In this document: positions 1 through 64,000 of the stretch, piece after piece
Position numbering within the stretch: position 1 is the stretch's first letter
How the letters are laid out: the number at the start of each line of letters is the position of its first letter
Made by a program: the position numbers and the translations under genes
Notes under the pieces: model-generated
Told to the model about the DNA's origin: nothing
The model's database searches: none
What the model saw: only the letters and a program-made list of their open reading frames with translations
From: Myxococcota bacterium
GTDB lineage: Bacteria > Myxococcota > XYA12-FULL-58-9 > JALHOP01
Assembly (NCBI GenBank): GCA_022842935.1
Contig: JALHOP010000007.1
Location: forward strand, 265,592-329,591
Length of the DNA stretch: 64,000 bases
Reading direction: 5' to 3'

Positions 1-699
1 CGTCGGCAACCGTCGCGCGAGCATGGTCTTGCCGCTGCCGGGGGGCCCGATCATCAGCATGTTGTGGCCGCCAGCCGCCGCGATCTCGAGCGCTCTCTTG
101 GCGCGCGGTTGACCGTAGACTTCCGAAAGACACGGACCTCGCCTCGTCACGTGCGACCTGGGCGCCCTGATGTGCGGCGCGATCACTGTTTTGCCCGTGA
201 GATGAGCGACCACGTCGCTCAAGTTGCGCGCTCCGATGATGTCGATGCCGGTGATATGGCTCGCCTCGTCCGCGTTCGCGGCGGCCAAGACGAGCTCGCG
301 GTCACCACGACGCTTGGCGAGATCAGCCACCATCAGCGCGCCGCGTACCGATTGCAGCGCGCCGCTCAACGAAAGCTCGCCGTAGAACATGCGGCCTTCG
401 AGGCTCGCGTCAGCCAACGCGCCGTAGACCTTGAGCAAGCCGATGACGACCGCCAGATCGAGCGCACTCGCGGTCTTGGGGAGCTCGGCAGGCAGCAGGC
501 TGACGATGGTGCGCTCTTTGGAGAGGGCGAGCCCCGAGCCGGTCACCGCGGAGGTGATGCGCGGCAGAGACTCGCGCATCGCGCCACGCGCAAGGCCAAC
601 CAGATGAATACCCGGGAGGCCTCCGCCTTTGAATACCTCCGCGATAACGGGCAGGGCTTCGATACCAAAGATGGTCGCAGTCGTGCATCGCGTGAACAT
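1..699 (-). CDS. comM: ComM/YifB family Mg-chelatase-like AAA+ ATPase, C-terminus cut by window edge
   Basis: This is the N-terminal 233 residues of a ComM/YifB-type protein; the reading frame runs off the left edge. The start is the ATG at 699 ([17 protein letters not shown]). The N-terminal Lon-protease-like domain fold is recognisable from [11 protein letters not shown] and from [16 protein letters not shown], the usual PK-x-GS-x-x-DL-x-x-A motif. A linker with [20 protein letters not shown] follows, then the Walker A motif GPPGSGKT at residues 218-225. Family members are hexameric helicases that promote branch migration of recombination intermediates during natural transformation. The frame is intact through all 699 bases. 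The Walker B and C-terminal Mg-chelatase domains lie outside the window. Confidence 0.93.
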
Positions 700-797
700 G
701 CACGCACGACTAAGCAACTCCCGCGCCAGTGACTTTACCTAGGACAGGGGCCCGTCATGCGTGGCCCGTGTCGCACGTTGCTACGCGCTTTTTGGGG

Positions 798-1283
798 TTA
801 CTGAGCGGCGATGACCTGGTCGAGCATGAGCTCGACACCAGTTGCTCCCTTGGGCACCGCCATCTTCACGACGCCGGTCAGGTCGCCCGGCGATTTCGAG
901 ATGGCATCCCCGTCCTGGTCGTAGCGTGCGGAAACCGTGAGCTTCTCAGGCAGCGGCGCCCCCTGCATCATCACGTCGTCAGACGCCAGAGTGAACGTGT
1001 AGGGAAAGCCAACACCTGCGACACGCTTCACCAAGATGGGCGGGCCGCCTCCGCCTTCAGCCTTGGCGACGATGAAGAGCGTGGCTGCCGCGGGCGTCTT
1101 ATCCTTCAGGTCGTCGGCGATCTTGATGGTGCCGGTGATGATGTCTTGACCCGGGGCCGTGGCGGGCTGAGCGGCTTGGGCGGTTTGGCCGGGGCGCGCG
1201 CCGAGTGGGACGTCCTCCGGTGGCTTCTGGTGGTCATTGCAGGCGACGAGGGCAAATACAGGCAAAAGGGCCAAGACTTTCAT
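798..1283 (-). CDS. Small lipoprotein with a CcmI/CycH C-terminal-like beta domain
   Basis: 161 residues. The N-terminus MKVLALLPVFALVACND is a lipoprotein signal with lipobox LVAC (Cys15), followed by a Pro/Ala/Gln linker to about residue 48. The remaining part (IITGTIKIADDL, TLFIVAKAEGGGGPPILVKRV, PYTFTLASDDVMM, VSARYDQDGDAISKSPGDLTG) follows the pattern of the periplasmic C-terminal domain of CcmI/CycH, the apocytochrome chaperone of c-type cytochrome maturation. The membrane and TPR parts of CcmI are absent, so this is the domain alone on a lipid anchor. It lies 98 bp upstream of comM on the same strand. The family resemblance is read by eye; the function is inferred and could differ. Confidence 0.75.
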   Translation of the reverse strand: MKVLALLPVFALVACNDHQKPPEDVPLGARPGQTAQAAQPATAPGQDIITGTIKIADDLKDKTPAAATLFIVAKAEGGGGPPILVKRVAGVGFPYTFTLASDDVMMQGAPLPEKLTVSARYDQDGDAISKSPGDLTGVVKMAVPKGATGVELMLDQVIAAQ

Positions 1284-1346
1284 GGGGCGGACCTTACGCC
1301 GGCACCTTCTTCAGGTCCACGCCCTGGTATGATCGGTTAGCGGTCA

Positions 1347-3017
1347 ATGAAGCTGACGAAGACAGACCTGGTGGCGGGCTTGACCGTGGCGGCGGTCGGC
1401 GCACCGCAATGTCTCGCGTACGCCATGATGGCCGGACTGCCGCCGGTCTACGGGCTCGTGTCGGCCGCAGTCCCTGGACTCATCGCCGCCGCAATGAGCC
1501 GCAGCCACAACATGGTGACTGGCCCGACCAACACGACCGCGCTCCTCGTGCTCGCGGCGTTGTTGCCCCACCTCACCGCGGACGGCGTCGTCGACGCCAG
1601 AGGCCTCGCGGCCCTCGGTACACTCACGTTGCTTACTGGCGTGCTTCGTCTTGCCCTCTCCGGGATCGGTGGCTCGACGCTAGTACGTTTCCTTCCCGAG
1701 TCGGTGCTGGTGGGTTTCATGTGCGGCGTTGCCGTGCTCATCGTCGTCATGCAGCTCGACGAGGCCATGGGACTCTCGCACGTCGTTGGCACCGGCCTTG
1801 CCTCGGAAGCCGCGAGCCTCACGCGCGCGTTTCAGGCTGGCATCTATCCCAAGTGGACCGCTATCGCGGTCACAGTCGTCACCGTGGCCATGCTCATTCC
1901 GCTCCAGCGCCGCTATCCGCGCCTGCCCATGGCCCTCATCGTCATGGTCGGGTCGAGCTTGCTCGCCTACGCCCTGGGCCTCGACGAGACCAACGGTCTG
2001 CCCATCGTGTCGGACCGCACGCCGCTATCGCGCGGTATGCCGCCGCACGCCCTGCCAAGCCTCGACCCCGATATCGTCGAAGCTTTCCTCACCCCAGCGG
2101 CCGCCATTGCCCTCTTGGGGACGCTCGAGCTCACGGCCGTCTTGCGCAGCGATGGCCTGCGTATCGACATGCGTCGCGAAATCCGAGCCCAGGCATTCGC
2201 AAACATCGTCGGAAGCCTCGTGAGCGCGCAGCCCGCGTCAGTGAGTCTGACGCGCTCAGCGCTGCTACGGCAGACGCCGAACACCACGCGAATGGCTCCA
2301 ATCGTCACGGCTCTCGCGACGGTCCCTCTGGTCATCGCGGCGCCACTCCTCGGCTTCGTGCCGCAGGCGACGCTCGCGGGTGTCTTGTTCGCTACGGCGT
2401 TCAAGATGGTCGACCGTGTGAAAGTTCGCCGTATCTGGTTGGCCTCGCGCAAAGCGCGCTTGGTCCTCGCCGTCACTCTAACCGCTGCACTCTTGTTCAA
2501 GCTCGAGTGGGCCATCGTTTTGGGGGTTGCGTTTAGTCTCGTCCAATATCTCGCCGATAGCGCGACCCCGCGCTTACGCCTGTATGTTCCAGCGTACGGG
2601 ATGCGCTTGAACCCATATGTGAAGGGCGAGGCGGCCGACATCATCATCGTCGAGGTGAGCGGAGAGCTGCACTTCGCCGCAGCGCAGGCGTTTCTTAGCG
2701 AGATCTTCGAGCTCATGCCCGCGTCACCCAAACACGTTGTGCTCGACCTCTCTCATGCGCACGCCATGCGCTTCACGGCGCTGGTCGCGTTCGAGGAGCT
2801 CGAAGGGGAGCTCGCTACTCAGGGTGCCAGGCTCCATATCGCTGGCGTCTCGAGCGAGTTCGCGAGCGTGTTGCGCAAGGCCGAGAGCAACCTTGCCGTG
2901 ACCCCAGCGTTCGATGAGCCGGGCCGCAGCGTGCAAGAGGCGCTGCAGAGCTTCTACATCGACCCATCGCTCACCGAGACAGCGCGCCTCGCGCGATTTT
3001 TCGGCAAGAACAACTAG
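1347..3017 (+). CDS. SulP (SLC26A) family inner-membrane anion transporter with STAS domain
   Basis: 556 residues. The N-terminal part (DLVAGLTVAAVGAPQCLAYAMMAGLPPVYGLVSA) is the SulP signature; the first ~410 residues carry the series of hydrophobic helices typical of the family. A C-terminal STAS domain at about 430-540 is seen in IIIVEVSGELHFAAAQAFL and HVVLDLSHAHAMRFTALVAFEEL. SulP proteins move sulfate, bicarbonate or related anions, and substrate cannot be assigned here. No cys genes or carbonic anhydrase are adjacent. The ribosome-binding site is weak. The gene ends 1 bp from the convergent esterase gene, so no terminator fits between the two stops. Confidence 0.92.
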   Translation: MKLTKTDLVAGLTVAAVGAPQCLAYAMMAGLPPVYGLVSAAVPGLIAAAMSRSHNMVTGPTNTTALLVLAALLPHLTADGVVDARGLAALGTLTLLTGVLRLALSGIGGSTLVRFLPESVLVGFMCGVAVLIVVMQLDEAMGLSHVVGTGLASEAASLTRAFQAGIYPKWTAIAVTVVTVAMLIPLQRRYPRLPMALIVMVGSSLLAYALGLDETNGLPIVSDRTPLSRGMPPHALPSLDPDIVEAFLTPAAAIALLGTLELTAVLRSDGLRIDMRREIRAQAFANIVGSLVSAQPASVSLTRSALLRQTPNTTRMAPIVTALATVPLVIAAPLLGFVPQATLAGVLFATAFKMVDRVKVRRIWLASRKARLVLAVTLTAALLFKLEWAIVLGVAFSLVQYLADSATPRLRLYVPAYGMRLNPYVKGEAADIIIVEVSGELHFAAAQAFLSEIFELMPASPKHVVLDLSHAHAMRFTALVAFEELEGELATQGARLHIAGVSSEFASVLRKAESNLAVTPAFDEPGRSVQEALQSFYIDPSLTETARLARFFGKNN

Positions 3018-3018
3018 G

Positions 3019-4182
3019 CTAGGCCCGCCCCGAGCGGACGCGAGTCTTCGGGCTTCGGGTGGTCGCGTCGATGTGGTCGAGGAAGCGACCAACCAACTCG
3101 GCGCCCGAGAGCTTCTGGGAGCTCTGAAAGCCAATGGTCGCGTCGAGTGTTGGATGGACGAAGGGTGCTGACCCGGGGACGGCGTGACCGTTGTCGTCGA
3201 TGCGCACGACGGCAACGAGCTTGCCGCTGGGGCAGTGCTTCGCCTTGATGGCGACGCCGGGCTGAGCGAACGCGGCCAAGAAGCCGGGGAGATTGCGCGC
3301 CGAGAGTTTCGCACCGCTGGCCCCATTGGTCTCCAGGAAGATCCGGGCGGCGTGCTCGGCCACCAAGAAGCCCGGCTGCGTGAATCGCGTGGCGCCGCTA
3401 GGCGGCACCAGCGTGTCCATCAGACCTTCGACGAACACCATGTTGGCGGGCTTGCCCCGTGCACGCTCGGCAAGGTCGAGAGTCGTCGGACCCGAGAACG
3501 AGATGGCATGCTCGACGACGCCTTCGGCGGCGAGGGTCGTTGCGAGCGCGCCGCCATTCGAGAAGCCCACCGCCACTGTCCGCGTTGGGTCGATTGCCGC
3601 GCGACGCAACCGGTGTTCGGCTTCGTAGATCTTGAGCGCCTTCGAAAGCTCATCCATGAGCCAGGTCACGAGCCTTGCGCCGTCTGCTTCCTTGAAGCGG
3701 TGTCCAGTCCGCGCGTTCATCCCGTCGTGTGAACGTACCAGCGTAAAAAGAGGCACGAAGTGCTCGCCACGGCTGCCGCCGAGGGCAAGCGCAATCGAAC
3801 CCCGCCGAACGATCGTTTCGGAGACGCCCGAGCGTGCGGAGTGACGCCTGGGGGCATCGCCAAAACCGTGCGAATCGAGCACCACCCGCATGCCGCCTGT
3901 CCGCCAGGCCGGATGCTCGCGCGCTGGCAAGTGGACGAGCGCGTTCGAAATCTGACCGCCGAAGCTGATGAGGAGCTCGAAGCCTAGGCCACTCGAGGTG
4001 AGGTCCGTTGCTCGGGCCCGGCGCATGGTCACGTGATCGCCCGGATGGCTGCCGAGCTTTGCGAGGAGGGTGCGACCCGAGGCGACATCGTACAGGTCGC
4101 CCACGCGAAGGCGGTCGGGCACGCGTTCATCGACGGCGTCGATGATGCGCGTAGCAATGGTTCCAAGAGCCTTCGTCAGCAC
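3019..4182 (-). CDS. Alpha/beta-hydrolase, poly(3-hydroxybutyrate) depolymerase/feruloyl-esterase-like
   Basis: 387 residues. The core hydrolase domain begins near residue 95 (MRVVLDSHGFGD, an oxyanion-type HG turn). The nucleophile elbow is GFSNGG with Ser208, the likely acid is Asp256 (VEGLMDTLVPP, a position where this family places the catalytic Asp before a VPP loop) and the likely base is His333 (DDNGHAVPG). This arrangement matches LpqC/PHB-depolymerase-like esterases. No cleavable signal peptide is obvious; the first ~80 residues match nothing I recognise. Substrate is unknown. It converges on sulP with a 1-bp gap. Confidence 0.78.
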   Translation of the reverse strand: MLTKALGTIATRIIDAVDERVPDRLRVGDLYDVASGRTLLAKLGSHPGDHVTMRRARATDLTSSGLGFELLISFGGQISNALVHLPAREHPAWRTGGMRVVLDSHGFGDAPRRHSARSGVSETIVRRGSIALALGGSRGEHFVPLFTLVRSHDGMNARTGHRFKEADGARLVTWLMDELSKALKIYEAEHRLRRAAIDPTRTVAVGFSNGGALATTLAAEGVVEHAISFSGPTTLDLAERARGKPANMVFVEGLMDTLVPPSGATRFTQPGFLVAEHAARIFLETNGASGAKLSARNLPGFLAAFAQPGVAIKAKHCPSGKLVAVVRIDDNGHAVPGSAPFVHPTLDATIGFQSSQKLSGAELVGRFLDHIDATTRSPKTRVRSGRA

Positions 4183-4440
4183 GTTGAAATGAACCCGCCC
4201 AATCAGCCGCGTCGTTGCATAGCTTTATCGGCTTGCTCGCCCGCCCGTTGCGGCCAGGCGACCTGCCACGCTGCCGCCCGAGCCGCGCTGACGAGGACTT
4301 TTCTCGGACGCCCACGTGACATGCGCTTGGGCTTGCCCAGAAACGCGCAACCCCACCTTGGGCCCGACCGACAAACGTCCATCCACTCAACCCAGACAAT
4401 TCGGCGGACCCGCTAAGGTTCGCTAGGGGAGTTACGTCAA
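4183..4440. other. Intergenic region between divergent genes
   Basis: 258 bp between the divergently transcribed esterase and a small acidic protein gene. It must hold both promoters, but I cannot pick convincing -35/-10 pairs. A short perfect hairpin, TGGGC-TT-GCCCA, is present at about 4330-4341. The downstream gene has a possible Shine-Dalgarno GGGGAG about 10 nt before its ATG at 4441. No open frame here looks coding. Confidence 0.4.
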
Positions 4441-4863
4441 ATGGACCGCATCACACTCGACTCGCGCGTTCGCGAAGCCATGAATTCGGGCAACGTCGTC
4501 GACTCGCGCGAGAGCGCCGACATCTTGGATGAAGCCTTGCTCGGCGGCATTAGCCCCCTCGAGCTCGTCATCGTTCGCAACTCGCTCGAGCGCGCCAAGC
4601 AGCACCTGAGCACGACCGAGCGCGACATGTATCGCGCCGAGCGCAACGTCGACGCCGCTAGCAACCCCATCGAGCTCGCTAGAGCCATCGTCGAGCGCGA
4701 AGCCGCGCGTCGGGACCGCAACCGTGCCGAGGGCTTCGTGCGTGGTTATGAGCGCGTCGAGAGCTTGTTTCGTCAGAGCGCGAGCCCGTGGGCTATCGCC
4801 TTGGCCGCTGCTGGTAACGTCGTCGGCGACGTAGGTCGGGGTCTCGAAGAGCTGTTCGAGTAA
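4441..4863 (+). CDS. Orphan helical protein
   Basis: 140 residues, unrecognised. It is highly charged and predicted helical by eye: MDRITLDSRVREAMNSGN, then a central stretch rich in Glu, Arg and Asn (ERDMYRAERNVDAASN, EREAARRDRNRAEG) that could form a coiled coil at about 50-105, and a short hydrophobic segment SPWAIALAAAGNVVGDVG at 114-131. No signal peptide. GGGGAG upstream is a reasonable ribosome-binding site. It stands alone, downstream of the divergent esterase and converging on the Fe-S oxidoreductase gene. Its style resembles the other orphan acidic helical proteins in this window (15533, 33351, 33733). No function is proposed. Confidence 0.65.
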   Translation: MDRITLDSRVREAMNSGNVVDSRESADILDEALLGGISPLELVIVRNSLERAKQHLSTTERDMYRAERNVDAASNPIELARAIVEREAARRDRNRAEGFVRGYERVESLFRQSASPWAIALAAAGNVVGDVGRGLEELFE

Positions 4864-4944
4864 CCCGACTTTCTGACCGGTCTCGGCAGCGCCGCTCGAG
4901 CCCACCGACTCCAGCTCAGTCAAGGAGTCGGCGGCTCGGCGGGG

Positions 4945-7014
4945 CTAGACCGCCGCCTCTTGTGAGGCGACGCTCGCCGGCACGTCGATGGCCTCGGCTA
5001 CAAGCTCGGCGATGTCCCGTGTCTTCACGTCTTCTTTTCCCTGAGCGGCGACGCCGTCGCGCATCATGATGAGACAAAACGGGCAGGCGCTTCCGACCGT
5101 GTCCGTTTTAGCGGCGAGAGCTTCCTTGGCGCGATGTTCGTTGATGCGCTCGCCGATGTGCTCCTCCATCCAGAAGCGACCGCCACCGGCGCCACAACAC
5201 ACCGAGCGCGACTTGTTGCGCGGTAGCTCGACGAGCTTTGCGCCCGGGATCGCCTTCACGACGTTGCGCGGAGCATCGTAGATGTCGTGATAGCGGCCGA
5301 GATAACAGGAGTCGTGCCAGGCGACCTCTGTGCGGATCTCTTTGGTCATCTTCAGGCGGCCCGAGTCGATGAGTCCTTCGATGAGCTGGGTGTGGTGAAC
5401 CAGCTCGAAGTTGCCCCCGAACTGCGGGTATTCGGTCTTGAGCGTGTGGTAGCAGTGCGGGCAATGGGTGAGGATCTTCTTCACCTTGTAGCGGTTGAGC
5501 ACCTCGACGTTGTTCGCCGCGAGCATCTGGAACAGATACTCGTTGCCCGTGCGACGCGCGGGGTCGCCGGTGCAGCCCTCTTCTTTGCCGAGAATCGCGA
5601 ACTCGACTCCCGCTGCACGCAAGATCTTCACCATGGCCAGCGTGATCTTCTTGTTGCGGTCGTCGAACGAGCCAGCACAGCCAATCCAGTAAAGCAGCGG
5701 CGCCTCGCCGCCCTCTCCAGAGAGCGCCTCCATGCGCGGTACGTCGAGGCCCTCGGCCCACGCGTCGCGCTTGTCGAAGCCGATGCCCCAAGGATTCGAG
5801 TTGTTCTCCATGCCCTTGAAGGCGCGGGCGAGCTCTGGGGCCATGTCGCCTTCCATGAGCACCTTGTGCATGCGCATCTGGATGATGCGTGGAACTTGCT
5901 CGATGAAGACCGGGCACTCCTGCTCGCACGAGCCGCACGTGGTGCATGCCCAGATGGTCTCGGGGCTAATCCGACCGCCAATGAGATCCGCTAACGTGGG
6001 CGCGGCGGCCTCGGCCGGCAGAGAATCTTTCTTCTCGACGTCACCGGTCGGCTTCGCCCCCCCGAAGCGCGCTGGGTAATCGTCGATCAGCGCCTTCTTG
6101 AGGTCGAGGTTGAGCTGGCGGTGCGACAGCGGCTTGCCCGTGAGCACGGTCGGACAATAGACGTTGCAGCGCCCGCACTCGGTGCACGAGTACGTGTCGA
6201 GCACCATCTTCCAGTTGAGGTCGGCGGTCGTCTGGATGCCGAACTTCTCCGTCTTCTCGAGGTCGATGGCTGGGACCTGCTCGGTGTGCGAGTGTCTTCG
6301 AAAGAAGACATCGGGGATGCCGGTGATGACGTGGAAGTGTTTGCCGATCGGCAAGAAGTTCAAGAACACGAGCACCGTAAGGCAGTGCAGCCAGTACGAG
6401 CCGGTTGCGATGAGGTGTGCGGCCTCGGGTCCTAGCGGCGCCATGAGCTGCGCCGCGAAGTGGCCAGCGGGGTTCCAGGGCAGGCCGCCACGCCCGGCGA
6501 CGACCAGCTCGCCACCGTACGCCGCGAAGTCGGTGAGCATGAGCGTGGTGATCATGCCGAGCACGAAGACGCCCTCCCACGAGCGGCCGACGCGCGAAGG
6601 CGTGGGCTTCAAGCGGCGCCAGAAGCCGTAGACGCAGCCCAAGACCACCAAGATCTCGAAGATGTCCTTGATGAGCAGGTAGTAGAGCCCGACGGTCCCG
6701 CGTAGACCCCAGACTTGCCAGCCGGGCGCGTAGGCTTGCGCGAAGTGCTGGATGGTCGCGATCTGCACCACCAGGAACCCGGCGAAGATGAAGATGTGCG
6801 CGAGGCCAGCGACGAGATCGCGCGGCATGCGCCATTGACCGATGGCGAACTTCACCGCGTACATGACACGGGTTGGAATCGCGTCGAACCGATTGACGGG
6901 CGCGGCCGCGAGCAGGAGCTTCACACGCGGCACCATGAGGTAAGCGAATGTCGCTAAGGCGACGGCGAGCATCAAAGACATGACCACTGCGGCAACCATG
7001 ACGTATGTATACAT
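4945..7014 (-). CDS. Membrane-bound Fe-S oxidoreductase (NarI-like/HdrD-like), probable ETF:menaquinone oxidoreductase
   Basis: 689 residues. Residues ~1-240 form a NarI-like multi-helix membrane domain with histidines suitable for b-heme. A ferredoxin module follows with two 4Fe-4S motifs, CTECGRCNVYCP and CTTCGSCEQECP. The C-terminal half has two CCG (HdrB/GlpC-type) cysteine domains, seen in THCPHCYHTL, DSCYLGRYHD, SVCCGAGGGRFW and SACPFCLIMM. This domain order is that of the ETF:(methyl)menaquinone oxidoreductase EMO described from Geobacter-type bacteria, which passes electrons from acyl-CoA dehydrogenases through electron-transfer flavoprotein to the quinone pool. No etfAB is adjacent, so the partner is inferred. 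It is divergent from the NUDIX-MBL gene with 37 bp between starts. Confidence 0.85.
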   Translation of the reverse strand: MYTYVMVAAVVMSLMLAVALATFAYLMVPRVKLLLAAAPVNRFDAIPTRVMYAVKFAIGQWRMPRDLVAGLAHIFIFAGFLVVQIATIQHFAQAYAPGWQVWGLRGTVGLYYLLIKDIFEILVVLGCVYGFWRRLKPTPSRVGRSWEGVFVLGMITTLMLTDFAAYGGELVVAGRGGLPWNPAGHFAAQLMAPLGPEAAHLIATGSYWLHCLTVLVFLNFLPIGKHFHVITGIPDVFFRRHSHTEQVPAIDLEKTEKFGIQTTADLNWKMVLDTYSCTECGRCNVYCPTVLTGKPLSHRQLNLDLKKALIDDYPARFGGAKPTGDVEKKDSLPAEAAAPTLADLIGGRISPETIWACTTCGSCEQECPVFIEQVPRIIQMRMHKVLMEGDMAPELARAFKGMENNSNPWGIGFDKRDAWAEGLDVPRMEALSGEGGEAPLLYWIGCAGSFDDRNKKITLAMVKILRAAGVEFAILGKEEGCTGDPARRTGNEYLFQMLAANNVEVLNRYKVKKILTHCPHCYHTLKTEYPQFGGNFELVHHTQLIEGLIDSGRLKMTKEIRTEVAWHDSCYLGRYHDIYDAPRNVVKAIPGAKLVELPRNKSRSVCCGAGGGRFWMEEHIGERINEHRAKEALAAKTDTVGSACPFCLIMMRDGVAAQGKEDVKTRDIAELVAEAIDVPASVASQEAAV

Positions 7015-7051
7015 TGTCTAGAAAACGCGAAGCCAGAGGGGAAGCCTCGCT

Positions 7052-8524
7052 GTGAACCGGGAAGCCTGCGCCATCGTGCTGACCCGCGGCGGGGGCGGGG
7101 ACCTCGAGCTCTTTCTCACGCTGCGCTCGCTCAAGCTCGCCTTCCTCGGCGGCTTCCACGCCTTTCCCGGTGGAGGTGTCGCCAAGGTCGATCGTGAGGT
7201 CGAGGTCGCCAACACGTCTCCTGAGCTGCCCGCACACATCGTTTCATGCGCGGCACGCGAGCTCCTTGAAGAGTGCGGCGTCGTCATTTCCGGCAGACTC
7301 GCCGGAAACCCGGGCGGCATCGCCGAGGCGCGCCGACAGCTGCTCGCGAGCGAAGGCGTCTGGCCCGCGATGGTTCGCAGGGGCGACGTCACGCTCGATG
7401 CGCGCGCCTTCAATATCTTCGGGCGCTGGGTGACGCCGCCCTTCGGTCTCATGCGCTTCGACGCGCAGTACCTTCAGCTCGACGCCGCCACGTACGAGCC
7501 GACGATATGGCCCGGCGAGCTCGACTCCGGGATGTGGCTGACGCCTCGGTCCGCTTTGACGTCCCACGATGCCGGCAACATCTTCATTTCGTACCCGGTG
7601 CTCGAGACCATCCGAACCATCCAGGCAGCCCACAATGATCTGAGCGTTGCCGCGCGAGCGATGGAAGCGCGCGGCGACAAGGCGCCGAGTGGGGGCGAGA
7701 TGCTCACGGGCGTCCACGTCTTGCCGCTCAAGAGCCCGACCTTGCCACCGGCGACGCACACCAACGTTTACACACTGGGTCATCACGACCTCGTCGTCGT
7801 CGACCCCGCGCCGGTCGAGGCCGAGCCGCAAACGGCGCTCGTCGACTACCTCACGCGACTCTTGGCGAGCGGGGTTCGCCTACGTGAGATCTGGCTCACG
7901 CATCACCACCCCGACCATGTCGGCAGCGCCACGCTTTTGCGTGACCGTTTCAGCATACCGATCGCCGCCCACGAGATCACGGCGCACGCTCTGCGTGGTC
8001 TCATCCCGGTTGATCGCTTCATCGCCGACGGCGAAGTTACGCGCATGCCGCTCATCGGTGACCATTTCGCCGAGTGGACCGCGATCTTCACGCCCGGGCA
8101 CGCGCGCGGTCACTTCTGCTTCTTCGACGCCCGCATGCGCACCTTGCTCGCCGGCGACCTGCTCGCGAGCGTTGGCACCATCATCGTCGCTCCCCCCGAC
8201 GGCGATATGCGCGACTACATGGCGTCGCTCGCGAAGGTCCGCGCTTTGAGTCCCCGCTTGCTGTTCCCCGCGCACGGCCCGCCGGTTGGCGCCGTCGGCA
8301 AGATCGACGAATACATTGCCCATCGCAGAGCGCGTGAAGAAGCCATCTTCGAGGCCTTGCGCACCGCGAGCACCGCGCACGACATCGTGCCCCTCGTCTA
8401 CTCGGACATCCCCGAGGCGACCTGGCCGCTCGCCGAGATCAACGTCCAGGCCGTCCTCGATAAGCTCGAAGCCGAGGGGCGTGTCCGCAAAAGCGGTCAT
8501 GTCTATTTGCGCAGCTCGGCCTGA
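7052..8524 (+). CDS. NUDIX hydrolase fused to a LACTB2-like metallo-beta-lactamase-fold hydrolase
   Basis: 490 residues, two enzymes in one chain. Residues 1-~200 are a NUDIX domain of the NUDT19/RP2 type: FHAFPGGGVAK, then an insertion, then RELLEECGV at 69-77, so the NUDIX box is split. Residues ~205-490 are an MBL domain with THHHPDH at 283-289, ITPGHARGH, LLAGDLLAS and FPAHGPP. A C-terminal helical tail (SDIPEATWPLAEINVQAVLDKLEAEGRV) matches the winged-helix-like end of LACTB2. NUDT19-type enzymes hydrolyse CoA derivatives, and LACTB2 cleaves RNA, but neither activity can be assigned. The 3' end overlaps the convergent propeller gene by 22 bp. Confidence 0.88.
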   Translation: MNREACAIVLTRGGGGDLELFLTLRSLKLAFLGGFHAFPGGGVAKVDREVEVANTSPELPAHIVSCAARELLEECGVVISGRLAGNPGGIAEARRQLLASEGVWPAMVRRGDVTLDARAFNIFGRWVTPPFGLMRFDAQYLQLDAATYEPTIWPGELDSGMWLTPRSALTSHDAGNIFISYPVLETIRTIQAAHNDLSVAARAMEARGDKAPSGGEMLTGVHVLPLKSPTLPPATHTNVYTLGHHDLVVVDPAPVEAEPQTALVDYLTRLLASGVRLREIWLTHHHPDHVGSATLLRDRFSIPIAAHEITAHALRGLIPVDRFIADGEVTRMPLIGDHFAEWTAIFTPGHARGHFCFFDARMRTLLAGDLLASVGTIIVAPPDGDMRDYMASLAKVRALSPRLLFPAHGPPVGAVGKIDEYIAHRRAREEAIFEALRTASTAHDIVPLVYSDIPEATWPLAEINVQAVLDKLEAEGRVRKSGHVYLRSSA

Positions 8525-10920
8525 CCTCGGGCGCCCTTGGCTCGCAGCGCGTTGAAGATCGACTTTGGAGCCTTGTAGGCCTCAGCGAGATCGAGCGCCG
8601 TCCCCTCTGGAGTCGGAAAGTTCACCTGGGCGCCAGCCTTGAGCAGAGCATCGACCATCTTGAAGTTGTGCTTGACGATGGCGAAGTGTAGCGGGCCGAA
8701 GTCGCAGCCGGGGATGATGAGGCCGGCGTTGGGGTCGGCGTCGCCGCTCAATAGCCTGAGGACATCGCTGAGCTCGCCCTGTGCGGCCGCCGTCCGCAGC
8801 GCATCGTTGCGTGTCGGTTTCGGTGACTTCATCAGCTCGATGGTGTCGGAGCGGGCGACCGCCTGGGCCAGCTCGAGTGGCGTCGTGTCCGTCTTGCCGG
8901 GATTGTCGAAGGTGACGCCGTTGCGTACCAAGCTGACCAGCAAATCGGCGTCTTCGGCGTGAGCCGCATAGTGCGCGAGGGTGCCAGCAGCGAAGTCCTG
9001 CGTTGCGTAGTCCTTGGGGCAACCGTGGTCGGGGTAGCGTTCGGCGAGGCGCTGGCCTTCGTGCTGCACGATGAAGCGTGGCACCTCCACTTTCGCGGGG
9101 TCGACACCCGTCAGCTCGGCCGACGCGCGCGCCGCAAGGTTCGCGTCACGCAACTCGGTTAGGGTCAGCGGATACGCGGCGAGTGATACGGTGTGCCGCG
9201 CGGTGTCGCGAAGCCAGTAGCCGCGATGTTCCTTCGGCTCGAGGCTGGGCGCCAAGGTGACGAGACGGCCGTTCTTCGTGTCGAAGATGGCCGCGGTGAC
9301 GTCGTCTTCGATGTGTGGCCCAGCCCAGACGACGCCGGCCGCTCTCTTCTGGCTGTCGATGACCAAGATGCCGGTGCGCTCGGTGCGAAAACTCACTGGC
9401 GCGGCGAGCAACGTAGGGCCCGTCGCGAAGTAGTCATGCACGGCGCCGCGCATGTTCGCTCCAGCGAACAGTGACGAAGCGCGGCCGTTATCGAGGTACG
9501 CCTGGCTCTGCGCTGCTAGGTACAAGTGCAAGGCGTCGCTCGCTGCGTTGGTCGCTGCGGCGGCGAGGCGTGACCCGCCGGGGTTGGTGAGCGTCAGCTC
9601 GTGCAAAGAGTCGTAGGCCGCACGCCGTGCCGCGGTGAGGACGGCGGCGGTCGTGGCTGGAATCGCCGTGTTGTTGATGAGCCACGCGTGGTGGAGTCGC
9701 TCGAGGATCGACCATTCGTGCGTATGTCCCGCCACCACTGGCATCGACCACTCGACCTTCATGGTCGCGAGGTCGACCACCGCGACTCCGCGCTCGCGCC
9801 GTACGTGCAGGTCGCGGTTGTGAAAGCTCAGGTAGTCAGGCAAGCCGCGCTTGGTGACCAGCTCGAGCGGCAGCTTTGCCTTGGCGACGATGGCACCCGA
9901 GCGGGCGTCGATGCGCATGGCCTGAGCCGCGGTCGTGACCACGATGAAGCCATCGTCGTCGATCACGGGGCCACCTCTGAGCTCGGGGAGCGGTTCGCTG
10001 TGCCAGATGAGGGTGCCAACCGTGTCGTGCAGTGTGAGCTCGCTGGCGATGGCGCTGCTGGTGTGCGTCCACGCGACCATCAGGTTCACGCCCGCCATCC
10101 CGACCGAGACCGGCTTTAAGCCCTCACGCGCGTGACGCCAGCTCACCCGACCGTCGACTGTGGAGAAGCTGGTGATCGCGGCTGCACCCACCGTGATGAG
10201 CTGGTCGGAGATGCGCACAGCCTGAGTGACCGGTGCGTCGACGTTTTCGTTGCTCGTCCAGTCGAGGCGGCCGCCATCGATCGACAGTCGCTGCAAACGA
10301 TCAGTGACCATATAGACGGCAGGTTCGGCGAGCCAAGCGCTAAAGCCCAGCGGGGTCGCGCTCGCGGCGATCGGCGAGCTCCAGCGATTGACGCCGGTCG
10401 CGAGCTCCACCGCATGCACGGCCTGGTCGTCGACCACGAGGATTGCTGGCCGCGCCAGCACCGGTGAGAGGACGTAGGCCGAGCGTCGCCCAAAGCGCCG
10501 GTTCCACAAGACGGTTCCGCTCTCGCGTTCGATGCCGGTCACCATCATCGCGTCACCAGTGATGGTGGCGATGACGATGCACGGCTCGTCGGTGACCAAC
10601 AGCGACTGGCCGCTTGGCAAGGCCGCCGCGTCGACACGCCAGCGTGGCTTACCCGTCGCGAGGTCGACCAGGGCGAGGGGACCGCGCCGGAAAGCCGCGA
10701 ATTTGTCATTCCAGACGATTGCCCCGACCAGCACGGCGTCTTCACCGATAGGCGCCAGGAGATCCGCGAAAGGCGCTTCCAAGGGAAGCGACCACGCCGG
10801 TGCGGGGACCGCGGCCTTCAGTGTGGCCGTCGCGGCGAGCACGTCCGGGCGAAGCTTCGCGGGTCGTGCGCACGACAGTGCCGAGGCACATATGATGACG
10901 GCGGTGAGGGGTTTGACCAT
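8503..10920 (-). CDS. Secreted PQQ-like beta-propeller protein with C-terminal ankyrin repeats
   Basis: 805 residues. MVKPLTAVIICASALSC looks like a signal peptide with a weak lipobox (ALSC, Cys17). Residues ~30-430 have repeated blocks of the PQQ/BamB propeller type, each with a Trp near its end (LATGKPRWRVDAAALPSG, ESGTVLWNRRFGRRS, ELATGVNRWSSPIA, STVDGRVSWRHAREG, VGTLIWHSEPL, TMKVEWSMPV). A middle region of unclear fold follows. From about 640 to the end there are ankyrin-type repeats (GTLAHYAAHAEDADLLVSLVRNG, DALRTAAAQGELSDVLRLLSGDADPN, GPLHFAIVKHNFKMVDALLKAGAQVN). The role is probably surface or periplasmic binding. It is divergent from the DUF2059 gene. Confidence 0.8.
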   Translation of the reverse strand: MVKPLTAVIICASALSCARPAKLRPDVLAATATLKAAVPAPAWSLPLEAPFADLLAPIGEDAVLVGAIVWNDKFAAFRRGPLALVDLATGKPRWRVDAAALPSGQSLLVTDEPCIVIATITGDAMMVTGIERESGTVLWNRRFGRRSAYVLSPVLARPAILVVDDQAVHAVELATGVNRWSSPIAASATPLGFSAWLAEPAVYMVTDRLQRLSIDGGRLDWTSNENVDAPVTQAVRISDQLITVGAAAITSFSTVDGRVSWRHAREGLKPVSVGMAGVNLMVAWTHTSSAIASELTLHDTVGTLIWHSEPLPELRGGPVIDDDGFIVVTTAAQAMRIDARSGAIVAKAKLPLELVTKRGLPDYLSFHNRDLHVRRERGVAVVDLATMKVEWSMPVVAGHTHEWSILERLHHAWLINNTAIPATTAAVLTAARRAAYDSLHELTLTNPGGSRLAAAATNAASDALHLYLAAQSQAYLDNGRASSLFAGANMRGAVHDYFATGPTLLAAPVSFRTERTGILVIDSQKRAAGVVWAGPHIEDDVTAAIFDTKNGRLVTLAPSLEPKEHRGYWLRDTARHTVSLAAYPLTLTELRDANLAARASAELTGVDPAKVEVPRFIVQHEGQRLAERYPDHGCPKDYATQDFAAGTLAHYAAHAEDADLLVSLVRNGVTFDNPGKTDTTPLELAQAVARSDTIELMKSPKPTRNDALRTAAAQGELSDVLRLLSGDADPNAGLIIPGCDFGPLHFAIVKHNFKMVDALLKAGAQVNFPTPEGTALDLAEAYKAPKSIFNALRAKGARGQAELRK

Positions 10921-10980
10921 CGATTAGCACCGTAAGACTACACGCTTTTGACCCAACCTCTACACGCGTATGGTCGCGAT

Positions 10981-11412
10981 ATGGTTTGTCTCGTCTTGCT
11001 TGTTGCCGTCGCCGCGTCGGAGCCCTCGCCCAAAGATGCGGACATCCGCCGCCTGATGGAGCTCACCACGACGTCGCAGCTCGCGTCCCAGATCACCCAG
11101 CAGATGATGGAGTCCTTCAAGGCTGCTTTCACCAAGGTCCCGGATGCCACCTGGAGCGAGCTCAAGAAAGAGCTGACGCCCGAGGACCTGCTCGCGAAAA
11201 TCGCAGCCGTTTACGATCGCCACTTCACCCACGACGACATCAAGGCGCTCATCACCTTTTACGAAACGCCGCTCGGCAGGAAGCTCTTGAAGGAGCTCCC
11301 AGCGGTCACGCAAGAGAGTCTCGAGGTCGGTCAGACCTGGGGGCGTACGATGGGCCAACGCATGATGGAGCGGCTCGATGCCAAGGGCTATCGCCTGCCG
11401 CCACCGAAGTAG
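10981..11412 (+). CDS. DUF2059 family exported protein
   Basis: 143 residues from the ATG at 10981, chosen because it gives a compact signal peptide (MVCLVLLVAVAASEPSP); an upstream TTG-initiated frame adds only polar residues. The body (DADIRRLMELTTTSQLASQITQQMMESFK, then HFTHDDIKALITFYETPLGRKLLKELPAVTQES) has the pattern of DUF2059, a periplasmic all-helical domain of unknown function. YETPLGRK is the most conserved motif of the family. It is 15 bp upstream of moaA on the same strand, so co-transcription is likely. Confidence 0.88.
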   Translation: MVCLVLLVAVAASEPSPKDADIRRLMELTTTSQLASQITQQMMESFKAAFTKVPDATWSELKKELTPEDLLAKIAAVYDRHFTHDDIKALITFYETPLGRKLLKELPAVTQESLEVGQTWGRTMGQRMMERLDAKGYRLPPPK

Positions 11413-11427
11413 TAGTCTCTGCGTCGC

Positions 11428-12471
11428 ATGATTCACCCGAGACTGCGCTTGGCCCCCGAGGTGGTGACGCCGGCCATGATCGACGGTTCGCTCGTCGCCG
11501 ACGGTAATGTCGACCGATTGGGCCGACGTATCGACTACATGCGCATCTCGATTACCGATCGCTGCAATCTCCGCTGCGTGTACTGCATGCCCGAAGACGG
11601 TGTGCGGCTTTCACCCAAAGACGAGCTGCTCTCCTTCGAGGAGATCTGGCGCGTTGCCGCTGCCGCGTACACGCTTGGCTTCACCAAGTTTCGTGTCACT
11701 GGCGGCGAGCCTCTCGTGGTGAAGAACGTCCTCGCTTTTCTTCAGGGGCTGCGGCGGGTCACTGGTGAGGCGACGTTGTGTCTGACGACCAACGGCATTT
11801 TGCTGGGCGAGTACATCGACGACCTGCGCGACATCGGCATCGCCAAGATCAACATCTCCCTCGATACCCTCGATCCGGTTCGCTTCAAGAAACTTGCGCG
11901 ACGCGATGGTCTCGCCCAGGTGCTCGCCGCCATCGAGCGCGCCGCCTTCGCGGGGTTCGAGCGCGTGAAGGTGAACGCCGTGATCGTTCCGGGCGTCAAC
12001 GAAGACGATCTTCTTCCGCTTACCCAGCTCGCCGAGCGCTTGCCTATCGACGTACGCTTCATCGAGCAGATGCCGCTCGACGGCGAGGTTGACGGCGGGT
12101 TCATGGGCGCCGACGAGATGTTGGCCCGAATCGGTGCGGTTTATCCGCTATCACGGTCGGAGCCAGACGACAAACGCCAGGCCGCACAGCTGATGTACCG
12201 CTCGTCGAAGCTGCGGGGGCGCATTGGCGTCATCGCGCCGCGCTCGAAGAAGTTCTGCGCTTCGTGCAATCGCTTACGGCTCACACCCAACGGCGAGCTC
12301 AAGGGTTGCCTGCTGTCCGAGGGTACTCTCGACCTTCGTGGCGCTTTGCGTGCTGGAGTCGATGACGACGGATTGAATACGCTATTGCGTTACGCCATCG
12401 GTATCAAGCCAGCCGAATACAAGGACGAGCGCTATGGTCTCGACCGATCGATGAGCGCCATCGGTGGCTGA
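11428..12471 (+). CDS. moaA: GTP 3',8-cyclase MoaA (molybdenum cofactor biosynthesis)
   Basis: 347 residues, normal for the family. The radical-SAM cluster CNLRCVYC (Cys46, 50, 53) lies in DRCNLRCVYCMPEDG, with GGEPL and the SAM-binding LTTNG nearby. The second 4Fe-4S site is FCASCNRLRLT followed by KGCL, and the chain ends in the diagnostic double glycine (SAIGG) required for activity. MoaA converts GTP to 3',8-cyclo-7,8-dihydro-GTP, the first committed step to the molybdenum cofactor, with MoaC. No moaC or other moa gene is adjacent. The cofactor is needed by the NapA-like enzyme at 39256 in this window. Its stop overlaps the next gene by 8 bp. Confidence 0.97.
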   Translation: MIHPRLRLAPEVVTPAMIDGSLVADGNVDRLGRRIDYMRISITDRCNLRCVYCMPEDGVRLSPKDELLSFEEIWRVAAAAYTLGFTKFRVTGGEPLVVKNVLAFLQGLRRVTGEATLCLTTNGILLGEYIDDLRDIGIAKINISLDTLDPVRFKKLARRDGLAQVLAAIERAAFAGFERVKVNAVIVPGVNEDDLLPLTQLAERLPIDVRFIEQMPLDGEVDGGFMGADEMLARIGAVYPLSRSEPDDKRQAAQLMYRSSKLRGRIGVIAPRSKKFCASCNRLRLTPNGELKGCLLSEGTLDLRGALRAGVDDDGLNTLLRYAIGIKPAEYKDERYGLDRSMSAIGG

Positions 12472-13117
12472 GCGACGCAACTTTCGCCGGACGCTCCTCA
12501 CCGGCTTTTTCATCATCCTGCCTCTGGCGGTGACTCTGTGGTTTTTGCAGGTCGTTTTCGGCGCGGTCGATCGTGCCATGACGCCGGTCATCCTGCGCAC
12601 CTTCCACCTCGTCGGCTTTGGCGAGTGGAGCACGGTTGCGTGGGTCAAGGTGATGCTCCCCATCGCGAGCCTCACTATCGCCGTGCTCTCGACGTGGCTA
12701 TTGGGGTTGGTCGGCGGGAACGTCGTTGGCCGTCAGATCGGCGCCTGGCTCGAACGTCTGCTCCAGCAGATCCCGGTCGTACGCAGCATCTATTCGGCGA
12801 CTCGGCAGTTCGTCGATACGTTCTCGTCCGGGGATGGTCGCTCCTTCAATCGCGTGGTGCTCATCGAGTGGCCCCGCACGGGCTCGTGGACGATCGGCCT
12901 CGTGACCCAGGATACGGGTGGTGAAATCCGCCAGAAGCTGGGCGGCCGGAAGCTGCTGACGGTCTACGTGCCCACGACCCCAAATCCGACGGGGGGCTAT
13001 CTCGTCTTTGTCGCCGAAGAAGACGTCACGCCCTTGAGCATGAGTGTCGATGAGGCACTGAAGATGGTGATTTCGCTCGGCGTTCTTGGCGGCGATTCGC
13101 AGGACCCGGTCACGTAG
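12464..13117 (+). CDS. DUF502 family inner-membrane protein
   Basis: 217 residues. It starts with GTG inside the end of moaA (8-bp overlap), so it is translationally coupled. Two membrane segments are visible: LLTGFFIILPLAVTLWFLQ (~10-28) and WVKVMLPIASLTIAVLSTWLLGLVGG (~60-85). The conserved DUF502 motifs are present: IPVVRSIYSATRQFVDTFS, FNRVVLIEWPRTGSWTIGLVT and VYVPTTPNPTGGYLVFV, followed by EEDVTPLSMSVDEALKMVISLG. The function of the family is unknown. Linkage to moaA is positional only. Confidence 0.92.
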   Translation: MAERRNFRRTLLTGFFIILPLAVTLWFLQVVFGAVDRAMTPVILRTFHLVGFGEWSTVAWVKVMLPIASLTIAVLSTWLLGLVGGNVVGRQIGAWLERLLQQIPVVRSIYSATRQFVDTFSSGDGRSFNRVVLIEWPRTGSWTIGLVTQDTGGEIRQKLGGRKLLTVYVPTTPNPTGGYLVFVAEEDVTPLSMSVDEALKMVISLGVLGGDSQDPVT

Positions 13118-13176
13118 CCAATCTGGGCCCACGCGGTTTTTTTGGCGGCTCAGTGCCACTTCGGTAGTTTCGCGGC

Positions 13177-13503
13177 ATGCTGTCGCTCCTGCGCTTCGCG
13201 TTCTATATGGCCGTGCTCGTGTTTGGGACGTACTTCGCCTTTTTCAAGGACTTCGGAGGTAAGTCGCTCGCCGGCCACGTCGCGGAGGTGCTCGATTCGG
13301 ACATGGTCCAGCGCAAGATCGCTGGCATCAAGGACGACATGCGCGAAGACCTCGAGGTGCGACTCGCCAAAGCCAAAGCCGAGCGCGCTGAGAAGTCCGG
13401 TAAAGCGGACAATAAAAAGCACGACGGCTACGACATCATCAACGAAGCCGACCGTGAGTCTCTCTCGCAGCTGATCGAGAAGAAGACCCAACCAAAGAAG
13501 TGA
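13177..13503 (+). CDS. Small membrane-anchored charged protein
   Basis: 108 residues, unrecognised. One N-terminal hydrophobic segment (MLSLLRFAFYMAVLVFGTYFAFF) would anchor it, with the remaining ~80 residues strongly charged (DDMREDLEVRLAKAKAERAEKSGKADNKKHDG) and probably a coiled coil in the cytoplasm or periplasm. Its stop codon overlaps the GTG start of the next gene (GTGA), so the two small membrane proteins are a coupled pair. No function is assigned. Confidence 0.72.
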   Translation: MLSLLRFAFYMAVLVFGTYFAFFKDFGGKSLAGHVAEVLDSDMVQRKIAGIKDDMREDLEVRLAKAKAERAEKSGKADNKKHDGYDIINEADRESLSQLIEKKTQPKK

Positions 13504-13874
13504 CCAGCAAGCGTGAGCCCTGGCGCGAGGTGCTCCTCGCGGTGACGGTGCTGATAGGCGGCATCGTTTTCGGCGTCTACGCCTATTCGCGCAACCAAGA
13601 GGACGACGGCGTTACCGCCATCGCTGTCGCTAGGCACTTCAACGTCAAAGGTTACCGCCTCGAGGAGGTGGTGCAGCGCGACAACCCCGGCGCCGCGCTC
13701 GACTGGCACTCGCTTGCCGGGGACGGAACCATGGTACGCGTGGCGGTGAAAGCAGTCCGTGAAAGCGGAACGACCGAATATCGCTTCGATGTGGATATTC
13801 CAACTGGACGTGTGCATGCCGCGAACCCCCACGCCCGCGAGCTCCTCGATGAGGGACCCGACCAGCGGGAATAG
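13500..13874 (+). CDS. Small single-pass membrane protein
   Basis: 124 residues, GTG start overlapping the previous stop by 4 bp. The N-terminus holds one transmembrane helix (EVLLAVTVLIGGIVFGVYAY, ~9-28). The soluble part (GYRLEEVVQRDNPGAALDWHSLAGDGTMVRVAVKAVRESGTTEYRFDVDIPTGRVHAANPHAREL) is mostly beta-strand by eye and ends in a PTGRVHAANPHAREL segment that recalls small NTF2-like or PepSY-like extracytoplasmic domains, but I cannot name it. It sits 78 bp before the DegP-like protease start, so it may be part of an envelope-maintenance group. Function unknown. Confidence 0.7.
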   Translation: MTSKREPWREVLLAVTVLIGGIVFGVYAYSRNQEDDGVTAIAVARHFNVKGYRLEEVVQRDNPGAALDWHSLAGDGTMVRVAVKAVRESGTTEYRFDVDIPTGRVHAANPHARELLDEGPDQRE

Positions 13875-13952
13875 ACCCGCATTCTGAGATGGTTGCATGG
13901 CGGCCCGAACGGCGTCACGTTCACGCGGCCAGGTTTTTCAAGGGACCGACCC

Positions 13953-15386
13953 ATGCTCAAGCTCGTGCTGCCCCTCGCGGCGGCGTTGCTCGCTTCTCCG
14001 GCATTCGCACAATCTTCGAAGCTCTTCATGGAGCGCCCGAGCGGCGCTGGCCCGCTTGCTCAGATCCCGAACTTCGCGGCTCTCGCCAAACAAGTCACCC
14101 CAGCGGTGGTCAGCATCTCCGTCGAAGCACGCACCAAGATGAGCCGCGGTCGCGGCGGCCAGGACTTTCATTGGTTTGGTCCCGAAGGCCCCGGGTCGCG
14201 CGGTCCAGATCGCGACTTCGCCAAGGGCCTGGGCAGCGGCTTCGTCATTCGCCCGGAGGGCCTCATCTTGACCAACAATCACGTGGTCGAAGATGCCGAG
14301 CGCATCGAGGTGACCATCGAATACGCCAACGGCAGCGAGCGTAAGCTGTCCGCCAAGGTGCTCGGCACCGCGCCCGAATATGATGTCGCGCTCATCCAAA
14401 CCGAAGAAGACGCGAAGGCACCGGTCGCCTATCTGGGCGACTCGGATGCAGTCGAGATCGGCGACTGGGTGATGGCGGTTGGCAATCCGTTCGGTCTTTC
14501 GCACTCGGTGTCGACCGGCATCATCTCAGCCAAGGAGCGTCGCGATATCGCACCGTCCGGGCGCTCGGGTCTCTACGATTTCTTGCAGACGGACGCGTCG
14601 ATTAACCCTGGCAACTCCGGCGGTCCGCTCATCAACATGAAGGGCGAGGTGATCGGCATCAACTCGGCGATCAACGCGCAGGGGGCCGGTATTGGCTTTG
14701 CCATCCCCATCAACATGGTGAAGGCGATGCTTCCCGATTTGAAGAACAAAGGACGCTACACGCGCAGCTGGATCGGCATCCGTATCCAGGGGCTCACGCC
14801 CGAGCTCGCGCAGAGCTACGGCTTGTCAGGGACCTCCGGCGCGCTGGTGAGCGAGGTCGTGCCGCAGGGCCCGGCCGCCAACGCGGGTCTCAAAGAGGGC
14901 GATGTCATCTTGTCGTTCGACGGCAAGGAGCTACGCCGCTCGACCGACTTGCCGCTCTTTGCGAGCATGGCCGGCATTGGCAAAGAGGTGCCCCTCAAGC
15001 TCTGGCGCGACCGCAAGGAGCAGACCGTCAAGGTGAAGCTCAGCGAGTTTCCGGACGGCATCGCCAAGCTCGACGATGGATCTCCGGCGGGTGAGGCGAC
15101 CCCTGCCCAGCTCGGCATGACGGTGGGTGACATTACGCCACAGGTCCAAAAGGAGCTCGAGCTCGACAGCGATCGTGGCGTCGTCATCCGGGATGTCCAG
15201 GCGGCTGGCTTGGCCGCCCGGGCTGGCCTGCGTCCTGGGGACGTCGTACTCAGCCTCAACGGGCAAGAAGTCCGGAATTCCAAGGGTTTTCTCGCCGCAG
15301 TCAAGCCCATCAAGAGCGGCGGCGTTATGCGGCTGCAAGTTCAGCGCGGAGACGCTAAGGTCTACGTGGCCCTGAAACAGCCCTGA
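13953..15386 (+). CDS. Periplasmic DegP/HtrA-type serine endoprotease with two PDZ domains
   Basis: 477 residues from the ATG at 13953, which gives a clean signal peptide (MLKLVLPLAAALLASPAFAQ); longer in-frame starts only add a polar extension. The trypsin-like domain has the complete catalytic triad: His110 (LTNNHVVEDA), Asp144 (EYDVALIQT) and Ser222 (NPGNSGGPL). PDZ1 covers about 275-365 (GLTPELAQSYGL, GPAANAGLKEGDVILSFDG) and PDZ2 about 385-475 (RGVVIRDVQAAGLAARAGLRPGDVVLSLNG). HtrA proteases degrade or refold misfolded envelope proteins under stress. A GGGGC/GCCCC hairpin follows the stop codon. No sensor kinase is adjacent. Confidence 0.95.
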   Translation: MLKLVLPLAAALLASPAFAQSSKLFMERPSGAGPLAQIPNFAALAKQVTPAVVSISVEARTKMSRGRGGQDFHWFGPEGPGSRGPDRDFAKGLGSGFVIRPEGLILTNNHVVEDAERIEVTIEYANGSERKLSAKVLGTAPEYDVALIQTEEDAKAPVAYLGDSDAVEIGDWVMAVGNPFGLSHSVSTGIISAKERRDIAPSGRSGLYDFLQTDASINPGNSGGPLINMKGEVIGINSAINAQGAGIGFAIPINMVKAMLPDLKNKGRYTRSWIGIRIQGLTPELAQSYGLSGTSGALVSEVVPQGPAANAGLKEGDVILSFDGKELRRSTDLPLFASMAGIGKEVPLKLWRDRKEQTVKVKLSEFPDGIAKLDDGSPAGEATPAQLGMTVGDITPQVQKELELDSDRGVVIRDVQAAGLAARAGLRPGDVVLSLNGQEVRNSKGFLAAVKPIKSGGVMRLQVQRGDAKVYVALKQP

Positions 15387-15403
15387 TTTCTGGGGGTGCC
15401 GGC

Positions 15404-15418
15404 GGGGCGCTTTGCCCC
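15404..15418 (+). terminator. Hairpin after the DegP-like gene, possible terminator
   Basis: GGGGC at 15404-15408 and GCCCC at 15414-15418 form a 5-bp GC stem with a 5-nt loop 17 nt after the protease stop codon. There is no following T-run, so Rho-independent termination is only possible, not shown. Confidence 0.35.
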
Positions 15419-15532
15419 TGACAAGCGCAAGCGAAGCAATTCAGCCCAGTTGGCGGCAGGGCGTGTACGGGGTAAAGCACGGGCTCTCAAGGGCTTCCTG
15501 AGACCCGGTTTGCACGAAAGGTCGCAATCGCC

Positions 15533-16378
15533 ATGGCCATCAATCGCATCGATCAACTCCAGCGCACCACGGCCGTTCCGACCGCTGAAGACTCCCAGGC
15601 TGGACGTCAGTCGCGCCTCGAGCTCAACACCCAATCCAGCTTCGAGCGCGGCAGTGACTCCGACTTCGACCCCGCGAACTTCCAGCCGACCTTCACCGAC
15701 GATCAGCGTCGTCAGGCGCAAGAGCGCTTCGACAGCCTCCCCGTCGAAGACCAGCAAGCCGTAGAGGCGGTGGTCACCCGCGTGCATCTTGGTCTGTCTG
15801 GGGTGCGTACCGGCACGACAACTGTCGGTGAGCTTGGCGCTGCTCTCGCCGAGGGTCTGTCGAGCTACACGGGAGCGCTAAACGGTGCGCGCAGTCTCCC
15901 AGCGGACAACCGCATCCGTCGCGGCAGCGGTGGCTCCGGCGAAGTCACCGACATCATGATTCGCGTGATGGGCCGCGTCGAAGACTCGGTGGCGCAGTTC
16001 GCGATCGACCTCCAAGGCAAGCTCAACATGAAGAGTGAGCTGCGTACGCAGCTCGCCGAGGTTCGCGACATGATCGCTAACTGGCCCGAAGGCCAGGACA
16101 CGCAGACCTTGACCTGGACGTCGTACGACGCCGACCCGCAGACGGGCAAGATCACCGAGACGGTGCATACGAAGGAGCTCACCAAAGAAGAGGCCGTGTC
16201 GCTGCAAGAGCGCATGCAGGCAGAGCTCGACACCATCTCGGACATCACGCAGATGCAGCAGTATGAGCTGCAGCAAAAGTATCAGGCACAGCAGGAAGCG
16301 ATGCAGACTCTGAGCGAAATTCTGCGCTCGATGCACGACACCATGAAGAACACGATCGCGAACGTCAAAGCGTCGTAG
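15533..16378 (+). CDS. Orphan coiled-coil protein
   Basis: 281 residues, unrecognised. The ATG at 15533 is preceded by a good Shine-Dalgarno (AAAGGTC). The N-terminal ~55 residues are polar and probably disordered (AINRIDQLQRTTAVPTAED). A helical middle follows and the C-terminal part is heptad-rich: KSELRTQLAEVRDMIANWPE, a short beta-like insert (TWTSYDADPQTGKITETVHT), then a long helix LTKEEAVSLQERMQAELDTIS to ILRSMHDTMKNTIANVKA. The disordered N-terminus plus long coiled coil without signal peptide resembles substrates of type III or similar secretion systems, but no secretion gene is nearby, so this is only an inference. Confidence 0.7.
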   Translation: MAINRIDQLQRTTAVPTAEDSQAGRQSRLELNTQSSFERGSDSDFDPANFQPTFTDDQRRQAQERFDSLPVEDQQAVEAVVTRVHLGLSGVRTGTTTVGELGAALAEGLSSYTGALNGARSLPADNRIRRGSGGSGEVTDIMIRVMGRVEDSVAQFAIDLQGKLNMKSELRTQLAEVRDMIANWPEGQDTQTLTWTSYDADPQTGKITETVHTKELTKEEAVSLQERMQAELDTISDITQMQQYELQQKYQAQQEAMQTLSEILRSMHDTMKNTIANVKAS

Positions 16379-16391
16379 TCCCGACGTCGGT

Positions 16392-17285
16392 CTACTCTCG
16401 CGCGTTCTCGACGCGACGCAGCTCATGGTAGAGAGCGTCGCCGTCGGACGCGTTCATGTTCAACGTGCAGCGCTCGTCGCTGAAGCAGCGTGCAAGCAGC
16501 AAGCTCGCCACCTCGCGGCGCTCGCCCAGGGAATACTGCTCCAGGACGCCTTGCAGGTCGCTTTGCCAGTCCACGAGCGCGTGTGTCTTCGCTCGGTGCA
16601 CGAAGGCCGCGACCTTCGCGCTGCGCTGCTCGGCGATGAGCTCAGTGCCCTCAGGCTCGAAGCTACTGAGGAGCCGCTCGTTTGCGGCTGGACTCAACCG
16701 ACCTACCGCGACCATCTCGCGTATCGCCTGCTTTGCGAACGGCGCGAGTAAGGCGCGCTCCTGGGTCGACAAGCCGCTGATGAACGCCTGCGTCTCGCTC
16801 ACGTCGTTCGTTCGAAGCTGCTCGCGTGTGAAGCATCTGTGGCGATTTACTTCGTCGCGATCAAGCAGGCAGAACAAAGCCGTGAAGGCGCCGACAGCAG
16901 CTCCCACGGCTGGGCCGGCGACCGGTGGCGCTTGCGAGAAGGCTGCGATGCTACCGGCGACGAGCACGCTCGGTACGGCGATGAGCGTCGCCATCGCTTG
17001 CCAAGGTTTCTTGAAGAGCCATCGACTGACTGGGTTTTTGGTCGCCAAGTAGCGGGTGTCGAGCGCCTGGTTCAACGAGGCCTCGAAACGACCCATGCAT
17101 GCGATCGCGTCGTCGAGCCGTTTCGCCTCCAGAGTGGGCTCCGAGCGCACGACAGCTGGCAACTGCGTCTCCAGTTGCGACGGCGGGAGGACGATAAACC
17201 TAGAGCCCACGTTTTCGGCCACGTTGTGCATTCGCAGCTGTATCGCCCCGTCCCTGTCTGGTGTTCGCTGCACCCTACCTGCCAT
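16392..17285 (-). CDS. Orphan protein with a central membrane hairpin
   Basis: 297 residues, unrecognised. Residues ~1-90 are soluble. A hydrophobic hairpin follows at about 96-143 (MATLIAVPSVLVAGSIAAF, then AGPAVGAAVGAFTALFCLL), and the C-terminal ~150 residues are charged and helical (STQERALLAPFAKQAIREMVAVGRLSPAANERLLSSFEPEG). An alternative start is the Met at residue 19. It is in the same orientation as, and 9 bp downstream of, the SDR gene, so the two are probably co-transcribed. It converges on the coiled-coil gene, 13 bp apart. Function unknown. Confidence 0.68.
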   Translation of the reverse strand: MAGRVQRTPDRDGAIQLRMHNVAENVGSRFIVLPPSQLETQLPAVVRSEPTLEAKRLDDAIACMGRFEASLNQALDTRYLATKNPVSRWLFKKPWQAMATLIAVPSVLVAGSIAAFSQAPPVAGPAVGAAVGAFTALFCLLDRDEVNRHRCFTREQLRTNDVSETQAFISGLSTQERALLAPFAKQAIREMVAVGRLSPAANERLLSSFEPEGTELIAEQRSAKVAAFVHRAKTHALVDWQSDLQGVLEQYSLGERREVASLLLARCFSDERCTLNMNASDGDALYHELRRVENARE

Positions 17286-17294
17286 TGGGTCAGG

Positions 17295-18278
17295 TCAGTT
17301 GATGATGCGCGGCGAGTTGTCGGCGCTGTCGCAATCGACCAGCTCGTTGTTCGCTTCTTCTGCCTCGTGGAGCGTCGCGCTCACCCAGCGCGGCAGCTCC
17401 ACCGCTTGGCTCTCGCTACCTTTTGCCTCGGCGGTGCCAATGCCTCCGGGCTTTGGGAGGGCGCGATCGACCAACGAGAGAATGGCGGCCATGGCCATGG
17501 GGCTCGCGGCTTGCGCGAGGATCGCGAGTTTGGCCGGGACGCCGAGGACGAGCTCGGCTTTGCCGCGCTCGAGAGCGTCGACGACGCTTCGGGCGGCGCG
17601 CTTCACTGCGATGGAGATGAACGGGAGTGTCGACGCCGTCGCAAACCAGGCGTATTCGAGGTTGTGCTTGCCCTTGAAGGTCGCGTGCCGGGCGCTGCCT
17701 GTGCGCATGAGACCTGGGCACACCGTGGTGACATGAATGCCGTGTTTGCGTAGTGGGGCGCGCAGCCCGCGTGACAGACCGACGAGCGCGAACTTGCTAA
17801 CCGTGTAGGGCAACATGTGTGGCACCGCGATGCCGCCGCCCACCGACGCGATGTTGACGATGTGGCCAGCGCCACGTTCGCGCATCGATGGCAAGACGAT
17901 CTCGATGAGCTGCAGCGGTGCCCAGAGGTGGATCTTCATTGCGTATGCGTAGTTATCGAGGGTCATGCTCTCCATGGGACCCACCTGGATGATCCCGGCG
18001 TTGTTGATGAGAGCGTCGATGGGGCCGAGCTCGCTCACCACCTCACGCACCAGGTCGACGACCTGGCTCGGGTCGGCGAGGTCGCATGGGACCGCGAGGA
18101 CTTCGCCAAGCTCAGCGGCGACGTGACCCAACTCTTCGGTGTCGCGCGCGGTGATCGCGACCTTCGCGCCCCTGCGCGACAGCTCACGGGCAAGGGAGAG
18201 CCCCAGTCCCCGCGAGCCCCCGGTCACCAGGACGACCTTGCCCGCGACACGTTCGCGTCGACGCCAAGTGAAGCGCAT
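17295..18278 (-). CDS. Short-chain dehydrogenase/reductase (SDR), classical type with C-terminal extension
   Basis: 327 residues. Classical SDR motifs are all present: the cofactor-binding TGGSRGLG near residue 19, NNAG (ALINNAGIIQVG), the catalytic Ser in NIASVGGGI and the YTVSK active site (Tyr-x-x-x-Lys). An Arg two residues after TGGS suggests NADPH. The C-terminal ~70 residues (RALPKPGGIGTAEAKGSESQ...) go beyond the usual fold and are acidic at the end. Substrate unknown; the HLWAPLQLIE and CPGLMRTG segments are typical of bacterial SDRs acting on lipid-like or broad substrates. The downstream orphan membrane-hairpin gene is 9 bp away. Confidence 0.9.
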   Translation of the reverse strand: MRFTWRRRERVAGKVVLVTGGSRGLGLSLARELSRRGAKVAITARDTEELGHVAAELGEVLAVPCDLADPSQVVDLVREVVSELGPIDALINNAGIIQVGPMESMTLDNYAYAMKIHLWAPLQLIEIVLPSMRERGAGHIVNIASVGGGIAVPHMLPYTVSKFALVGLSRGLRAPLRKHGIHVTTVCPGLMRTGSARHATFKGKHNLEYAWFATASTLPFISIAVKRAARSVVDALERGKAELVLGVPAKLAILAQAASPMAMAAILSLVDRALPKPGGIGTAEAKGSESQAVELPRWVSATLHEAEEANNELVDCDSADNSPRIIN

Positions 18279-18373
18279 GCCCTAGCCCCCCAAATCTAGA
18301 GAAAGGCGGCTTAACCAGCTCGGCAAGGGACAAGATTCCCCGCCTTCAACGGCGTCGCGCTCGATGCCAGCGG

Positions 18374-18952
18374 CTAGACGATGCCGCGGCCAGCCAGGTC
18401 CGCTCGCAAATCCGGGGTGTTGCTGAAGCGGTGAGCGTGCATCCCGACCGCACGCGCGGCCGCGCAATTCACGTCGCGGTCATCGATGAACAGGAAGCGT
18501 TCGGCGGGTCCGCCCAGTGTGTCGAGCACACGGGTATAGGCCTTCGGGTCGGGTTTGCGCACCTTCGTCGTGAAGGACACGAAGGTCCACGGCATATACC
18601 GGGAAACTCCGAGACGCTCGTCGACGAGCTTGTACCAGCTCGGGTAGTTCGAGAAGGCATGCATCTCGACGCCTTTGGCGGAGAGCTCCTCGAGCAACTC
18701 GCGCATGCCGTCGACGTAGCGATAGGCATCCCGGACGCACGTGCGGAACGCGTCGTGGTCGAAGGGCCCTTGCTCCGCGAATACGCGATTTAAGCACTCG
18801 GTCTCGCTGATGGCGTCGACTTCGAAAGACCGCCACGCCGTCGGATCGCGCTTGGCGAAGAGCTCCCGGGTGGTCATCCCGAAGAAGCCGGGGAGCTCTT
18901 TGGCAACCGGATCGACGACCACGGTGTCCATCATGTCGAAAAGCAGAATCAC
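18374..18952 (-). CDS. HAD superfamily protein with altered catalytic motif I
   Basis: 192 residues. The HAD core is clear: motif I is LLFDMMDTVV (nucleophile Asp6), motif II Ser101 in HAFSNYP, motif III Lys133 in KVRKPDP and motif IV Asp157-Asp158 in LFIDDRD. In normal phosphatases the residue two after the nucleophile is the acid/base Asp (DxD); here it is Met8 and the second Asp is displaced to position 9. The same FDxMDT pattern occurs in a subfamily known from plants and bacteria, so it is probably a family trait. It is the last gene of dapE-eamA-HAD and starts with GTG overlapping the eamA stop (GTGA). Confidence 0.85.
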   Translation of the reverse strand: MILLFDMMDTVVVDPVAKELPGFFGMTTRELFAKRDPTAWRSFEVDAISETECLNRVFAEQGPFDHDAFRTCVRDAYRYVDGMRELLEELSAKGVEMHAFSNYPSWYKLVDERLGVSRYMPWTFVSFTTKVRKPDPKAYTRVLDTLGGPAERFLFIDDRDVNCAAARAVGMHAHRFSNTPDLRADLAGRGIV

Positions 18953-19848
18953 AGAACCACCAAGACGCTGCCAACGAAGCCCAGGAGCACGGCGAGGACC
19001 TTCATGGGAGTGAGCTTCTCGCCCAAGAACAAAGCAGCAAGCACCACAATGAAGAGTGTGCTCGTTTGATTCAAGATCGCCGCGATGCTCGCTTTAGCGT
19101 ACTTGAAGCCAGCAACCCAGAGCTGCATCGACAGAAACATGCCGAAGAATGCCGCGGGGAGGGCGAAACGCCAGGCTGGCTGCGGTCTCAAGGCGGCGAT
19201 GGTCGCGCGCATCCAGCTCGGACGAAAGAGAGCAATCAACACGGTCGCCAACAGGCCGCCACCCATGCGCACCGTCGCGATCCAGCTGACGTCGTGAGCG
19301 GTGAGCTGCGCCTTGATCGCGACGATGGCGACGGCGAAGAAGAGACACGCGGTGAGTCCGGCGAAGACACCACGCACGGCGTGCAGCTTGGTCACCGGCG
19401 CGGCGTCTTGCTCGCGGGCCTCGAGGCCGACCAGGAAGATTCCCGAGACGACGAGCGCGGCCCCAATGACATCCCGCACGGTCATGCGCTCACCGAGGTA
19501 AAGGTAAGCACCAAGGACGGTGAGCGGGCCGTAGGCGGTCTCAATGATGGCGGCGCGGCCCGCCCCCACGTCGTTCAGACACAAGAAGTACAAGCTGTCG
19601 GCGATGCCGATGCCTACGGCACCGCTCGCGGCAAAGAGCAGGGTGGTGCGCCAGGAGACATCGGGCGTGAGATCAACGCCGGTGACCAAGGCGAGGAGCA
19701 CCATGCACAAGAGCCCCACCGCGCAGTTGATGATGCTCAGCGGGAGGGGATGCATCACCTCGCCGGCGCGCTTGAAGAACAACGACGCGACAGACCAAGT
19801 AAGCGCAGTGGCGAGCGCGAAGGCCGCGCCAAGCAGGGCAGGTGACAC
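18949..19848 (-). CDS. EamA/DMT-family membrane transporter
   Basis: 299 residues with ten hydrophobic helices in two EamA repeats (ALATALTWSVASLFFKRAGE in the first; FAGLTACLFFAVAIVAIKAQL in the second). The repeat ends carry the usual LGERMTVRDVIGAALVVSGIFLV and LGEKLTPMKVLAVLLGFVGSVLVV. The start is a GTG 1 bp after the dapE stop, and its own stop overlaps the HAD gene. DMT transporters export amino acids, purines and other metabolites. The operon with dapE would allow a diaminopimelate- or lysine-related substrate, but that is guesswork. Confidence 0.9.
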   Translation of the reverse strand: MSPALLGAAFALATALTWSVASLFFKRAGEVMHPLPLSIINCAVGLLCMVLLALVTGVDLTPDVSWRTTLLFAASGAVGIGIADSLYFLCLNDVGAGRAAIIETAYGPLTVLGAYLYLGERMTVRDVIGAALVVSGIFLVGLEAREQDAAPVTKLHAVRGVFAGLTACLFFAVAIVAIKAQLTAHDVSWIATVRMGGGLLATVLIALFRPSWMRATIAALRPQPAWRFALPAAFFGMFLSMQLWVAGFKYAKASIAAILNQTSTLFIVVLAALFLGEKLTPMKVLAVLLGFVGSVLVVL

Positions 19849-19849
19849 G

Positions 19850-20977
19850 TCAAGGTCCGTTGAAGAAAAGCGCGAGCGTACGGGCGTAGATGCGTACGAG
19901 GGTTTCGAGGTCGGCGACGCTCACGTGCTCGTTGACCTTGTGCATCGACTCGCCCGCAAGACCAAGCTCGACAACGGGCGCGTAGGCGCGAATGAAGCGC
20001 GCGTCCGAGGTGCCGCCGCTGGTGCTGAGCTCGGCAGGCCGCCCCGTCACCTCCTGTACCGCGCGCTGGACGACGTCGAGGAGTGGCCCGCCCGTGGTCA
20101 CGAACGCGCCGCCGCCGCTCACCGCCGCGGTCAGAGCATAGCGCCGATCGACAGCGTCGAGCGTCTCGCGGATGCGCGACTCGAGCGATTCCGGCGTGAA
20201 GGTGTCGTTGAAGCGGACGTTGAAGCGTGTCGTGGCGCGAGCCGGGATCACGTTGGTCGCGGGGTTACCGACATCGACGCTCGTGAGCTGCAAGCTCGAC
20301 GGCGCAAAGTGTTCGGTGCCTTGGTCGAGCGGGGTCGTCACCAGCGCGTGGGTGAGGCGCGCCATGCGGTGGACCGGGTTGTCGGCGAGCTCGGGATAAG
20401 CGACGTGTCCTTGGACGCCATCGACGGTGAGCACGGCGTTGAAGCTGCCGCGCCGTCCGACCTTGATGGCGCTACCGACCCAGCCGCGGCTCGTTGGCTC
20501 ACCCACCAGGCATGCGTCGATACGCTCGCCACGCGCCTCGAGAGCCTCCAGGACGGGGCGCGTGCCGTGAATGGCGCGTCCTTCTTCATCGCCGGTGATG
20601 AGTAGGCTCACCGAACCGTCTGTTGGCGTTGCGGCGACCGCCGCGATGAAGGCGGCGATAGCGCCTTTCATGTCGACAGCGCCGCGGCCAACGACCTGAC
20701 CATTCACGAGCTCGGCCGCGAATGGGCCGTGCGTCCAAGCGCGTTCGTCACCGGGAGGGACGACGTCTGTATGGCCAGCGAAGCAAAAGTTGGGCCCGCG
20801 ACTGCCGCGTCGCGCATAGAGGTTGTCGATGCGCTCGTCGCCGTCCCCATAAGGGAGACGTTCACAGGTGAACCCGAGCTGCGTCAGCGCTTCTTGGACA
20901 ACGCCGAGCGCCCCGGCGTCGCTGGGTGTGACGCTAGGACAACGCAACAACGCACGGGTGAGCTCGACGACATCCAC
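19850..20977 (-). CDS. dapE: Succinyl-diaminopimelate desuccinylase (M20 family)
   Basis: 375 residues, matching the family length. M20 metallopeptidase motifs are complete: FAGHTDVVPPGD (first metal-binding His), GRGAVDMKGAIAAF (bridging Asp), ITGDEEGRAIHGT (catalytic and bridging Glu), VGEPTS, and a C-terminal EHVSVADLETLVRIY. The sequence TSGGTSDARFI (near 310) matches DapE and not acetylornithine deacetylase. It hydrolyses N-succinyl-LL-diaminopimelate in lysine and cell-wall precursor synthesis. The start is GTG at 20977; there is no ATG close by. It is the first gene of the three-gene operon running leftward. Confidence 0.93.
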   Translation of the reverse strand: MDVVELTRALLRCPSVTPSDAGALGVVQEALTQLGFTCERLPYGDGDERIDNLYARRGSRGPNFCFAGHTDVVPPGDERAWTHGPFAAELVNGQVVGRGAVDMKGAIAAFIAAVAATPTDGSVSLLITGDEEGRAIHGTRPVLEALEARGERIDACLVGEPTSRGWVGSAIKVGRRGSFNAVLTVDGVQGHVAYPELADNPVHRMARLTHALVTTPLDQGTEHFAPSSLQLTSVDVGNPATNVIPARATTRFNVRFNDTFTPESLESRIRETLDAVDRRYALTAAVSGGGAFVTTGGPLLDVVQRAVQEVTGRPAELSTSGGTSDARFIRAYAPVVELGLAGESMHKVNEHVSVADLETLVRIYARTLALFFNGP

Positions 20978-21134
20978 GTCTTCAGCGTCTTAGCATGGAG
21001 GCGGCTGTAGTCGCGACTCCAGACCACAGCGCGGACAACTCTCCCCAAACCGCTTGTCGACCTCCCGTTGCTGGCGGTGACAACGGTCCTCAGGTGCCAA
21101 TGTAGTCAGTCCTGATCTCGGGCGTGTCGCGACA

Positions 21135-21150
21135 TGGCACATGCGTTGCT
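21135..21150 (+). promoter_or_regulatory. Sigma-54 (-24/-12) promoter candidate
   Basis: TGGCAC, five bases, then TTGCT matches the RpoN consensus, with the invariant GG (21136-21137) and GC (21148-21149) separated by exactly 10 bp. It lies in the intergenic region between the divergent dapE and the small gene at 21164. The predicted transcription start (~21161) is only a few bases before that ORF's ATG, so the message would be nearly leaderless or the small ORF would begin later. Confidence 0.45.
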
Positions 21151-21163
21151 CTTTCCTCGACGC

Positions 21164-21343
21164 ATGATGAACAGCTACACCCCCTGGGACGTGGGCGCCG
21201 ACGCAGTGGGCGGGGGCGCATGGCTACTGGACGAGATCGATTCCGAGATCGACCGCTGGGCGGAGAAGATCGAAGACGAGGTCACGGCCGGCAATATGAG
21301 TTTGGAAGAGGCATATGAGCTCTTACGGCAACGCAGCGGCTGA
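21164..21343 (+). CDS. Very small acidic protein
   Basis: 59 residues from the ATG at 21164 (MMNSYTPWDVGADAVGGGAW); an in-frame ATG at 21134 is possible but overlaps the sigma-54 motif. The protein is acidic and probably helical (LDEIDSEIDRWAEKIEDEVTAG, then MSLEEAYELLRQRSG). No homologue is recognised. No good Shine-Dalgarno precedes it. Its end overlaps the hutD start by 29 bp, which suggests translational coupling. It may be a small regulator or partner of the HutD-like protein, or a chance ORF. Confidence 0.45.
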   Translation: MMNSYTPWDVGADAVGGGAWLLDEIDSEIDRWAEKIEDEVTAGNMSLEEAYELLRQRSG

Positions 21344-21902
21344 CCTTCGCATCGTCAAGCGCAGCGGCTGGACTCGCCAGCCGTGGCGCAACGGTAAGGG
21401 GACCACCAACGAGGTGCTGCGCGACGGCGATAGCGAGAGCTTCGTCTGGCGCATCTCGGTGGCTGAAGTCTCGGAGAGCGCGCATTTTTCACAGTTCAAT
21501 GGCGTCGACCGCATCTTGACTCAACTCGAAGGCGGTCCGCTGTTGCTGACGATCGCGGACACGACCGTGAAGACCGCGGCTCTTGGGGAGCCTTGTCCGT
21601 TTGCGGGCGAGGTGCCCGTGTATTGTCACGTCACCGGTGGCAAGGCGCGTGACCTCAACGTCATGACGCGGCGCGACCGCGTGCGGGCGACCATGGCGCG
21701 TCTCACTGGCGACTTCGAGCTCACGGCGCCCCCTGGTGGGCGGTCGTTCGCGTATGTTGCACAGGGCGAAGTCACTTTTGCCGGCAAGCGCCTCGAGGCC
21801 GACGACCTCGTCGAGGCCATCCCGGGAGAGTCGCTGAAGCTAACGGTGTCACCCGATGCGGTCGTGTATCGCATCGACATCGTCGATCGCGAACGCGCCT
21901 AA
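21315..21902 (+). CDS. HutD/Ves family cupin protein
   Basis: 195 residues. The signature WRNGKGTTNEVLRD (R-N-G-x-G-x-T-x-E) and FVWRISVAEVSESAHFSQFNGVDRILTQLEGGPLLL are typical of HutD/Ves, a bicupin family linked to histidine utilisation and to the cold-induced Ves of E. coli. Further family motifs are DLNVMTRRDRVRA and the second cupin half GRSFAYVAQGEVTFAG. The start is chosen for the GGAAGAGG Shine-Dalgarno about 6 nt upstream. No hut genes are adjacent, so a role in histidine degradation is uncertain. The biochemical function of the family is not established. Confidence 0.88.
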   Translation: MSSYGNAAADLRIVKRSGWTRQPWRNGKGTTNEVLRDGDSESFVWRISVAEVSESAHFSQFNGVDRILTQLEGGPLLLTIADTTVKTAALGEPCPFAGEVPVYCHVTGGKARDLNVMTRRDRVRATMARLTGDFELTAPPGGRSFAYVAQGEVTFAGKRLEADDLVEAIPGESLKLTVSPDAVVYRIDIVDRERA

Positions 21903-22000
21903 CCCCGTGCCCCGCCGAGGGTGTCCGTAGACGTCAGCCGTTATCGCGTACGCGCACCGAACTGTTACGCGCCCGTCACCTGCTTGTGGGGACGCTGTCT

Positions 22001-22019
22001 CGTGAGCCCGCTACTCACG
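22001..22019 (+). repeat. Inverted repeat overlapping a ribosome-binding region
   Basis: CGTGAG, seven bases, CTCACG; the right arm ends where GGGAG, the likely Shine-Dalgarno of the phosphoesterase gene (ATG 22025), begins. It could limit translation initiation or be an operator. Confidence 0.3.
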
Positions 22020-22024
22020 GGAGC

Positions 22025-22849
22025 ATGCGGATTCAAACGCTCGCGCATGTCTCCGATCTGCACTTGGGCGGCGGCGCCTACAGCGCCGAAATGGCATGCG
22101 CCATCGCTGACACGCTGCTCGCCACCAAGGTCGACCATGTGGTGGTCACTGGCGACCTGACGCATCGGGGCCGAGCCGCCGAGCTCGATGCATACGAAGA
22201 AGCCTTCGCGCCGCTCATCGCGCGTGGTCGCGTCACCTGTGTCCCCGGTAACCACGATCGCTTGGGTGACGATGTTCGCGAGCGCATCATGGGCGGTGCT
22301 CGCATCCAGATCGAAGGTCGCGACGGGCTGTACATCGTGCGCGTCGATTCGACGGGTCCGCACAACCGCTCGTGGCTGCATGGACACGGTCGGCTCACCA
22401 AGCAGGACGTCCACGCCATCGACGAGGCGCTCGACGAAGCGCCGCGTGACGCCCTGCGCGTCGTCGTCTTGCACCACCACCCGCTGCCTCTGCGCGAAGA
22501 GTCGTTGGGGGAGCGCCTGTCGCACTGGATGGGCTGGCCGTTTACCCGCGAGCTGGCGTCTGGCGTGAGCTTACTCGAATGCATCCAGGGACGCTGCGAC
22601 CTGGTCTTGCACGGTCACCGTCACGTGCCTTCGGCGACCCAGGTCGGCAGAGGCGCCCATGGCCGACCGCTGTTGGTCTGCAACGCCGGCAGCTCGACAC
22701 AGCTCGGACGAGTTCGCTTGTTTGCGCACCGTGATGGCGGACTTTGTCTTGCGCCGATGTGGCTCGATGTCGCTGCCGATACGATGGCACTCCCCGAGGC
22801 CGTGCGGGCGCTCGAGCCTGTCGCTATCGCGGAATCCATGGCTGCATGA
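22025..22849 (+). CDS. Calcineurin-like metallophosphoesterase
   Basis: 274 residues from the ATG at 22025 (MRIQTLAHVSDLHLGG), preferred over an upstream GTG because GGGAG lies 5 nt before it. All five metal-site motifs are visible: SDLHLG, GDLTHRG, PGNHDR, LHHHPLP and LHGHRH. This is the class III cyclic-nucleotide phosphodiesterase-like group (CpdA-type layout), which contains many specificities. No signal peptide, so cytoplasmic. The C-terminus (RVRLFAHRDGGLCLAPMWLDV) is ordinary. The substrate cannot be read from sequence. Confidence 0.9.
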   Translation: MRIQTLAHVSDLHLGGGAYSAEMACAIADTLLATKVDHVVVTGDLTHRGRAAELDAYEEAFAPLIARGRVTCVPGNHDRLGDDVRERIMGGARIQIEGRDGLYIVRVDSTGPHNRSWLHGHGRLTKQDVHAIDEALDEAPRDALRVVVLHHHPLPLREESLGERLSHWMGWPFTRELASGVSLLECIQGRCDLVLHGHRHVPSATQVGRGAHGRPLLVCNAGSSTQLGRVRLFAHRDGGLCLAPMWLDVAADTMALPEAVRALEPVAIAESMAA

Positions 22850-22951
22850 TACAGCGGATCACACGATCCCACACGTAGGGTCTCGCCCCCGCATAGCGCG
22901 GTCTCGCAGCCACGATCTGAGGCCAGCCGTCCACGCTGACACGCCGTCGCA

Positions 22952-22971
22952 ATCGACCGGGTGCGGTCGAT
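22952..22971. repeat. Perfect inverted repeat, 8-bp arms
   Basis: ATCGACCG, loop GGTG, CGGTCGAT. It sits about 100 bp after the phosphoesterase stop and about 100 bp before the next start. It may be a terminator-like hairpin (no T-run) or an operator. Confidence 0.4.
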
Positions 22972-23038
22972 GTGAAAAGGCGAAGCCCAGTGTCGACTGG
23001 CACTTGCGGCGGTTGCCATGATCGCAATGTCGGACTCT

Positions 23039-23061
23039 TGCAAGTGGGCGCAATACTTGCA
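23039..23061. promoter_or_regulatory. Operator-like inverted repeat before a secreted-protein gene
   Basis: TGCAAGT, nine bases, ACTTGCA: perfect 7-bp arms with 9-bp spacer, centre-to-centre about one and a half helical turns, ending 14 nt before the preferred ATG (23075). Arm size and spacing fit a dimeric helix-turn-helix regulator site. Confidence 0.4.
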
Positions 23062-23074
23062 CATACACGCGCCG

Positions 23075-24121
23075 ATGCTGTCACACCTCCTAGCCGTCTC
23101 GCTCCTTGCTGTCGCGTCAAGCGCCCCAAAAGCCGCGCCCACGAAATCCGCCAAAGCGGTCAAGACCGCGAAGCCCGATGTGAGTGTGCCGCTGCATGCT
23201 GCCCCTGCGTCGGCCCCTGTCTACTACGGCGCCGACCTCGATCTCCCCAAGCTAGGCACCGACCGCCGCGTCGTTCTTTCAGAGATGCGCCGCGGTGGTC
23301 TCCACATGGTGAGTGGAGAGGGCGCCCATCTCGTCTTCGATGGCGGACCTCTCGGTTGGAAAGCGGTCGACAAGGCCACCTTCGGTTTCGAGGGCATGGC
23401 ACTCGATCAGATCGACCTCGAGTTTGCCGAGCCCGCCGACGACGCAGCGACGCGCGATCTGTTTCTTGCGCTGCGTCGCGCGCTCGCTGAGCGCAACGGA
23501 CTCCCCTGGTTCGACCGCGTGCGGGACGGCGACGCCAAGGTCGACAAGGGTGTCGACGCTCTCGTGTTGCAGAGTCACCAGACGAGCTGGGCCAACAACG
23601 GCTTCAAGATGACACTCTCGGCGAGCTACGGCCGCCAGCGCGGCGTCCGTGTGACTGTCGTCCGTGACACGCATAGCGAAGCTGCCTCCGAGCTCACGAG
23701 CAACGCGACCGATGACGATCGCACGTGGGCAGCACAAGACCTCACCAACCTCGCCCTCGTGACCCGCCACGCAGCGGACTCGCTCTTCGACGATTTCGGC
23801 GAGCAACCAGCGGTCATCCAAGCTGCGAAGCTAAAGGGTAAGCCCGTCACCGTCCGCCTCTCGAAGGTCGTGATTCCCAAGGAGATCGCGGGCATCAACG
23901 AGCAGGTGCTCAATCGCCGCTTCGAGGCGTTCGCGGACGGCCACTGGGACGTCGACTCGGTCAAGCAAGGAAAGCAGGGCGCGGACATCGAGCTCGAGGT
24001 CGATGTCGTGCCGCTCAGCAAGTCACAGCCGAACGTCTTTGCCATGCGCTTGAACGCCAAGGTGGCGAGCGGAAAGCAGAAGGGCGAGACCCTGTACTCG
24101 GCGGTGCAAGCGCTTCGCTAG
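23075..24121 (+). CDS. Exported protein of unknown function
   Basis: 348 residues from the ATG at 23075, chosen because it gives a signal peptide (MLSHLLAVSLLAVASSAPKAA). A Lys/Ala-rich linker follows (APTKSAKAVKTAKPD). The remainder has no motif I recognise; it has alternating short strands and helices (RRVVLSEMRRGGLHMVSGEGAHLVFDGGP, ADDAATRDLFLALRRALAERNGLPWFDRV, GRQRGVRVTVVRDTHSE). Only the C-terminal part (NEQVLNRRFEAFADGHWDVDSV, then ADIELEVDVVPLSKS) looks like a periplasmic beta domain. Its stop overlaps the convergent yhbY by 4 bp. Function unknown. Confidence 0.7.
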   Translation: MLSHLLAVSLLAVASSAPKAAPTKSAKAVKTAKPDVSVPLHAAPASAPVYYGADLDLPKLGTDRRVVLSEMRRGGLHMVSGEGAHLVFDGGPLGWKAVDKATFGFEGMALDQIDLEFAEPADDAATRDLFLALRRALAERNGLPWFDRVRDGDAKVDKGVDALVLQSHQTSWANNGFKMTLSASYGRQRGVRVTVVRDTHSEAASELTSNATDDDRTWAAQDLTNLALVTRHAADSLFDDFGEQPAVIQAAKLKGKPVTVRLSKVVIPKEIAGINEQVLNRRFEAFADGHWDVDSVKQGKQGADIELEVDVVPLSKSQPNVFAMRLNAKVASGKQKGETLYSAVQALR

Positions 24122-24456
24122 TCCGCTGCAGCGTCCTGGGGAAGTCGGATCTTCGGCTTCTCGGGATGTTGGCGATACAAGATGACGGTGTGGCCGATGA
24201 GACCGGCGAGGTGTGCACCCGTCTTTTGGGTGAGCTCTTCGGCGGCGCCCCTCTTGTTTTCGGGGCGCTGGAGTCGAACCTTGATGAGCTCGTGATCGAG
24301 CAACGCCTGATTCACGGCGGCGACGAGAGCGTCTGTAATGCCAGACTGGCCGACCTGCACCACGGGTCGCAGCGGATGCGCCAAGCTCTTCAGGTACTGC
24401 CGCTGCTGCGAGGTCAGCGTTGTGCCGACCTCCACGTCCTCGTCCTCATCGGTCAT
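24118..24456 (-). CDS. yhbY: YhbY/CRM-domain RNA-binding protein
   Basis: 112 residues. The CRM (YhbY) fold is clear: LTSQQRQYLKSLAHPLRPVVQVGQSGITDALVAAVNQAL, then ELIKVRLQ, and C-terminal HLAGLIGHTVILYRQ. The GxxG RNA-contact loop appears as GQSG. Family members bind pre-50S ribosomal subunits and assist assembly. An acidic N-terminal tail (MTDEDEDVEVG) precedes the domain. It is divergent from the transglutaminase-like gene, with 66 bp between starts. Confidence 0.93.
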   Translation of the reverse strand: MTDEDEDVEVGTTLTSQQRQYLKSLAHPLRPVVQVGQSGITDALVAAVNQALLDHELIKVRLQRPENKRGAAEELTQKTGAHLAGLIGHTVILYRQHPEKPKIRLPQDAAAD

Positions 24457-24522
24457 GCCAACACCCTATACGCGAACGTCGATGCTAGATAAACGGGAAC
24501 CCATTCGCTAGTGTGTTCCCCG

Positions 24523-25920
24523 ATGGTTCGCGGCATTACGACCCTACCACCCCGCGTCGTCGGCGAGCTCCAAGCAGACTTGGTGCAGCCGGCCGTTGTG
24601 CGTTCCCCGGTCGGTGTCGATACCACGGACCCGTCCCTCAGGCCGACGCTCGCTCAGGCTGACGCCCCCTTGCCCGGGCCACTGGACGCGCCACGGGTCG
24701 GGAGACTGTCCCTGGGCCAGCCTGGCTTGACGCTCTCGACTCAGGCGGGGCTTCGGCGCGCCTTTGACTCCCTGGGCGCGGATCCGTCGACCCGTGACGC
24801 CCTCGTGGCGCGTCTCGCGGCCCTCCCGTGGGGCGATACCTTGAGCTTCGATCGCACCGACAGCGAATCCATCTTGCGCGCCTTGCCGCGCATGCATGAC
24901 ATCCTGAAGGCAGGTCTGAAGGTCGACAGCGGTGAAAACTCGCTCACCCTTCGCGATGTGGCGGCGAACGGCAACGCCAACTGCTTCGGTTCGTCACAGG
25001 TCTTCTTGGCGTTGGCCGATGCTCTCGGCTTGCATGCACGATCCATTCAAGTGAGCGAGACGACATCGGGACGTGGGACCCTGCACGTGGCTTCGATGGT
25101 CGACCTGCCTGACGGGCGCCAGGTGACGGTTGACCTTCTCTATCGCGACGCGGTTAGCCAACCATTCAAGCTCGACGAAGCGTACCGGCGCGACGGTAAC
25201 GTTCTGCGCCTGAATGAGGCTCTTGCCGGGCAGCACTATGCCGCCATTCGACCACTCTCCTTGGCGCAGCTACGCACCTTCGTTGATTCGCAGTCGCCGC
25301 CGCCGTTGGATCTGCGTGCGACGTCTGCCGAGCGAGGGGCGTTGACTGTCGCGCACGCCCGGACAGCAATCGGCGCGGATCCGGGCAACCCCTGGCTGTA
25401 CGCGACTCTAGCCGACGGTCTCGAGGTCGCGCGTCCAGGTCGCTTCGACGACACACCGCGGCCCGAGGATTTTTCCAACTTGCGTGAGCAAGAAGCCGCA
25501 CTCCGACGCGCTACTGAGCTCTCGCCGAGCTTCGAAGAGTTCTACATGCAATTGGGTCGAGTGCAGGACAAGCTTGGCGAGCATGGCGCGGCGGTCGCCA
25601 CGCGCCGGCGTGTTCTAGAGGTGCTCGAAGCGGACTTTATCCCGCGTCTGCGCGCTGCATCGGGTCTCGGTGCGAGCGCAAGTCTTTCGGAGCTGTTGGC
25701 CTCGCCGGCCGCCGCGAGTCGCGACCTTGGCTACCTCGTCGAGACGCTTATCTCGGCGCGCATCGATCTCGGCGTTTCGCTTGGCCGTACGGGCGACCGC
25801 GCGACGGCGCGTGCATACCTCGAAGAGACCCGAAGGCTTGCCTCAATGCCGCCCGGGTCGACAAACTGGTTCGACTACTATAGCGGACAATCTTACATCG
25901 ACAAGTTTCAGGGGCCCTGA
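24523..25920 (+). CDS. Transglutaminase-like/TPR protein
   Basis: 465 residues from the ATG at 24523; a GTG four codons upstream is possible. The N-terminal ~60 residues are Pro-rich and disordered. Residues ~85-270 resemble a transglutaminase-like (SirB1/Tgl-type) core: Cys154 in NANCFGSSQVFLALADALGL, His188 in LHVASMVDLPDGR and Asp204 in VTVDLLY give a plausible Cys-His-Asp triad. The C-terminal ~190 residues have TPR-type helix pairs (LTVAHARTAIGADPGNPWLYATLADGL, EAALRRATELSPSFEEFYMQLGRVQDKLGEHGAAVATRRRVLE). There is no signal peptide. The next gene starts 1 bp after its stop. Target and activity are unknown. Confidence 0.72.
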   Translation: MVRGITTLPPRVVGELQADLVQPAVVRSPVGVDTTDPSLRPTLAQADAPLPGPLDAPRVGRLSLGQPGLTLSTQAGLRRAFDSLGADPSTRDALVARLAALPWGDTLSFDRTDSESILRALPRMHDILKAGLKVDSGENSLTLRDVAANGNANCFGSSQVFLALADALGLHARSIQVSETTSGRGTLHVASMVDLPDGRQVTVDLLYRDAVSQPFKLDEAYRRDGNVLRLNEALAGQHYAAIRPLSLAQLRTFVDSQSPPPLDLRATSAERGALTVAHARTAIGADPGNPWLYATLADGLEVARPGRFDDTPRPEDFSNLREQEAALRRATELSPSFEEFYMQLGRVQDKLGEHGAAVATRRRVLEVLEADFIPRLRAASGLGASASLSELLASPAAASRDLGYLVETLISARIDLGVSLGRTGDRATARAYLEETRRLASMPPGSTNWFDYYSGQSYIDKFQGP

Positions 25921-25921
25921 C

Positions 25922-26422
25922 GTGCTCAAGGCTCCGTGGCCGGCCGCCGAGTGCAAGCACTTCGTCGACACCTTCTTCTATGGACCCGGTGCCTTCCTGG
26001 TCGACGAGGTAACCTTCGCCGACCCTGACGATGGTGTGCTGCAGGCGCGCGTCGATACGACCCGTCACATGCACTACACCGCGGAGCAGCGCGGTGACGA
26101 GAAGCTCCATCCCCGTCACGTCAACGGCGGCGACTTGCTCACCATCACCGGCAACCTTGGGTGCTTGCATGCCTACTTCTTTCACGGCTGCCGTTGGGAC
26201 GAAGGTTGGGTGGGGTTTGGCGCCAAGATCTACCGCGCCGACTTCAAGAACCTGGCTCGGCTCGGCCCCCCGCTCATCTGCCGCTCCGTCGAGATGCAGA
26301 AGAAGCGTCTGACGGACCGGCTCATCGTGCGCTTCGATTTCGAGCTCAAGCAGGGCGACAAGCTCATCTACGCGAGCGAGCAGAGCGCCATCTTCACCAA
26401 GGACTTCGTCATTCCGGCATGA
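25922..26422 (+). CDS. Hotdog-fold-like protein (FabA/FabZ-like dehydratase relative)
   Basis: 166 residues from GTG 25922, 1 bp after the preceding stop, and overlapping the next gene by 4 bp. The layout (HVNGGDLLTITGNLGCLHAYFFHGCRWDEGWVGFGAKIYRADFKNLARLG, then LTDRLIVRFDFELKQGDKLIYASEQSAIFTKDF) matches the long-helix-plus-sheet order of hotdog proteins of the 3-hydroxyacyl-ACP dehydratase type. The catalytic His/Glu pair of FabA/FabZ cannot be placed with confidence, so it may be a thioesterase-like or binding member. The tight operon with an epimerase/dehydrogenase hints at acyl-chain or lipid metabolism. Confidence 0.6.
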   Translation: MLKAPWPAAECKHFVDTFFYGPGAFLVDEVTFADPDDGVLQARVDTTRHMHYTAEQRGDEKLHPRHVNGGDLLTITGNLGCLHAYFFHGCRWDEGWVGFGAKIYRADFKNLARLGPPLICRSVEMQKKRLTDRLIVRFDFELKQGDKLIYASEQSAIFTKDFVIPA

Positions 26423-27096
26423 AGATCCTCGTCACCGGCGGTAGCGGCTTCATCGGCAGGGCTGTGTGCGCTGCAGCGGTCGACCGCGGACTCTCCGTGA
26501 CCAGTCTGTCGCGGCACGGGGCTTCGTTACCGACACACACGCCGGCCCTCGAGAAAGTGACTTGGCTGCGCGGGAGCGTTTTCGATGAAGAGGCTCTCGA
26601 GGCGGCCCTTCACGAGGCGGGCGCGGTCGTTCACTGTGTCGGTATCGGCCGCGAGCGACCCGGAAAAGACGAGTCGTTCAAACGCGTAAACGGCGATTCC
26701 GCGATAGTGGTCGGGGAGGCAGCGAAGAAAGCCAAGGTGCCAGCCTTCGTGTTCCTCTCCGCAGGCGAGAAGCCGCCCTGGGCTCACGAAGAGTACTTGA
26801 GCTCGAAGCGTCGCGCCGAGGTCGCCCTCGCCAAGCTTTGCGAACGCCTCCTCGTCATCCGGCCAGGCCTCGTCTACGGGCCCGAGAAGCGCCTCGCAAG
26901 TTACGCCGCTGGCGTGTTGCGACTCGTCGCCGCGGTGCGGACCCCGGGGCCGCGCCTCGAGGCCAACACACCAATCTCGGTCGGCGTCGTGGCTCTAGCG
27001 GTGCTGCGCGGGGTCCTCGACCCAACTGCGCGCGGCGTCATCGAGCCCGCGCGTATCGCGGGCTTCGCCGAGGTCGCCTTGTCGACGGTAGGCTAA
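26419..27096 (+). CDS. NAD(P)-dependent epimerase/dehydrogenase of the NDUFA9/YwnB-like extended-SDR type
   Basis: 225 residues; the ATG overlaps the hotdog gene stop (ATGA). It has the Rossmann motif MKILVTGGSGFIGRAVC and a substrate-side EYLSSKRRAEVALAKLCERLLVIRPGLVYGPEKR typical of atypical SDRs. The YxxxK is seen as YLSSK. It is short for a sugar epimerase and closer to the NDUFA9-like group. Because some bacterial ceramide reductases (CerR) belong to the epimerase family, a lipid role with the nearby desaturase is possible but not shown. Confidence 0.8.
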   Translation: MKILVTGGSGFIGRAVCAAAVDRGLSVTSLSRHGASLPTHTPALEKVTWLRGSVFDEEALEAALHEAGAVVHCVGIGRERPGKDESFKRVNGDSAIVVGEAAKKAKVPAFVFLSAGEKPPWAHEEYLSSKRRAEVALAKLCERLLVIRPGLVYGPEKRLASYAAGVLRLVAAVRTPGPRLEANTPISVGVVALAVLRGVLDPTARGVIEPARIAGFAEVALSTVG

Positions 27097-27112
27097 CGTT
27101 ATCGCTCGATCG

Positions 27113-27134
27113 CGCTCGATCGACGCATCGAGCG
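27113..27134. terminator. Bidirectional hairpin between convergent genes
   Basis: CGCTCGAT, loop CGACGC, ATCGAGCG: a perfect 8-bp stem 16 bp after one stop and 33 bp before the other. An extra direct copy of CGCTCGAT lies at 27103. No T-runs. Confidence 0.5.
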
Positions 27135-27167
27135 GCAGGGCAACGAACGACCAGCCAAACGCGAGGT

Positions 27168-28289
27168 TCAGGCCGGCTCGGCGCCGACCGGCACGCGCGT
27201 GCCGCCTTCCACTAGGGCATCACCGTTCGCCACGACCGCCGCCTGCGCTTCGCGCACCCGTTCACGCATCTCAACGCGGCGCAGGTTCACTTCTCCATCG
27301 CGCGTCACGCGCGAGAAGAGGGTGACCTGCGGCTGGAACAAGAAGAGCAGCCAGAGCTTCGTGTACGAATTGTACGACGCGAGCGTGTCGTACATCTCGG
27401 GCGCGAGCTTCTTGAGAGCGGGCAGGCGATGCCACGGGATGAACGGGAAGTCGTGGTGCTCGTTGTGGTAGCCGACGTTGAGCGCGAGGATGTTGGCGGG
27501 CCCGTAGTAGCTGCCGGTCTCCTGGTTGTGCTCCCAGGTAAGGTAGTGCTCCTGGATCCAGCGGGCACCGGCGGGGTGCGGGCCGATGCTGAAGACGAGT
27601 GACGCGCCCATGTAGAGGATCGCCATCGGCCCGAAGAAGTAGAGCATCAAGCCATCGAAAGCGAACGACAGCACGATATTGGTGATGACGCCTGGCGTGA
27701 CGAACGAGATGTTGCCCGCTTTCGAAAAGCGCACGACGCGCAGCGATTGGAAGATCGGGAAGAACAACTGCCATAGCAGCTTGCCGAAGAACGACGAGCC
27801 GATGAGCTTTGCTTCCCAGTGCGATGGAAGGTCGGCGTCGAGCAAATAGTCACCCTGAAACTTGTGATGCTTGAGGTGATAAATGCGAAACGACTCTGCC
27901 GCAGGCACGAGCATCGGTAGATTCGCGAGAATGCCGAACGCGCGGTTCGTCCACTTCTCTTTGTTGATGAGGTTGTGCGTCGCCTCATGGATGAGGACCC
28001 ACAAAGCGTGGGTCGCCCAAGCGCCGACCACCCAAGCCACTGCGAGCACGAGCCACCACGGTTGATCGCGCAGCGCGATGGCAAGACCAACCTGAAGGGC
28101 TACCACGGCGGTGATGATCAAAGCCGAGAGCGGCTGGCGCCCGAAGAGCTTGCGCACATCAGGGTGGTCTTCGAGGATCTTGCGTGCCCGGTCGCGATGG
28201 GGCTCGGGGTATTCGACGTGGGTGAACTTCTTGCCACGGATTGAGGGGGCCGCAGTTTCCATGGCGCCTAATGGGGTTTTGGGGCTCAT
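27168..28289 (-). CDS. Membrane fatty-acid desaturase homologous to sphingolipid delta-4 (dihydroceramide) desaturase DES1
   Basis: 373 residues. The di-iron His boxes are HEATH (101-105), HLKHH (138-142) and NEHHDFP (276-282). The context YYGPANILALNVGYHNEHHDFP is nearly the animal DES1 signature. The order of other blocks also follows DES1: EPHRDRARKILEDHPDVRKLFG, NRAFGILANLPMLVPAAESFRIYHLKHHKFQGD, HPAGARWIQEHYLTWEHNQETGSY and a tail with SRVTRDGEVNLR. Several hydrophobic helices place it in the inner membrane. DES1 introduces the trans-4,5 double bond into dihydroceramide. The bacterial substrate is inferred. The alternative start is the Met at 28262. No electron donor is adjacent. Confidence 0.88.
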   Translation of the reverse strand: MSPKTPLGAMETAAPSIRGKKFTHVEYPEPHRDRARKILEDHPDVRKLFGRQPLSALIITAVVALQVGLAIALRDQPWWLVLAVAWVVGAWATHALWVLIHEATHNLINKEKWTNRAFGILANLPMLVPAAESFRIYHLKHHKFQGDYLLDADLPSHWEAKLIGSSFFGKLLWQLFFPIFQSLRVVRFSKAGNISFVTPGVITNIVLSFAFDGLMLYFFGPMAILYMGASLVFSIGPHPAGARWIQEHYLTWEHNQETGSYYGPANILALNVGYHNEHHDFPFIPWHRLPALKKLAPEMYDTLASYNSYTKLWLLFLFQPQVTLFSRVTRDGEVNLRRVEMRERVREAQAAVVANGDALVEGGTRVPVGAEPA

Positions 28290-28328
28290 TTCGTCAAGAT
28301 GAGAGTGCTCGCCGCGACATTTCGCCGC

Positions 28329-29351
28329 CTATGTTACGAGCACCACTTTCCCCGTGTTCTTGCGGTCTTGGATGTAGTGGTGAGCCGCCGCCGCGTCCGC
28401 GAGCGGGAATGTCTGGCCGACATGGGGGCGGATCTTCCCTTCGCGCGCCCACGCCACGATCTGTCGCATCCAGCTGCCCACCATGTCCTGGTGCTTCCAG
28501 AGGTGACCAAGGTTCACACCGATGACCGCCTTGTTGGCGTTCATCAGGGCAATGGGGCTGAACGACAGCCACGGCACCTTCACGAAGTTGCCGAGCGCCG
28601 CCATGACGTTACGGCCCTTGCTCTTGGCAGCGCCCGAGAAACCGATGCAGGCGAGCCGGCCGGTCGGCGCGAGGACCGCCATGCTCTTCGTCCAGGACTC
28701 ACCACCGATGGGATCGATCACCAGATGCACACCTTCGCCGCTCGTCGTGCGCATCACCTCGGCCGCGAAATCTTGGGTGCGGTAGTCGATGCAGTGATGG
28801 ACGCCGCGATCGCGAAGGAACGGATGTTTGCTCGCGCTTGCGGTCCCGTAGATCTCGGCGCCGATGATTCGGGCGATGTCGACCGCTGCAAGACCAACGC
28901 CGCCTGCGGCACCGTGGATGAGGACGCGCTCGCGAGGCTTTAGGGCGCCCATGACCACCATCGTCTGGTACGCCGTGGCGCCGTTCACCGGTAGCGCGAC
29001 AGCCTCGGGGAACGTCATGTTGTCCGGGATAGCAAACACTTGTCGTGGTGACACACAGACCAGGTCCGAGTAGCCACCGAAGCGAGTGAGGGCGACGACC
29101 TTGTCGCCGACCTTGAAGCCCGACGACGGGTCGTCGAGCTTGTCGATCACTCCCGCGACTTCATAGCCGACCACGCATGGAAGCGGCGGGGCATCGGGAT
29201 AGACGCCGATGCGCGCCATGATGTCGGCGAAGTTGACCCCGATTGCTTGGACCTGGATACGGACCTCGCCTGGGCCAGGCTCGGGGTCACGGTCTTCGCG
29301 GAGCTGCAACACTTCGGGTGATCCAACCCGGGTGATCCAAACCTGACGCAT
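28329..29351 (-). CDS. Quinone oxidoreductase-like MDR (VAT1/zeta-crystallin type, zinc-free)
   Basis: 340 residues. MRQVWITRVGSPEVLQLREDRDPEPGPGEVRIQV and GVNFADIMARIGVYPDAPPLP are typical of the medium-chain NADPH:quinone reductase family; the Zn-binding cysteines of alcohol dehydrogenases are absent. The cofactor site is VLIHGAAGGVGLAAVDIARIIGAEIYGTAS, and the tail DRKNTGKVVLV fits VAT1-like members. It lies 39 bp upstream of the desaturase on the same strand, so the desaturase could be read from the same transcript. It is divergent from the MBL gene with only 17 bp between starts. Substrate unknown. Confidence 0.9.
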   Translation of the reverse strand: MRQVWITRVGSPEVLQLREDRDPEPGPGEVRIQVQAIGVNFADIMARIGVYPDAPPLPCVVGYEVAGVIDKLDDPSSGFKVGDKVVALTRFGGYSDLVCVSPRQVFAIPDNMTFPEAVALPVNGATAYQTMVVMGALKPRERVLIHGAAGGVGLAAVDIARIIGAEIYGTASASKHPFLRDRGVHHCIDYRTQDFAAEVMRTTSGEGVHLVIDPIGGESWTKSMAVLAPTGRLACIGFSGAAKSKGRNVMAALGNFVKVPWLSFSPIALMNANKAVIGVNLGHLWKHQDMVGSWMRQIVAWAREGKIRPHVGQTFPLADAAAAHHYIQDRKNTGKVVLVT

Positions 29352-29368
29352 GTTATGGTCGCTCCGTC

Positions 29369-30040
29369 ATGAGTCTGCGCATCGAAACCTTTACCTTGGG
29401 CGTCTTCGGCGTGAACGTCTACCTCGTCACCGACGCGGTGACTGGCACACAAGCGATCATCGACACCAGTGAGACCGACGAGGTGGTCGGACTCTTCGCG
29501 AAAAGTAACCCGTCGATGATTCTGCTCACGCACGCGCACGTTGACCACGCCGGAGCTCTGCCATTTCTGCAAGCGCGCTTCCCAAAAGCGACGACGGTGC
29601 TGCCGCGGCTCGAACAAGAGTTCTTCACCACGCTCACCCAGCAGGGCTCCTGGTTCGGAGCACCCGAAATGAATCGTCCGCTTGGGCGGATTGACAGACT
29701 CGTCGACGATGGCGACGTTGTCGAGCTAGGAGCGACGCGCCTCACGTTCATCTCGACGCCGGGGCACACGCCGGGCATGGGCTGTTTTTATGATGACCAC
29801 GACATCTTCGTCGGCGACACGCTCTTTGCGGGCAGTATCGGACGCACTGATTTGCCGACCGGCGACGCGGTCGTCATGAAGGCGAGCCTCGAGAAGCTCA
29901 TGGCGCTTCCGGGGCATCTCCGCGTGCATAGCGGCCACGGCCCCATGACGACCCTCGGCGAGGAGCTCGCGACCAATCCCTTTCTCGGCTTCATCCGCGC
30001 CGAGCGCGGCCTCGAAGGTGATGACGGGGTCGATTGGTGA
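29369..30040 (+). CDS. Metallo-beta-lactamase-fold hydrolase (glyoxalase II-like)
   Basis: 223 residues. It has THAHVDH at 54-60, then ISTPGHTPGM, FVGDTLFAGSIGRTD and HSGHGP, all the metal ligands of the glyoxalase II/persulfide-dioxygenase-like group. The loop LFAGSIGRTDLPTGDAVVM is typical of hydroxyacylglutathione hydrolase-like proteins lacking the long C-terminal glutathione arm. No signal peptide. Its stop overlaps the DUF1285 start by 4 bp. Likely substrates are thioesters; the exact one is unknown. Confidence 0.92.
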   Translation: MSLRIETFTLGVFGVNVYLVTDAVTGTQAIIDTSETDEVVGLFAKSNPSMILLTHAHVDHAGALPFLQARFPKATTVLPRLEQEFFTTLTQQGSWFGAPEMNRPLGRIDRLVDDGDVVELGATRLTFISTPGHTPGMGCFYDDHDIFVGDTLFAGSIGRTDLPTGDAVVMKASLEKLMALPGHLRVHSGHGPMTTLGEELATNPFLGFIRAERGLEGDDGVDW

Positions 30041-30561
30041 CCGTCTTCGTCGAATATTCGACGGACCCCATCCGTCTGACCGAACAAGGTGCGTGGATGC
30101 ACGGCGACGACAGGATCATCCCGCGCGTCGCCGAGCTCTTCGCCCGCCACCTCGCAGTGACCCCGGAGGGTCGATACCTCATCGTCATCAATCGCCAGAG
30201 CGCGCCCGTCGAGGTCGCCGACACGGCTTGGTTCGTGCGCAGCCTCGACGTACGCAAAGACGGCGACGTGCTACGTGAGGTCGACCTCACGCTGTCGGAC
30301 GGTAGTACGTGCCGCCTCGATGGCTCGACGCTGATGCAGAGCGACGCCCATGTTCTGTATTGCCGGGTTGCCTGCCGGCGCTACGTCGATGGGGCTCTGC
30401 GAGGTGAGCTCTTGGTCCCCTGTCGCTTCCCGCCCGGTCTCTATCACCAGCTTGCGTTGCACGCGGAGCTCGAGGAAGGAGCCGGTGTGTTGCCGCTTGG
30501 CGGCATGCGCTTTCGCTTCGGCCCCTATGATCGGTCGCCGAAACCAATCGAAAATGCGTAG
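30037..30561 (+). CDS. DUF1285-like protein
   Basis: 174 residues from the GTG at 30037 (TGA/GTG overlap with the MBL gene). The pattern GAWMHGDDRIIPRVAELFARHLAVTPEGRYLIVINRQSAPVEVADTAWFVRSLDV matches DUF1285, small proteins of unknown role often associated with hydrolase genes. The remaining part (LREVDLTLSDGSTCRLDG, LYCRVACRRYVDGALRGELLVPCRFPPGLYHQLAL) is beta-rich. The overlap with the MBL gene makes a functional pair plausible. Function unknown. Confidence 0.7.
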   Translation: MTVFVEYSTDPIRLTEQGAWMHGDDRIIPRVAELFARHLAVTPEGRYLIVINRQSAPVEVADTAWFVRSLDVRKDGDVLREVDLTLSDGSTCRLDGSTLMQSDAHVLYCRVACRRYVDGALRGELLVPCRFPPGLYHQLALHAELEEGAGVLPLGGMRFRFGPYDRSPKPIENA

Positions 30562-30585
30562 ACTAGATGTTTGGGGGTGTCGCCC

Positions 30586-31074
30586 ATGAGCTCGATCGGT
30601 TGGTTGATGACGATCCTATTGGCCGCAGGCACGCCGAAAGTCGGCGATATCGCTCCGGATTTTAGCGCCAAGGATGTCGAGGGCCGTGACATCAGCCTCT
30701 CTCAGCTAGCCTCCCAGGGGACCGTGCTGCTCGCCTTCTTCCCCAAGGCCTTCACCCCCGGTTGCACCAAGCAGCTGTCGGCATACGCCACCGAATACGC
30801 CGAGCTACGCGAACGCAACGCCCAGGTCGTGGCCGTCTCGATGGACGATCCGATGACCCAGAAGAGGTTCAAGGAGTCACTCGGCGCGGGCTTCATCTTC
30901 ATCGCCGACCCGCAGGGCAAGATCGTTCGCTTGTTCGATCTGCGCGAGCAAACTCAGTCCAAACGTGCCGCCTTCGTCATCGATCGTGAGCGCCGGGTTC
31001 TGCGCGTCGATCTCGGCGATCACGCGATTGACGGCACGGACAAGACCATCAAATCGTGTGAGACGTCCGGCTAG
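30586..31074 (+). CDS. Exported BCP/PrxQ-type peroxiredoxin
   Basis: 162 residues from ATG 30586; a TTG/GTG a few codons upstream is possible. The first residues [15 protein letters not shown] form a short signal or anchor sequence. The AhpC/TSA fold is shown by [28 protein letters not shown] with peroxidatic Cys60, [28 protein letters not shown] and [16 protein letters not shown]. The usual second Cys five residues later is absent; the only other late Cys is Cys158 near the C-terminus, so it is a 1-Cys or atypical 2-Cys enzyme. It would remove peroxides in the envelope. Confidence 0.88.
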
Positions 31075-31188
31075 CCATGCGGCCCGCCGCGTCCGGCACC
31101 CGGTCGCGGCAATCCATCGCGCCTGTCGTTAACCCCTGTGCAAAGACGCGCTGATCCCTTACATGGCGCTCCCTCGGAGCCCTCTGCC

Positions 31189-31569
31189 ATGCGCCGCCAA
31201 GTCCTCACCGAACAAGCGCACCACCTCTGGTGGAATGACGTTTGCGAACGTCTCGATGCAATCCGGTACCAGCTGCCACCCGACCTCGTTGGCCGCCTCC
31301 AGTTCGTCACCGAGACCGTCGCGGGTGGTGACTTCTTCTATCTTGTGGTCGATGGCGTGCGTTCGCGCGCGGGTGTTGGCGTCCTGCAAGGCCCAGATAC
31401 GCTGGTCGAGGTCGACCGCGTGGCGCTCGCCGACATCCTCGCTGGAGAAGTGAAGTCCGCTCCAGCGTTCCGTGTCGCCGGCCAAGAGCAGCTATTCACG
31501 CGCCTGCACGAGGCGCTCAGCCGCGTCGCCGAGCACGCGTCGTGGGTGACGCTCACCAACGCGAACTAA
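31189..31569 (+). CDS. SCP2/sterol-carrier-like small protein
   Basis: 126 residues from the ATG at 31189 (MRRQVLTEQAHHLWW). The middle (LQFVTETVAGGDFFYLVVDGVRSRAGVGVLQGPDTLVEVDRVALADILAGEVKSAPAFRVAGQEQLFTRLHEAL) has the alternating pattern of an SCP2 lipid-binding domain (VDG, ADILAGE, FRVAGQEQLFTRL), though weakly. A role in binding acyl or sterol-like lipids is a guess. The gene is isolated: 114 bp after the peroxiredoxin and 82 bp before the next start. Confidence 0.5.
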   Translation: MRRQVLTEQAHHLWWNDVCERLDAIRYQLPPDLVGRLQFVTETVAGGDFFYLVVDGVRSRAGVGVLQGPDTLVEVDRVALADILAGEVKSAPAFRVAGQEQLFTRLHEALSRVAEHASWVTLTNAN

Positions 31570-31651
31570 CGGCCTGCAAGCGAGTCGCGTGCGCTCTAGA
31601 CGCGTCGAAGCGTCGAGGCTATTGCAGCGTCATTCTCTCGAAGGGACTGCC

Positions 31652-33382
31652 ATGCGTCGTTCGTACCTTGCGGTTTGTGGTGTCGTTGGCGTCGCGATGG
31701 CGTCCTGCAGCGTCCTCGACATCATCGCGCCAGACACCGCGACCATCGGTGCATCGATTCCGATTCGCGTCTCTCTCGGGCGGGCGCTGGGAAACGGGCT
31801 GACTTATTCGTTCTGCGCGCGGCGGCCGACCGGCTGGGTGATCACAACCCCTACCTACACGCTCGAGAGAGAACCTCCGATGAGCGGAAGCCTCGCGACG
31901 GTCAACGCAGCCGATACCGACGCGCTCAACGCTAGCGCCTCTATGCCTGGCTCCACGTGGACGTGTTTCGACGGGCCCGCGGCAGCTGTTTCGGGCGATC
32001 GGGGCTTCGTCGACCTGCAGATGACGGTGACCAGCGCTGGAACCCATCTGCTCGAGCTCGGTATGCGCGTGCATGAAACCGAACCGTATCTAGTCAGCGG
32101 GTCGCACAACATCGTGGTGAACGGTACGCCGCGCTACGACCAGAATCTGCTCGCCCAGGGTTCGATTCCTCCCCACCTCGCTATTGCGTACGGCAGCGGT
32201 CGCTTCGTGATGGTGGGTGACGACGACTTGGTGCTGGTCGAAGAAAACGGCACGCGTACCGAGTACGACAGCGGCCTCGACGAGTCGTTGTCCGATGTCG
32301 CCTTTGGCGAGGGCAAGTTCATCGCAGTGGGCACCAACCGCACGGTCTTGAGCTCGGCTGACGGCATAACGTGGAGTGGCCCGCTCGCGCCGCACGTGAC
32401 GGACGTCCAGCTCAACACAGTCTTCCGTGGCGCGACGCGCTTCATCGCGGCGGGCGAAGGGCCCATTCTTCAGAGCGCCGACGGCGTAACCTGGAGCGAC
32501 GCCGCGAGCGATGGCCTTGACCCGGCGCTGCAATGGGCCAACGGTGCCGCAAGCGCGACGACCGAGGTGCTCATCGACATCGATGGTACCGTCATCGCAG
32601 TTTCGGAGAACGGCGGGCCGTTCGTGCCTCGCGCCCTCTCTGGTGTAGCGAGCCAGGGGGCGCTCGCTTACGCTCCTTCAGTGGGGTGGGTCTTCGGTCG
32701 CGCCGGCGGCGCCTTCCGCTCGGCGGACCTCGTCACGTTTACAGCCGTCGACTTCGGGCCGGCGAGCACGACGCCACGCCTTTTCAGTGCTGGCGGTGCT
32801 GTCTATGGCACTGACAGCAGTTGGGCGTACCGAATTACCGCGAGCGAGGCGATCGTGGTCGGCACGCATAGCAGTGCGATGCTCCGCGACGCCGCTGAAG
32901 ATGGCAAGCGCGCTGTCGTCCTCGGCTCTCTTGGCATCTTGGGCGAGAGCTTCTTGCTCTCCGTTGACCTCCCCCGCCTCGCGCTCGACCTGACCGGGCT
33001 GACTTTCTCGACGGCAGGCGAAGAGAAGACTTTCGCCGTCCGCAATGACGGGCTTGGTCTCTTGCGCGTCACCGCGTTGCAGTCGAGCGGAGGGAGCACG
33101 GCGACGGGTTGCGCTGCGGCACTCGCAGCGAACGAGAGCTGTACCGTCACCGTGACGCTCAACGACGCGGACAACCCTGGAACGGTAACGGTCGTCACCA
33201 ACGGGGCCTTCGAAGCGTCGGCGGTCGTCACGCTTACGTTCGCGCCAGCTCCCGTCGACGCGAGCGGTGCAGACGACGATGGCTGCGCCGCCGCTCCTGG
33301 CTCCCCGCTCTTCGTGTTGCTCGCGCTCGTCGCGTCGCGAAGGAGAAGCCTTACTTCTGCTTGTCCTTCTTCTCGTCCCTGA
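31652..33382 (+). CDS. Surface protein with Asp-box repeats, ASH-like domain and MYXO-CTERM-like tail
   Basis: 576 residues from ATG 31652, preceded by AAGGGA. MRRSYLAVCGVVGVAMASC is a lipoprotein-type signal (lipobox MASC). Residues ~170-420 have Asp-box/Ycf48-like repeats (SSADGITWS, QSADGVTWS, RSADLVTFT). An immunoglobulin-like domain follows at ~450-550 (LDLTGLTFSTAGEEKTFAVRNDGLGLLRVTAL). The tail is DDDGCAAAPGSPLFVLLALVASRRR, with the Gly-Cys, hydrophobic helix and triple Arg of the MYXO-CTERM sorting signal. Both a lipobox and a C-terminal sorting tail in one protein is unusual. Overlaps the convergent orphan gene by 32 bp. Confidence 0.8.
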   Translation: MRRSYLAVCGVVGVAMASCSVLDIIAPDTATIGASIPIRVSLGRALGNGLTYSFCARRPTGWVITTPTYTLEREPPMSGSLATVNAADTDALNASASMPGSTWTCFDGPAAAVSGDRGFVDLQMTVTSAGTHLLELGMRVHETEPYLVSGSHNIVVNGTPRYDQNLLAQGSIPPHLAIAYGSGRFVMVGDDDLVLVEENGTRTEYDSGLDESLSDVAFGEGKFIAVGTNRTVLSSADGITWSGPLAPHVTDVQLNTVFRGATRFIAAGEGPILQSADGVTWSDAASDGLDPALQWANGAASATTEVLIDIDGTVIAVSENGGPFVPRALSGVASQGALAYAPSVGWVFGRAGGAFRSADLVTFTAVDFGPASTTPRLFSAGGAVYGTDSSWAYRITASEAIVVGTHSSAMLRDAAEDGKRAVVLGSLGILGESFLLSVDLPRLALDLTGLTFSTAGEEKTFAVRNDGLGLLRVTALQSSGGSTATGCAAALAANESCTVTVTLNDADNPGTVTVVTNGAFEASAVVTLTFAPAPVDASGADDDGCAAAPGSPLFVLLALVASRRRSLTSACPSSRP

Positions 33383-33719
33383 CGCGCTCGACGCGCTTGC
33401 TGGGGCGGGACAAGCCGTTCTGGTACTCCTCGAACGACTGTTCGCGAAAGACGGCGTCGACGAGCTGCGCGGCGGCCCCCTCGTCGTCGTTCTTGGCGAG
33501 GTTCTTCTGGATCCAGGGGCGAAGTAGAGCTTTCGCCGCCTCCATCTCTCGGGGACCGATCTGGCGGACGGCAGAGTTGTACTGCGCCGCGATTGCTCGG
33601 TACTCGTGCTCACTGATGCGACCCTGAGCGTTACGCGCGGCTGGTTGGTTTGTCGTCGTGGACTGGCTGACGGCGGTGCGAGCGACGTCGCGGAACGCCC
33701 CTGGGTTGAAGTCGACCAT
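33351..33719 (-). CDS. Orphan charged protein
   Basis: 122 residues from the ATG at 33719 (MVDFNPGAFRDVARTAVSQS). A longer in-frame start exists 44 codons upstream but would overlap the previous gene. The protein has a helical core (ISEHEYRAIAAQYNSAVRQIGPREMEAAKALLRPWIQKNLAKNDDEGAAAQLVDAVFREQSFEEYQNGL) and a very basic C-terminus (SKRVERVRDEKKDKQK). Nothing recognised. It follows the orphan at 33733 by 13 bp, so they are likely one operon. Confidence 0.6.
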   Translation of the reverse strand: MVDFNPGAFRDVARTAVSQSTTTNQPAARNAQGRISEHEYRAIAAQYNSAVRQIGPREMEAAKALLRPWIQKNLAKNDDEGAAAQLVDAVFREQSFEEYQNGLSRPSKRVERVRDEKKDKQK

Positions 33720-33732
33720 GGTCACGCGCTCC

Positions 33733-34116
33733 TTAGGTGTGCCGTCGGTTGATGCCAATGCGGGTCGGCTCAGGGGGCTTGAAGGCGCCTTTGACGCTGC
33801 TGCTCGGCTCCTCTGGGAGCGCTTTGGCGGACGGTTGGCGCGACCTGCCATGCATCATTGCGGCGAGCTTCGCGGCCCGTTCGCTGACATTGGGCAACAC
33901 GCGCTGCATGAGGATGCGCGCTACCTCGGGACCGTCACCGGCATTGAAGAACGCCGCGATGCAGGTGATCTCGCTGACCAAGTCGTAGAGCTGAACCGCG
34001 TCGTTGACGCTCAGAAAATCGCGGGTGATCTCGGCGATGTCCATCTCCGTAAGGAAGACCGAACCGCTGGCGCGCCGGCGGATGCGGCTGGCTACGATGT
34101 CGATGGCTGGCATCAT
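33733..34116 (-). CDS. Orphan protein
   Basis: 127 residues, unrecognised. A compact helical N-terminal part (MDIAEITRDFLSVNDAVQLYDLVSEITCIAAFFNAGDGPEVARILMQRVLPNVSERAAKLAAMMHG) is followed by a Pro/Ser-rich disordered tail (PEEPSSSVKGAFKPPEPTRIG). It is transcribed leftward from the region that divides it from the rightward ugd operon. It is the first gene of a probable two-gene operon with 33351. Confidence 0.6.
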   Translation of the reverse strand: MMPAIDIVASRIRRRASGSVFLTEMDIAEITRDFLSVNDAVQLYDLVSEITCIAAFFNAGDGPEVARILMQRVLPNVSERAAKLAAMMHGRSRQPSAKALPEEPSSSVKGAFKPPEPTRIGINRRHT

Positions 34117-34279
34117 GGCGCTGAAACGGCCTCTTTCTCCGCTAGGTTACGCTATCAGACGTACACGCGAGCGCCCGGAAACGTGTAAAAAACGGGTTCT
34201 CGCCCGATTCTGGACTCCGGGGGGCCCCAAAAGTAAGCAAAGACATTGAAGAAGTCGGCCGCCAAAGGCCAAGGACATC

Positions 34280-35608
34280 ATGCGCGTTACGGTCATTGGC
34301 ACTGGGTACGTTGGGCTCGTCACGGGGACGTGCCTTGCCGACATGGGCAACGACGTCGTCTGTCAGGATATCGACCCCGCGAAGATCGAAAAGCTCACGC
34401 GGGGTGAGATCCCCATCTATGAGCCGGGTCTCTCGGAGCTGGTCATGCAGAATCTGCGCGGCAGACGCTTGACCTTCACCACCGACCTCACCGCGGCCTT
34501 GCGTGACACCGAAGTCGTCTTCATCGCCGTGGGCACGCCTCCAGCCGAAGATGGCAGCGCCGATCTCAAGCACGTGCTGGGTTGTGCGCGCGACGTCGCA
34601 GGTGGACTGCAAAGCGCTGCGCTCGTCGTCGTCAAGAGCACGGTCCCCATTGGCACTTGCGACCGCGTACGCGACACGGTGAACGACATCTTGCGCGAGC
34701 GTCGCGCCGGCTTCACGTGCGACGTCGTATCGAACCCCGAGTTCCTCAAGGAAGGCTCGGCGATCGAGGACTTCATGCGCCCCGACCGAATCATCGTCGG
34801 CGCCGCGAGCGAAGACGGTGCGGCGACGATGCGCAGGCTCTACGCCCCATTCGTGCGCAACAAACATCCTCTCATCGTCATGGATGTCCGCTCCAGCGAA
34901 ATGACGAAATACGCTTCGAACGTCATGCTTGCCGCGCGCATCTCGATGATGAACGAGCTCGCGTCCATCTGTGAACGGGTCGGCGCCGACATCATGAGTG
35001 TCCGTGACGGTGTCGGTAGCGACCAGCGCCTCGGTATGTCGTTTCTCTACGCCGGAGTCGGCTACGGCGGATCGTGCTTCCCGAAAGACGTGCAGGCGCT
35101 CGCGCGCATCGCTCGCGACGTGGGGGTCGCCCCGGACGTGTTGGATGCCGTTGAGCGCGTCAACGCGCGGCAGAAGCTCCTCGTCGCCGAGCGTGTGATT
35201 TCACACTTCGGCGGCAATCTCTCGGACAAGCGCATTGCTCTGTGGGGTCTCGCCTTCAAGCCCAAGACGGATGACATGCGCGAAGCGCCCTCGCTCGTCA
35301 TCATCGAAGCGCTGACCAAAGCCGGCGCGAGCGTGCGTGCCTTCGACCCCGAGGCGATGCCGAACGCCGAGAAGCTGCTCGGGCACAACCCGCGCGTCAC
35401 CTTCGCCCCCGACGCATATAGCGCCCTCGAGGGTGCCGACGCCCTTTGCTTGGTCACCGAGTGGGGCATGTTCCGGACCCCAGACTTCGGGCGTATGCGC
35501 GCCTCGATGCGCACGCCCTTCATCGTCGACGGGCGCAACCAATACGAGCCTGGCGAAATGCAGCGCGCTGGGTTTACCTACGTCGGCGTAGGAAGGGCGA
35601 GGTCATGA
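34280..35608 (+). CDS. ugd: UDP-glucose 6-dehydrogenase
   Basis: 442 residues. Motifs: [24 protein letters not shown] (NAD-binding), [79 protein letters not shown] and active-site Cys266 in YGGSCFPKD, followed by [19 protein letters not shown]. It oxidises UDP-glucose to UDP-glucuronate. It is first in an operon with uxs and gmd, each overlapping by 4 bp. AAGGAC 5-10 nt before the ATG is a plausible Shine-Dalgarno. Cytoplasmic. Confidence 0.97.
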
Positions 35609-36534
35609 GTCGCGTCCTGGTTACGGGCGGTGCGGGTTTCATCGGCTCTCACCTGTGTGAGCGGTTGATCGCCGACGGCCACGAGGTCATTTGCCTCGAC
35701 AACTTTCTCACCGGACGCAAGGCGAACCTCGAGAGTATCGCGCGACATCCGCGGTTCGAGCTCGTCCGCCACGACGTAGTCGAACCGCTGCTCCTGGAGG
35801 TCGACGAAATCTACAACCTGGCGTGCCCGGCTTCGCCAAGACACTACCAGGCGAACTCCGTAAAAACGGTCAAGACCAACGTACTCGGCGCCTTGCACGT
35901 ACTCGGCGCCGCCAAGCGGCTGAAGGCGCGCGTGCTTCAAGCGTCGACCAGCGAGGTGTACGGCGACCCGCAAGTGCACCCACAGCCCGAAGACTACTGG
36001 GGTCACGTGAACCCTATCGGCACCCGAGCCTGTTACGACGAAGGTAAGCGGGTCGCCGAGACGCTTTTTTACGACTATCTGCGGCAGCACAAGCTGCAGA
36101 TCCGCGTTGCACGCATCTTCAACACGTATGGACCCCGAATGCTCGAGAACGACGGGCGCGTGGTCAGTAACTTCGTGGTTCAAGCCCTACGCGGCGAGCC
36201 CATTACCATCTACGGCGATGGATCACAGACGCGCTCGTTTTGCTTCGTCGACGACCTCGTGGAGGGTCTCGTCCGCTTGATGAACAGCAACTGCACCGAG
36301 CCCGTGAACCTCGGCAACCCCGCAGAGTACACGATAGCGGACTTGGCTCATAAGATCGTTGCGATGACGAGCAGCAAGTCGCGCATCGATAAACTTCCGC
36401 TTCCCGCGGACGATCCACGCCGCCGGCGGCCGGATATCAGCCGGGCCAAGACGGTGATCGGATGGCAGCCCACCATCGCGCTCGAGCAGGGCCTCGGGAA
36501 GACGATCGCCTACTTTCGCGAGGCCATGAAATGA
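35605..36534 (+). CDS. uxs: UDP-glucuronate decarboxylase (UDP-xylose synthase)
   Basis: 309 residues; the ATG overlaps the ugd stop (ATGA). Extended-SDR motifs: [15 protein letters not shown], the UXS-specific [70 protein letters not shown] with catalytic Tyr144 and Lys148, and the [10 protein letters not shown] motif. Uxs converts UDP-glucuronate, the product of the preceding gene, to UDP-xylose. The chain matches the typical 310-340 residues of bacterial soluble enzymes. Confidence 0.95.
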
Positions 36535-37565
36535 ACGTCGTGAAGAAGCGCGCGCTCATCACCGGCATCACCGGCCAAGACGGTAGCTACCTCGCAGAGC
36601 TACTGCTCGCGAAAGGTTATGACGTTTATGGGCTCATCCGGCGCGCGTCGACCTTCAACACCGCCCGCATCGACCACATCTACGCCGACCCACACGACAA
36701 GCCTCCTCTACGCCTGATCTACGGCGACTTGAGTGACGCGTCGAGCTTGAACCAGGCGCTACGCGAGTCACAACCCGACGAAATCTACAATCTCGGCGCG
36801 CAGTCGCACGTGCGTGTCTCGTTCGACATTCCGGAGTACACGGGTGACGTCACGGGGTTGGGCACGCTGCGCATGCTCGAGGCGGTCCGCGAGACCGGTA
36901 GCAAGGCGCGTTTCTATCAGGCCTCGTCGAGCGAGCTTTACGGCGCCGTGCGCGAGGTGCCGCAACGCGAGACGACCCCGTTCAACCCGCGTAGCCCTTA
37001 TGCAGCCGCTAAAGCGTACGCGTTCTACCTGGTCGCCAACTATCGTGACGCTTACGGTATGCACGCATCGAACGGCATCTTGTTCAACCACGAGAGCGAG
37101 CGTCGCGGCGAAACCTTCGTGTCACGCAAGATCACGCGCGCCGTCGCTCACATCAAATACGGTCTGCAAGACAAGCTCTACCTCGGGAACCTCGACGCCA
37201 AGCGGGACTGGGGGTACGCGCCCGACTACGTGCACGCCATGTGGCTGATGCTGCAGGCCGACACACCCGATGACTACGTGGTCGCCACCGGCGAGATGCA
37301 CACCGTCCGCGAGATGGTCGAGCTGGCTTTCGGCACTGCGCAGCTCGACTGGCAAAAGCACGTCGCCATCGATCCCAAATACTTCAGACCCACCGAGGTC
37401 GAACAGCTCTTGGGCGACGCCACGAAGGCGCGCACGAAGCTTGGGTGGAAGCCGCAGGTCGGCTTCGAGGAGCTGGTCAAGCGCATGGTCGCGCACGATC
37501 TGGAGCAGGTGCGGCGCAAGGTCGAGGGACACCGCGAGCGGGCCAACGAGACGCGCAGCGACTGA
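36531..37565 (+). CDS. gmd: GDP-mannose 4,6-dehydratase
   Basis: 344 residues; the ATG overlaps the uxs stop. [40 protein letters not shown] is diagnostic, as are [19 protein letters not shown], catalytic Tyr157 and Lys161 in [31 protein letters not shown] and [21 protein letters not shown]. It forms GDP-4-keto-6-deoxymannose, which the Fcl-like enzyme encoded 13 kb downstream can convert to GDP-L-fucose; the intermediate can also serve GDP-rhamnose. Confidence 0.96.
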
Positions 37566-37739
37566 GCGCATCGGGTGTGGGTGTGGGTCGCGCAACGCGC
37601 CAGCCGTGAGCTAGAGCTTGCGAGATGCGCAATGCTTGCGCGCGAGCTCGAAATCCAAGCCTTCTGCGCAAACATTTCGCGCCCGACCCACTCGGAAATC
37701 CGCTGGGGCGTACAGAGACGCTGGTATTCTCAATGGTTG

Positions 37740-38675
37740 ATGACGAGTAGCACCGAACGCACCGAACGCATCCGAGCGCGCCTTCGCGTGCTTGCCCCCG
37801 CGGATCTGAAGCTCCGCGGCGCACCACGCTATCAGTGGGCGCGGCGGGCGACCCTCGCGGCGTCCTGGCTGGTCATCATCGTCGTGCCGCTCTCGCACGC
37901 GCGGCTCTTCGAGCGAACGAGCGCGGGCATCTTCGATGCACCGGCCGCGGCCGTGTTGCCGCTACCCGACGTCTTCGCGAGCTCTGCGATTGGTAGCCCG
38001 ACCGCGATCGCGATCTTCGGCTTCGAGCTCGTCGACCCGCTCGCGGCGCTGGGGGTCTGGCTCGGGGGCGGTGGTTCGTGGGCGCTGCTCGAGGTGATGG
38101 CGCTCGCTGCCCTCCTCGTACTGTTCCTCGGGCGATTTTTTTGTGGGTGGCTTTGCCCGTACACACCAATCGTTGCGGCAAGCAACGCGCTACGGGCACT
38201 GCTGGCGCGCTTCGGTTGGCGGCCGCGCGACGTCGGTTTGCCAAAGAGCGCGAGCTTCGTAGCGCTCGCCGTGCTTCTCACCGCGACCCTCGTCAGCGGT
38301 AGCCAGGTCGCGTTGTTGTTCTATCCACCTGCGGTCCTCGGCAGAGAGGTCTGGCGCTTGGTGTATTTCGGAGGTCTGGGCGGCGGCGCGGGATTGCTCA
38401 CGGTGTGCTTCGTCTTCGATACGTTCTACGCACGCGCGGGGACGTGCCGATACCTGTGCCCGGGCGGGGCGCTCTTCACGTTGCTGGGGCGATGGTCGCC
38501 GATTCACATTGTCCGTGACAGCGGACGATGCACCGATTGTGCGCTGTGCGACCTTGTCTGCAACATGCGTCAGTCGCCGATGACTGACGGCGTGGATAGC
38601 GGTTGCGACCGTTGCGCGCGTTGCGTCTCGGTTTGCCCCACGAAAGCGCTGCGTATCGGAAGCGCCAAGCCGTGA
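37740..38675 (+). CDS. NapH-like membrane Fe-S quinol dehydrogenase subunit
   Basis: 311 residues from ATG 37740 (MTSSTERTERIR), which lies just before the first helix; longer frames add sequence that reads as non-coding. Four or so transmembrane segments include ATLAASWLVIIVVPLSHARLF, ALLEVMALAALLVLFLGRFFCGWLCPY and GSQVALLFYPPAVLGREVW. FCGWLCPY and TCRYLCPGGALF are the conserved NapH/FixG-type membrane motifs. The soluble end has two 4Fe-4S motifs, CTDCALCDLVC and CDRCARCVSVCP. It would take electrons from quinol. Its stop overlaps the next gene (GTGA). Confidence 0.88.
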   Translation: MTSSTERTERIRARLRVLAPADLKLRGAPRYQWARRATLAASWLVIIVVPLSHARLFERTSAGIFDAPAAAVLPLPDVFASSAIGSPTAIAIFGFELVDPLAALGVWLGGGGSWALLEVMALAALLVLFLGRFFCGWLCPYTPIVAASNALRALLARFGWRPRDVGLPKSASFVALAVLLTATLVSGSQVALLFYPPAVLGREVWRLVYFGGLGGGAGLLTVCFVFDTFYARAGTCRYLCPGGALFTLLGRWSPIHIVRDSGRCTDCALCDLVCNMRQSPMTDGVDSGCDRCARCVSVCPTKALRIGSAKP

Positions 38676-39259
38676 GCCCGCTCGAGCCCGAAGACAAGGT
38701 GACGCGCCGCGATTGGTTAGGAGTCGCGGCTGCGGCGCTCGCGCTCGTCGCAGCATTCTGGTCGCGGCGTGCGGGAGCGCGCCGCTTGCGACCGCCCGGA
38801 GCGGTGCCGTCGCCGCTCTTCGAGCGTCGTTGTATTCGCTGTTTCCGATGCGCCGAGGCCTGTCCCGTGAAGGCCATCCAGTTCGACTCGAGCCTTGACC
38901 CACGCGGAGGCGACACTCCGTTCATCGTAGCGCGAGAGCAAGCTTGTATCGCGTGCATGGAGTGCACGCAGGTTTGCCCGACCGACGCGTTGCTTCCGAT
39001 CGCGAGCGAGCTCACCGTGGTGGCGCGACAGGTGCGCCTCGGCACTCCCGTGCTCACCAAGGGGAAGTGCCTCGCGTGGACAGGGAAGGGCATCTGCCGA
39101 TTGTGCTACTACGTGTGCCCCCTCCCCGAGAGCGCGGTTCGGCTCGACGGGGCACGCCAGGGCCCGGTGTTCGACCCGACCGCTTGCATCGGCTGCGGTC
39201 TGTGTGAGGAGGCCTGTCCCGAGCCGGCGCGCGCCATCCGCATCGAGCCCATCGCGTGA
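38672..39259 (+). CDS. NapG-like periplasmic ferredoxin subunit (Tat signal, four 4Fe-4S clusters)
   Basis: 195 residues from GTG 38672, overlapping the previous stop. VTRRDWLGVAAAALALVAAFW is a twin-arginine signal, as in NapG. Four cluster motifs are visible: CIRCFRCAEACP, CIACMECTQVCP, CLAWTGKGICRLCYYVCP (variant) and CIGCGLCEEACP. The order and spacing match NapG/MauM ferredoxins, which relay electrons from NapH to a periplasmic molybdoenzyme. Its stop overlaps the NapA-like gene start, so three genes are coupled. Confidence 0.9.
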   Translation: MSPLEPEDKVTRRDWLGVAAAALALVAAFWSRRAGARRLRPPGAVPSPLFERRCIRCFRCAEACPVKAIQFDSSLDPRGGDTPFIVAREQACIACMECTQVCPTDALLPIASELTVVARQVRLGTPVLTKGKCLAWTGKGICRLCYYVCPLPESAVRLDGARQGPVFDPTACIGCGLCEEACPEPARAIRIEPIA

Positions 39260-41424
39260 GTCGCAAGCTATCCCGAAGGGACCTTCTGAAGGTCGCGCAA
39301 GTTGGCGGCCTGGGAGCCGCGGCGGTAACCGCCGGCGTTGCGGCGCGCGATCCGCAGGTGACGCGCAAACGTGCGGTCTGCCGCTTGTGCACCATGCATT
39401 GTGGCACCATCGTCACGCTGCGTGATGGGCGGCTCATTCGGGTCGAGGGCGATCCGCAATCGCAGACGCGCGGCTTCGTCTGTCTCAATGGCCACGCCGT
39501 GCCCGAGATGGTGCGCGCGCCGGGTCGCGCCTCGCGTCCGCTCGTGCGGCGCGGGACAGAGCTTGCGCCCGTCTCGTGGGAGGAGGCGCTCACCTTCACC
39601 GCTGCCCAACTTCAGGCCATCGCCGCCCGCTACGGTCCGCGCGCCCTGTTCGTCCAGACCGGCTGGCCTTTCGTGCGGCATCCGCTCGTCGCGCTGCTGC
39701 AGCGCTTCGTTCATGCCTTCGGCTCGCCGAACCTCGCCACCATCGCGAGCCTCTGCGAAGCCTCGGCGCGCATGGGGCGGGCGCTTACGTGCGGTACCAA
39801 CTATCTGCCCGATCTCGAGAAAGCGAGTACGCTGGTCGTCTGGGGCGCAAACCCAACCCACGCGGCACCACCCTTCGCACATCTGGTGGGCGGATTCGGC
39901 CGCACGGCCGGCAAGAGCTTGGTTGCCATCGACCCGATGCGCAACGAGGTGACGCGCGCGGCCACGCTGCACCTGCAGATCCGACCTGGCACCGATGGTG
40001 CCCTCGCGCTCGCGTTTATCGACTGCTTGCGTCAGCGCGGTTCGGCCGACGCCCGGGTCGCCGCGCAAGACCCCGAGGGGTTCGCGAGTCTCATGCGCCT
40101 CGCCAGCGAATATCCGGCGGGGCGTGCCGCGGAGCTTTGCGGTCTTACGGTCGCCGACATCGAGCGCGCCGTCGACCTGATGCTCGCGGGAAAACCCACG
40201 GCGGTCTGGTCGGGACTTGGTATCGAGCATCACGTGAACGGCGTGCAGACGGTGCGCGCCGTGAGCTGTTTCGAAGCCCTCTTGGGGTCGCTGACCGACG
40301 GGGCAGCGCAGCTCGCACACCGTGCATCCCCACAAGCGGACAACGAGCCCCTGGCGCAGCTCTATCGGCTGGCGACAGCGGAGCCCGTGCCACCCGAGGC
40401 CTCGGACCGACCCGTTGGCCATGATGCCTATCCGCTCTTCGACGTCTACAATCGCCAGGCTCATGGCATGCTGCTGCCGGCCGCGGTGCTCGAGGACGAC
40501 CCGTATCCCGTGCGCGCTCTCATCCTCGTCGGCTGTAACCCGCTGGTGAGCTTCCCGGACGGCGCCCTGATGCGCCGCGTTTTCGACAAGCTCGAGCTCA
40601 TCGTCACCGTCGACCCATTCATGAGCGCGTCCGCACGAGCCTCGCACGTCGTGTTGCCAGCGGCGACGTTCGTCGAGTCCGAGGTCATTCAGAACCCACG
40701 CTCGGCACATGGGCAACGCGCCGAGAAGATAGCGAGCGGCCGCGCAGAATACGAGGGCGACGCGTCCGCGGAAGCGGTCATTGAGCCGCTCGGCGAGGCG
40801 CGCCCCGATTGGCGCATCGTCTTCGACCTGGCCGCGGCTCTCGGGCTTGGCGCCTACTTTCCCTGGCGAAGCCTGCGTGAAGCTTTGCAAGCCCCAACGC
40901 GCCGCTGGCTGCGAGACCCCGAGCGCGAGCTGTACGCAGACAAGGGAGCGCCGACTGTATTTGCGACGCCGTCGGGTCGCATCGAGCTCGCAAGCCCCAC
41001 CATGCTGCGCTTCGGCCACGACCCGCTGCCGAGCTATCAGCCACCTGGCGATGCTCCGAGCGCCGAGCTCCCGCTCATCCTCGTGACCGGTCCGCGCGAG
41101 CGGTCATTCATCAACTCTCAACTCCGTACGGTACCGTCGGTGCGCCGCAAGTTGCCCGAGCCCCTCTTGCGTATCCACCCGCAGACCGCAGCGCCTCTCG
41201 GTATCACAGACGGAGATCTGGTCGAGGTGACGACGCGCGCTGGGCGACTCACCATGAAGGCGCGGCTCGGCGATGACACACGTCCCGACACGGTGATCGC
41301 GCCCCACGGTTGGGAGGAAGCCAACGCCAATGTGCTCGTGCCTGGCGATGTTCGCGACCCGATCTCGGGCTTCCCCGCATTTCGCTATCAGCCGTGTCGG
41401 GTGCGGCGGGTTGCTAGTGCCTGA
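39256..41424 (+). CDS. Tat-exported molybdopterin oxidoreductase (NapA/formate dehydrogenase clade of the DMSO reductase family)
   Basis: 722 residues, start GTG 39256 (GTGA overlap). The Tat signal is SRRDLLK (residues 6-12). The 4Fe-4S site is CRLCTMHC (Cys42, 45, 49) plus Cys76 in GFVCLNGHA. The likely Mo ligand is Cys167 in SLCEASARMG, where NapA has CMASA and formate dehydrogenase has UHASS. Later motifs include VWGANPTHAAPPFAHLV, VAIDPMRNEVTRAA, SGLGIEHHVNGVQTVRA and a C-terminal RTVPSVRRKLPEP. It is ~100 residues shorter than NapA and no NapB/NapC/NapD gene follows, so the substrate is not settled. Confidence 0.88.
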   Translation: MSRKLSRRDLLKVAQVGGLGAAAVTAGVAARDPQVTRKRAVCRLCTMHCGTIVTLRDGRLIRVEGDPQSQTRGFVCLNGHAVPEMVRAPGRASRPLVRRGTELAPVSWEEALTFTAAQLQAIAARYGPRALFVQTGWPFVRHPLVALLQRFVHAFGSPNLATIASLCEASARMGRALTCGTNYLPDLEKASTLVVWGANPTHAAPPFAHLVGGFGRTAGKSLVAIDPMRNEVTRAATLHLQIRPGTDGALALAFIDCLRQRGSADARVAAQDPEGFASLMRLASEYPAGRAAELCGLTVADIERAVDLMLAGKPTAVWSGLGIEHHVNGVQTVRAVSCFEALLGSLTDGAAQLAHRASPQADNEPLAQLYRLATAEPVPPEASDRPVGHDAYPLFDVYNRQAHGMLLPAAVLEDDPYPVRALILVGCNPLVSFPDGALMRRVFDKLELIVTVDPFMSASARASHVVLPAATFVESEVIQNPRSAHGQRAEKIASGRAEYEGDASAEAVIEPLGEARPDWRIVFDLAAALGLGAYFPWRSLREALQAPTRRWLRDPERELYADKGAPTVFATPSGRIELASPTMLRFGHDPLPSYQPPGDAPSAELPLILVTGPRERSFINSQLRTVPSVRRKLPEPLLRIHPQTAAPLGITDGDLVEVTTRAGRLTMKARLGDDTRPDTVIAPHGWEEANANVLVPGDVRDPISGFPAFRYQPCRVRRVASA

Positions 41425-41440
41425 CCCCCGCTAGGGTGTT

Positions 41441-41455
41441 CTGCCTGGTTGGCAG
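41441..41455. terminator. Short hairpin between convergent genes
   Basis: CTGCC, loop TGGTT, GGCAG, centred in the 32-bp gap between the convergent NapA-like and methyltransferase genes. It fits as a bidirectional terminator, though the stem is only 5 bp. Confidence 0.35.
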
Positions 41456-41456
41456 G

Positions 41457-42443
41457 TCAACGCGCCTCCGCCCGCTTGTGCATCGTCACCGCAGGGCCGT
41501 CGGCGTCGACGTCGCATGTCGAAGAGAAGGCCCTACGTAACGCTTCGATGTGCCGGTCGACCGCGTCGGGACTGCCGAGGTTGAAGCGCACCTCGCCACC
41601 GGGTCGTGTCACGCGGAGAGCCTCATCAAGAATCGTTCGCGCCCTGCGGAGATCTGCGACGCCGATGTGAGTGCGGAGATCGGACTCGATGTACCACTGC
41701 AGCACGTTCGCGAGATACACGCGCGCGAAGGCTCCTTCTGCGAAGGGCAGCTGCTCAGCGAGGGCTGCGACCTTGAGGCGCGGTAGGCCAGCGATGGCCT
41801 CGCGTGGCGTGACGATCTTGACGAGGTTTTTGTCGACGTAGCGATGGCCGATGGCGAGTCTTGCGGCCTGGCCGCTGGCTGCCAAGTGGTACCACCAGTC
41901 GACCGCAACCGCGATCGCGCCGGATCGCTCTTCGAGACCCTTTGCGAAGCCGCTCGCTCCCTCACCAATGCTGAGCACCGTTTCGCCCGCGAGGCCGGCC
42001 AAGTGCTCGTCACGCAAGCGCAGGCAGGCCGCAGCGACCTCGTAGGCGCGGGGCGTGATGTGCACGAGCTCTTCGGCCTTTGCGGCGGTAGCGCCAGCGC
42101 GCCGATGTTGGTCGAACCGCGTCTTGCTGGTCCAGCGGAAGGAATCAACCTCAGGCAGATACTCGAGCAACGCGTCACGCAGCGTGCGCACGGCCGTTTC
42201 GAGCTCTCTAGGGGCCTCGGCCGGGTGCGCGAGCGACGAACGGAGCGTCGCGGCCGCTGCAGGGTCAACCTCCCGAAGAAGGTAGATCTCACGTCCAGAG
42301 AGGCTGCCAACGACGCTTTCGCCTTCCTCGGAGAGGCTCGCGATGCGTTGCCTCACGTCCTCGAGCTTGCCGTAGAGATCGGGCCGAGCCGTTTGGAGCG
42401 CGCGGTAGTCCAGACCGTTTGGGTCGACGCCACGCATCAACAC
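41457..42443 (-). CDS. Class I SAM-dependent methyltransferase
   Basis: 328 residues. The N-terminal ~150 residues are helical with no recognised domain. The methyltransferase core has motif I ETVLSIGEGASGFAKGLEE, an Asp after strand 2 (VAVD), LAEQLPFAEGAFARVYLANVLQWY (Met_11-like motif II/III) and LDEALRVTRPGGEVRFNLG (motif post III). The start may be the GTG at 42443, which has AGGA 4 nt upstream, or the ATG two codons later. Substrate unknown. No neighbour in the same orientation. Confidence 0.82.
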   Translation of the reverse strand: MLMRGVDPNGLDYRALQTARPDLYGKLEDVRQRIASLSEEGESVVGSLSGREIYLLREVDPAAAATLRSSLAHPAEAPRELETAVRTLRDALLEYLPEVDSFRWTSKTRFDQHRRAGATAAKAEELVHITPRAYEVAAACLRLRDEHLAGLAGETVLSIGEGASGFAKGLEERSGAIAVAVDWWYHLAASGQAARLAIGHRYVDKNLVKIVTPREAIAGLPRLKVAALAEQLPFAEGAFARVYLANVLQWYIESDLRTHIGVADLRRARTILDEALRVTRPGGEVRFNLGSPDAVDRHIEALRRAFSSTCDVDADGPAVTMHKRAEAR

Positions 42444-43149
42444 GAAGTCCTCACGGTTTGTTATGCCGTTCGATACCCGCTATGACAAGACGCCAATGGA
42501 TCGGCCTAGTTAGCGACCCGCGGAGCGCCGCACTGCAGCACTGGAGCGCTCAAGCGACCGCCGCCGCTTCGCCGGGGCGTACGATCAACTTAGGGCGCAG
42601 GCACGAGGCTCGCGCGAGCGCGCTTGCTTCACAGTGCTCGATTGGCGCGCACGTTGGTGACCGCGCGTCTTTCGCTCCGGGCACGCCGCAGCCCGCTCCG
42701 GGGCACACGCCCCTTTCTTCATGCGGGGGTGCTTGGCGATGAGTTGCCCAGGATGAGCCTGTCCGCACGTCGCGAACCGGGTGTCGGTGGCGCCGTCGTG
42801 CCCCGGATCGGACTGCGTCGTGTCCTCACTACGCCGCGCTATTTCGCTCAAGCTTCGGTCGCTAGACGGCGCGGTAAAAGCGCGTCGGTCCGGCGTAGCC
42901 GGCGCGCAAGCGCTTCGATCACACGCAACACCGTCTGTCGATTCTCACAACGCATCAAAACCGCCGAAAGCTACGCCGAATCCCAACTTGAACGTGCGCC
43001 CCCCCGCGCGCGCAGGGAGGGGCGCGCAACTTCGCGCCTGGTCGGGCCGATACTGTGCACAGAGCCGACGAAAATGTCGGGCTGCGTACGTTTTCGGGGC
43101 CCAGCCCCAGCCCCAGCCCCAGCCAACCCGAACCAGGAGCCGCCGCCCG
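42444..43149. other. Long intergenic region before the TPR/RNase-like operon
   Basis: About 700 bp with no convincing gene; open frames here have atypical, Arg-rich translations and are judged non-coding. It must hold promoters for the divergent methyltransferase and the TPR gene. A hexamer repeat lies at 43101-43124 and a Shine-Dalgarno-like AGGAG follows at about 43135. Confidence 0.5.
43101..43124 (+). repeat. Tandem hexanucleotide repeat (CCAGCC, four copies)
   Basis: Four uninterrupted copies of CCAGCC lie 25 nt before the TPR gene start, in the leader between any promoter and the Shine-Dalgarno. Copy-number change would alter spacing in steps of 6 bp. Confidence 0.85.
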
Positions 43150-43590
43150 ATGTTGACCACAGAGCTCGTCCGAGGGCCCGTCACGGGCGCTCCCGACATC
43201 GACGCCCTCGCCTCCGAAGACCTCGCCGACCTCGAAGCTCTTGCGCGCCTCGCATGGCAGCGCGGCCGGCATGACGACGCCCGGGACATCGTGCATGGCT
43301 TGATCGTCCTTCAGCGCGACAACCCTGACTTCTGGACCCTGCTCGGCGAGGTCGAGCGCGACGCCGGCGAGCTCGACGCAGCGTGGGCGGCGATGAACGA
43401 GGGTATGGAGCTCGACACCACCTACGCGCGCGCGGTCGCACTCGCTGACGTGCATCTGCTGCGCGGCGATCTCGAGCGCGCGAGCGACGCCTTGACCTTC
43501 GTGCGCCTCAACTGGCCTGCGGACGATGACGAGTGTGTGAGCGAGCTCGACGCGCGTCTTGCCCGCCAACGCGATGGGAGCACCGTGTGA
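43150..43590 (+). CDS. TPR protein coupled to the RNase R-like gene
   Basis: 146 residues from ATG 43150, with AGGAG 10 nt upstream. It consists of tetratricopeptide-like helix pairs: DLADLEALARLAWQRGRHDDARDIVHGLIVLQRDNPDFWTLLGEVERDAGELDAAWAAMNEGMELDTTYARAVALADVHLLRGDLERASDALTFVRLNWP. The three-repeat size is like class II type III secretion chaperones (LcrH/SycD), but that may be general TPR resemblance. Its stop codon overlaps the GTG of the RNase-like gene (GTGA), which argues that the two proteins work together, for example as a complex. Confidence 0.78.
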   Translation: MLTTELVRGPVTGAPDIDALASEDLADLEALARLAWQRGRHDDARDIVHGLIVLQRDNPDFWTLLGEVERDAGELDAAWAAMNEGMELDTTYARAVALADVHLLRGDLERASDALTFVRLNWPADDDECVSELDARLARQRDGSTV

Positions 43591-45914
43591 ACACACCGAC
43601 CGTAACCTCCCCCGCGCGTAGCGATGGCCCGCACGGCACGAGCGGGGTCGAGCAGCCAGCCGCGCCCAGCCAGCCCGTGAGGGTCAGCACCGCGCGTGAT
43701 GTCTTCGCGCCCGAGAAGCCGCGCGGACCCCGCCTCATCCGCGAGCTCCCGCACCCTCGCGCGGTCGAGAAGCTCGCCGAGATCGCAGCGCACGCGAAAG
43801 GTGCCGCCCAGGGCATCCTCAAGGCAGCCGCGGCCGCCGCAGCGCGCACCGCCCGTCCGTCACTGCTCGAGGTCGTCCTTACCGACCGCTCGGAGGGTCG
43901 CGATAAAGCGCTCGCCGAGATCCGCGAGCCGGTTACCGGCGTCCTCAAGCGCGAGATCGTCGTCCGGCCCGATGGCGACGTCATCGTGCGCGCCCGCTTC
44001 CGCCCGCACCAGGCCGTCGGTGAGACGGACCTCAAGGTCCCCGGGGCGACGTGGATCGATCTGCCGACGCGCGACTTCGCAGGCATCCCCAACGGCGCGG
44101 TCATCGAGCTCAGCACGGCGCGCCAAAAGAAAGGCCGCGATAGCAGTTGGAAACTAGAGTTCGACCGTAGCCACGCTCATCCGGTCGTCAACATGGTTGG
44201 CACGGTCGTCGAGGAGGGCGACAAGCTATATGTCGCGGCTTCGACCGACTTGAGTCCGCTAAAGCGTCTGGAGCTCAAGAGCAGTGCTCCTGCCCGCGAG
44301 CTCGTCGGCAAGACCGTCGTGGTGGACGTCAAGGACGGGCTCGGCGCCAAACCTTACGGCATTCTCCACGACATCCTCGACGAGACCGACACGCTGCGGG
44401 TACGCCAAATGCGCGCCGCCGCAGACTGCGGGATCGCGATCGCCTTCCCGTCGGCCGTGCTCGCCGAGTCGCAAGCTCTGGAGAACGCTCGCCCCGACTT
44501 CGGGCCCAGGCCCGGCATCGTCGACATGAGCGATAAGGCGTGGACTTCGACCGACAACCCCGGCTCGCAGAGCGACTACCGCTCGGTCGATCCCGAGCAG
44601 GCAAGTTACATCGAGAAGCGCCCCGATGGCGGCTGGACGGTCTACGATGCGCTTACCTACCGCCGTAGCTTCGTCGCGCGCGATAGCGCCACCGAAGCGC
44701 ACGCCGCCATCCAGCAGTTCACCGTCTACGCCGACGGCGCCGACGCTCCGGCCTTCCCGAGTACCGTTAGCGAAGACCTGGCGGTCTTCATCCAGGGGAA
44801 ACCGCGCTACGCCAAGGTGGTCAAGACCGTGTACGACGCGAGCGGCACGCTGCTCGAAGGCAATACCGAAGTGTTCTTGGCCCGCATCGTGAACCAGTGG
44901 CAAGGCAGTTATCGCGAAGCCGAGCGCTATTTCGTCGATCCGAGCAAGGTCGATCTCACACCGGCGGTGCGTGAGCAGCTCGACCTAGGGCGCGCACTTC
45001 TCGAAGCCCGCGCCACAGCAAAAGGCTCTGGTGCCCGCCATGACGGACGCTACCGGGCCGAGCTCTTGCGCGAGCTCTTCTCGATCTCCGGCAACAAGGA
45101 GGTCGGTCGGCTCATCAAGAGCATGGGCGGCGTCTCTGTGCACCGTCACCACCCCGAAGCGAGCACTGGCCGGCTTGCCGGCTTTCAGGAGTTCGCCGAA
45201 GCGATGGGTGTGCCTTGGGGCGACGCGCTCGATCTCGTTGGCTACGTCGACAAGCTCGACCCCGCTGACCCGCGCTCCGAGGTCCTCGCTTTGCAAGCCA
45301 TGCGGACCATGGCGTGGGCCTACTTCTCAACCACCGAGAGTGGTCATGCGGGTCTGCAAGCCGAGGACTACGATCAGGTGACTGCGGCCAATCGCCGTGG
45401 CCCCGACATCGTCAACCTCGAGCAGGGGGCGGCGGCTTCCGAGGCCAAGACGAGCGGGACGGCGCCGACGTGGCCATGGACCGAGAAGCAAGCCAAGCGC
45501 ATCGAGGACCAGGCAAACGCACGCCAGGCCTTAGTGAAGCGCGACGTCGACGACTACTTCGTTGGGTTGCGGGCGGCGGAGGCTTTGAAGGACTTCGTCG
45601 GCCAGACCGTGAGCGCGAAGCTCATCGATATCCGCCCGAGCGGACTGACCTTCGCGGTGACCGGTATGAACGTGCGGGTCAAGGTGGGTCTGCGCAAAGT
45701 CGCGGACACCTTTGGCGAGTACTTCGACGTGATCAAGGGAGGGGCCCGGCTGGAGTCGCAAGGCGGCACGCACGTCTTCGATGCCGCCAAGACCTACACC
45801 CTGCATATCCACGGCGTGGATCGCGAGCTCGGTGTCGTCAAGGCGGTGCCAACCTCCGCGGCGCCGGTCGCGGTGGCGGGCGCACCTGCCCCTTTCGCAC
45901 TGCGCATCGAGTAG
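43587..45914 (+). CDS. Degenerate RNase II/RNase R-like protein, probably without exonuclease activity
   Basis: 775 residues from GTG 43587. Residues 1-90 are disordered. From ~93 the order follows RNase R: a cold-shock/OB region (SLLEVVLTDRSEGRDKALAEIREPVTGVL, 93-120), a second OB region ending KPYGILHDILDETDTLRVRQMRAAADCGIAIAFPSAVLAESQAL (255-298), an RNB-like domain (~310-610) and an S1-like OB domain (670-755). RNB landmarks: TSTDNPGSQSDYR (320-332), VSVHRHHPEA (517-525), VLALQAMRTMAWAYFSTTESGHAGL (566-590) and ANRRGPDIV (601-609). The usual catalytic Asp cluster D-x-D(D/Q) reads SDYR here, so most catalytic Asp are lost. It is coupled to the TPR gene. Role unknown. Confidence 0.7.
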   Translation: MNTPTVTSPARSDGPHGTSGVEQPAAPSQPVRVSTARDVFAPEKPRGPRLIRELPHPRAVEKLAEIAAHAKGAAQGILKAAAAAAARTARPSLLEVVLTDRSEGRDKALAEIREPVTGVLKREIVVRPDGDVIVRARFRPHQAVGETDLKVPGATWIDLPTRDFAGIPNGAVIELSTARQKKGRDSSWKLEFDRSHAHPVVNMVGTVVEEGDKLYVAASTDLSPLKRLELKSSAPARELVGKTVVVDVKDGLGAKPYGILHDILDETDTLRVRQMRAAADCGIAIAFPSAVLAESQALENARPDFGPRPGIVDMSDKAWTSTDNPGSQSDYRSVDPEQASYIEKRPDGGWTVYDALTYRRSFVARDSATEAHAAIQQFTVYADGADAPAFPSTVSEDLAVFIQGKPRYAKVVKTVYDASGTLLEGNTEVFLARIVNQWQGSYREAERYFVDPSKVDLTPAVREQLDLGRALLEARATAKGSGARHDGRYRAELLRELFSISGNKEVGRLIKSMGGVSVHRHHPEASTGRLAGFQEFAEAMGVPWGDALDLVGYVDKLDPADPRSEVLALQAMRTMAWAYFSTTESGHAGLQAEDYDQVTAANRRGPDIVNLEQGAAASEAKTSGTAPTWPWTEKQAKRIEDQANARQALVKRDVDDYFVGLRAAEALKDFVGQTVSAKLIDIRPSGLTFAVTGMNVRVKVGLRKVADTFGEYFDVIKGGARLESQGGTHVFDAAKTYTLHIHGVDRELGVVKAVPTSAAPVAVAGAPAPFALRIE

Positions 45915-45917
45915 AGC

Positions 45918-46140
45918 TCGCCGCCCACGATCGTCCGATACTTGGCGCGGGCCTTTCATGCGCTGTCGCTCAACCCGGAAACGCCGCCGCTTCGTCCCTG
46001 GCTATTCAAGATCGCCGACAACGCCTGCAGCGGTACGCGACGCTCTTCAATGCCAAGGACTGGGATGGGGTTCGCGCACTCATCGCGGACGATCGTCACC
46101 TCGACCTGGTGGGGTGGTTAGGACAGGATCCTACTCGGGT
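45918..46140 (+). pseudogene. Remnant of an ECF sigma-factor gene with SnoaL-like tail
   Basis: Two pieces in different frames. Frame 1 from 45918 reads TIVRYLARAFHALSLNPETPPLRPWLFKIADNA, the sigma region 2 core (RAF-x-AL and RPWLF-x-IA-x-N). From about 46025 a different frame reads LQRYATLFNAKDWDGVRALIADDRHLDLV, the start of the NTF2/SnoaL-like domain of ECF sigma factors. The sequence between, which should encode regions 3 and 4, is gone; the frames meet near 46023-46030 at a CTGCAG. The N-terminus and the C-terminus are missing too. It directly follows the RNase-like gene. Confidence 0.65.
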
Positions 46141-46727
46141 TAGGCAACGCCGACGACGTGATCGACCGCTTCCTTCATGGCGGCGGCCAGCTCCTTGCGC
46201 GTTAGTCCGGCGCGCGCCGAAGCGGCAACTCCCTGCTGCATGACGATGAGAAATCGCGCGAGCTCGGTCGGGCTCGAGGTCCCGCGCAGCTCCCCGCTCG
46301 CTTGACCTCGCGCGATGATCTTCGCAAGGACGCGTTGTCGCGCAGCCACCGCGCGCAACAAGAGCTCCCTCACCATTTCGCCGCTTGCGCCGCCGCTCGT
46401 TCCAGAAATGCTCAAGAAGCAGCCGCGCTGGCCCTGGCTCGGACACACACCGTCTACCCAACGTGAGGTCAGCTCGCGCAGGGTTCGATCCGCCGAATCG
46501 CCGTCCGCTGAAGCGAGCTCCACGGCCTCGATTTGGTCGAGATAGTGGTCGAGCACGCGCGAGAACAACTGCTCTTTGCTACCGAAGGCGCCATAGAGGC
46601 TTGCTCGGCCGAGCCCGGTCACCTGCACGAGGTCTTCGATCGACGTGCCGTCGTATCCCTTCGACCAAAACGTCTCGAGCGCTCTTCCGAGCACCTCGCT
46701 TTCGTCGAACTCCCTGGGACGTGCCAT
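46140..46727 (-). CDS. TetR/AcrR-family transcriptional regulator
   Basis: 195 residues. The N-terminal helix-turn-helix is standard: ARPREFDESEVLGRALETFWSKGYDGTSIEDLVQVTGLGRASLYGAFGSKEQLFSRVLDHYLDQ. The C-terminal ligand domain has the form of the LmrA/YxaF-like group (CFLSISGTSGGASGEMVRELLLRAVAARQRVLAKIIARGQASGEL, FLIVMQQGVAASARAGLTRKEL). It sits 97 bp downstream of the SDR gene on the same strand, and is probably its repressor through the palindrome near 47610. Confidence 0.92.
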   Translation of the reverse strand: MARPREFDESEVLGRALETFWSKGYDGTSIEDLVQVTGLGRASLYGAFGSKEQLFSRVLDHYLDQIEAVELASADGDSADRTLRELTSRWVDGVCPSQGQRGCFLSISGTSGGASGEMVRELLLRAVAARQRVLAKIIARGQASGELRGTSSPTELARFLIVMQQGVAASARAGLTRKELAAAMKEAVDHVVGVA

Positions 46728-46823
46728 GACGATCCCACTTTATCGATCCTGGACCGCCTTGCACAACGTGACCTCGCCCGGCGGCGGGCGGTACCGAGGT
46801 CACGCCGGTGATGCTGCTCCTGA

Positions 46824-47570
46824 TCAGAGCTGCGTTACGCCACCGTCAACGGGCAACTCCGCGCCGGTGGTGTAACTCGCGTCGAAGCCCAAAAACAGCG
46901 CGGCCCGGGCCACCTCGTCGGGTGTTCCGAAGCGCTTCATGGGGTTCATTTCGCGCATCTGCGCCTGGAAACCGTCGAGCGCTGGCGCCGGGAGGCCGAG
47001 CTTGCCGTAGATGGGCGTGGTGACCGGTCCAGGGCTTACCGCGTTGACACGGATGCCGCGCGGCAATAGCTCGGCCGAGAGCGTCCGCGCGAGCGAACGC
47101 AGCGCCGATTTCGAGGCCGCGTAGACGCTCGTCGTCGCCATGCCCTTCTCGTCGACGACGGATGTGTTCAGTACGACCCCCCCGCCTTGCCGCATCAGTG
47201 GGGCGAGCTTCTGTATGGTGAAGAAGGCTCCCTTGGTGTTGATGTCGAAGATTTCGTCATAGAACGCTTCATCGACCGCGCTCAGCGGCGCGAACTTGGC
47301 GATGCCGGCGTTGACGAAGAGGAAGTCCACTTCGCCGAGCGTCGCTTTCACCTTGGCGGCGAGCGCATCGATGTCGGCAAGCTTCGACGTGTCAGAGACC
47401 AGCCCGGTGGCGCCGGCCCCGAGCTCGCCAGCAGCTGCATGGACCGCGTCTTTGGAGCGCGCTGTGAAGACCACCTTGGCGCCGCCCTGCACCAGAAGCT
47501 TCGCGGCCGCAAAGCCGATACCCGTGCTGCCGCCCGTCACGACTGCTGTCTTTCCTTCGTACCGACCCAT
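46824..47570 (-). CDS. SDR-family oxidoreductase (glucose/ribitol dehydrogenase type)
   Basis: 248 residues from ATG 47570, where AAAGGA lies 8 nt upstream; an ATG three codons earlier has no such site. Classical SDR: TGGSTGIGFAAAKLL, LFVNAGIAKFAPLS, TSVVDEKGMATTSVYAASKSAL (Tyr-x-x-x-Lys) and VSPGPVTTPIYGKLG. The tail GFDASYTTGAELPVDGGV is that of quinone-reductase-like or ketoreductase SDRs. Such genes are often controlled by TetR proteins that sense electrophiles or quinones; here the TetR gene follows. Substrate unknown. Confidence 0.92.
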   Translation of the reverse strand: MGRYEGKTAVVTGGSTGIGFAAAKLLVQGGAKVVFTARSKDAVHAAAGELGAGATGLVSDTSKLADIDALAAKVKATLGEVDFLFVNAGIAKFAPLSAVDEAFYDEIFDINTKGAFFTIQKLAPLMRQGGGVVLNTSVVDEKGMATTSVYAASKSALRSLARTLSAELLPRGIRVNAVSPGPVTTPIYGKLGLPAPALDGFQAQMREMNPMKRFGTPDEVARAALFLGFDASYTTGAELPVDGGVTQL

Positions 47571-47607
47571 CGTCCTCATCCTTTTTTCGAAAACGCAAAA
47601 GCGTTAT

Positions 47608-47647
47608 GGAACGATCGGTATGTAATGATTGTGGAACGATGAGTCAA
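47608..47647 (-). promoter_or_regulatory. Promoter and TetR-type operator for the SDR gene
   Basis: On the minus strand, -35 TTGACT (47647-47642), a 17-bp spacer and -10-like TACATA (47624-47619) precede the SDR. The palindromic core A-x-CGATCG-x-T at 47610-47619 directly follows the -10. TGGAACGAT occurs twice (47608 region and 47632 region) as direct repeats. Position suits a repressor, probably the downstream TetR protein. Confidence 0.45.
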
Positions 47648-47862
47648 TAACGGGCTGAGCGATGAGGTCCCCGCTTGCGCAGTCCAAGTCCAGCCAATGC
47701 CACCGCGGCGGTTTTGCCCGCCGATCCCGCCGCGCAATCCGTGCGCGCCGCTGATGCCACCGCGCAACCACTTCGCACCTGTCCCCGCAGGACGCGGTTC
47801 GATCGGTCACATGCGCCTGGACCGATACTTGCTTCCGTGAACGGGAAAAAAGGAGCGTCCCG

Positions 47863-48300
47863 ATGACACGGGCAGCAGCGATCATGTCGCGTGAGGTTGT
47901 TTGCGTCACGCCGAGCTATTCGGCGATCGAAGCACTTCGGCTCATGCGCGAAGAGGGTGTGCGGCACCTGCCTGTGGTTTCCCGGCAGAAGCTGGTGGGC
48001 GTGCTCTCCGACCGTGACCTCTTGGGTAACCAGGACCTCGACCGCGAGGTGGTCACCCTCATGACTCCTCTCCCGATCACCTGTCCGCCGTCTGCGACCG
48101 TGGGCCGTCTCGCCGAGCTTATGGTGCAACAACGTATCGACTGCGTTCCCATCGTCGAGGGCGACACGCTCGTCGGGATCATCACCTCGACCGACCTTCT
48201 CGAGCTGCTCACCAAACGCAACTCGCCGTTGAGCCAGGTCTTGCCGGTCGACTTTGTCATCCGGCAGCTGGGGGCTTTCTCGGCGGCGGTCAACGCCTAG
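47863..48300 (+). CDS. Tandem CBS-domain protein
   Basis: 145 residues with two CBS motifs: MSREVVCVTPSYSAIEALRLMREEGVRHLPVVSRQKLVGVLSDRDLL and LMTPLPITCPPSATVGRLAELMVQQRIDCVPIVEGDTLVGIITSTDLL. CBS pairs bind adenine nucleotides and act as energy or ligand sensors. There is no other domain; the C-terminal PLSQVLPVDFVIRQLGAFSAAV is a short tail. AAAAGGAG 9 nt before the ATG is a strong Shine-Dalgarno. Divergent from the SDR gene with no obvious partner. Confidence 0.93.
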   Translation: MTRAAAIMSREVVCVTPSYSAIEALRLMREEGVRHLPVVSRQKLVGVLSDRDLLGNQDLDREVVTLMTPLPITCPPSATVGRLAELMVQQRIDCVPIVEGDTLVGIITSTDLLELLTKRNSPLSQVLPVDFVIRQLGAFSAAVNA

Positions 48301-48319
48301 ACCCAGCCGAGCGGCAGGG

Positions 48320-48574
48320 TCACAGGTCGTCGATGCGGTCGATCAGCGTGCGGCATAACGACTGCGGCCACACGTGCTCGATGTTCATATCGTCGGCGGC
48401 TGGTGGCGCTCCGCCTGGGCGGACACGACGCCCAAACGTCGGCTGGGCTTTGTGCATGGCGGGTTTGTCGACAGGCAGCGGCGCGCGACCCGCCTTTAGG
48501 GCGACAGCGCGGCGACATTGACCGTCGTCACAGGGCGCGATGGTGACGCGATGCGCGCGGTGCTCTTCCTCCAT
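48320..48574 (-). pseudogene. Fragment resembling endonuclease I (HNH-like EHxWPQS motif)
   Basis: An 84-residue frame whose end contains DDMNIEHVWPQSLC. N-x-EH-x-WPQS is the metal-site signature of the bacterial endonuclease I family (normally ~200+ residues). The upstream part (DDGQCRRAVALKAGRAPLPVDKPAMHKAQPTFGRRV) fits no complete enzyme and the frame stops 15 residues after the motif. It therefore looks like a truncated copy. Some part of the match could be chance. Confidence 0.4.
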
Positions 48575-48661
48575 GGTCTGCGACGCTCGGGGGCCAGGCT
48601 CAGCGTCTGACCTGCCAGTTCTTTGGACCCGCTGCCACTTTCCCGGTAGCCTTCTCCCGCT

Positions 48662-49693
48662 ATGCGGAATCCAGCGCGCTTTCTGATTGTCGCGACTCTC
48701 GCCTCCTGTCTCGAGCTGTTGACCGCCTGCGGCCAAGACTGCGGCGAGGGCACGGTCTTGCGGGGTGATGCCTGCGTACCGGTCAGCTTCGCCTGCGGCG
48801 CCGGCACCGTCCTCGCCGGCGGCGTTTGCGTCGCCGAGGTCGAGGCGTGCGGCGAGGGTACCGCCCTCGACGCGACCGCCTGCGTGCTCGATGACGGCTC
48901 GGTCGTCTGTGGCGCCGGCACCCAATGGGATGTCCTGCAGGGTCGGTGCGTCGCCACCGTCGCGAGCGCCTGCGGAGCGAACACGATCGCGGTCGATGCC
49001 ACCTGTGAGGTCTCTGGTCGCCTGCAGATCATTCACGCGATCGAGGCGGCGAACGCGTCGGCGGTCGACCTCTACATCGATGGCGCGCTCGCCGTGAACG
49101 ATTTCGCCTATCGCACCGGCACCCGCTTCATCGAGGTCGCCTCCGGCGCCCACGCTATCGGCATCGCACTCCCCGACAGCGGGAATGTCATCGGCGCACC
49201 GATCCCTGAAAGCGGCGCGGTGGAAACCACGGTGACGGTCAGCCCCGTCACCGACACTGTTGCCGTGCTTCGCGGCGTCGACACCGCAAGCTTCGGCGCC
49301 GGCTCACGTCAGCTTCCACGCTCCGTCGCAACGGACAGCCTTGCGTTCGCCTTCGTTCACGCCGCGCCCGACGCGCCGTCGCCCGTCGACCTCGAAAACG
49401 AGGGTCCGGATCACGACAGCGAGAGCGACGATACGACCCTGGTCAACGATACCGCCTTCGGATCGGCGTCGCAGGCAGTGACCATGGAAGCGGCGCGCTT
49501 CGTCCTCGGCGTCGCCGACGGCGGTGGCAACGACGTGCTGCGCTTTCGCGCCTCGTGGGAGAACCTCGGCGGCACGGCCTTCACGTTGGTGGCGAGCGGC
49601 TTCGTCGCCGCACCCTCCGATGACCGCGCGTTCGCTTTACTGCTCTTCTCGCGCGACGGCGGAGCGGGTGTCGCCCTACCGCTGTTTGACTGA
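48662..49693 (+). CDS. DUF4397-containing lipoprotein with Cys-rich N-terminal repeats
   Basis: 343 residues. Lipoprotein signal [23 protein letters not shown] with lipobox LTAC (Cys23). Residues ~24-120 contain repeated short Cys units of the form C-G-x-GT-x-L-x-G-x-x-C ([50 protein letters not shown]), likely disulfide-bonded. From ~120 to ~330 is a DUF4397 domain ([55 protein letters not shown]). Such proteins are surface-anchored in myxobacteria. Overlaps fcl by 18 bp at the 3' end. Confidence 0.82.
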
Positions 49694-50614
49694 ACGCTGC
49701 TCGAGGTACCAGCGCACCGTGCGCGCGAGGCCCTCTTCGAGTCCCACCTTGGCCTGAAAGCCCAGGCTGCTGAGCCGTGAGACGTCCATCAGTTTGCGCG
49801 GCGTCCCGTCGGGCTTGGTCGTGTCCCAGTCGATCTGGCCGCTGTAGCCGACAGTCTTCGCGATGAGCTCGGCCAGCTCCTTGATCGTGACGTCGACGCC
49901 GGTCCCGACGTTCAACGGACCCGGTCCCGAGAAGTGCTCGAGCAAATGCAGGGCGGCGTCCGCCATGTCGTCGACATAGAGAAACTCGCGCCGGGGTTTG
50001 CCCGTTCCCCACAGCGTCACGGGCCCACCGCTCTCCTTGGCTTCGACGAGCTTGCGGATCATCGCCGGAACGACGTGCGAGCTCATGAGGTCGAAGTTGT
50101 CGTGCGGGCCGTAGAGATTCGTGGGCATGGCGCTGATGAAGTCGCAGCCGTATTGCGTGCGATAGTGATCACACAGCTCGATGGCGGCGATCTTGGCGAT
50201 GGCGTAGGCGCGGTTCGTCTCTTCGAGCGGACCGGTCAAGAGGTGCTCTTCGCGCAGAGGCTGCGGCGCAAGCTTCGGGTAGATGCAGCTACTGCCAAGG
50301 TTGAGCAGCTTCTTCACGCCGCTTTCGTACGATGTGTGGATGACGTGCGTCGCGATGGTGAGGTTTTCGTAAATGAAGGTCGCGGGCGCCGAGGCGTTGG
50401 CGTGAATGCCCCCGACCTTGGCCGCCGCAAGCACGACGATCTCGGGCTTTTCCGTGGCGAAGAAGCGGCGCACAGCGGCTTGGTCGAGCAAGTCGAGCTC
50501 GGCGCGGGTGCGCAGGATGAGGTTCGTGAAGCCCTTGGCGGTGAGGGCGCGGTGCACGGCGCTGCCGACGAGGCCCCGGTGGCCAGCGACGTAGATGCGG
50601 CTGCTTGGCTTCAT
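49676..50614 (-). CDS. fcl: GDP-L-fucose synthase
   Basis: 312 residues. [47 protein letters not shown] is the family signature. Further motifs are [69 protein letters not shown] (YxxxK) and [26 protein letters not shown]. It epimerises and reduces GDP-4-keto-6-deoxymannose made by the Gmd encoded at 36531. It is divergent from wza, which is the first gene of the rightward exopolysaccharide genes, with 62 bp between starts. Confidence 0.96.
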
Positions 50615-50676
50615 GGAGGTAAACCCCTTCGTTCCAAGCCTTTGACAGGTTCCCGAATGGCTGAAAAGATCCCGAT

Positions 50677-51261
50677 GTGCGTATCCTCCTTGCCGTCGGC
50701 TGCGTTCTTTGGGCGGCGTGTACCTCGAGCACGAGCGCGCCCGTCAAGCCTGCGGCACTCCCGACTCCCAGTGAGAACGCGGTTCTGGGCCCGGGTGACG
50801 TTTTCGAGGTGAGGGTGTTCGGCGAGGAGGGAATGTCCGGCGCCTACCGCGTAGCGGGTGACGGCACGATCGACTTTCCCCTGGTCGGCAAGACCATGGT
50901 CGACGGTCTGACGGCGAGCACCCTCGCCGATGAGCTTCGTCAGACGCTCTCGAAGTATCTCAACAACCCAAGCGTCTCGGTTTTTCTCAAGGAGTACAAC
51001 TCGCGCAAAGTGTTCGTCTTCGGGCAGGTTCGACAGCCCGGCACGTTCGCCTACGAGCAGGGAATGAACATCGTGCAGGCAATTACTCTGGCGGGCGGGT
51101 TCGAGAAGTTGGCCGACCAGGACGGTACCTCCGTGACACGTGTCGTCGAGGGACGCGAGCAGAGGCTCAAGGTTTCAGTGAAAGCCATCGCGGAGGGACG
51201 GGCGCAGAACTTCCGACTCGAGCCAGGAGACATCGTCTTCGTCCCCGAGACTCTCTTCTAG
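50677..51261 (+). CDS. wza: Wza-like polysaccharide export lipoprotein
   Basis: 194 residues, GTG start. Lipobox WAAC at Cys15 in [15 protein letters not shown]. The conserved export-protein segments are [37 protein letters not shown] (Poly_export) and [44 protein letters not shown] (SLBB). It is about half the length of E. coli Wza, lacking extra SLBB domains and the C-terminal helix, as in short EpsY-type proteins. It forms the outer-membrane exit for polysaccharide. Followed 3 bp later by the polymerase-like gene. Confidence 0.93.
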
Positions 51262-51264
51262 CGC

Positions 51265-53604
51265 ATGAAGACCATGCTGCCGCGGCTTGCGGTTTGTGCA
51301 TGCGTTGTCATCCTGCCCAGCGCGGCTGGCTTCACCGCCCCAATACGCGACACGATCACTGCGGCTCTGTTGCTCGCCGTCATGGTCGCCTACGCGGTTC
51401 AACGACGGTCCTTGCGTTTCTGCCCCAATCCGGTGACGGCGGCTGTGCTCGTCGCCCTCGCGGTCGCGTCTATCCAGTGTCTCCCGCTCCCAGCGTCGCT
51501 CGTCAGCCTGCTTTCACCAGGGGCGCGCGACATCTACGCAGTCACGCGTCCTGATGCCTTGCGTCTTTCATTGAGCTTGGACGTGCCTGCCACCGCGCAC
51601 TGGCTGGTCAAGCTCGTCGCCCTGTACGCCGCAGCGGTGCTTGCTCCCGCCGCTTTCCCCTCGCGCGAGGAGCGTCGCTGGCTGAGCGCCGCGGTTGCAC
51701 TTGGCGGCGTCGTCTTCGTCCTCACGAGCCTCGCTGGCGGCGATGCGCTCGACGGAAGTGAGCCTTTGCGCGGCGCGCTCACGAACCCAAACCACGCTGG
51801 AACGTATCTCGGGCTTGCTTGCTTCTTCGCGATCGCAGGCTGGGTTCGCGACGAGGAGACGCGATGGCCGCTCTATGCCGTTGCGACCTTCGTCTGTGGC
51901 GCTGGCGTGTTCATGACCGCATCACGCGGCGCCGCGCTGAGCTTCGTCCTTGCTGCATGGGTCGTCATGGTCGTCTGGTGGCGAGGCTCGGCGAAGCCGG
52001 CCCTTGCGGGCGTCGTGCTGATGGCATCCGCTTTAGCGCTCGCGGGTATGGCGTATTGGGTTTACACGACGGAGACCGTTGGACGACCGAAGGTCATCGA
52101 CAAGACTGCACTTTGGCCCGTGGTGGCCGGCATGGTGCCCGATTTCGGCTGGCTCGGGGTCGGGCGCGGTGCCTTCGCCACGGTATTCACGCGCTACACC
52201 ATTTTCCCAGTCGACCTGACTTTCACGCACGTCGAGAACGAATATCTGCAAGCGGTCATCGACTTCGGTGTCCCAGCCGCCCTGGTTCTCATGGGACTCC
52301 TTGCATGGCAGGTGGTGCGCATCGCGCGCGGCGTTCAGAGGCGTACGACCATGGTCGTCGTCGTCGGGTTACTGTTCGTTGCAAGTCGCGACATCGCCGA
52401 CTTCGGTGCCTCACGCCTCGCGATCGCCGTGCCATGCGTTCTGATGCTTTCTGCTTTAGCGACGACGCGTCGGTTGCCGTCGTCACGCCGCTGGACGCAC
52501 GTCGCACCCGCACTTCTCGTCGTTGCGGTTCTGCTTGCCGTCGCCGCACCTCATGCCGTGGCCCACGAGCTGGCGCGCGACACGCGCTCTCTTGCCGCCT
52601 TGCCACTCGATGCGGGGTTAGAGGCCCGCAGGCTCATCGAGCTCCATCCAGCGGACTTCGTCATGCGCGCCGTTCGCGTCGAACGCCGCCTCAACGCTCG
52701 CGCTCTCGATCGTGAGCTCTGGCATGACCTGAACGCCGCGCTTTACCTCGCCCCGTTGCACGCGACGCCGCACCGCCTCGCCGGTCGCGCTCTCCTCCTC
52801 GCTGGACACCGCGCTCAGGCGCTGGGGGAATATCGCGCCGCCGTGCGCTGTGACGGCAGCAAGACCCCTCAGATCATCGCGGAGCTCGGAAGCTACGACG
52901 CGACTGATGACGAGGTCGCAAGCCTCGCCGAGGAACCCGACGCGCGGGAGTCGGTCGCCCTACACTTTCTGCGACGTGGTTTGCCGGAGCGCGCGCTCGC
53001 TGCGTTAGGCGTCCAGACGCAAAACGACTCCGTGGTTGCCGTCGAGATCAGGGGTCGCTCCGCCCTTGCTCTCGGCCAAGAACAACGGGCGTTGGCGCTC
53101 GCCGAGACTCTCCAGGACCAGGCGCCCGGCTACTACGCCGGGTACGAGCTCGAGGTGCTCGCGCTGCGCAAGGTCGGCAGTCCAGAGCGGGCCGAGCTCG
53201 CGTTGCGGCGGGGACTCGAACGCGTACCCACGTCCCGTGAGCTCGCTTACCTTGCGTTCGCGAGCGCACTCGACAGAGGCGCCAGTGAAGAGGCCCGCGG
53301 CATCGCCCGCGCCTATCTCGCTCGCGCCACGCGTCCGAGCGACATGGCGCAAGCGCATCTCTGGGCTGCCACGACGCACCAACGCGATGGCAACAACGCG
53401 CGGGCCTTGCGCGAGCTCGAGCGTGCGCGCGAGCTCGCGCCCGCCGACGGTATGGTGCGTATTGGTCTCGTACGCGCGCTGTGTGCCAATGGAGATCTAG
53501 CAGGCGCTCGTCGCGAGCTTGGAGCCGCGCGTGCCATCCTGGGGGGGACCTCGGATCTCGAGGCGCTCGAACAACTCATCGAAGCCGCTTCTAGGCCGCA
53601 TTGA
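51265..53604 (+). CDS. O-antigen ligase/Wzy-like polymerase with C-terminal TPR domain
   Basis: 779 residues. Residues ~1-440 have about 11 hydrophobic helices with the O-antigen ligase/Wzy_C landmarks NPNHAGTYLGLACF, FMTASRGAALSFVLAAW and FTHVENEYLQAVIDFGVPAALVL. Residues ~480-779 are soluble and helical with TPR-like units (LHATPHRLAGRALLLAGHRAQALGEYRAAVR, ERALAALGVQTQNDSVVAVEIRGRSALALGQEQRALALAETLQD). The TPR part, probably periplasmic, could position substrate or partner proteins. It follows wza by 3 bp and its end overlaps the convergent glycosyltransferase by 14 bp. Confidence 0.88.
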   Translation: MKTMLPRLAVCACVVILPSAAGFTAPIRDTITAALLLAVMVAYAVQRRSLRFCPNPVTAAVLVALAVASIQCLPLPASLVSLLSPGARDIYAVTRPDALRLSLSLDVPATAHWLVKLVALYAAAVLAPAAFPSREERRWLSAAVALGGVVFVLTSLAGGDALDGSEPLRGALTNPNHAGTYLGLACFFAIAGWVRDEETRWPLYAVATFVCGAGVFMTASRGAALSFVLAAWVVMVVWWRGSAKPALAGVVLMASALALAGMAYWVYTTETVGRPKVIDKTALWPVVAGMVPDFGWLGVGRGAFATVFTRYTIFPVDLTFTHVENEYLQAVIDFGVPAALVLMGLLAWQVVRIARGVQRRTTMVVVVGLLFVASRDIADFGASRLAIAVPCVLMLSALATTRRLPSSRRWTHVAPALLVVAVLLAVAAPHAVAHELARDTRSLAALPLDAGLEARRLIELHPADFVMRAVRVERRLNARALDRELWHDLNAALYLAPLHATPHRLAGRALLLAGHRAQALGEYRAAVRCDGSKTPQIIAELGSYDATDDEVASLAEEPDARESVALHFLRRGLPERALAALGVQTQNDSVVAVEIRGRSALALGQEQRALALAETLQDQAPGYYAGYELEVLALRKVGSPERAELALRRGLERVPTSRELAYLAFASALDRGASEEARGIARAYLARATRPSDMAQAHLWAATTHQRDGNNARALRELERARELAPADGMVRIGLVRALCANGDLAGARRELGAARAILGGTSDLEALEQLIEAASRPH

Positions 53605-54823
53605 TGTGCCTGCGAGCCACCGCTTCGACGACCTCGCAGAAGCCACCGCACAGCCGCGCTTTGCTGTAAGTTTCGACCGCCAGGGCACGGGCCTTTTGCC
53701 CAAGCGCAGCCAGCTCGGCTGCCGGCATGACCGCGATGGTCCGCAACAGACGCTCGGCGGCCTCGACGTCACCGTGCGCGACACGCCAGCCGATGCCGTG
53801 CGACGTGATGAGTCGGTCGATGTGCGAGCCCTCGGGGCCCAAGTAGATGATGGGGCGCCCAGCGGCGAGCGCCCCGTAGACCTTGCTTGGGTGCACGATG
53901 CCACGCATGGCATCGCCCAGTGACACGAGATGAACGTCAGCGGCCGAGAGCGAATAGCGCAAGCGCGTTAGGGGTTCATAAGGAAGGCTCGTCACGTTGG
54001 CGATCGGCTCTCGCGCGAGCGACGCATCGAGACGCTTCTTGCCTTCGCCGCCGCCGACGACGAATAGGCGTAGCTTCGCGACATCCGTGACGCGCCTGGC
54101 CGCGTCCAAGAGGGTGGTGATCGGTGAAGCAGTGCTCAAGTTGCCGCTGAACATGACGAGTCGTGTGTCCGCTAAAGCGTGTTCATGTCGAAACGGGTTG
54201 TCGGCGTGTGCAACAGGCTCGATGTAGTCGTCGAGCGGCCAGGGTGGCAGAACGCTCATGCGTTCTGGTCTCGCGCCTTTAGCGCGCATCCGAGTCGCCA
54301 TGTCGTCGTCGAGCACGACCAAACGCGTCGCGGCGCGGGCGACCCGCGCGTTCCAGAACCTGAGCGCGACGACGGCAGGGTGTGTTGCTGGTAGGCGGCC
54401 CAGGGCGACGATCTGATCTGGGTTCACGTCCATCACCCAGTAGACCAGCGCTGCGCCATGCAGCCGCGCAAGAGCCTCACCCACGAGCGAGGAGAGCGGC
54501 GGCGAGGTACCCACGATGACAACGTCGGGACGGAAACCTCGCAGGCTGCGCAAAGTGCTCTGAAGCACGAACCCCATGGAGCCCGCAACGCGCCTCGCAA
54601 TCGAGGTCTTGCCGAAGGACGACCAGGGGACGCGCAGCACGTCGACGCCTTGCATGTTCTCCCGCGCCGGAAAGACGAGGCGCGGATCGTCGAAGCCGCG
54701 GCGTGAGGTCACGACGCGCACTTCGGCCCCGCGCTTGGCGAGCTCGATGGCTGCTTGGGCCATGTGCTCGCCGACACTGCCCGGCTCCGGTGCAAAGACT
54801 TGCGAGACGACGAGGACGCGCAT
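53591..54823 (-). CDS. WbuB-like glycosyltransferase family 4
   Basis: 410 residues. MRVLVVSQVFAPEPGSVGEHMAQAAIELAKRGAEVRVVTSR, DVVIVGTSPPLSSLVGEALARLHGAALVYWVMDVNPDQIVALGR and the C-terminal GRPIIYLGPEGSHIDRLITSHGIGWRVAHGDVEAAERLL with VYGALAAGRPI are typical of the GT4 WbuB group, which adds an amino sugar (often FucNAc-like). Position next to PglC/D-like genes suggests it transfers onto the undecaprenyl-linked bacillosamine. TGATG overlap with the upstream acetyltransferase gene; last gene of the leftward operon. Confidence 0.9.
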   Translation of the reverse strand: MRVLVVSQVFAPEPGSVGEHMAQAAIELAKRGAEVRVVTSRRGFDDPRLVFPARENMQGVDVLRVPWSSFGKTSIARRVAGSMGFVLQSTLRSLRGFRPDVVIVGTSPPLSSLVGEALARLHGAALVYWVMDVNPDQIVALGRLPATHPAVVALRFWNARVARAATRLVVLDDDMATRMRAKGARPERMSVLPPWPLDDYIEPVAHADNPFRHEHALADTRLVMFSGNLSTASPITTLLDAARRVTDVAKLRLFVVGGGEGKKRLDASLAREPIANVTSLPYEPLTRLRYSLSAADVHLVSLGDAMRGIVHPSKVYGALAAGRPIIYLGPEGSHIDRLITSHGIGWRVAHGDVEAAERLLRTIAVMPAAELAALGQKARALAVETYSKARLCGGFCEVVEAVARRHINAA

Positions 54824-55485
54824 CAGCGTTGGTGCCAGCCGGGCTCGCGTGTCTTGATGACCCGTGCCGGCGCGCCAACGGCCGTGACGTTCTCCGGGAG
54901 ATCGCTTACCACGACCGAGCCGGCCCCGACGATGGACCAGGCCCCCACCTTCGCTCCGGGGATGAGCGCGACCCCGGTGCCCAGATCACAGCCCTCGCCG
55001 ACCTGGGCATAGCCGGAGATATTCACGCTGGGAGCGAGCGTCGCATAGTCGCCGATACGCGCGTCGTGGCCGATGGTTGCCGACAGGTTGACGATGCTAT
55101 GCGCGCCGATCGTGATGTCGCACGTTGCGGCCGCGTGGGCGCAAACGATACTGCCGGTGCCCAGGGCGACTCGCTCTCCGACCCAAGCGCGTGGGTGCAC
55201 GAGGGTCGCGAATTGGGTGCGCCTGAGACGCGATACGATCTTGCGCTTCGCGGCTGGGCTTCCGACGCCAATGCTGCAGGAGACCTCCGCGTGCGCTTCG
55301 AGCCATTCGGCGCCCCCCAGTACGGGCAAACCCGCAACGGTCGAGCCGTGTTTGCCGACGTCGTCGTCGATGAAACCCAGAAGCGTCCACGTCGGCGTTA
55401 CCGCATTGATGTCGCGAATGACCTGGGCAACCTCGCGAGCGAAGCCGCCACATCCGAAGATCGCCAGGTCAGCCATCGTGGTCAT
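54823..55485 (-). CDS. pglD: PglD-like sugar acetyltransferase
   Basis: 220 residues. The N-terminal Rossmann part is LAIFGCGGFAREVAQVIRDINA and LLGFIDDDVGKHG. Hexapeptide (left-handed beta-helix) repeats follow from ~95 (VHPRAWVGERVALGTGSIVCAHAAATCDITIGAHSIVNLSATIGHDARIGDYATLAPSVNISG), with the likely catalytic His140 in TIGHD. In the PglD/NeuD group this enzyme N-acetylates the 4-amino sugar to UDP-di-N-acetylbacillosamine. Starts within the end of pglC (17-bp overlap; ATG 55476 would give 8 bp). Confidence 0.88.
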   Translation of the reverse strand: MTTMADLAIFGCGGFAREVAQVIRDINAVTPTWTLLGFIDDDVGKHGSTVAGLPVLGGAEWLEAHAEVSCSIGVGSPAAKRKIVSRLRRTQFATLVHPRAWVGERVALGTGSIVCAHAAATCDITIGAHSIVNLSATIGHDARIGDYATLAPSVNISGYAQVGEGCDLGTGVALIPGAKVGAWSIVGAGSVVVSDLPENVTAVGAPARVIKTREPGWHQR

Positions 55486-56086
55486 TCCCCATGAACTCCG
55501 GCATCGTCGCGTGCCCCGGTGCGTTGATATCGCGCCGGGCGAGGACGCTCCATACCGTCTCGAACACGATGCGCGCGTCGAGCAGCAGGCTCCAGTTGTC
55601 GACGTACCACACGTCGAGCTCGAACTTCTCTGGCCAACTGAGCGCGTTGCGCCCGCGCACTTGTGCGAGTCCAGTCAGACCAGGCAGCACCTCATGACGT
55701 CGTGCTTGTTCGGCGTTGTAGCGCGATATGTAGCGCGTTAAGAGCGGCCTCGGGCCGACCAAGCTCATGTCACCGCGCAAGACGTTCCAAAGGGTCGGGA
55801 GCTCGTCGACACTCGTTGTCCGCAATAGGCGACCTACGGGCGTCAAGCGCTCGGCGTCGGGGACACCGTCGGCAGCGTCCCGCATGGTTCGAAACTTTCG
55901 CAGTCGGAAGGGGACGCCGTGCAGGCCTGGACGGTCTTGCGCGAAGAGCACGGGAGACCCCATCGATACCCGAACCGCGGCCGCGGCGAGGCCAAGCAGA
56001 GGAGCGCCGAGAACGAGTCCGGTGGCCGCCGCCGCCACGTCGACGGCTCGCTTGAGGCGCTTCGATTTGACCAGTCGCTCGAGCAC
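55469..56086 (-). CDS. pglC: PglC-like initiating sugar-phosphate transferase
   Basis: 205 residues. One N-terminal membrane helix (VDVAAAATGLVLGAPLLGLAAAAVRV), then the compact PglC core: LFAQDRPGLHGVPFRLRKFRTMRD, catalytic Asp94-Glu95 in SVDELPTLWN, and the MSLVGPRPLL motif. The short length is the monotopic phosphoglycosyl transferase type (PglC, WcaJ C-terminal). It transfers a phospho-sugar to undecaprenyl phosphate, initiating the repeat unit. Likely substrate is UDP-di-N-acetylbacillosamine, given pglD/E/F beside it. Confidence 0.93.
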   Translation of the reverse strand: MLERLVKSKRLKRAVDVAAAATGLVLGAPLLGLAAAAVRVSMGSPVLFAQDRPGLHGVPFRLRKFRTMRDAADGVPDAERLTPVGRLLRTTSVDELPTLWNVLRGDMSLVGPRPLLTRYISRYNAEQARRHEVLPGLTGLAQVRGRNALSWPEKFELDVWYVDNWSLLLDARIVFETVWSVLARRDINAPGHATMPEFMGNDHDG

Positions 56087-56091
56087 GGCGA

Positions 56092-58014
56092 CTAGTTTAG
56101 CGCAGGCGGCGGCGAGCTCTCAGCAACAGGCACGTCATCGTCGCGTCGGTTCTGTGGATTGTACTCGGGAACGACGACGCCAAGAGCGGCACGAATTTCG
56201 GCGGGCTCCGCATGTCCGACGAGTCCCCCGAGACGCGAGACAATCGCGGTAGCGTCCTCGAGACCCCGCACGGCAGTGCGCGCTACGAACACCTTTTCAT
56301 GGGTGGTCCGCTCAGCCGACTCGCTTCCCAACATGAGCTCTTCGAACATCTTTTCGCCTGGCCGCATGCCAGTGAACTTGATGGCGATGTCCTCGTCGGG
56401 CACGAAGCCCGATAGCCGGATGAGGTCACGTGCCAGGTCGACGATCTTCACCGATTCACCCATGTCGAGGATGAAGATCTCGCCGCCGCGGCCCATCGCG
56501 CCCGCCTGCAAAACGAGTTGGCAGGCCTCTGGAATCGTCATGAAGTAGCGACGCATCTCGGGATGGGTGACCGTCACCGGACCGCCGCGCGAGATCTGCT
56601 CTTTGAATAGTGGAACGACGCTACCTGCCGAGCCGAGCACATTGCCAAAGCGGACAGCAACGAACTTGGTGCGACTGCGCCCCGATAGCGCTTGGATGTA
56701 GATCTCGGCGATACGCTTGGTGACGCCCATCACAGAGGTCGGGTTCACGGCTTTGTCCGTCGAGATCATCACGAAGTGGTGGACGCCGTGCGTGTGAGCC
56801 AGGTCGGCTAGAACCTGCGTGCCGAGGAGGTTGTTCTTGATGGCTTCGCCTGGGTTCCACTCCATCATCGGCACGTGCTTGTGCGCCGCGGCATGAAAGA
56901 CGACCTCGGGTGTTTCGCGCACGAAGACCTGCCGCATACCGGCTTCGTCGCCGACATCGGCCACGAGAGGCAAAATCTGCACGTTCGTCCAATTGGCGAC
57001 CAGCTCGCGATGAATTTCGAAGAGCGCGTTCTCGGCGCGTTCGACCAGGAGCAGGCGCGCGGGGCCGAAACGGCACACCTGTCGGCATAGCTCGGCGCCG
57101 ATGCTGCCTCCCGCGCCGGTAACCATGACAACCCGTCCGCTGACGCGGTCGGCGATCGATTGCTCGTCGAGGACGACTGGCTCGCGTCGCAAAAGGTCAT
57201 CGATGGCGACCGAACGGATGCGATTCAAGTTCACCGCGCCACCCACGATCTCGTACAGACCTGGGATGATCTTGGTGGGTAAGCCGAGCTCTCGGCAGCG
57301 CGTCTCGATGCGGCGCACCACGTGACCGGGCGCGTTGGCGATGGTGATGAGGACCTGGTCGAACGCGTGCTCGGCCGCAAGACGCGTCAGGTCCTCCATG
57401 GTTCCGAGGACAGGAATTCCGAAAATATCGGTTCCGATCTTGAGGCGCTCGTCGTCGACGAACCCCACTGGCAACATGCCGAGGTCAGGCCTACGGCTCA
57501 TCTCCCTGGCGACCGCGACTCCGCTCTCTCCAGCCCCAACCAGGAGGGTCCGGAGTTGCGCGGTCGACAGAGGGCGGCGTCCTTCGCGCTCGACATATTC
57601 ACCCACGAGACGACGTGATGCGCGTAAACCCGTCGAGCCAAGCACGAAGAGGGCGGCGTTGATGAGCAAGACTCCAAGCGGAAGCGCGGCGAAACGCGAA
57701 AGCCCGCCGCCATCGCCCAGCAACGTCGCACCGACCCGCGCGCCGACGAGCACGAGCGTACTGGTCCCCGCGGCAGCGGCGATCCGACTCGCTTCGCGTA
57801 GACCAACGTAGCGCCACGAGAAGCGGGGGATACGAAACGCGAGGAGAACCACGAACTCGAGCGCGATGACGTACGGCCACGCCACCAGGTGACGCTCGAG
57901 CATCTCGGCGCCTGGCTGCCAGTCGAAGCGCAGAGCGACCGCAAGCCAGAACGCGAGCGACAGCACGATGACGTCGAGGAAGTTCTGAGTCGTACGGTTG
58001 AGCAACTTGGTCAT
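56092..58014 (-). CDS. pglF: WbpM/PglF-like UDP-HexNAc 4,6-dehydratase
   Basis: 640 residues. Four N-terminal transmembrane segments, then a nucleotide-binding linker (TLLVGAGESGVAVAREMSRR) and the SDR dehydratase core: VVMVTGAGGSIGAELCRQVCR, EVVFHAAAHKHVPMMEWNPGEAIKNNLLGTQVLADLAH, catalytic STDKAVNPTSVMGVTKR, VRFGNVLGSAGSVVPLFKEQI, GEIFILDMGESVKIVDLA. Length and order match PglF/WbpM/CapD, which converts UDP-GlcNAc to the 4-keto-6-deoxy sugar, the first step to bacillosamine. Its ATG overlaps the pglE stop (ATGA). Confidence 0.95.
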   Translation of the reverse strand: MTKLLNRTTQNFLDVIVLSLAFWLAVALRFDWQPGAEMLERHLVAWPYVIALEFVVLLAFRIPRFSWRYVGLREASRIAAAAGTSTLVLVGARVGATLLGDGGGLSRFAALPLGVLLINAALFVLGSTGLRASRRLVGEYVEREGRRPLSTAQLRTLLVGAGESGVAVAREMSRRPDLGMLPVGFVDDERLKIGTDIFGIPVLGTMEDLTRLAAEHAFDQVLITIANAPGHVVRRIETRCRELGLPTKIIPGLYEIVGGAVNLNRIRSVAIDDLLRREPVVLDEQSIADRVSGRVVMVTGAGGSIGAELCRQVCRFGPARLLLVERAENALFEIHRELVANWTNVQILPLVADVGDEAGMRQVFVRETPEVVFHAAAHKHVPMMEWNPGEAIKNNLLGTQVLADLAHTHGVHHFVMISTDKAVNPTSVMGVTKRIAEIYIQALSGRSRTKFVAVRFGNVLGSAGSVVPLFKEQISRGGPVTVTHPEMRRYFMTIPEACQLVLQAGAMGRGGEIFILDMGESVKIVDLARDLIRLSGFVPDEDIAIKFTGMRPGEKMFEELMLGSESAERTTHEKVFVARTAVRGLEDATAIVSRLGGLVGHAEPAEIRAALGVVVPEYNPQNRRDDDVPVAESSPPPALN

Positions 58015-59144
58015 GAGCTACGCGCTTCCAGGACGAGCTCGATGACTTCGTCGCGTTCGGCGTCGGTCATGTTCGAGCCGCTCGGCAGACACAGCCCCGA
58101 GTCGAACAAAGATTGGGCGACCGCTCCTCCCGCGCAACGGCAGCTCGAAAATACAGGTTGCAGATGCATCGGCTTCCACACTGGACGTGCCTCGATGAGG
58201 CGCGCGTCGAGATGGCGACGTACGCTCTCGCGGTCGGTGCCGAAACGCTTGCGGTCGATAGTGAGACATGTCAGCCAAAACGTACAACGTCCGTAAGGAG
58301 CTTCAGGCATGAACGTCAAGCCGTCGAGGCTTTCGAGTCGCTCGCGGTACTTGCGATTGTGAAAACGTCTGCGCTCCACCCGTTGCGCCAAGCTTTCGAG
58401 CTGCCCCCGCCCCACGGCCGCGAGGAGGTTGCTCAGGCGGTAGTTGTACCCGATGTCGCGGTGTTCATAGTGCGGAGCTGGCTCGCGGGCCTGCGTCGCG
58501 AGGTGGCGCGCCCGTTCGATGAGTCGCGCATCGTGGCTGACTAGCATCCCACCGCCGCTCGTGGTCACGATCTTGTTTCCGTTGAACGAGAACACCCCCA
58601 TCGCGCCGTAGCTGCCAGCCGGCTTGCCGTTGCAAGTGGCACCCAAGGCCTCCGCGGCGTCCTCGATAAGCACGACATCGTGGCGTTTGCAGATTTCCAC
58701 GATGCGCCCGTAGTCGCAGCATTGCCCGTAAAGGTCGACTGTGATGACAGCTTTGACGCGGCGGTTGCTGCGCCGGGCGGTGGTGAGCTCTTCGTCGAGC
58801 AGGTCTGGGTCGATGGTCCAGGTCCCCAAGGTGCAATCGACGAAGACCGGCTCTGCCCCCACGTAACGGACGGCGTTGGCCGTGGCTGCGAACGTCAACG
58901 TTGGGACCAGGACCTGGTCGCCTGGACCGACGCCGTGAAGGATGAGGGAGAGATGGAGCCCTGCCGTGCCGCTCGCCAAAGCCAGGCAGTGATCGACCCC
59001 AACGACAGCCGCGACCTCCTTTTCGAAGGCGTCCACGTGGGGACCCAGCGGCGCGAGCCAGTTCGAGTCGAAGGCGTCCAACAAGAGCTCCCGGTCCCGA
59101 GGGCCGGCATCAGGTGGCGAGAGGTAAAGACGTGTGGTTCGCAT
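58011..59144 (-). CDS. pglE: PglE-like aminotransferase (DegT/DnrJ/EryC1/StrS)
   Basis: 377 residues. RLYLSPPDAGPRDRELLLDAFDSNWLAPLGPHVDAFEKEVA opens the DegT fold. PLP-binding Lys191 sits in VFSFNGNKIVTTSGGGM, where the FNGNK form is typical of PglE and relatives rather than other DegT enzymes. IEDAAEALGATCNGKPAGSYG and YRLSNLLAAVGRGQLE support this. It aminates the 4-keto sugar from PglF. AGGCG precedes the ATG at a normal distance. A palindrome (59155-59171) lies immediately upstream. Confidence 0.92.
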   Translation of the reverse strand: MRTTRLYLSPPDAGPRDRELLLDAFDSNWLAPLGPHVDAFEKEVAAVVGVDHCLALASGTAGLHLSLILHGVGPGDQVLVPTLTFAATANAVRYVGAEPVFVDCTLGTWTIDPDLLDEELTTARRSNRRVKAVITVDLYGQCCDYGRIVEICKRHDVVLIEDAAEALGATCNGKPAGSYGAMGVFSFNGNKIVTTSGGGMLVSHDARLIERARHLATQAREPAPHYEHRDIGYNYRLSNLLAAVGRGQLESLAQRVERRRFHNRKYRERLESLDGLTFMPEAPYGRCTFWLTCLTIDRKRFGTDRESVRRHLDARLIEARPVWKPMHLQPVFSSCRCAGGAVAQSLFDSGLCLPSGSNMTDAERDEVIELVLEARSS

Positions 59145-59154
59145 GGCTCGCCTG

Positions 59155-59171
59155 GTTTGCCGGAGGCAAAC
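59155..59171. repeat. Palindrome GTTTGCC-GGA-GGCAAAC, copy 1
   Basis: Perfect 7-bp arms with a 3-bp loop, between the end of a glycosyltransferase gene and pglE. It has the same core (TGCC GGA GGCA) as the copy at 62640, with one base-pair swap in both arms. Confidence 0.7.
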
Positions 59172-59183
59172 ACCCCACCGGCG

Positions 59184-60284
59184 CTAGTCCGCTCGCGCGG
59201 CTCGAGCAACCATCATACTCGCGTTTACCAGTGCCGCGTAATCATTGGCGACGCGACCGTCGATTCTCGAACGCCCAGCGACGCGCAGGCGCTCGCGCAG
59301 CGTGGCGTCGGTTAGGCCTCGCTTCATGACGTCGGCGATGGCAGACGGGTCCAGCGGATCGAAGTAGAAGGCAGCGTCGCCGCAAATCTCACGTGCATAG
59401 GGCCTGTCCGCCGCAGCGACCGGAACGTCCAAGGCCATGGCCTCGAGGAGCGGTAGACCGACGGTCTCGATGAGAGAGGGCATGACGACGAGGTCCGATG
59501 CTTCGTAGGCGGCTCGGAGTCCAGCGCGGTCGAGACTCCCCAGGCAACGGGTACCCTCCAGCGAGACGTTGAAGGACTCGGGGGTGACCATCAGCAGTCG
59601 CGCGCGCATCGAGCGTCGCAGCAGCCGGAACGCGGTGAGTAGCCGGTCGACGTTCTTGTAGCCAACCGTGCTACCAACGTAGAGCGCCGTAGGCACGTCG
59701 GGTTCGCGCAGTTCGCTGGCGAGAGTCGAGTCTGCCGCTGGGAAGGTGGGCAGCTGGGGCGCGAATACGCGAACGTGGTTGGCGTCGAGGCCAAACGACC
59801 TCCGCACCGTGTCGCGCATCACCTCGGTCTGTACACCAACGATGACGGCGCTGCGTGCCGAGCGTCGCATGACCTCCCGCAACGTTCTGAACCGTAGTCG
59901 CTCGAGCGGACGCATACGCGCCATGCCTTCGCTCGAGAAGGGTAACGACTGCTGGATGTAAAGGACGGTGGGCATCGCGCGACTGCCAACACCAGCATTC
60001 GAGATGCAGAGGAGTACAGCCGCACCATGTCTGCGCGCGGCTCGCCGCGATAGCCCGAGATTCCAGGCGAGTCGGCCGGCTGTGGTACTCGACGCCGAAC
60101 GATGCTCGATCACCTCGAGCTTCGGCGACGTTGGTAGCGTGAAGCGCCGCTCGTTGCTTGGCGAGACGAAGACGACGAGGCGCTCCACGTCGGGATGTTC
60201 GAGAGCGGCGGCGATGATACCCAGGCCAACGACGACTCCGCCGCCGTGGCGCGCACCGACCATGTCGATGGCGAAACAGGTCAT
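59184..60284 (-). CDS. Glycosyltransferase family 4
   Basis: 366 residues from the ATG at 60284 (MTCFAIDMVGARHGGGVVVGLG), 8 bp after the wzc stop. The GT4 C-terminal domain shows TALYVGSTVGYKNVDRLLTAFRLL and the NDP-binding YEASDLVVMPSLIETVGLPLLEAMALDVPVAAADRPYAREICGDAAFYFDPLDP (the E-x7-E motif). Probably adds a sugar to the polysaccharide repeat unit; donor unknown. Confidence 0.9.
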   Translation of the reverse strand: MTCFAIDMVGARHGGGVVVGLGIIAAALEHPDVERLVVFVSPSNERRFTLPTSPKLEVIEHRSASSTTAGRLAWNLGLSRRAARRHGAAVLLCISNAGVGSRAMPTVLYIQQSLPFSSEGMARMRPLERLRFRTLREVMRRSARSAVIVGVQTEVMRDTVRRSFGLDANHVRVFAPQLPTFPAADSTLASELREPDVPTALYVGSTVGYKNVDRLLTAFRLLRRSMRARLLMVTPESFNVSLEGTRCLGSLDRAGLRAAYEASDLVVMPSLIETVGLPLLEAMALDVPVAAADRPYAREICGDAAFYFDPLDPSAIADVMKRGLTDATLRERLRVAGRSRIDGRVANDYAALVNASMMVARAARAD

Positions 60285-60292
60285 CGTAGGCG

Positions 60293-62596
60293 TCAGGCTC
60301 GTGCCGGCGCGCTCTTGTCCTCTTCGCCGTACACCGAGTAGCCGTATTCGTAGTATTGCGCGCTCGCGTTGTTGCCGAGCTTCACATTGTTGAGGACGAC
60401 GCCGAAGATACGAGCGCCGACGTCGACGAGTCGCCGTTTGGCGGCACGCGCCGATGGCCAAGTCGTTTTGTTGGCGTGGACGACTAGGACGACACCGTCC
60501 ACCAAAGAGGACAGCACCTGTGCATCTGTCACCACACCGACGGGCGGCGAGTCGAAGATGACACGGTCGTATCTGTCGCGCAGAGACGCGACCAGGTTGC
60601 GAAACGCCTCGGTGTGGAGAAGCTCCGCGGGGTTCGGCGGGATGGGACCACACGCCATGATGTCGAGGCGGGGGACGTTCGTGTGCTGAATCGCGTCGTC
60701 GAGCTTTGCTTCGCCGAGCACCAGGTTCGAGACACCGACGTCGTTGGCGAGGCGAAAGCTCTTGTGCAAGCGGGGCCGACGCATGTCGGTGTCGACGATG
60801 AGGGTGCGTGCTCCCGACTCGGCGAGCGTGATGGCCAAGTTCGACACCAACGTGCTCTTGCCCTCACGCGGGCGACTGCTTGCGACGAGGAGTGTCTTGG
60901 CCGGTGACTCCGGCGAAGAGAACATGAGGTTGGTGCGTAGGGTGCGGCAGCACTCGGCGACGCTCGAGCGGGGGAATTCGATGATGTAGTGGTCGCGCGC
61001 GGTGTCGTCTTCGCGCCCGCTGCCCTTGATGGCCGGTACGATGCCGAGGAATGGAATGCGCAGCAGACGCTCGACCTGCTCCTGCGTCTTCAGGGTGTTG
61101 TCGAGCAGATCCACCAAGAACGCAGCGCACAATCCGAAGAGAAGACCCGCCATCAGGCCGACGGCGGTATTCATGACGCGCCGTGGGCGCACCGGAGAAA
61201 GCGGTAGGAGGGCGTTCTCGAGAATGCGCACGTTATTGACGCGCAGCATCCGCGTGAGGTCCGTCTCTTTCTGGCGATTCAAGACGAGCGAATAGAGCTG
61301 CTGGTTGTTGTCGCGCTCGCGCCGCAAGCGGCTGTACTCGATCTCCTTCTTGTTGAGCTCGTGAGATTCCACTTTGACGGAGTCGATTGCGGCCTTTAGG
61401 CGGTTCTCGGTATCACGCGCCGTGGCGTATTCATTCTCGACGGCCATGGCGATTTTCGTGGTCTCTTGGTCGAGCTCGGCCCGTAGCATGTTTTCGCGCT
61501 CGCGCAGCGCGATGACGCGAGGATGCTCCGCCGTGTAGCGCACGAGGAGGTCTGATTCCTCCTCGCGGAGCTTGGCGAGCGTGACCTTGAGCTCCTGCAC
61601 GATCGGACTGACGCGAACCTCCTCGACGCTGTCGAGTGGAGCTTTCGCGTCGCGCACCCGCTGCATTTGACCGCGTCGGCTTTCGACCGCGATCCGGCGC
61701 GCGGTCGCGGCCGAGAGCTGGCCATTGAGCTGCTCGAGGGTCTGCGAGTTCATGGTTTGGCGGTCTTCCATCGACGCGGACACCATGTTGTTGGCGCGCT
61801 TGAACTCGTGAAGGGCGAGCTCGCTCTCTTCGAGCTTGTGCTTGAGGTCGTTCATCTGATCGCTGAGCCAGTTGACCGCGGTTTCCGTCAGGTCGAGCTT
61901 CGTCTCGAGATTGCTGTCGACGTAAGCAGCCGCGACCGCGTTTACGAGGTCACGCGCCACGGCAGGGTTCCGATGTTCGATAGCGATACGAACGAGCTTG
62001 CTCTCTTTGACCGGTCGCACAAGTACCTTGCGTTGTAGAGCGCTCGGACCGTCGGCATGCGGGAGGACCTGCATGAGCTTGGCGACCGAGCTATCGCGTG
62101 CCAGATCGAAAACGTCGAGGCGGTGGAGAAAGGCTTCACGCTCGCCTTCAGGTAGGTGCGCATATGCAGGGTCGTGACTCGCGGCGATCGATGGGTCGTC
62201 CGCTAGAGCCTTCACTCGGTCGAACAACCCCTGTGTCGACATTCCGAGGCGCTCGAGTGCCGCGGTCGCGACACCGCGACTTCGAATGAGGTTGTACTGC
62301 GTTTGGTAGTACTCCTCGTTGGCCCAGAATCCCGCGGTGCCGAGGTCGTAGATCTCGCGCACACCCGAGAGCACTTGAGGAGCATTGCTCTCGATGAGCA
62401 CGGTCGCCTCGGCTTCGTAGATGCGCGGTGAGCGAATCGTGGAGGTGATGGCGAAACCCAAAATCGCGAGGAAGGTCGCGACAACGACCCAGCGACGCCG
62501 TCGAATGATGTCCCACCACGCGCGCAGGTCGACGATGGGCTGCTCGGCTGCCTCCTCGTACGCCTCGATGCGTGTCTGTGAGTTATCGATCGTCAC
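60293..62596 (-). CDS. wzc: Wzc-like polysaccharide co-polymerase/BY-kinase
   Basis: 767 residues. Wzz-type membrane-periplasmic region: helix 1 at ~36-52, long periplasmic coiled coil to ~470, helix 2 at ~475-497. The cytoplasmic BY-kinase domain has Walker A in SSRPREGKST (573-582), Walker A' LIVDTD (599-604) and Walker B VIFDSP (679-684). The C-terminal Tyr cluster is Tyr748, 749, 751, 753 and 756 in ASAQYYEYGYSVYG, the autophosphorylation site. It controls polymer length and export with Wza. First major gene after the GT at 62758. Confidence 0.95.
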   Translation of the reverse strand: MTIDNSQTRIEAYEEAAEQPIVDLRAWWDIIRRRRWVVVATFLAILGFAITSTIRSPRIYEAEATVLIESNAPQVLSGVREIYDLGTAGFWANEEYYQTQYNLIRSRGVATAALERLGMSTQGLFDRVKALADDPSIAASHDPAYAHLPEGEREAFLHRLDVFDLARDSSVAKLMQVLPHADGPSALQRKVLVRPVKESKLVRIAIEHRNPAVARDLVNAVAAAYVDSNLETKLDLTETAVNWLSDQMNDLKHKLEESELALHEFKRANNMVSASMEDRQTMNSQTLEQLNGQLSAATARRIAVESRRGQMQRVRDAKAPLDSVEEVRVSPIVQELKVTLAKLREEESDLLVRYTAEHPRVIALRERENMLRAELDQETTKIAMAVENEYATARDTENRLKAAIDSVKVESHELNKKEIEYSRLRRERDNNQQLYSLVLNRQKETDLTRMLRVNNVRILENALLPLSPVRPRRVMNTAVGLMAGLLFGLCAAFLVDLLDNTLKTQEQVERLLRIPFLGIVPAIKGSGREDDTARDHYIIEFPRSSVAECCRTLRTNLMFSSPESPAKTLLVASSRPREGKSTLVSNLAITLAESGARTLIVDTDMRRPRLHKSFRLANDVGVSNLVLGEAKLDDAIQHTNVPRLDIMACGPIPPNPAELLHTEAFRNLVASLRDRYDRVIFDSPPVGVVTDAQVLSSLVDGVVLVVHANKTTWPSARAAKRRLVDVGARIFGVVLNNVKLGNNASAQYYEYGYSVYGEEDKSAPARA

Positions 62597-62609
62597 TCAA
62601 GCCTCACTC

Positions 62610-62638
62610 GAACACACCGCATAACATGAGATGTGTTC
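62610..62638. promoter_or_regulatory. Inverted repeat upstream of wzc
   Basis: GAACACA, 15 bases, TGTGTTC, starting 14 nt upstream of the wzc ATG. Perfect 7-bp arms with 15-nt spacing suit a dimeric regulator or leader hairpin. Confidence 0.4.
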
Positions 62639-62639
62639 T

Positions 62640-62656
62640 GTCTGCCGGAGGCAGAC
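62640..62656. repeat. Palindrome GTCTGCC-GGA-GGCAGAC, copy 2
   Basis: Perfect 7-bp arms and 3-bp loop. It differs from the copy at 59155 at arm position 3 (C paired with G here, T paired with A there), so the pairing is kept although the base changed. Confidence 0.7.
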
Positions 62657-62706
62657 GAGCTAGCGAAGCGAAGTAAGCAGGCCCGAAAAGGCCGAGAGCG
62701 TTTCTG

Positions 62707-62747
62707 ATAACCCGCTGAGCCCCCCAAACTACCTCAACGCGGGTTAT
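62707..62747 (-). terminator. Hairpin downstream of the glycosyltransferase gene
   Basis: ATAACCCGC (62707-62715) and GCGGGTTAT (62739-62747) form a perfect 9-bp stem with a 23-nt loop, starting 10 nt after the glycosyltransferase stop. No T-run, so termination or attenuation before wzc is only a possibility. Confidence 0.4.
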
Positions 62748-62757
62748 AAGATACGCG

Positions 62758-63909
62758 CTAGGCTCGGCGTCGGGCGAGAGCCGTCGCGACAACGTCGAGG
62801 AAGCGGCCAATCGCCTCGTCGGTGTTCCAGAACCGCGCTTGCTCCCGCGAACGCCGGCCCATCGTCGCCAATTCCGCAGTCGCTGCACCAAATGCCCTTC
62901 GCGCCGCATCGCGCATTGCCTCGGGATCGCGTGGGTCGAAGCTGACGCCGTTCTCCCCGTCGCGCAAGGCCTCAGGAAGGTTACCAATCCGTTGCGAAAC
63001 CAGCAAAGAAAGCCCCGAATGGAGGGCCTCGACCACAGTCAGCGGGTTGGGGTCGTAGAGCGATGGGAGCACGAAGAGCTCGGCGGCTCGATACAATGCC
63101 GGCATGCGCTCGTAGGGCAGCGATCCGACCACCGCGACCCGCCCTGACAGGCCGCGGCGAGCGATGGCTGCCCGAACCTCGTTGCGCAGTGGGCCATCGC
63201 CAACGATGCGGAGCTGCCAGTCCCGCAACAGGCTGGAATCGAGAACCTCCAGCAGCTCGACAATGCCCTTTTCCGGCGCCAAGCGGGCTGGGAGCAACGC
63301 CAAGCGCTCGCCGGGCCCGAGGCCCAGCTCCTGTCGGAGCTCGTCAGCTTGGTGCTGGCTAACCCGCGCGAACGCTCGTTCGTCGACCAGGTTCGGCAAG
63401 GTGACCACCGGCATGGCCATACCCAGCATCTCGCGCGTGTAACGTTCGCCTTCGCTGCCCGGGACCGCGACCAGGTGGTAGCGGCCGAGCAGCGCCCGCT
63501 TGAGTCGTCGCGCAGCGCCAGTAACGCGCCCCGGGGTTTGGGTGTTGGGTTCGTACCAAGCAATGCGCAGCGTCCCCACCTGCAGTGCGGAGGCGAGCAA
63601 AGTCGTCGGTGAGTCCCACGGTCCGCCAACCATGACGACGTCGGGTCGGGCGCGCCGAAGCTCGAGCAAGAGGCCCGGGTTCAGATGGAGCTGCCTTCCC
63701 CTCCAGGTGGGGCCAACGTCGCGGCTCAGGCTGGCTGGGAACGCTAACGTGTCGGGTCGGCGCGCCCAGCTCGACGGTCGATCGGCGTGGTTTGTCGCCA
63801 TGAAATGCACGTGCAGCGACCCGCCAGCGGCGGCGATGGCTGTACCGAGGCGTTCGAAGAGATGGAGTCGATAGGGCGACGGAATGTTGTGGACGATGTG
63901 GAAGCGCAT
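62758..63909 (-). CDS. Glycosyltransferase family 4
   Basis: 383 residues from the ATG at 63909 (MRFHIVHNIPSPYRLHLFERLG); upstream in-frame residues would overlap the preceding gene. GT4 motifs: LALLPARLAPEKGIVELLEVLDSSLLRDWQLRIVGDGPLR, then GSLPYERMPALYRAAELFVLPSLYDPNPLTVVEALHSGLSLLVSQRIGNLPEALRDGENG with the E-x7-E type motif. It probably adds one sugar of the repeat unit. TGATG overlap with the upstream partial gene indicates translational coupling. Donor and acceptor unknown. Confidence 0.9.
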   Translation of the reverse strand: MRFHIVHNIPSPYRLHLFERLGTAIAAAGGSLHVHFMATNHADRPSSWARRPDTLAFPASLSRDVGPTWRGRQLHLNPGLLLELRRARPDVVMVGGPWDSPTTLLASALQVGTLRIAWYEPNTQTPGRVTGAARRLKRALLGRYHLVAVPGSEGERYTREMLGMAMPVVTLPNLVDERAFARVSQHQADELRQELGLGPGERLALLPARLAPEKGIVELLEVLDSSLLRDWQLRIVGDGPLRNEVRAAIARRGLSGRVAVVGSLPYERMPALYRAAELFVLPSLYDPNPLTVVEALHSGLSLLVSQRIGNLPEALRDGENGVSFDPRDPEAMRDAARRAFGAATAELATMGRRSREQARFWNTDEAIGRFLDVVATALARRRA

Positions 63910-63998
63910 CAGGCGCGGCTGTCGGTGAGGAACGGGCGCTCGCGGCGACGACTCGGATTGATGAAGCACTCGATGGTGATGCCGCAGTCGATCGCGGG
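63909..63998 (-). CDS. C-terminal end of an unidentified gene, cut by window edge
   Basis: Only the last 29 codons are visible (ends DCGITIECFINPSRRRERPFLTDSRA). The stop overlaps the ATG of the next gene. Too short to name. Part of the same leftward polysaccharide operon. Confidence 0.5.
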   Translation of the reverse strand, partial: PAIDCGITIECFINPSRRRERPFLTDSRA

Positions 63999-64000
63999 GA

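What the first reader, a model, noticed from the sequence alone, without database searches (positions are those of the whole stretch)
37740..41424. NapH-NapG-molybdoenzyme trio without NapB/C/D: unresolved substrate
Seen: three genes with two 4-bp overlaps encode a NapH-like quinol dehydrogenase, a Tat-exported four-cluster ferredoxin and a 722-residue Tat-exported Mo enzyme with Cys as Mo ligand (Cys167). Established: NapGH delivers quinol electrons to NapA. It is shorter than NapA and lacks the c-type heme partner and the NapD chaperone. Inference: NapG donates directly to a novel or variant Mo reductase.
Basis: partly seen in the sequence, partly recalled or inferred. Interest (0 to 1): 0.5.

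Follow-up and report, generated by a model that had tools for sequence, protein, structure and literature searches.

The report
Myxobacterial NapHG-driven periplasmic molybdoenzyme
Many myxobacteria share a three-gene unit in which two membrane-linked iron-sulfur proteins appear to feed electrons to an exported molybdenum enzyme that is not the known periplasmic nitrate reductase and whose substrate is still unknown.

Summary
At 37740-41424 lie three genes with two GTGA overlaps: a NapH-like membrane Fe-S protein, a NapG-like four-cluster ferredoxin and a 722-residue exported Mo/W-bisPGD (MopB) enzyme with Cys167 as metal ligand. The unit recurs: the MopB family is in 27 of 195 Myxococcota genomes, this one included. 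NapG is next to it in 26 of 27 loci (the other starts at a contig edge) and NapH in 24 of 27. The MopB proteins form one clade (100/100); a tree joining them to NapA is rejected (p-AU 0.00076). The Lys and the residue after the Mo-Cys that mark NapA and formate dehydrogenase, and the Asp of acetylene hydratase, are replaced. NapD is in 0 of 12 trio genomes searched. Best reading: NapH oxidises quinol and NapG, standing where DmsB/PsrB stands elsewhere, passes electrons directly to a distinct periplasmic molybdoreductase. Electron route and direction are inferred; the substrate is undetermined. NapGH-like pairs with other reductases are on record (PceA, dopamine dehydroxylase), so this is a new variant of a known modular design.

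The parts
37740..38675 (+). NapH-like membrane Fe-S protein (311 aa), proposed quinol oxidase module
   Evidence: TIGR02163 119.6 bits, below the cut-off of 213; 30% identical to E. coli NapH over 222 columns, two CxxxCP motifs, two four-Cys groups, hydrophobic stretches
38672..39259 (+). NapG-like exported four-cluster ferredoxin (195 aa)
   Evidence: TIGR00397 89.5 bits, below the cut-off of 178.85; 34% identical to E. coli NapG over 191 columns, 16 Cys; two Arg invariant in the 9 aligned NapG rows
39256..41424 (+). MopB (DMSO reductase superfamily) catalytic subunit, 722 aa, SRRDLLK start (Tat-type motif, recalled), [4Fe-4S] Cys 42/45/49/76, metal ligand Cys167
   Evidence: PF04879, PF00384, PF01568 above cut-off and found in 10 of 10 members scanned; Cys 42/45/49/76/167 in 27 of 27; whole-chain matches to MopB structures
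38672..38675 (+). 4-bp overlap napH/napG (GTGA)
   Evidence: sequence
39256..39259 (+). 4-bp overlap napG/mopB (GTGA)
   Evidence: sequence

Best explanation
The three genes encode one periplasmic, quinol-coupled reductase. NapH, in the membrane, oxidises quinol and passes electrons through its [4Fe-4S] clusters to NapG. NapG, an exported four-cluster ferredoxin, stands where the B subunit stands in DMSO- or polysulfide-reductase complexes and hands electrons directly to the [4Fe-4S] cluster of the Tat-exported MopB subunit, which reduces a substrate at a Mo (or W) centre held by Cys167. The catalytic subunit is a distinct MopB subfamily, seen so far only in Myxococcota. Shown: anatomy, conservation of the unit, intact cofactor motifs, separateness from NapA. 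Inferred: quinol oxidation, direct transfer, reductive direction. Substrate undetermined; my guess is a small oxygen-bearing organic compound (S/N-oxide reduction or dehydroxylation) rather than nitrate or formate.
For: NapG adjacent in 26 of 27 loci and NapH in 24 of 27; besides the trio no neighbour cluster occurs in more than 8 of 27 loci. NapG has 16 Cys for four clusters. Family clade 100/100; union with NapA rejected, p-AU 0.00076. W137, R141, H142, E168, R172 and H325 are invariant in 27 of 27 and in none of the 12 reference rows printed. NapD 0 of 12 genomes, with E. coli ringing as control. Own genome has one NapG-like match at E<=1e-12, the trio's. Precedent: a NapGH-like pair is proposed to feed PceA (PMC4585668, passages).
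Against: No direct evidence for NapG-MopB contact; the NapG model failed (pLDDT 42). In the dopamine dehydroxylase cluster the NapG/H-like proteins are predicted to contact separate B and C subunits, not the catalytic one (PMC11887054, passages), so direct donation has no exact precedent there. In two genomes NapH is not next to NapG. The own genome holds a second NapH-like match (80 bits), so NapH need not be exclusive. By structure alone NapA is among the best matches (Z 29.3 against 28.2 for acetylene hydratase). MobA-like matches are all below cut-off and that search rang in 14 of 14 control genomes, so bis-PGD supply is not proven.
Confidence: 0.68

Rival explanations
1. Same complex run the other way: a periplasmic dehydrogenase (formate dehydrogenase-like) that oxidises its substrate and passes electrons through NapG and NapH to quinone.
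For: The best NCBIfam match is formate dehydrogenase alpha (260.7 bits; 10 of 10 members match it); FdhD is in 11 of 12 trio genomes.
Against: Score far below the cut-off of 666. The His after the metal ligand of FDH is Glu in 27 of 27; the FDH [RT]GQ.N pattern is in 0 of 27. FdhD may serve the YdeP-like enzyme of the same genome (L002).
Confidence: 0.1
2. NapGH serves the enzyme only indirectly, through a soluble cytochrome or other carrier encoded elsewhere.
For: In E. coli and Wolinella Nap, cytochromes stand between NapGH and NapA (recalled). NapB and NapC were not searched for here.
Against: No CxxCH in the trio and no cytochrome gene recurring beside it (names by eye).
Confidence: 0.12
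3. A divergent NapA-type nitrate reductase in a cytochrome-free Nap system.
For: NapGH partners; Cys metal ligand; similar length to Desulfovibrio NapA (723 residues); structural match Z 29.3.
Against: 102 bits against a NapA cut-off of 930.55; NapA groups with FDHs, union rejected p-AU 0.00076; the linking Lys is His in 26 and Asn in 1 of 27, Met after the Cys is Glu in 27 of 27; NapD 0 of 12.
Confidence: 0.05
4. An acetylene hydratase-like enzyme doing a non-redox hydration, NapGH only keeping the metal reduced.
For: Acetylene hydratase is the best solved relative by profile (309.5 bits).
Against: The catalytic Asp next to the second cluster Cys (Asp13; loss of activity in the Ala mutant, PMC12096430, passages) is Leu, Thr or Val in 27 of 27.
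Confidence: 0.03

Closest known systems
Nap system (NapA with NapG and NapH)
   Same: NapG and NapH homologues; Tat-exported MopB subunit with Cys ligand
   Different: Catalytic subunit outside the NapA clade; no NapD in 12 of 12 genomes; gene order H-G-A instead of A-G-H in E. coli
NapGH-like quinol dehydrogenase with the reductive dehalogenase PceA, Sulfurospirillum (PMC4585668, passages)
   Same: NapGH-like pair proposed to link quinone pool and a periplasmic non-Nap reductase
   Different: Terminal enzyme is a corrinoid protein, not MopB
Dopamine dehydroxylase Dadh cluster, Eggerthella lenta (PMC11887054, PMC7028382, passages)
   Same: Exported-type MopB enzyme on the acetylene hydratase side, with NapG/NapH-like proteins in the cluster
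   Different: Has its own B and C subunits and a TorD-like chaperone; no Dadh sequence was compared here
Acetylene hydratase (2e7z)
   Same: Best solved relative by sequence profile
   Different: Asp13 position is Leu/Thr/Val; here redox partners are encoded alongside
MopB-NifS fusion proteins of Myxococcota (L007, L008, L009, L071)
   Same: Sister in the 57-row tree at 93/96; next-best matches in the phylum (426 bits and below)
   Different: C-terminal cysteine desulfurase domain (L008); no NapG/NapH within the flanks held for L007-L009; sister place not recovered with 35 rows

Membership tests
NapA (periplasmic nitrate reductase) | groups with characterised NapA | tested here: not met
   AU test of 9 family rows plus 3 NapA rows as one clade: p 0.00076
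NapA (periplasmic nitrate reductase) | curated NapA model cut-off | tested here: not met
   TIGR01706 102 bits, cut-off 930.55
NapA (periplasmic nitrate reductase) | Lys between cluster and cofactor (PMC13223375, passages) | tested here: not met
   His 26, Asn 1 of 27
NapA (periplasmic nitrate reductase) | dedicated chaperone NapD | tested here: not met
   PF03927 in 0 of 12 trio genomes; E. coli control rings
NapA (periplasmic nitrate reductase) | nitrate reduction | not testable with these tools
   needs an assay
NapGH quinol dehydrogenase | four-cluster exported ferredoxin plus membrane protein with two CxxxCP motifs and two cluster motifs | tested here: met
   two CxxxCP motifs seen in all 7 NapH sequences printed
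NapGH quinol dehydrogenase | curated cut-offs of TIGR00397 and TIGR02163 | tested here: not met
   89.5 of 178.85 and 119.6 of 213.05 bits
NapGH quinol dehydrogenase | oxidises quinol | not testable with these tools
   needs biochemistry
Formate dehydrogenase (MopB) | His after the metal ligand; Arg-Gly-Gln loop | tested here: not met
   Glu 27 of 27; pattern 0 of 27
Acetylene hydratase | Asp after the second cluster Cys | tested here: not met
   Leu 21, Thr 5, Val 1 of 27
PhsA/PsrA | curated PhsA cut-off | tested here: not met
   NF012032 208.6 bits, cut-off 694; PsrA/PhsA rows form their own clade
Catechol dehydroxylase | groups with Dadh-type sequences | not tested
   no such sequence was at hand
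MopB superfamily | Fe4S4, molybdopterin and dinucleotide-binding domains | tested here: met

The most novel reading that the evidence does not exclude
A previously undescribed class of quinol-driven periplasmic Mo/W reductases of Myxococcota, in which NapG is the only electron-entry subunit and a Cys-Glu active site acts on a substrate that no known MopB enzyme reduces, perhaps a compound met in predation or secondary metabolism.
Probability: 0.3. Interest if true: 0.62.

Novelty: new variant of a known kind. Interest (0 to 1): 0.42.

Why it matters
It would make NapGH the minimal electron-entry module of a whole molybdoenzyme subfamily rather than a nitrate-respiration accessory, and it puts an uncharacterised, probably quinol-coupled reaction into myxobacteria, including a named Myxococcus strain. 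Reading NapG/NapH genes as nitrate respiration would mislead for these genomes.

Tried and rejected
NapA, formate dehydrogenase and acetylene hydratase identity: rejected on tree, scores and active-site residues. Pattern checks, told in full: [RT]GQ.N is in 0 of 27 family rows but also not in E. coli NapA itself, which reads TGQPS in the printed columns, so it speaks against FDH more than against NapA; a loose pattern for NapA's acidic pair hit 1 of 27 family rows and was not followed up.

Substrate from the neighbourhood: 27 loci were compared, after dropping L037, L038 and L041 as copies of L090, L092 and L091; the next most widespread cluster is in 8 of 27 (tRNA-dihydrouridine synthase-like, by eye). 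The window shares one cluster (30571-31074, with L097 and L099), 7 kb away. My crude gene caller found NapG in only 13 of 27 because of overlapping frames; the BLAST count is the one used.

Substrate funnel: model mean pLDDT 69.9, 164-184 under 50. Structure comparison does not separate the candidates (Z 29.4 FDH, 29.3 NapA, 28.2 acetylene hydratase, 25.7 PsrA). NapG model failed. Promoter and terminator scan: nothing above chance.

Sister group: NifS fusions at 93/96 in 57 rows, unresolved in the 35-row tree, where I kept 9 of 27 family rows and dropped L002, L024, L076 and L027.

'Only Mo-bisPGD enzyme of its genome': rejected, a YdeP-like enzyme is there too. 'Restricted to Myxococcota': not shown. 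Plasmids: 1165 records match, listed identities 31% or less.

In print: searches listed nothing on this unit in myxobacteria; I saw listings of 25 of 129, 10 of 10, 1 of 1, 15 of 477 and 12 of 102 papers.

Full report
What is there. Three same-strand genes at 37740-41424 overlap by GTGA twice. The first is NapH-like (TIGR02163 119.6 bits), the second NapG-like (TIGR00397 89.5 bits), both below curated cut-offs. They are 30% and 34% identical to E. coli NapH and NapG over 222 and 191 columns. NapG has exactly 16 Cys in four groups, a twin-arginine motif and the LRPPGA stretch that E. coli NapG also has. The third gene encodes a 722-residue MopB enzyme above the cut-off of three MopB Pfam families, with an SRRDLLK start, cluster Cys 42/45/49/76 and Cys167 at the metal-ligand position. 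None of the three has CxxCH.

How widespread. A profile of ten members found 27 of 195 Myxococcota genomes with matches over 950 bits, this genome included; eight further genomes match at 392-426 bits with longer, different proteins. Only the five best candidates per genome were scored, so 27 could be a lower bound. By group code 23 of the 27 lie in one family, which I take to include Myxococcus sp. RHSTA-1-4 because a contig length agrees (844384); the other four lie in four families. None of the seven same-order genomes that one search lists has it. NapG is next to the enzyme in 26 of 27 loci; the last starts at a contig edge. NapH is there in 24 of 27, some cut by contig ends. In L062 and L069 other sequence precedes NapG; each of these genomes has a trio-type NapH (49% identical to the window's) near the end of another contig. 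The nine loci are eight metagenome assemblies and one named Myxococcus strain.

What the catalytic subunit is not. The family is one clade at 100/100. NapA rows sit with formate dehydrogenases; family plus NapA as one clade is rejected (p-AU 0.00076, 35 rows). The Lys between cluster and cofactor of NapA and FDH (role: PMC13223375, passages) is His in 26 and Asn in 1, the window's. The residue after the metal ligand is Glu in 27 of 27, where the FDHs shown have His and E. coli NapA Met. The FDH [RT]GQ.N pattern is in 0 of 27. The Asp of acetylene hydratase (PMC12096430, passages) is Leu 21, Thr 5, Val 1. NapD is in 0 of 12 trio genomes; TorD-type proteins are in 3 of 12 and not in the window's genome.

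What it is nearest to. By profile: acetylene hydratase 309.5 bits, the FDH of a CO2 reductase 299.4, other FDHs 275-284, PsrA 277, Desulfovibrio NapA 199. In the 57-row tree it is sister to MopB-NifS fusions (93/96), then next to the acetylene hydratase side (88/93); with 35 rows these joints are unresolved. By fold, FDH, NapA and acetylene hydratase are close together, NapA slightly ahead of acetylene hydratase.

How it likely works. NapG and NapH are the only recurrent companions. The own genome has one NapG-like match at the threshold used but a second NapH-like match (80 bits). The simplest route is quinol, NapH, NapG, MopB cluster, metal, with NapG where DmsB or PsrB stands in other complexes; this is inference. 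In print, a NapGH-like pair is proposed as link to PceA (PMC4585668, passages). Dopamine dehydroxylase clusters carry NapG/NapH-like proteins, but there they are predicted to contact B and C subunits (PMC11887054, passages). Catechol dehydroxylases are reported closest to acetylene hydratase (PMC7028382, passages); I had no such sequence to compare.

Cofactor supply. FdhD is in 11 of 12 genomes. MobA-like matches are in 12 of 12, none over cut-off, and the same search rings in 14 of 14 controls, so it proves little. The genome also has a YdeP-like MopB enzyme (931.8 bits, cut-off 582) that may be FdhD's client.

Active site. W137, R141, H142, E168, R172 and H325 are invariant in 27 of 27 and absent from the 12 reference rows printed; T135, G136, P138, V140, P143, E324, H326, R334, R400, G612-R614 and I619-Q622 are also invariant, though some occur in references. 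This argues for a reaction of its own; the model is too uncertain there to place the residues.

Verdict. Observation confirmed; interpretation partly supported; a conserved new variant of a known modular design with an open substrate.

Noticed in passing
L007, L008, L009, L071: MopB proteins with long C-terminal extensions; in L008 it is a NifS/IscS cysteine desulfurase domain (443 bits). A MopB enzyme fused to a sulfur donor is curious.
   Followed up: partly
window 34280-37565: Sugar-nucleotide genes just upstream on the same strand: nucleotide sugar dehydrogenase, an SDR epimerase/dehydratase and GDP-mannose 4,6-dehydratase.
   Followed up: partly
L002 670-3417: Second MopB enzyme of the window's genome, FdhF/YdeP family, 931.8 bits.
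   Followed up: partly
L114, L115: NapH-like proteins over the TIGR02163 cut-off in G179 and G180, apart from the trio; L114 also has a NapG-like match.
   Followed up: no
G043, G128, G133, G134, G138, G153, G181: MobA-like and FdhD genes lie within about 5 kb of each other in 7 of 12 trio genomes; in the window's genome they are on different contigs.
   Followed up: no
L062 1-500: Repetitive coding-like sequence (about 28-residue repeats) directly before NapG in place of NapH.
   Followed up: no
L077 4010-6370: Rhodococcus opacus plasmid MopB protein with Asp after the second cluster Cys, next to acetylene hydratase in the tree; probably an acetylene hydratase.
   Followed up: partly

What the first reader, a model, noticed from the sequence alone, without database searches (positions are those of the whole stretch)
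43150..45914. Coupled TPR protein and catalytically degenerate RNase R-like protein
Seen: a 146-residue TPR gene overlaps by 4 bp a 775-residue protein whose N-terminal OB regions, central region and C-terminal S1-like domain follow the RNase R order. At the catalytic loop (residues 320-332) the sequence TSTDNPGSQSDYR lacks the Asp cluster of active enzymes, and the RNB motif TSPIRRYPD is reduced to TAANRRGPD. Established: RNase II/R use four Asp to bind two Mg ions; inactive relatives can be RNA-binding regulators. Inference: this is a dead exoribonuclease repurposed, with the TPR protein as partner. I know no described system with this pairing.
Basis: partly seen in the sequence, partly recalled or inferred. 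Interest (0 to 1): 0.75.

Follow-up and report, generated by a model that had tools for sequence, protein, structure and literature searches.

The report
Degenerate RNase R-like protein with TPR partner
A bacterium of the myxobacterial phylum carries a protein shaped like the RNA-degrading enzyme RNase R but with a damaged active site, translationally coupled to its own small TPR partner; the pairing recurs in related genomes with better-preserved copies, so this looks like a bacterial counterpart of the fungal 'pseudonuclease' Ssd1.

Summary
The 775-aa protein has the RNase R fold (Pfam RNB 82 bits; Foldseek best match E. coli RNase R, E 1e-33) and overlaps a 146-aa TPR gene by 4 bp. Two Asp survive. 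The position reported as most critical in RNase II (D209) is Glu; 29 of 29 aligned relatives have Asp there. The protein keeps 23 of 42 strongly conserved RNB columns, the relatives 82-100%. Catalysis is probably lost or crippled, but this is not shown.

The TPR pairing is not peculiar to the degenerate copy. A dedicated, overlapping TPR gene precedes all six N-extended RNBs in Myxococcota whose upstream DNA is held; the TPR profile finds only these six (155-185 bits; next 47). The same genome holds a second pair, whose RNB keeps D201/D207/D209 and is fused to an ExeM/NucH-like nuclease domain; P0002 is its fast-evolving sister. Fungal Ssd1 is the known precedent. The TPR model most resembles secretion chaperone SycD, but P0001 fails that family's cut-off (36.8 versus 104.8 bits), so export remains a minority hypothesis.

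The parts
43135..43139 (+). AGGAG, Shine-Dalgarno-like, 10 nt before the TPR start
   Evidence: sequence; inference
43150..43590 (+). P0001, 146-aa TPR protein: disordered first 14 residues, then a short helix and seven helices (three TPRs plus cap)
   Evidence: AlphaFold mean pLDDT 86.8; Foldseek best SycD 4am9 E 3.3e-5
43587..43590 (+). GTGA stop/start overlap, translational coupling; the same kind of arrangement (1- or 4-nt overlap) in all six pairs
43587..45914 (+). P0002, 775-aa RNase R/RNase II-fold protein
43587..43916 (+). residues 1-110: disordered Ala/Pro/Ser/Thr-rich N-terminus with weakly predicted helices 57-69 and 73-89, an extension present only in TPR-linked RNBs; candidate TPR-binding segment
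   Evidence: binding is inference
43932..44378 (+). residues 116-264: two OB/cold-shock-like regions
   Evidence: strand pattern in model and RNase R structural match
44523..45425 (+). residues 313-613: RNB domain
   Evidence: Pfam PF00773 82.2 bits; genome search hit
44544..44606 (+). residues 320-340: degenerate catalytic loop, TSTD323-NPGSQ-SDYRSV-D335-P-E337-Q338
   Evidence: alignment of 30 RNBs; loop 329-333 pLDDT below 50
44571..44588 (+). six-residue insertion SDYRSV (329-334) in the catalytic loop, unique to P0002
45381..45407 (+). TAANRRGPD (599-607), degenerate form of T(S/A)P(I/M)RR; R603 (=R500) kept, P601 lost
45606..45851 (+). residues 674-755: C-terminal S1-like beta region
   Evidence: model; NCBIfam RNase II/R profile matches to about residue 737

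Best explanation
The two genes are a translationally coupled pair: a small TPR adaptor and an RNase R-fold protein. The pair belongs to a Myxococcota family of such pairs. In this copy the nuclease centre has degenerated, probably after a TPR-RNB pair duplicated and the other copy kept its catalytic Asp. P0002 most likely works as an RNA-binding pseudonuclease: RNA enters through the OB/S1 funnel and is held, not degraded. P0001 binds the N-terminal extension of P0002 and stabilises it or docks it to a partner. Shown here: fold, coupling, dedicated partner, residue losses, paralogous pair. Inferred: loss of activity, RNA binding, and TPR binding to the N-terminus.
For: RNB/RNase R fold. The D209-equivalent is Glu, D358 is Tyr, a disordered 6-aa insertion sits in the catalytic loop and about 20 residues after 478 are missing. 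In E. coli RNase II, D209N abolishes activity without affecting RNA binding (PMC3293843). The fungal pseudonuclease Ssd1 has Ser/Val/Glu/Phe at the four Asp, so it too has Glu at the third position (PMC8934651), and it is among the fold matches (7am1, E 2e-22). The ORF is intact over 775 codons with codon-position GC (0.70/0.49/0.82) like its neighbours, so it is not a visibly decaying pseudogene. The own genome keeps a canonical RNase R on C1 and a second TPR-RNB on C4. Each N-extended RNB with upstream DNA has one TPR gene directly before it, and the TPR profile finds only those six genes in 8 genomes at 155-185 bits, the next hit being 47. TPR and RNB pairwise identities correlate, r = 0.93 over 15 pairs (the pairs are not independent). 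P0002 and C4 are sisters (94/93), P0002 with the longest end branch, 2.05.
Against: D323, D335, R603 and an acidic E337 remain, so residual or altered nuclease activity is not excluded. No orthologue of the degenerate copy is held (no other genome of the same family), so purifying selection on the pseudo-site cannot be tested. The degeneration could be young. No TPR-RNB contact was modelled. Long branches make the sister placement with C4 less sure.
Confidence: 0.5

Rival explanations
1. P0002 is still a working but altered exoribonuclease: D323, D335 and E337 bind the metal in a remodelled loop, and the TPR protein is a regulatory or targeting subunit.
For: Two catalytic Asp, one Glu, the catalytic Arg603 and invariant H587, Y595 and Y381 are kept. 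The aligned D-x-D-Q relatives all lack the fourth Asp, so strict conservation of all four is not universal.
Against: D209 is the most critical Asp of RNase II (PMC3293843). P0002 deviates at 15 further RNB columns conserved in at least 85% of relatives and has lost about 20 residues of the RNB core. PMC8097288 lists D201, D209 and D210 as the Mg ligands, of which P0002 keeps one unchanged.
Confidence: 0.25
2. The pairs are exported nuclease effectors with their dedicated TPR chaperones (type III secretion-like): P0001 holds the disordered N-terminus of the RNB protein for export into prey or other cells; P0002 is a diverged or RNA-binding member.
For: The predicted P0001 fold ranks T3SS chaperone SycD first, with PcrH, an Aeromonas T3SS complex and IpgC among matches. 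NCBIfam ranks LcrH_SycD or SctY first for three of the six TPR proteins. The RNBs have low-complexity N-termini without an obvious Sec signal. The C4 paralogue carries an ExeM/NucH-like extracellular-type nuclease region. All carriers have SctV over cut-off, and 6 of 47 other P0001 hits lie within 15 kb of an SctV.
Against: P0001 scores 36.8 bits against a cut-off of 104.8 for LcrH_SycD, while better SycD-like proteins exist elsewhere in the genome (105, 91, 84 bits). SctV is in 113 of 195 Myxococcota genomes, so co-occurrence is weak. No T3SS secretin over cut-off. The pair is not in the T3SS locus. Designed consensus TPRs match the P0001 fold almost as well. The near-SctV enrichment is confounded by protein length and rests on a rough chance estimate.
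Confidence: 0.15
3. P0002 is a released duplicate on its way to decay, with no selected function.
For: Longest branch of the tree (2.05); many conserved residues lost; no orthologue seen.
Against: Open over 775 codons, normal codon-position GC, overlap with an equally open TPR gene kept, confident fold, and only 26-29% identity to its paralogue, which implies long retention.
Confidence: 0.1

Closest known systems
Ssd1/Sts5 fungal pseudonucleases (RNase II family; PMC8934651, PMC8097288)
   Same: RNase II fold with degenerate Asp cluster, including Glu at the D209 position; descended from an active nuclease, in some fungal lineages after duplication
   Different: Fungal, derived from Dis3L2, with CSD1 and S1 insertions that block the RNA path; no TPR partner gene. 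P0002 keeps two Asp and its RNA binding is untested.
RNase R / VacB and RNase II (NCBIfam TIGR02063, TIGR00358; Pfam PF00773)
   Same: Domain order OB-OB-RNB-S1 and overall fold
   Different: P0002 scores 77.9 bits against the RNase R cut-off of 597.9; its catalytic Asp are partly replaced. The canonical RNase R of this genome is on contig C1.
Standalone 'D-x-D-Q' RNB proteins of Actinomycetota, Myxococcota and others (450-650 aa)
   Same: Nearest RNB relatives outside the TPR-linked set; share Gln at the D210 position
   Different: They lack the N-terminal extension, and no TPR gene was seen upstream in those examined.
LcrH/SycD class II chaperones of type III secretion
   Same: Small three-TPR fold; best solved-structure match of the P0001 model
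   Different: P0001 is far below the curated cut-off, is not at a T3SS locus, and its neighbour is an RNB protein, not a translocator.

Membership tests
RNase II/RNB superfamily | RNB domain over the curated Pfam cut-off | tested here: met
   82.2 bits vs 29.3
RNase II/RNB superfamily | RNase R/RNase II fold and domain order | tested here: met
   Foldseek 5xgu E 9.6e-34 over 691 columns
RNase R (active exoribonuclease) | NCBIfam RNase_R equivalog cut-off | tested here: not met
   77.9 vs 597.85 bits
RNase R (active exoribonuclease) | four catalytic Asp (D201, D207, D209, D210) | tested here: not met
   D323, D335, E337, Q338
RNase R (active exoribonuclease) | catalytic Arg500 | tested here: met
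   R603, invariant in 30 of 30
RNase R (active exoribonuclease) | 3'-5' exoribonuclease activity | not testable with these tools
   needs a biochemical assay
RNase II-family pseudonuclease (Ssd1-like in manner of working) | loss of essential active-site acidic residues | tested here: inconclusive
   D209 position is Glu (as in Ssd1) and D210 position Gln, but D201 and D207 positions are kept
RNase II-family pseudonuclease (Ssd1-like in manner of working) | RNA binding without degradation | not testable with these tools
   needs an assay
Ssd1 lineage proper | descent from Dis3L2 | not tested
   No Dis3L2 was in the tree; P0002 groups with the own C4 paralogue and bacterial D-x-D-Q RNBs, which makes Dis3L2 descent unlikely
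LcrH/SycD T3SS chaperone (for P0001) | TIGR02552 curated cut-off | tested here: not met
   36.8 vs 104.8 bits
LcrH/SycD T3SS chaperone (for P0001) | three-TPR fold with capping helix | tested here: met
   Foldseek 4am9 E 3.3e-5, TM 0.73/0.80
LcrH/SycD T3SS chaperone (for P0001) | located with T3SS or translocator genes | tested here: not met
   neighbours are metabolic and polysaccharide genes; SctV over cut-off lies on contig C1

The most novel reading that the evidence does not exclude
Myxococcota carry a class of nuclease effectors built on the RNase R fold, each with a dedicated SycD-like TPR chaperone and delivered to other cells. One member is fused to a second, ExeM-type nuclease, and one member (P0002) has turned into an RNA-binding pseudonuclease.
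Probability: 0.12. Interest if true: 0.8.

Novelty: new variant of a known kind. Interest (0 to 1): 0.5.

Why it matters
RNase II-family pseudonucleases are described in fungi, where they are mRNA-binding regulators; in the papers searched I found none described from bacteria. If P0002 binds RNA without degrading it, it would be a bacterial, independently evolved case. It comes with an internal control, a paralogous pair in the same genome that keeps three catalytic Asp. The dedicated TPR partner makes the question 'what does the non-catalytic part of an RNase R do?' testable by simple pull-down.

Tried and rejected
A1 could not be used for the GTDB genome scan because no stretch was conserved enough; A2 without P0002 was used instead. 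Shared genomic neighbourhood: none between the own pairs and those of G029, G040, G043 and G054; only G040 and G054 (same genus) share neighbours. Defence system: no PADLOC match. Phage origin: the one PHROG match is a nuclease family that reflects the RNB domain. RNA element: no Rfam match in the window. T3SS chaperone as a family membership: rejected on the cut-off. T3SS co-occurrence as evidence: too common in the phylum to weigh much. Single origin of the TPR-linked RNBs: rejected by the AU test (p 4e-6), so I do not claim one clade; long branches may bias this. Plasmid search gave only weak matches below 30% identity, mostly ordinary RNase R.

Full report
Observation. P0001 (43150-43590) is a 146-aa TPR protein and P0002 (43587-45914) a 775-aa protein that starts at GTG inside the 4-nt overlap GTGA. 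P0002 matches Pfam RNB at 82.2 bits (cut-off 29.3) over residues 313-613. AlphaFold with a 30-protein alignment gives mean pLDDT 79.8, with most of the RNB core above 90. Foldseek returns E. coli RNase R first (E 9.6e-34), then other RNase R, RNase II and Dis3-type nucleases, and also the pseudonuclease Ssd1.

Active site. Aligned with relatives, P0002 has an extra six residues, SDYRSV (329-334), seen in none of the others. The equivalents of RNase II D201, D207, D209 and D210 are D323, D335, E337 and Q338. Over 30 RNB proteins, positions 323, 335 and 603 (Arg500) are invariant, P0002 included; position 337 is Asp in the 29 others; position 338 is Gln in 20 (P0002 among them) and Asp in 10 (the number of RNase R rows); position 358 is Asp in the 29 others and Tyr here. 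P0002 keeps 23 of 42 strongly conserved columns; the others keep 33/40 (the C4 paralogue) to 38/38. The inserted loop is the only segment inside the RNB domain with pLDDT below 50. The literature read here reports that D209N abolishes RNase II activity while RNA binding is kept (PMC3293843), that D201, D209 and D210 bind Mg (PMC8097288), and that Ssd1 has Ser, Val, Glu and Phe at the four positions (PMC8934651). Loss of activity is therefore likely but is an inference.

The pair is a family. In the own genome there are three RNB genes: canonical RNase R on C1, P0002 on C7, and a protein of about 1263 aa on C4. The C4 gene is preceded by its own 146-aa TPR gene, and it carries, after the RNB domain, a region like the ExeM/NucH extracellular endonuclease (70 bits, below the family cut-off of 300). 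A profile of the family, run over 195 genomes of the phylum, gives full-length matches only for seven proteins: the two here and one each in G029, G040, G043, G054 and G056. For six of them upstream DNA is held, and in each a TPR gene overlaps the RNB start by 1 or 4 nt; G056 is cut by the contig end. The profile of the six TPR proteins finds these six at 155-185 bits in eight genomes, and the next best is 47 bits. The standalone D-x-D-Q RNB proteins, which lack the N-terminal extension, have no such gene upstream in those examined. Pairwise identities of TPR and RNB proteins rise and fall together (r 0.93). So the TPR-RNB partnership is real, and it includes proteins with three of the four catalytic Asp.

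History. P0002 and C4 are sisters with 94/93 support, and P0002 has the longest end branch, so its place is less sure than the numbers say. The TPR-linked RNBs do not form one clade in this tree and the AU test rejects holding them together (p 4e-6). Either the pairing is old and was lost in the standalone lineage, or it arose more than once.

What it does. The best reading is an RNA-binding pseudonuclease with a TPR adaptor that binds the N-terminal extension, an extension found only in TPR-linked members. The model of P0001 is most like the T3SS chaperone SycD, whose known job is to hold an extended peptide of its cargo (own knowledge; the SycD-YopD peptide structure is PMC3443056, listed). 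That supports 'works like a peptide-holding adaptor', not 'is a T3SS chaperone': P0001 is well below the SycD cut-off while better SycD-like proteins exist in the same genome, it is not at the T3SS locus, and SctV is present in 113 of 195 genomes of the phylum. The export hypothesis stays open because of the ExeM-like region of C4 and the low-complexity N-termini, but it is the less likely one.

Limits. Whether D-x-D-Q RNBs are active was not established here, so 'better preserved' for the relatives means only that D201, D207 and D209 are present. No orthologue of the degenerate copy is available for a selection test. The genome is a draft assembly of 46 contigs with no close relative in the collections searched.

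Noticed in passing
G000 contig C4:186107-189898 (L034:6108-9899): 1263-aa fusion of a D-x-D-Q RNB domain with an ExeM/NucH-like nuclease region that keeps QE, GDxND and SDH motifs (by eye), coupled to its own TPR gene; an RNase- and a DNase-type domain in one chain.
   Followed up: partly
window 43100-43124: (CCCAGC)4.2 perfect hexanucleotide repeat 26-50 nt before the TPR start codon; its copy number might vary and affect expression.
   Followed up: no
G000 contig C2:445710-446096 and C2:457500-457898: Two SycD/LcrH-like chaperone genes (105 and 91 bits), one at the curated cut-off, away from the SctV-like genes on C1 and at C2:526192; a T3SS translocon locus may lie there.
   Followed up: no
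G036, G039, G041 RNase R loci (L042, L037, L041): RNase R genes directly preceded by, and in two cases overlapping by 4 nt, a TatD-like metal-dependent hydrolase gene (judged by eye from the translation).
   Followed up: no
RNB proteins of Actinomycetota and Myxococcota (e.g. L102, L119, L093): A large RNB subgroup with Gln instead of the fourth catalytic Asp (D-x-D-Q); whether these are active and on what is not clear from what was read here.
   Followed up: partly
window 50677-53604: Polysaccharide export protein followed by an O-antigen ligase-like protein with C-terminal TPRs, part of a surface polysaccharide cluster.
   Followed up: no
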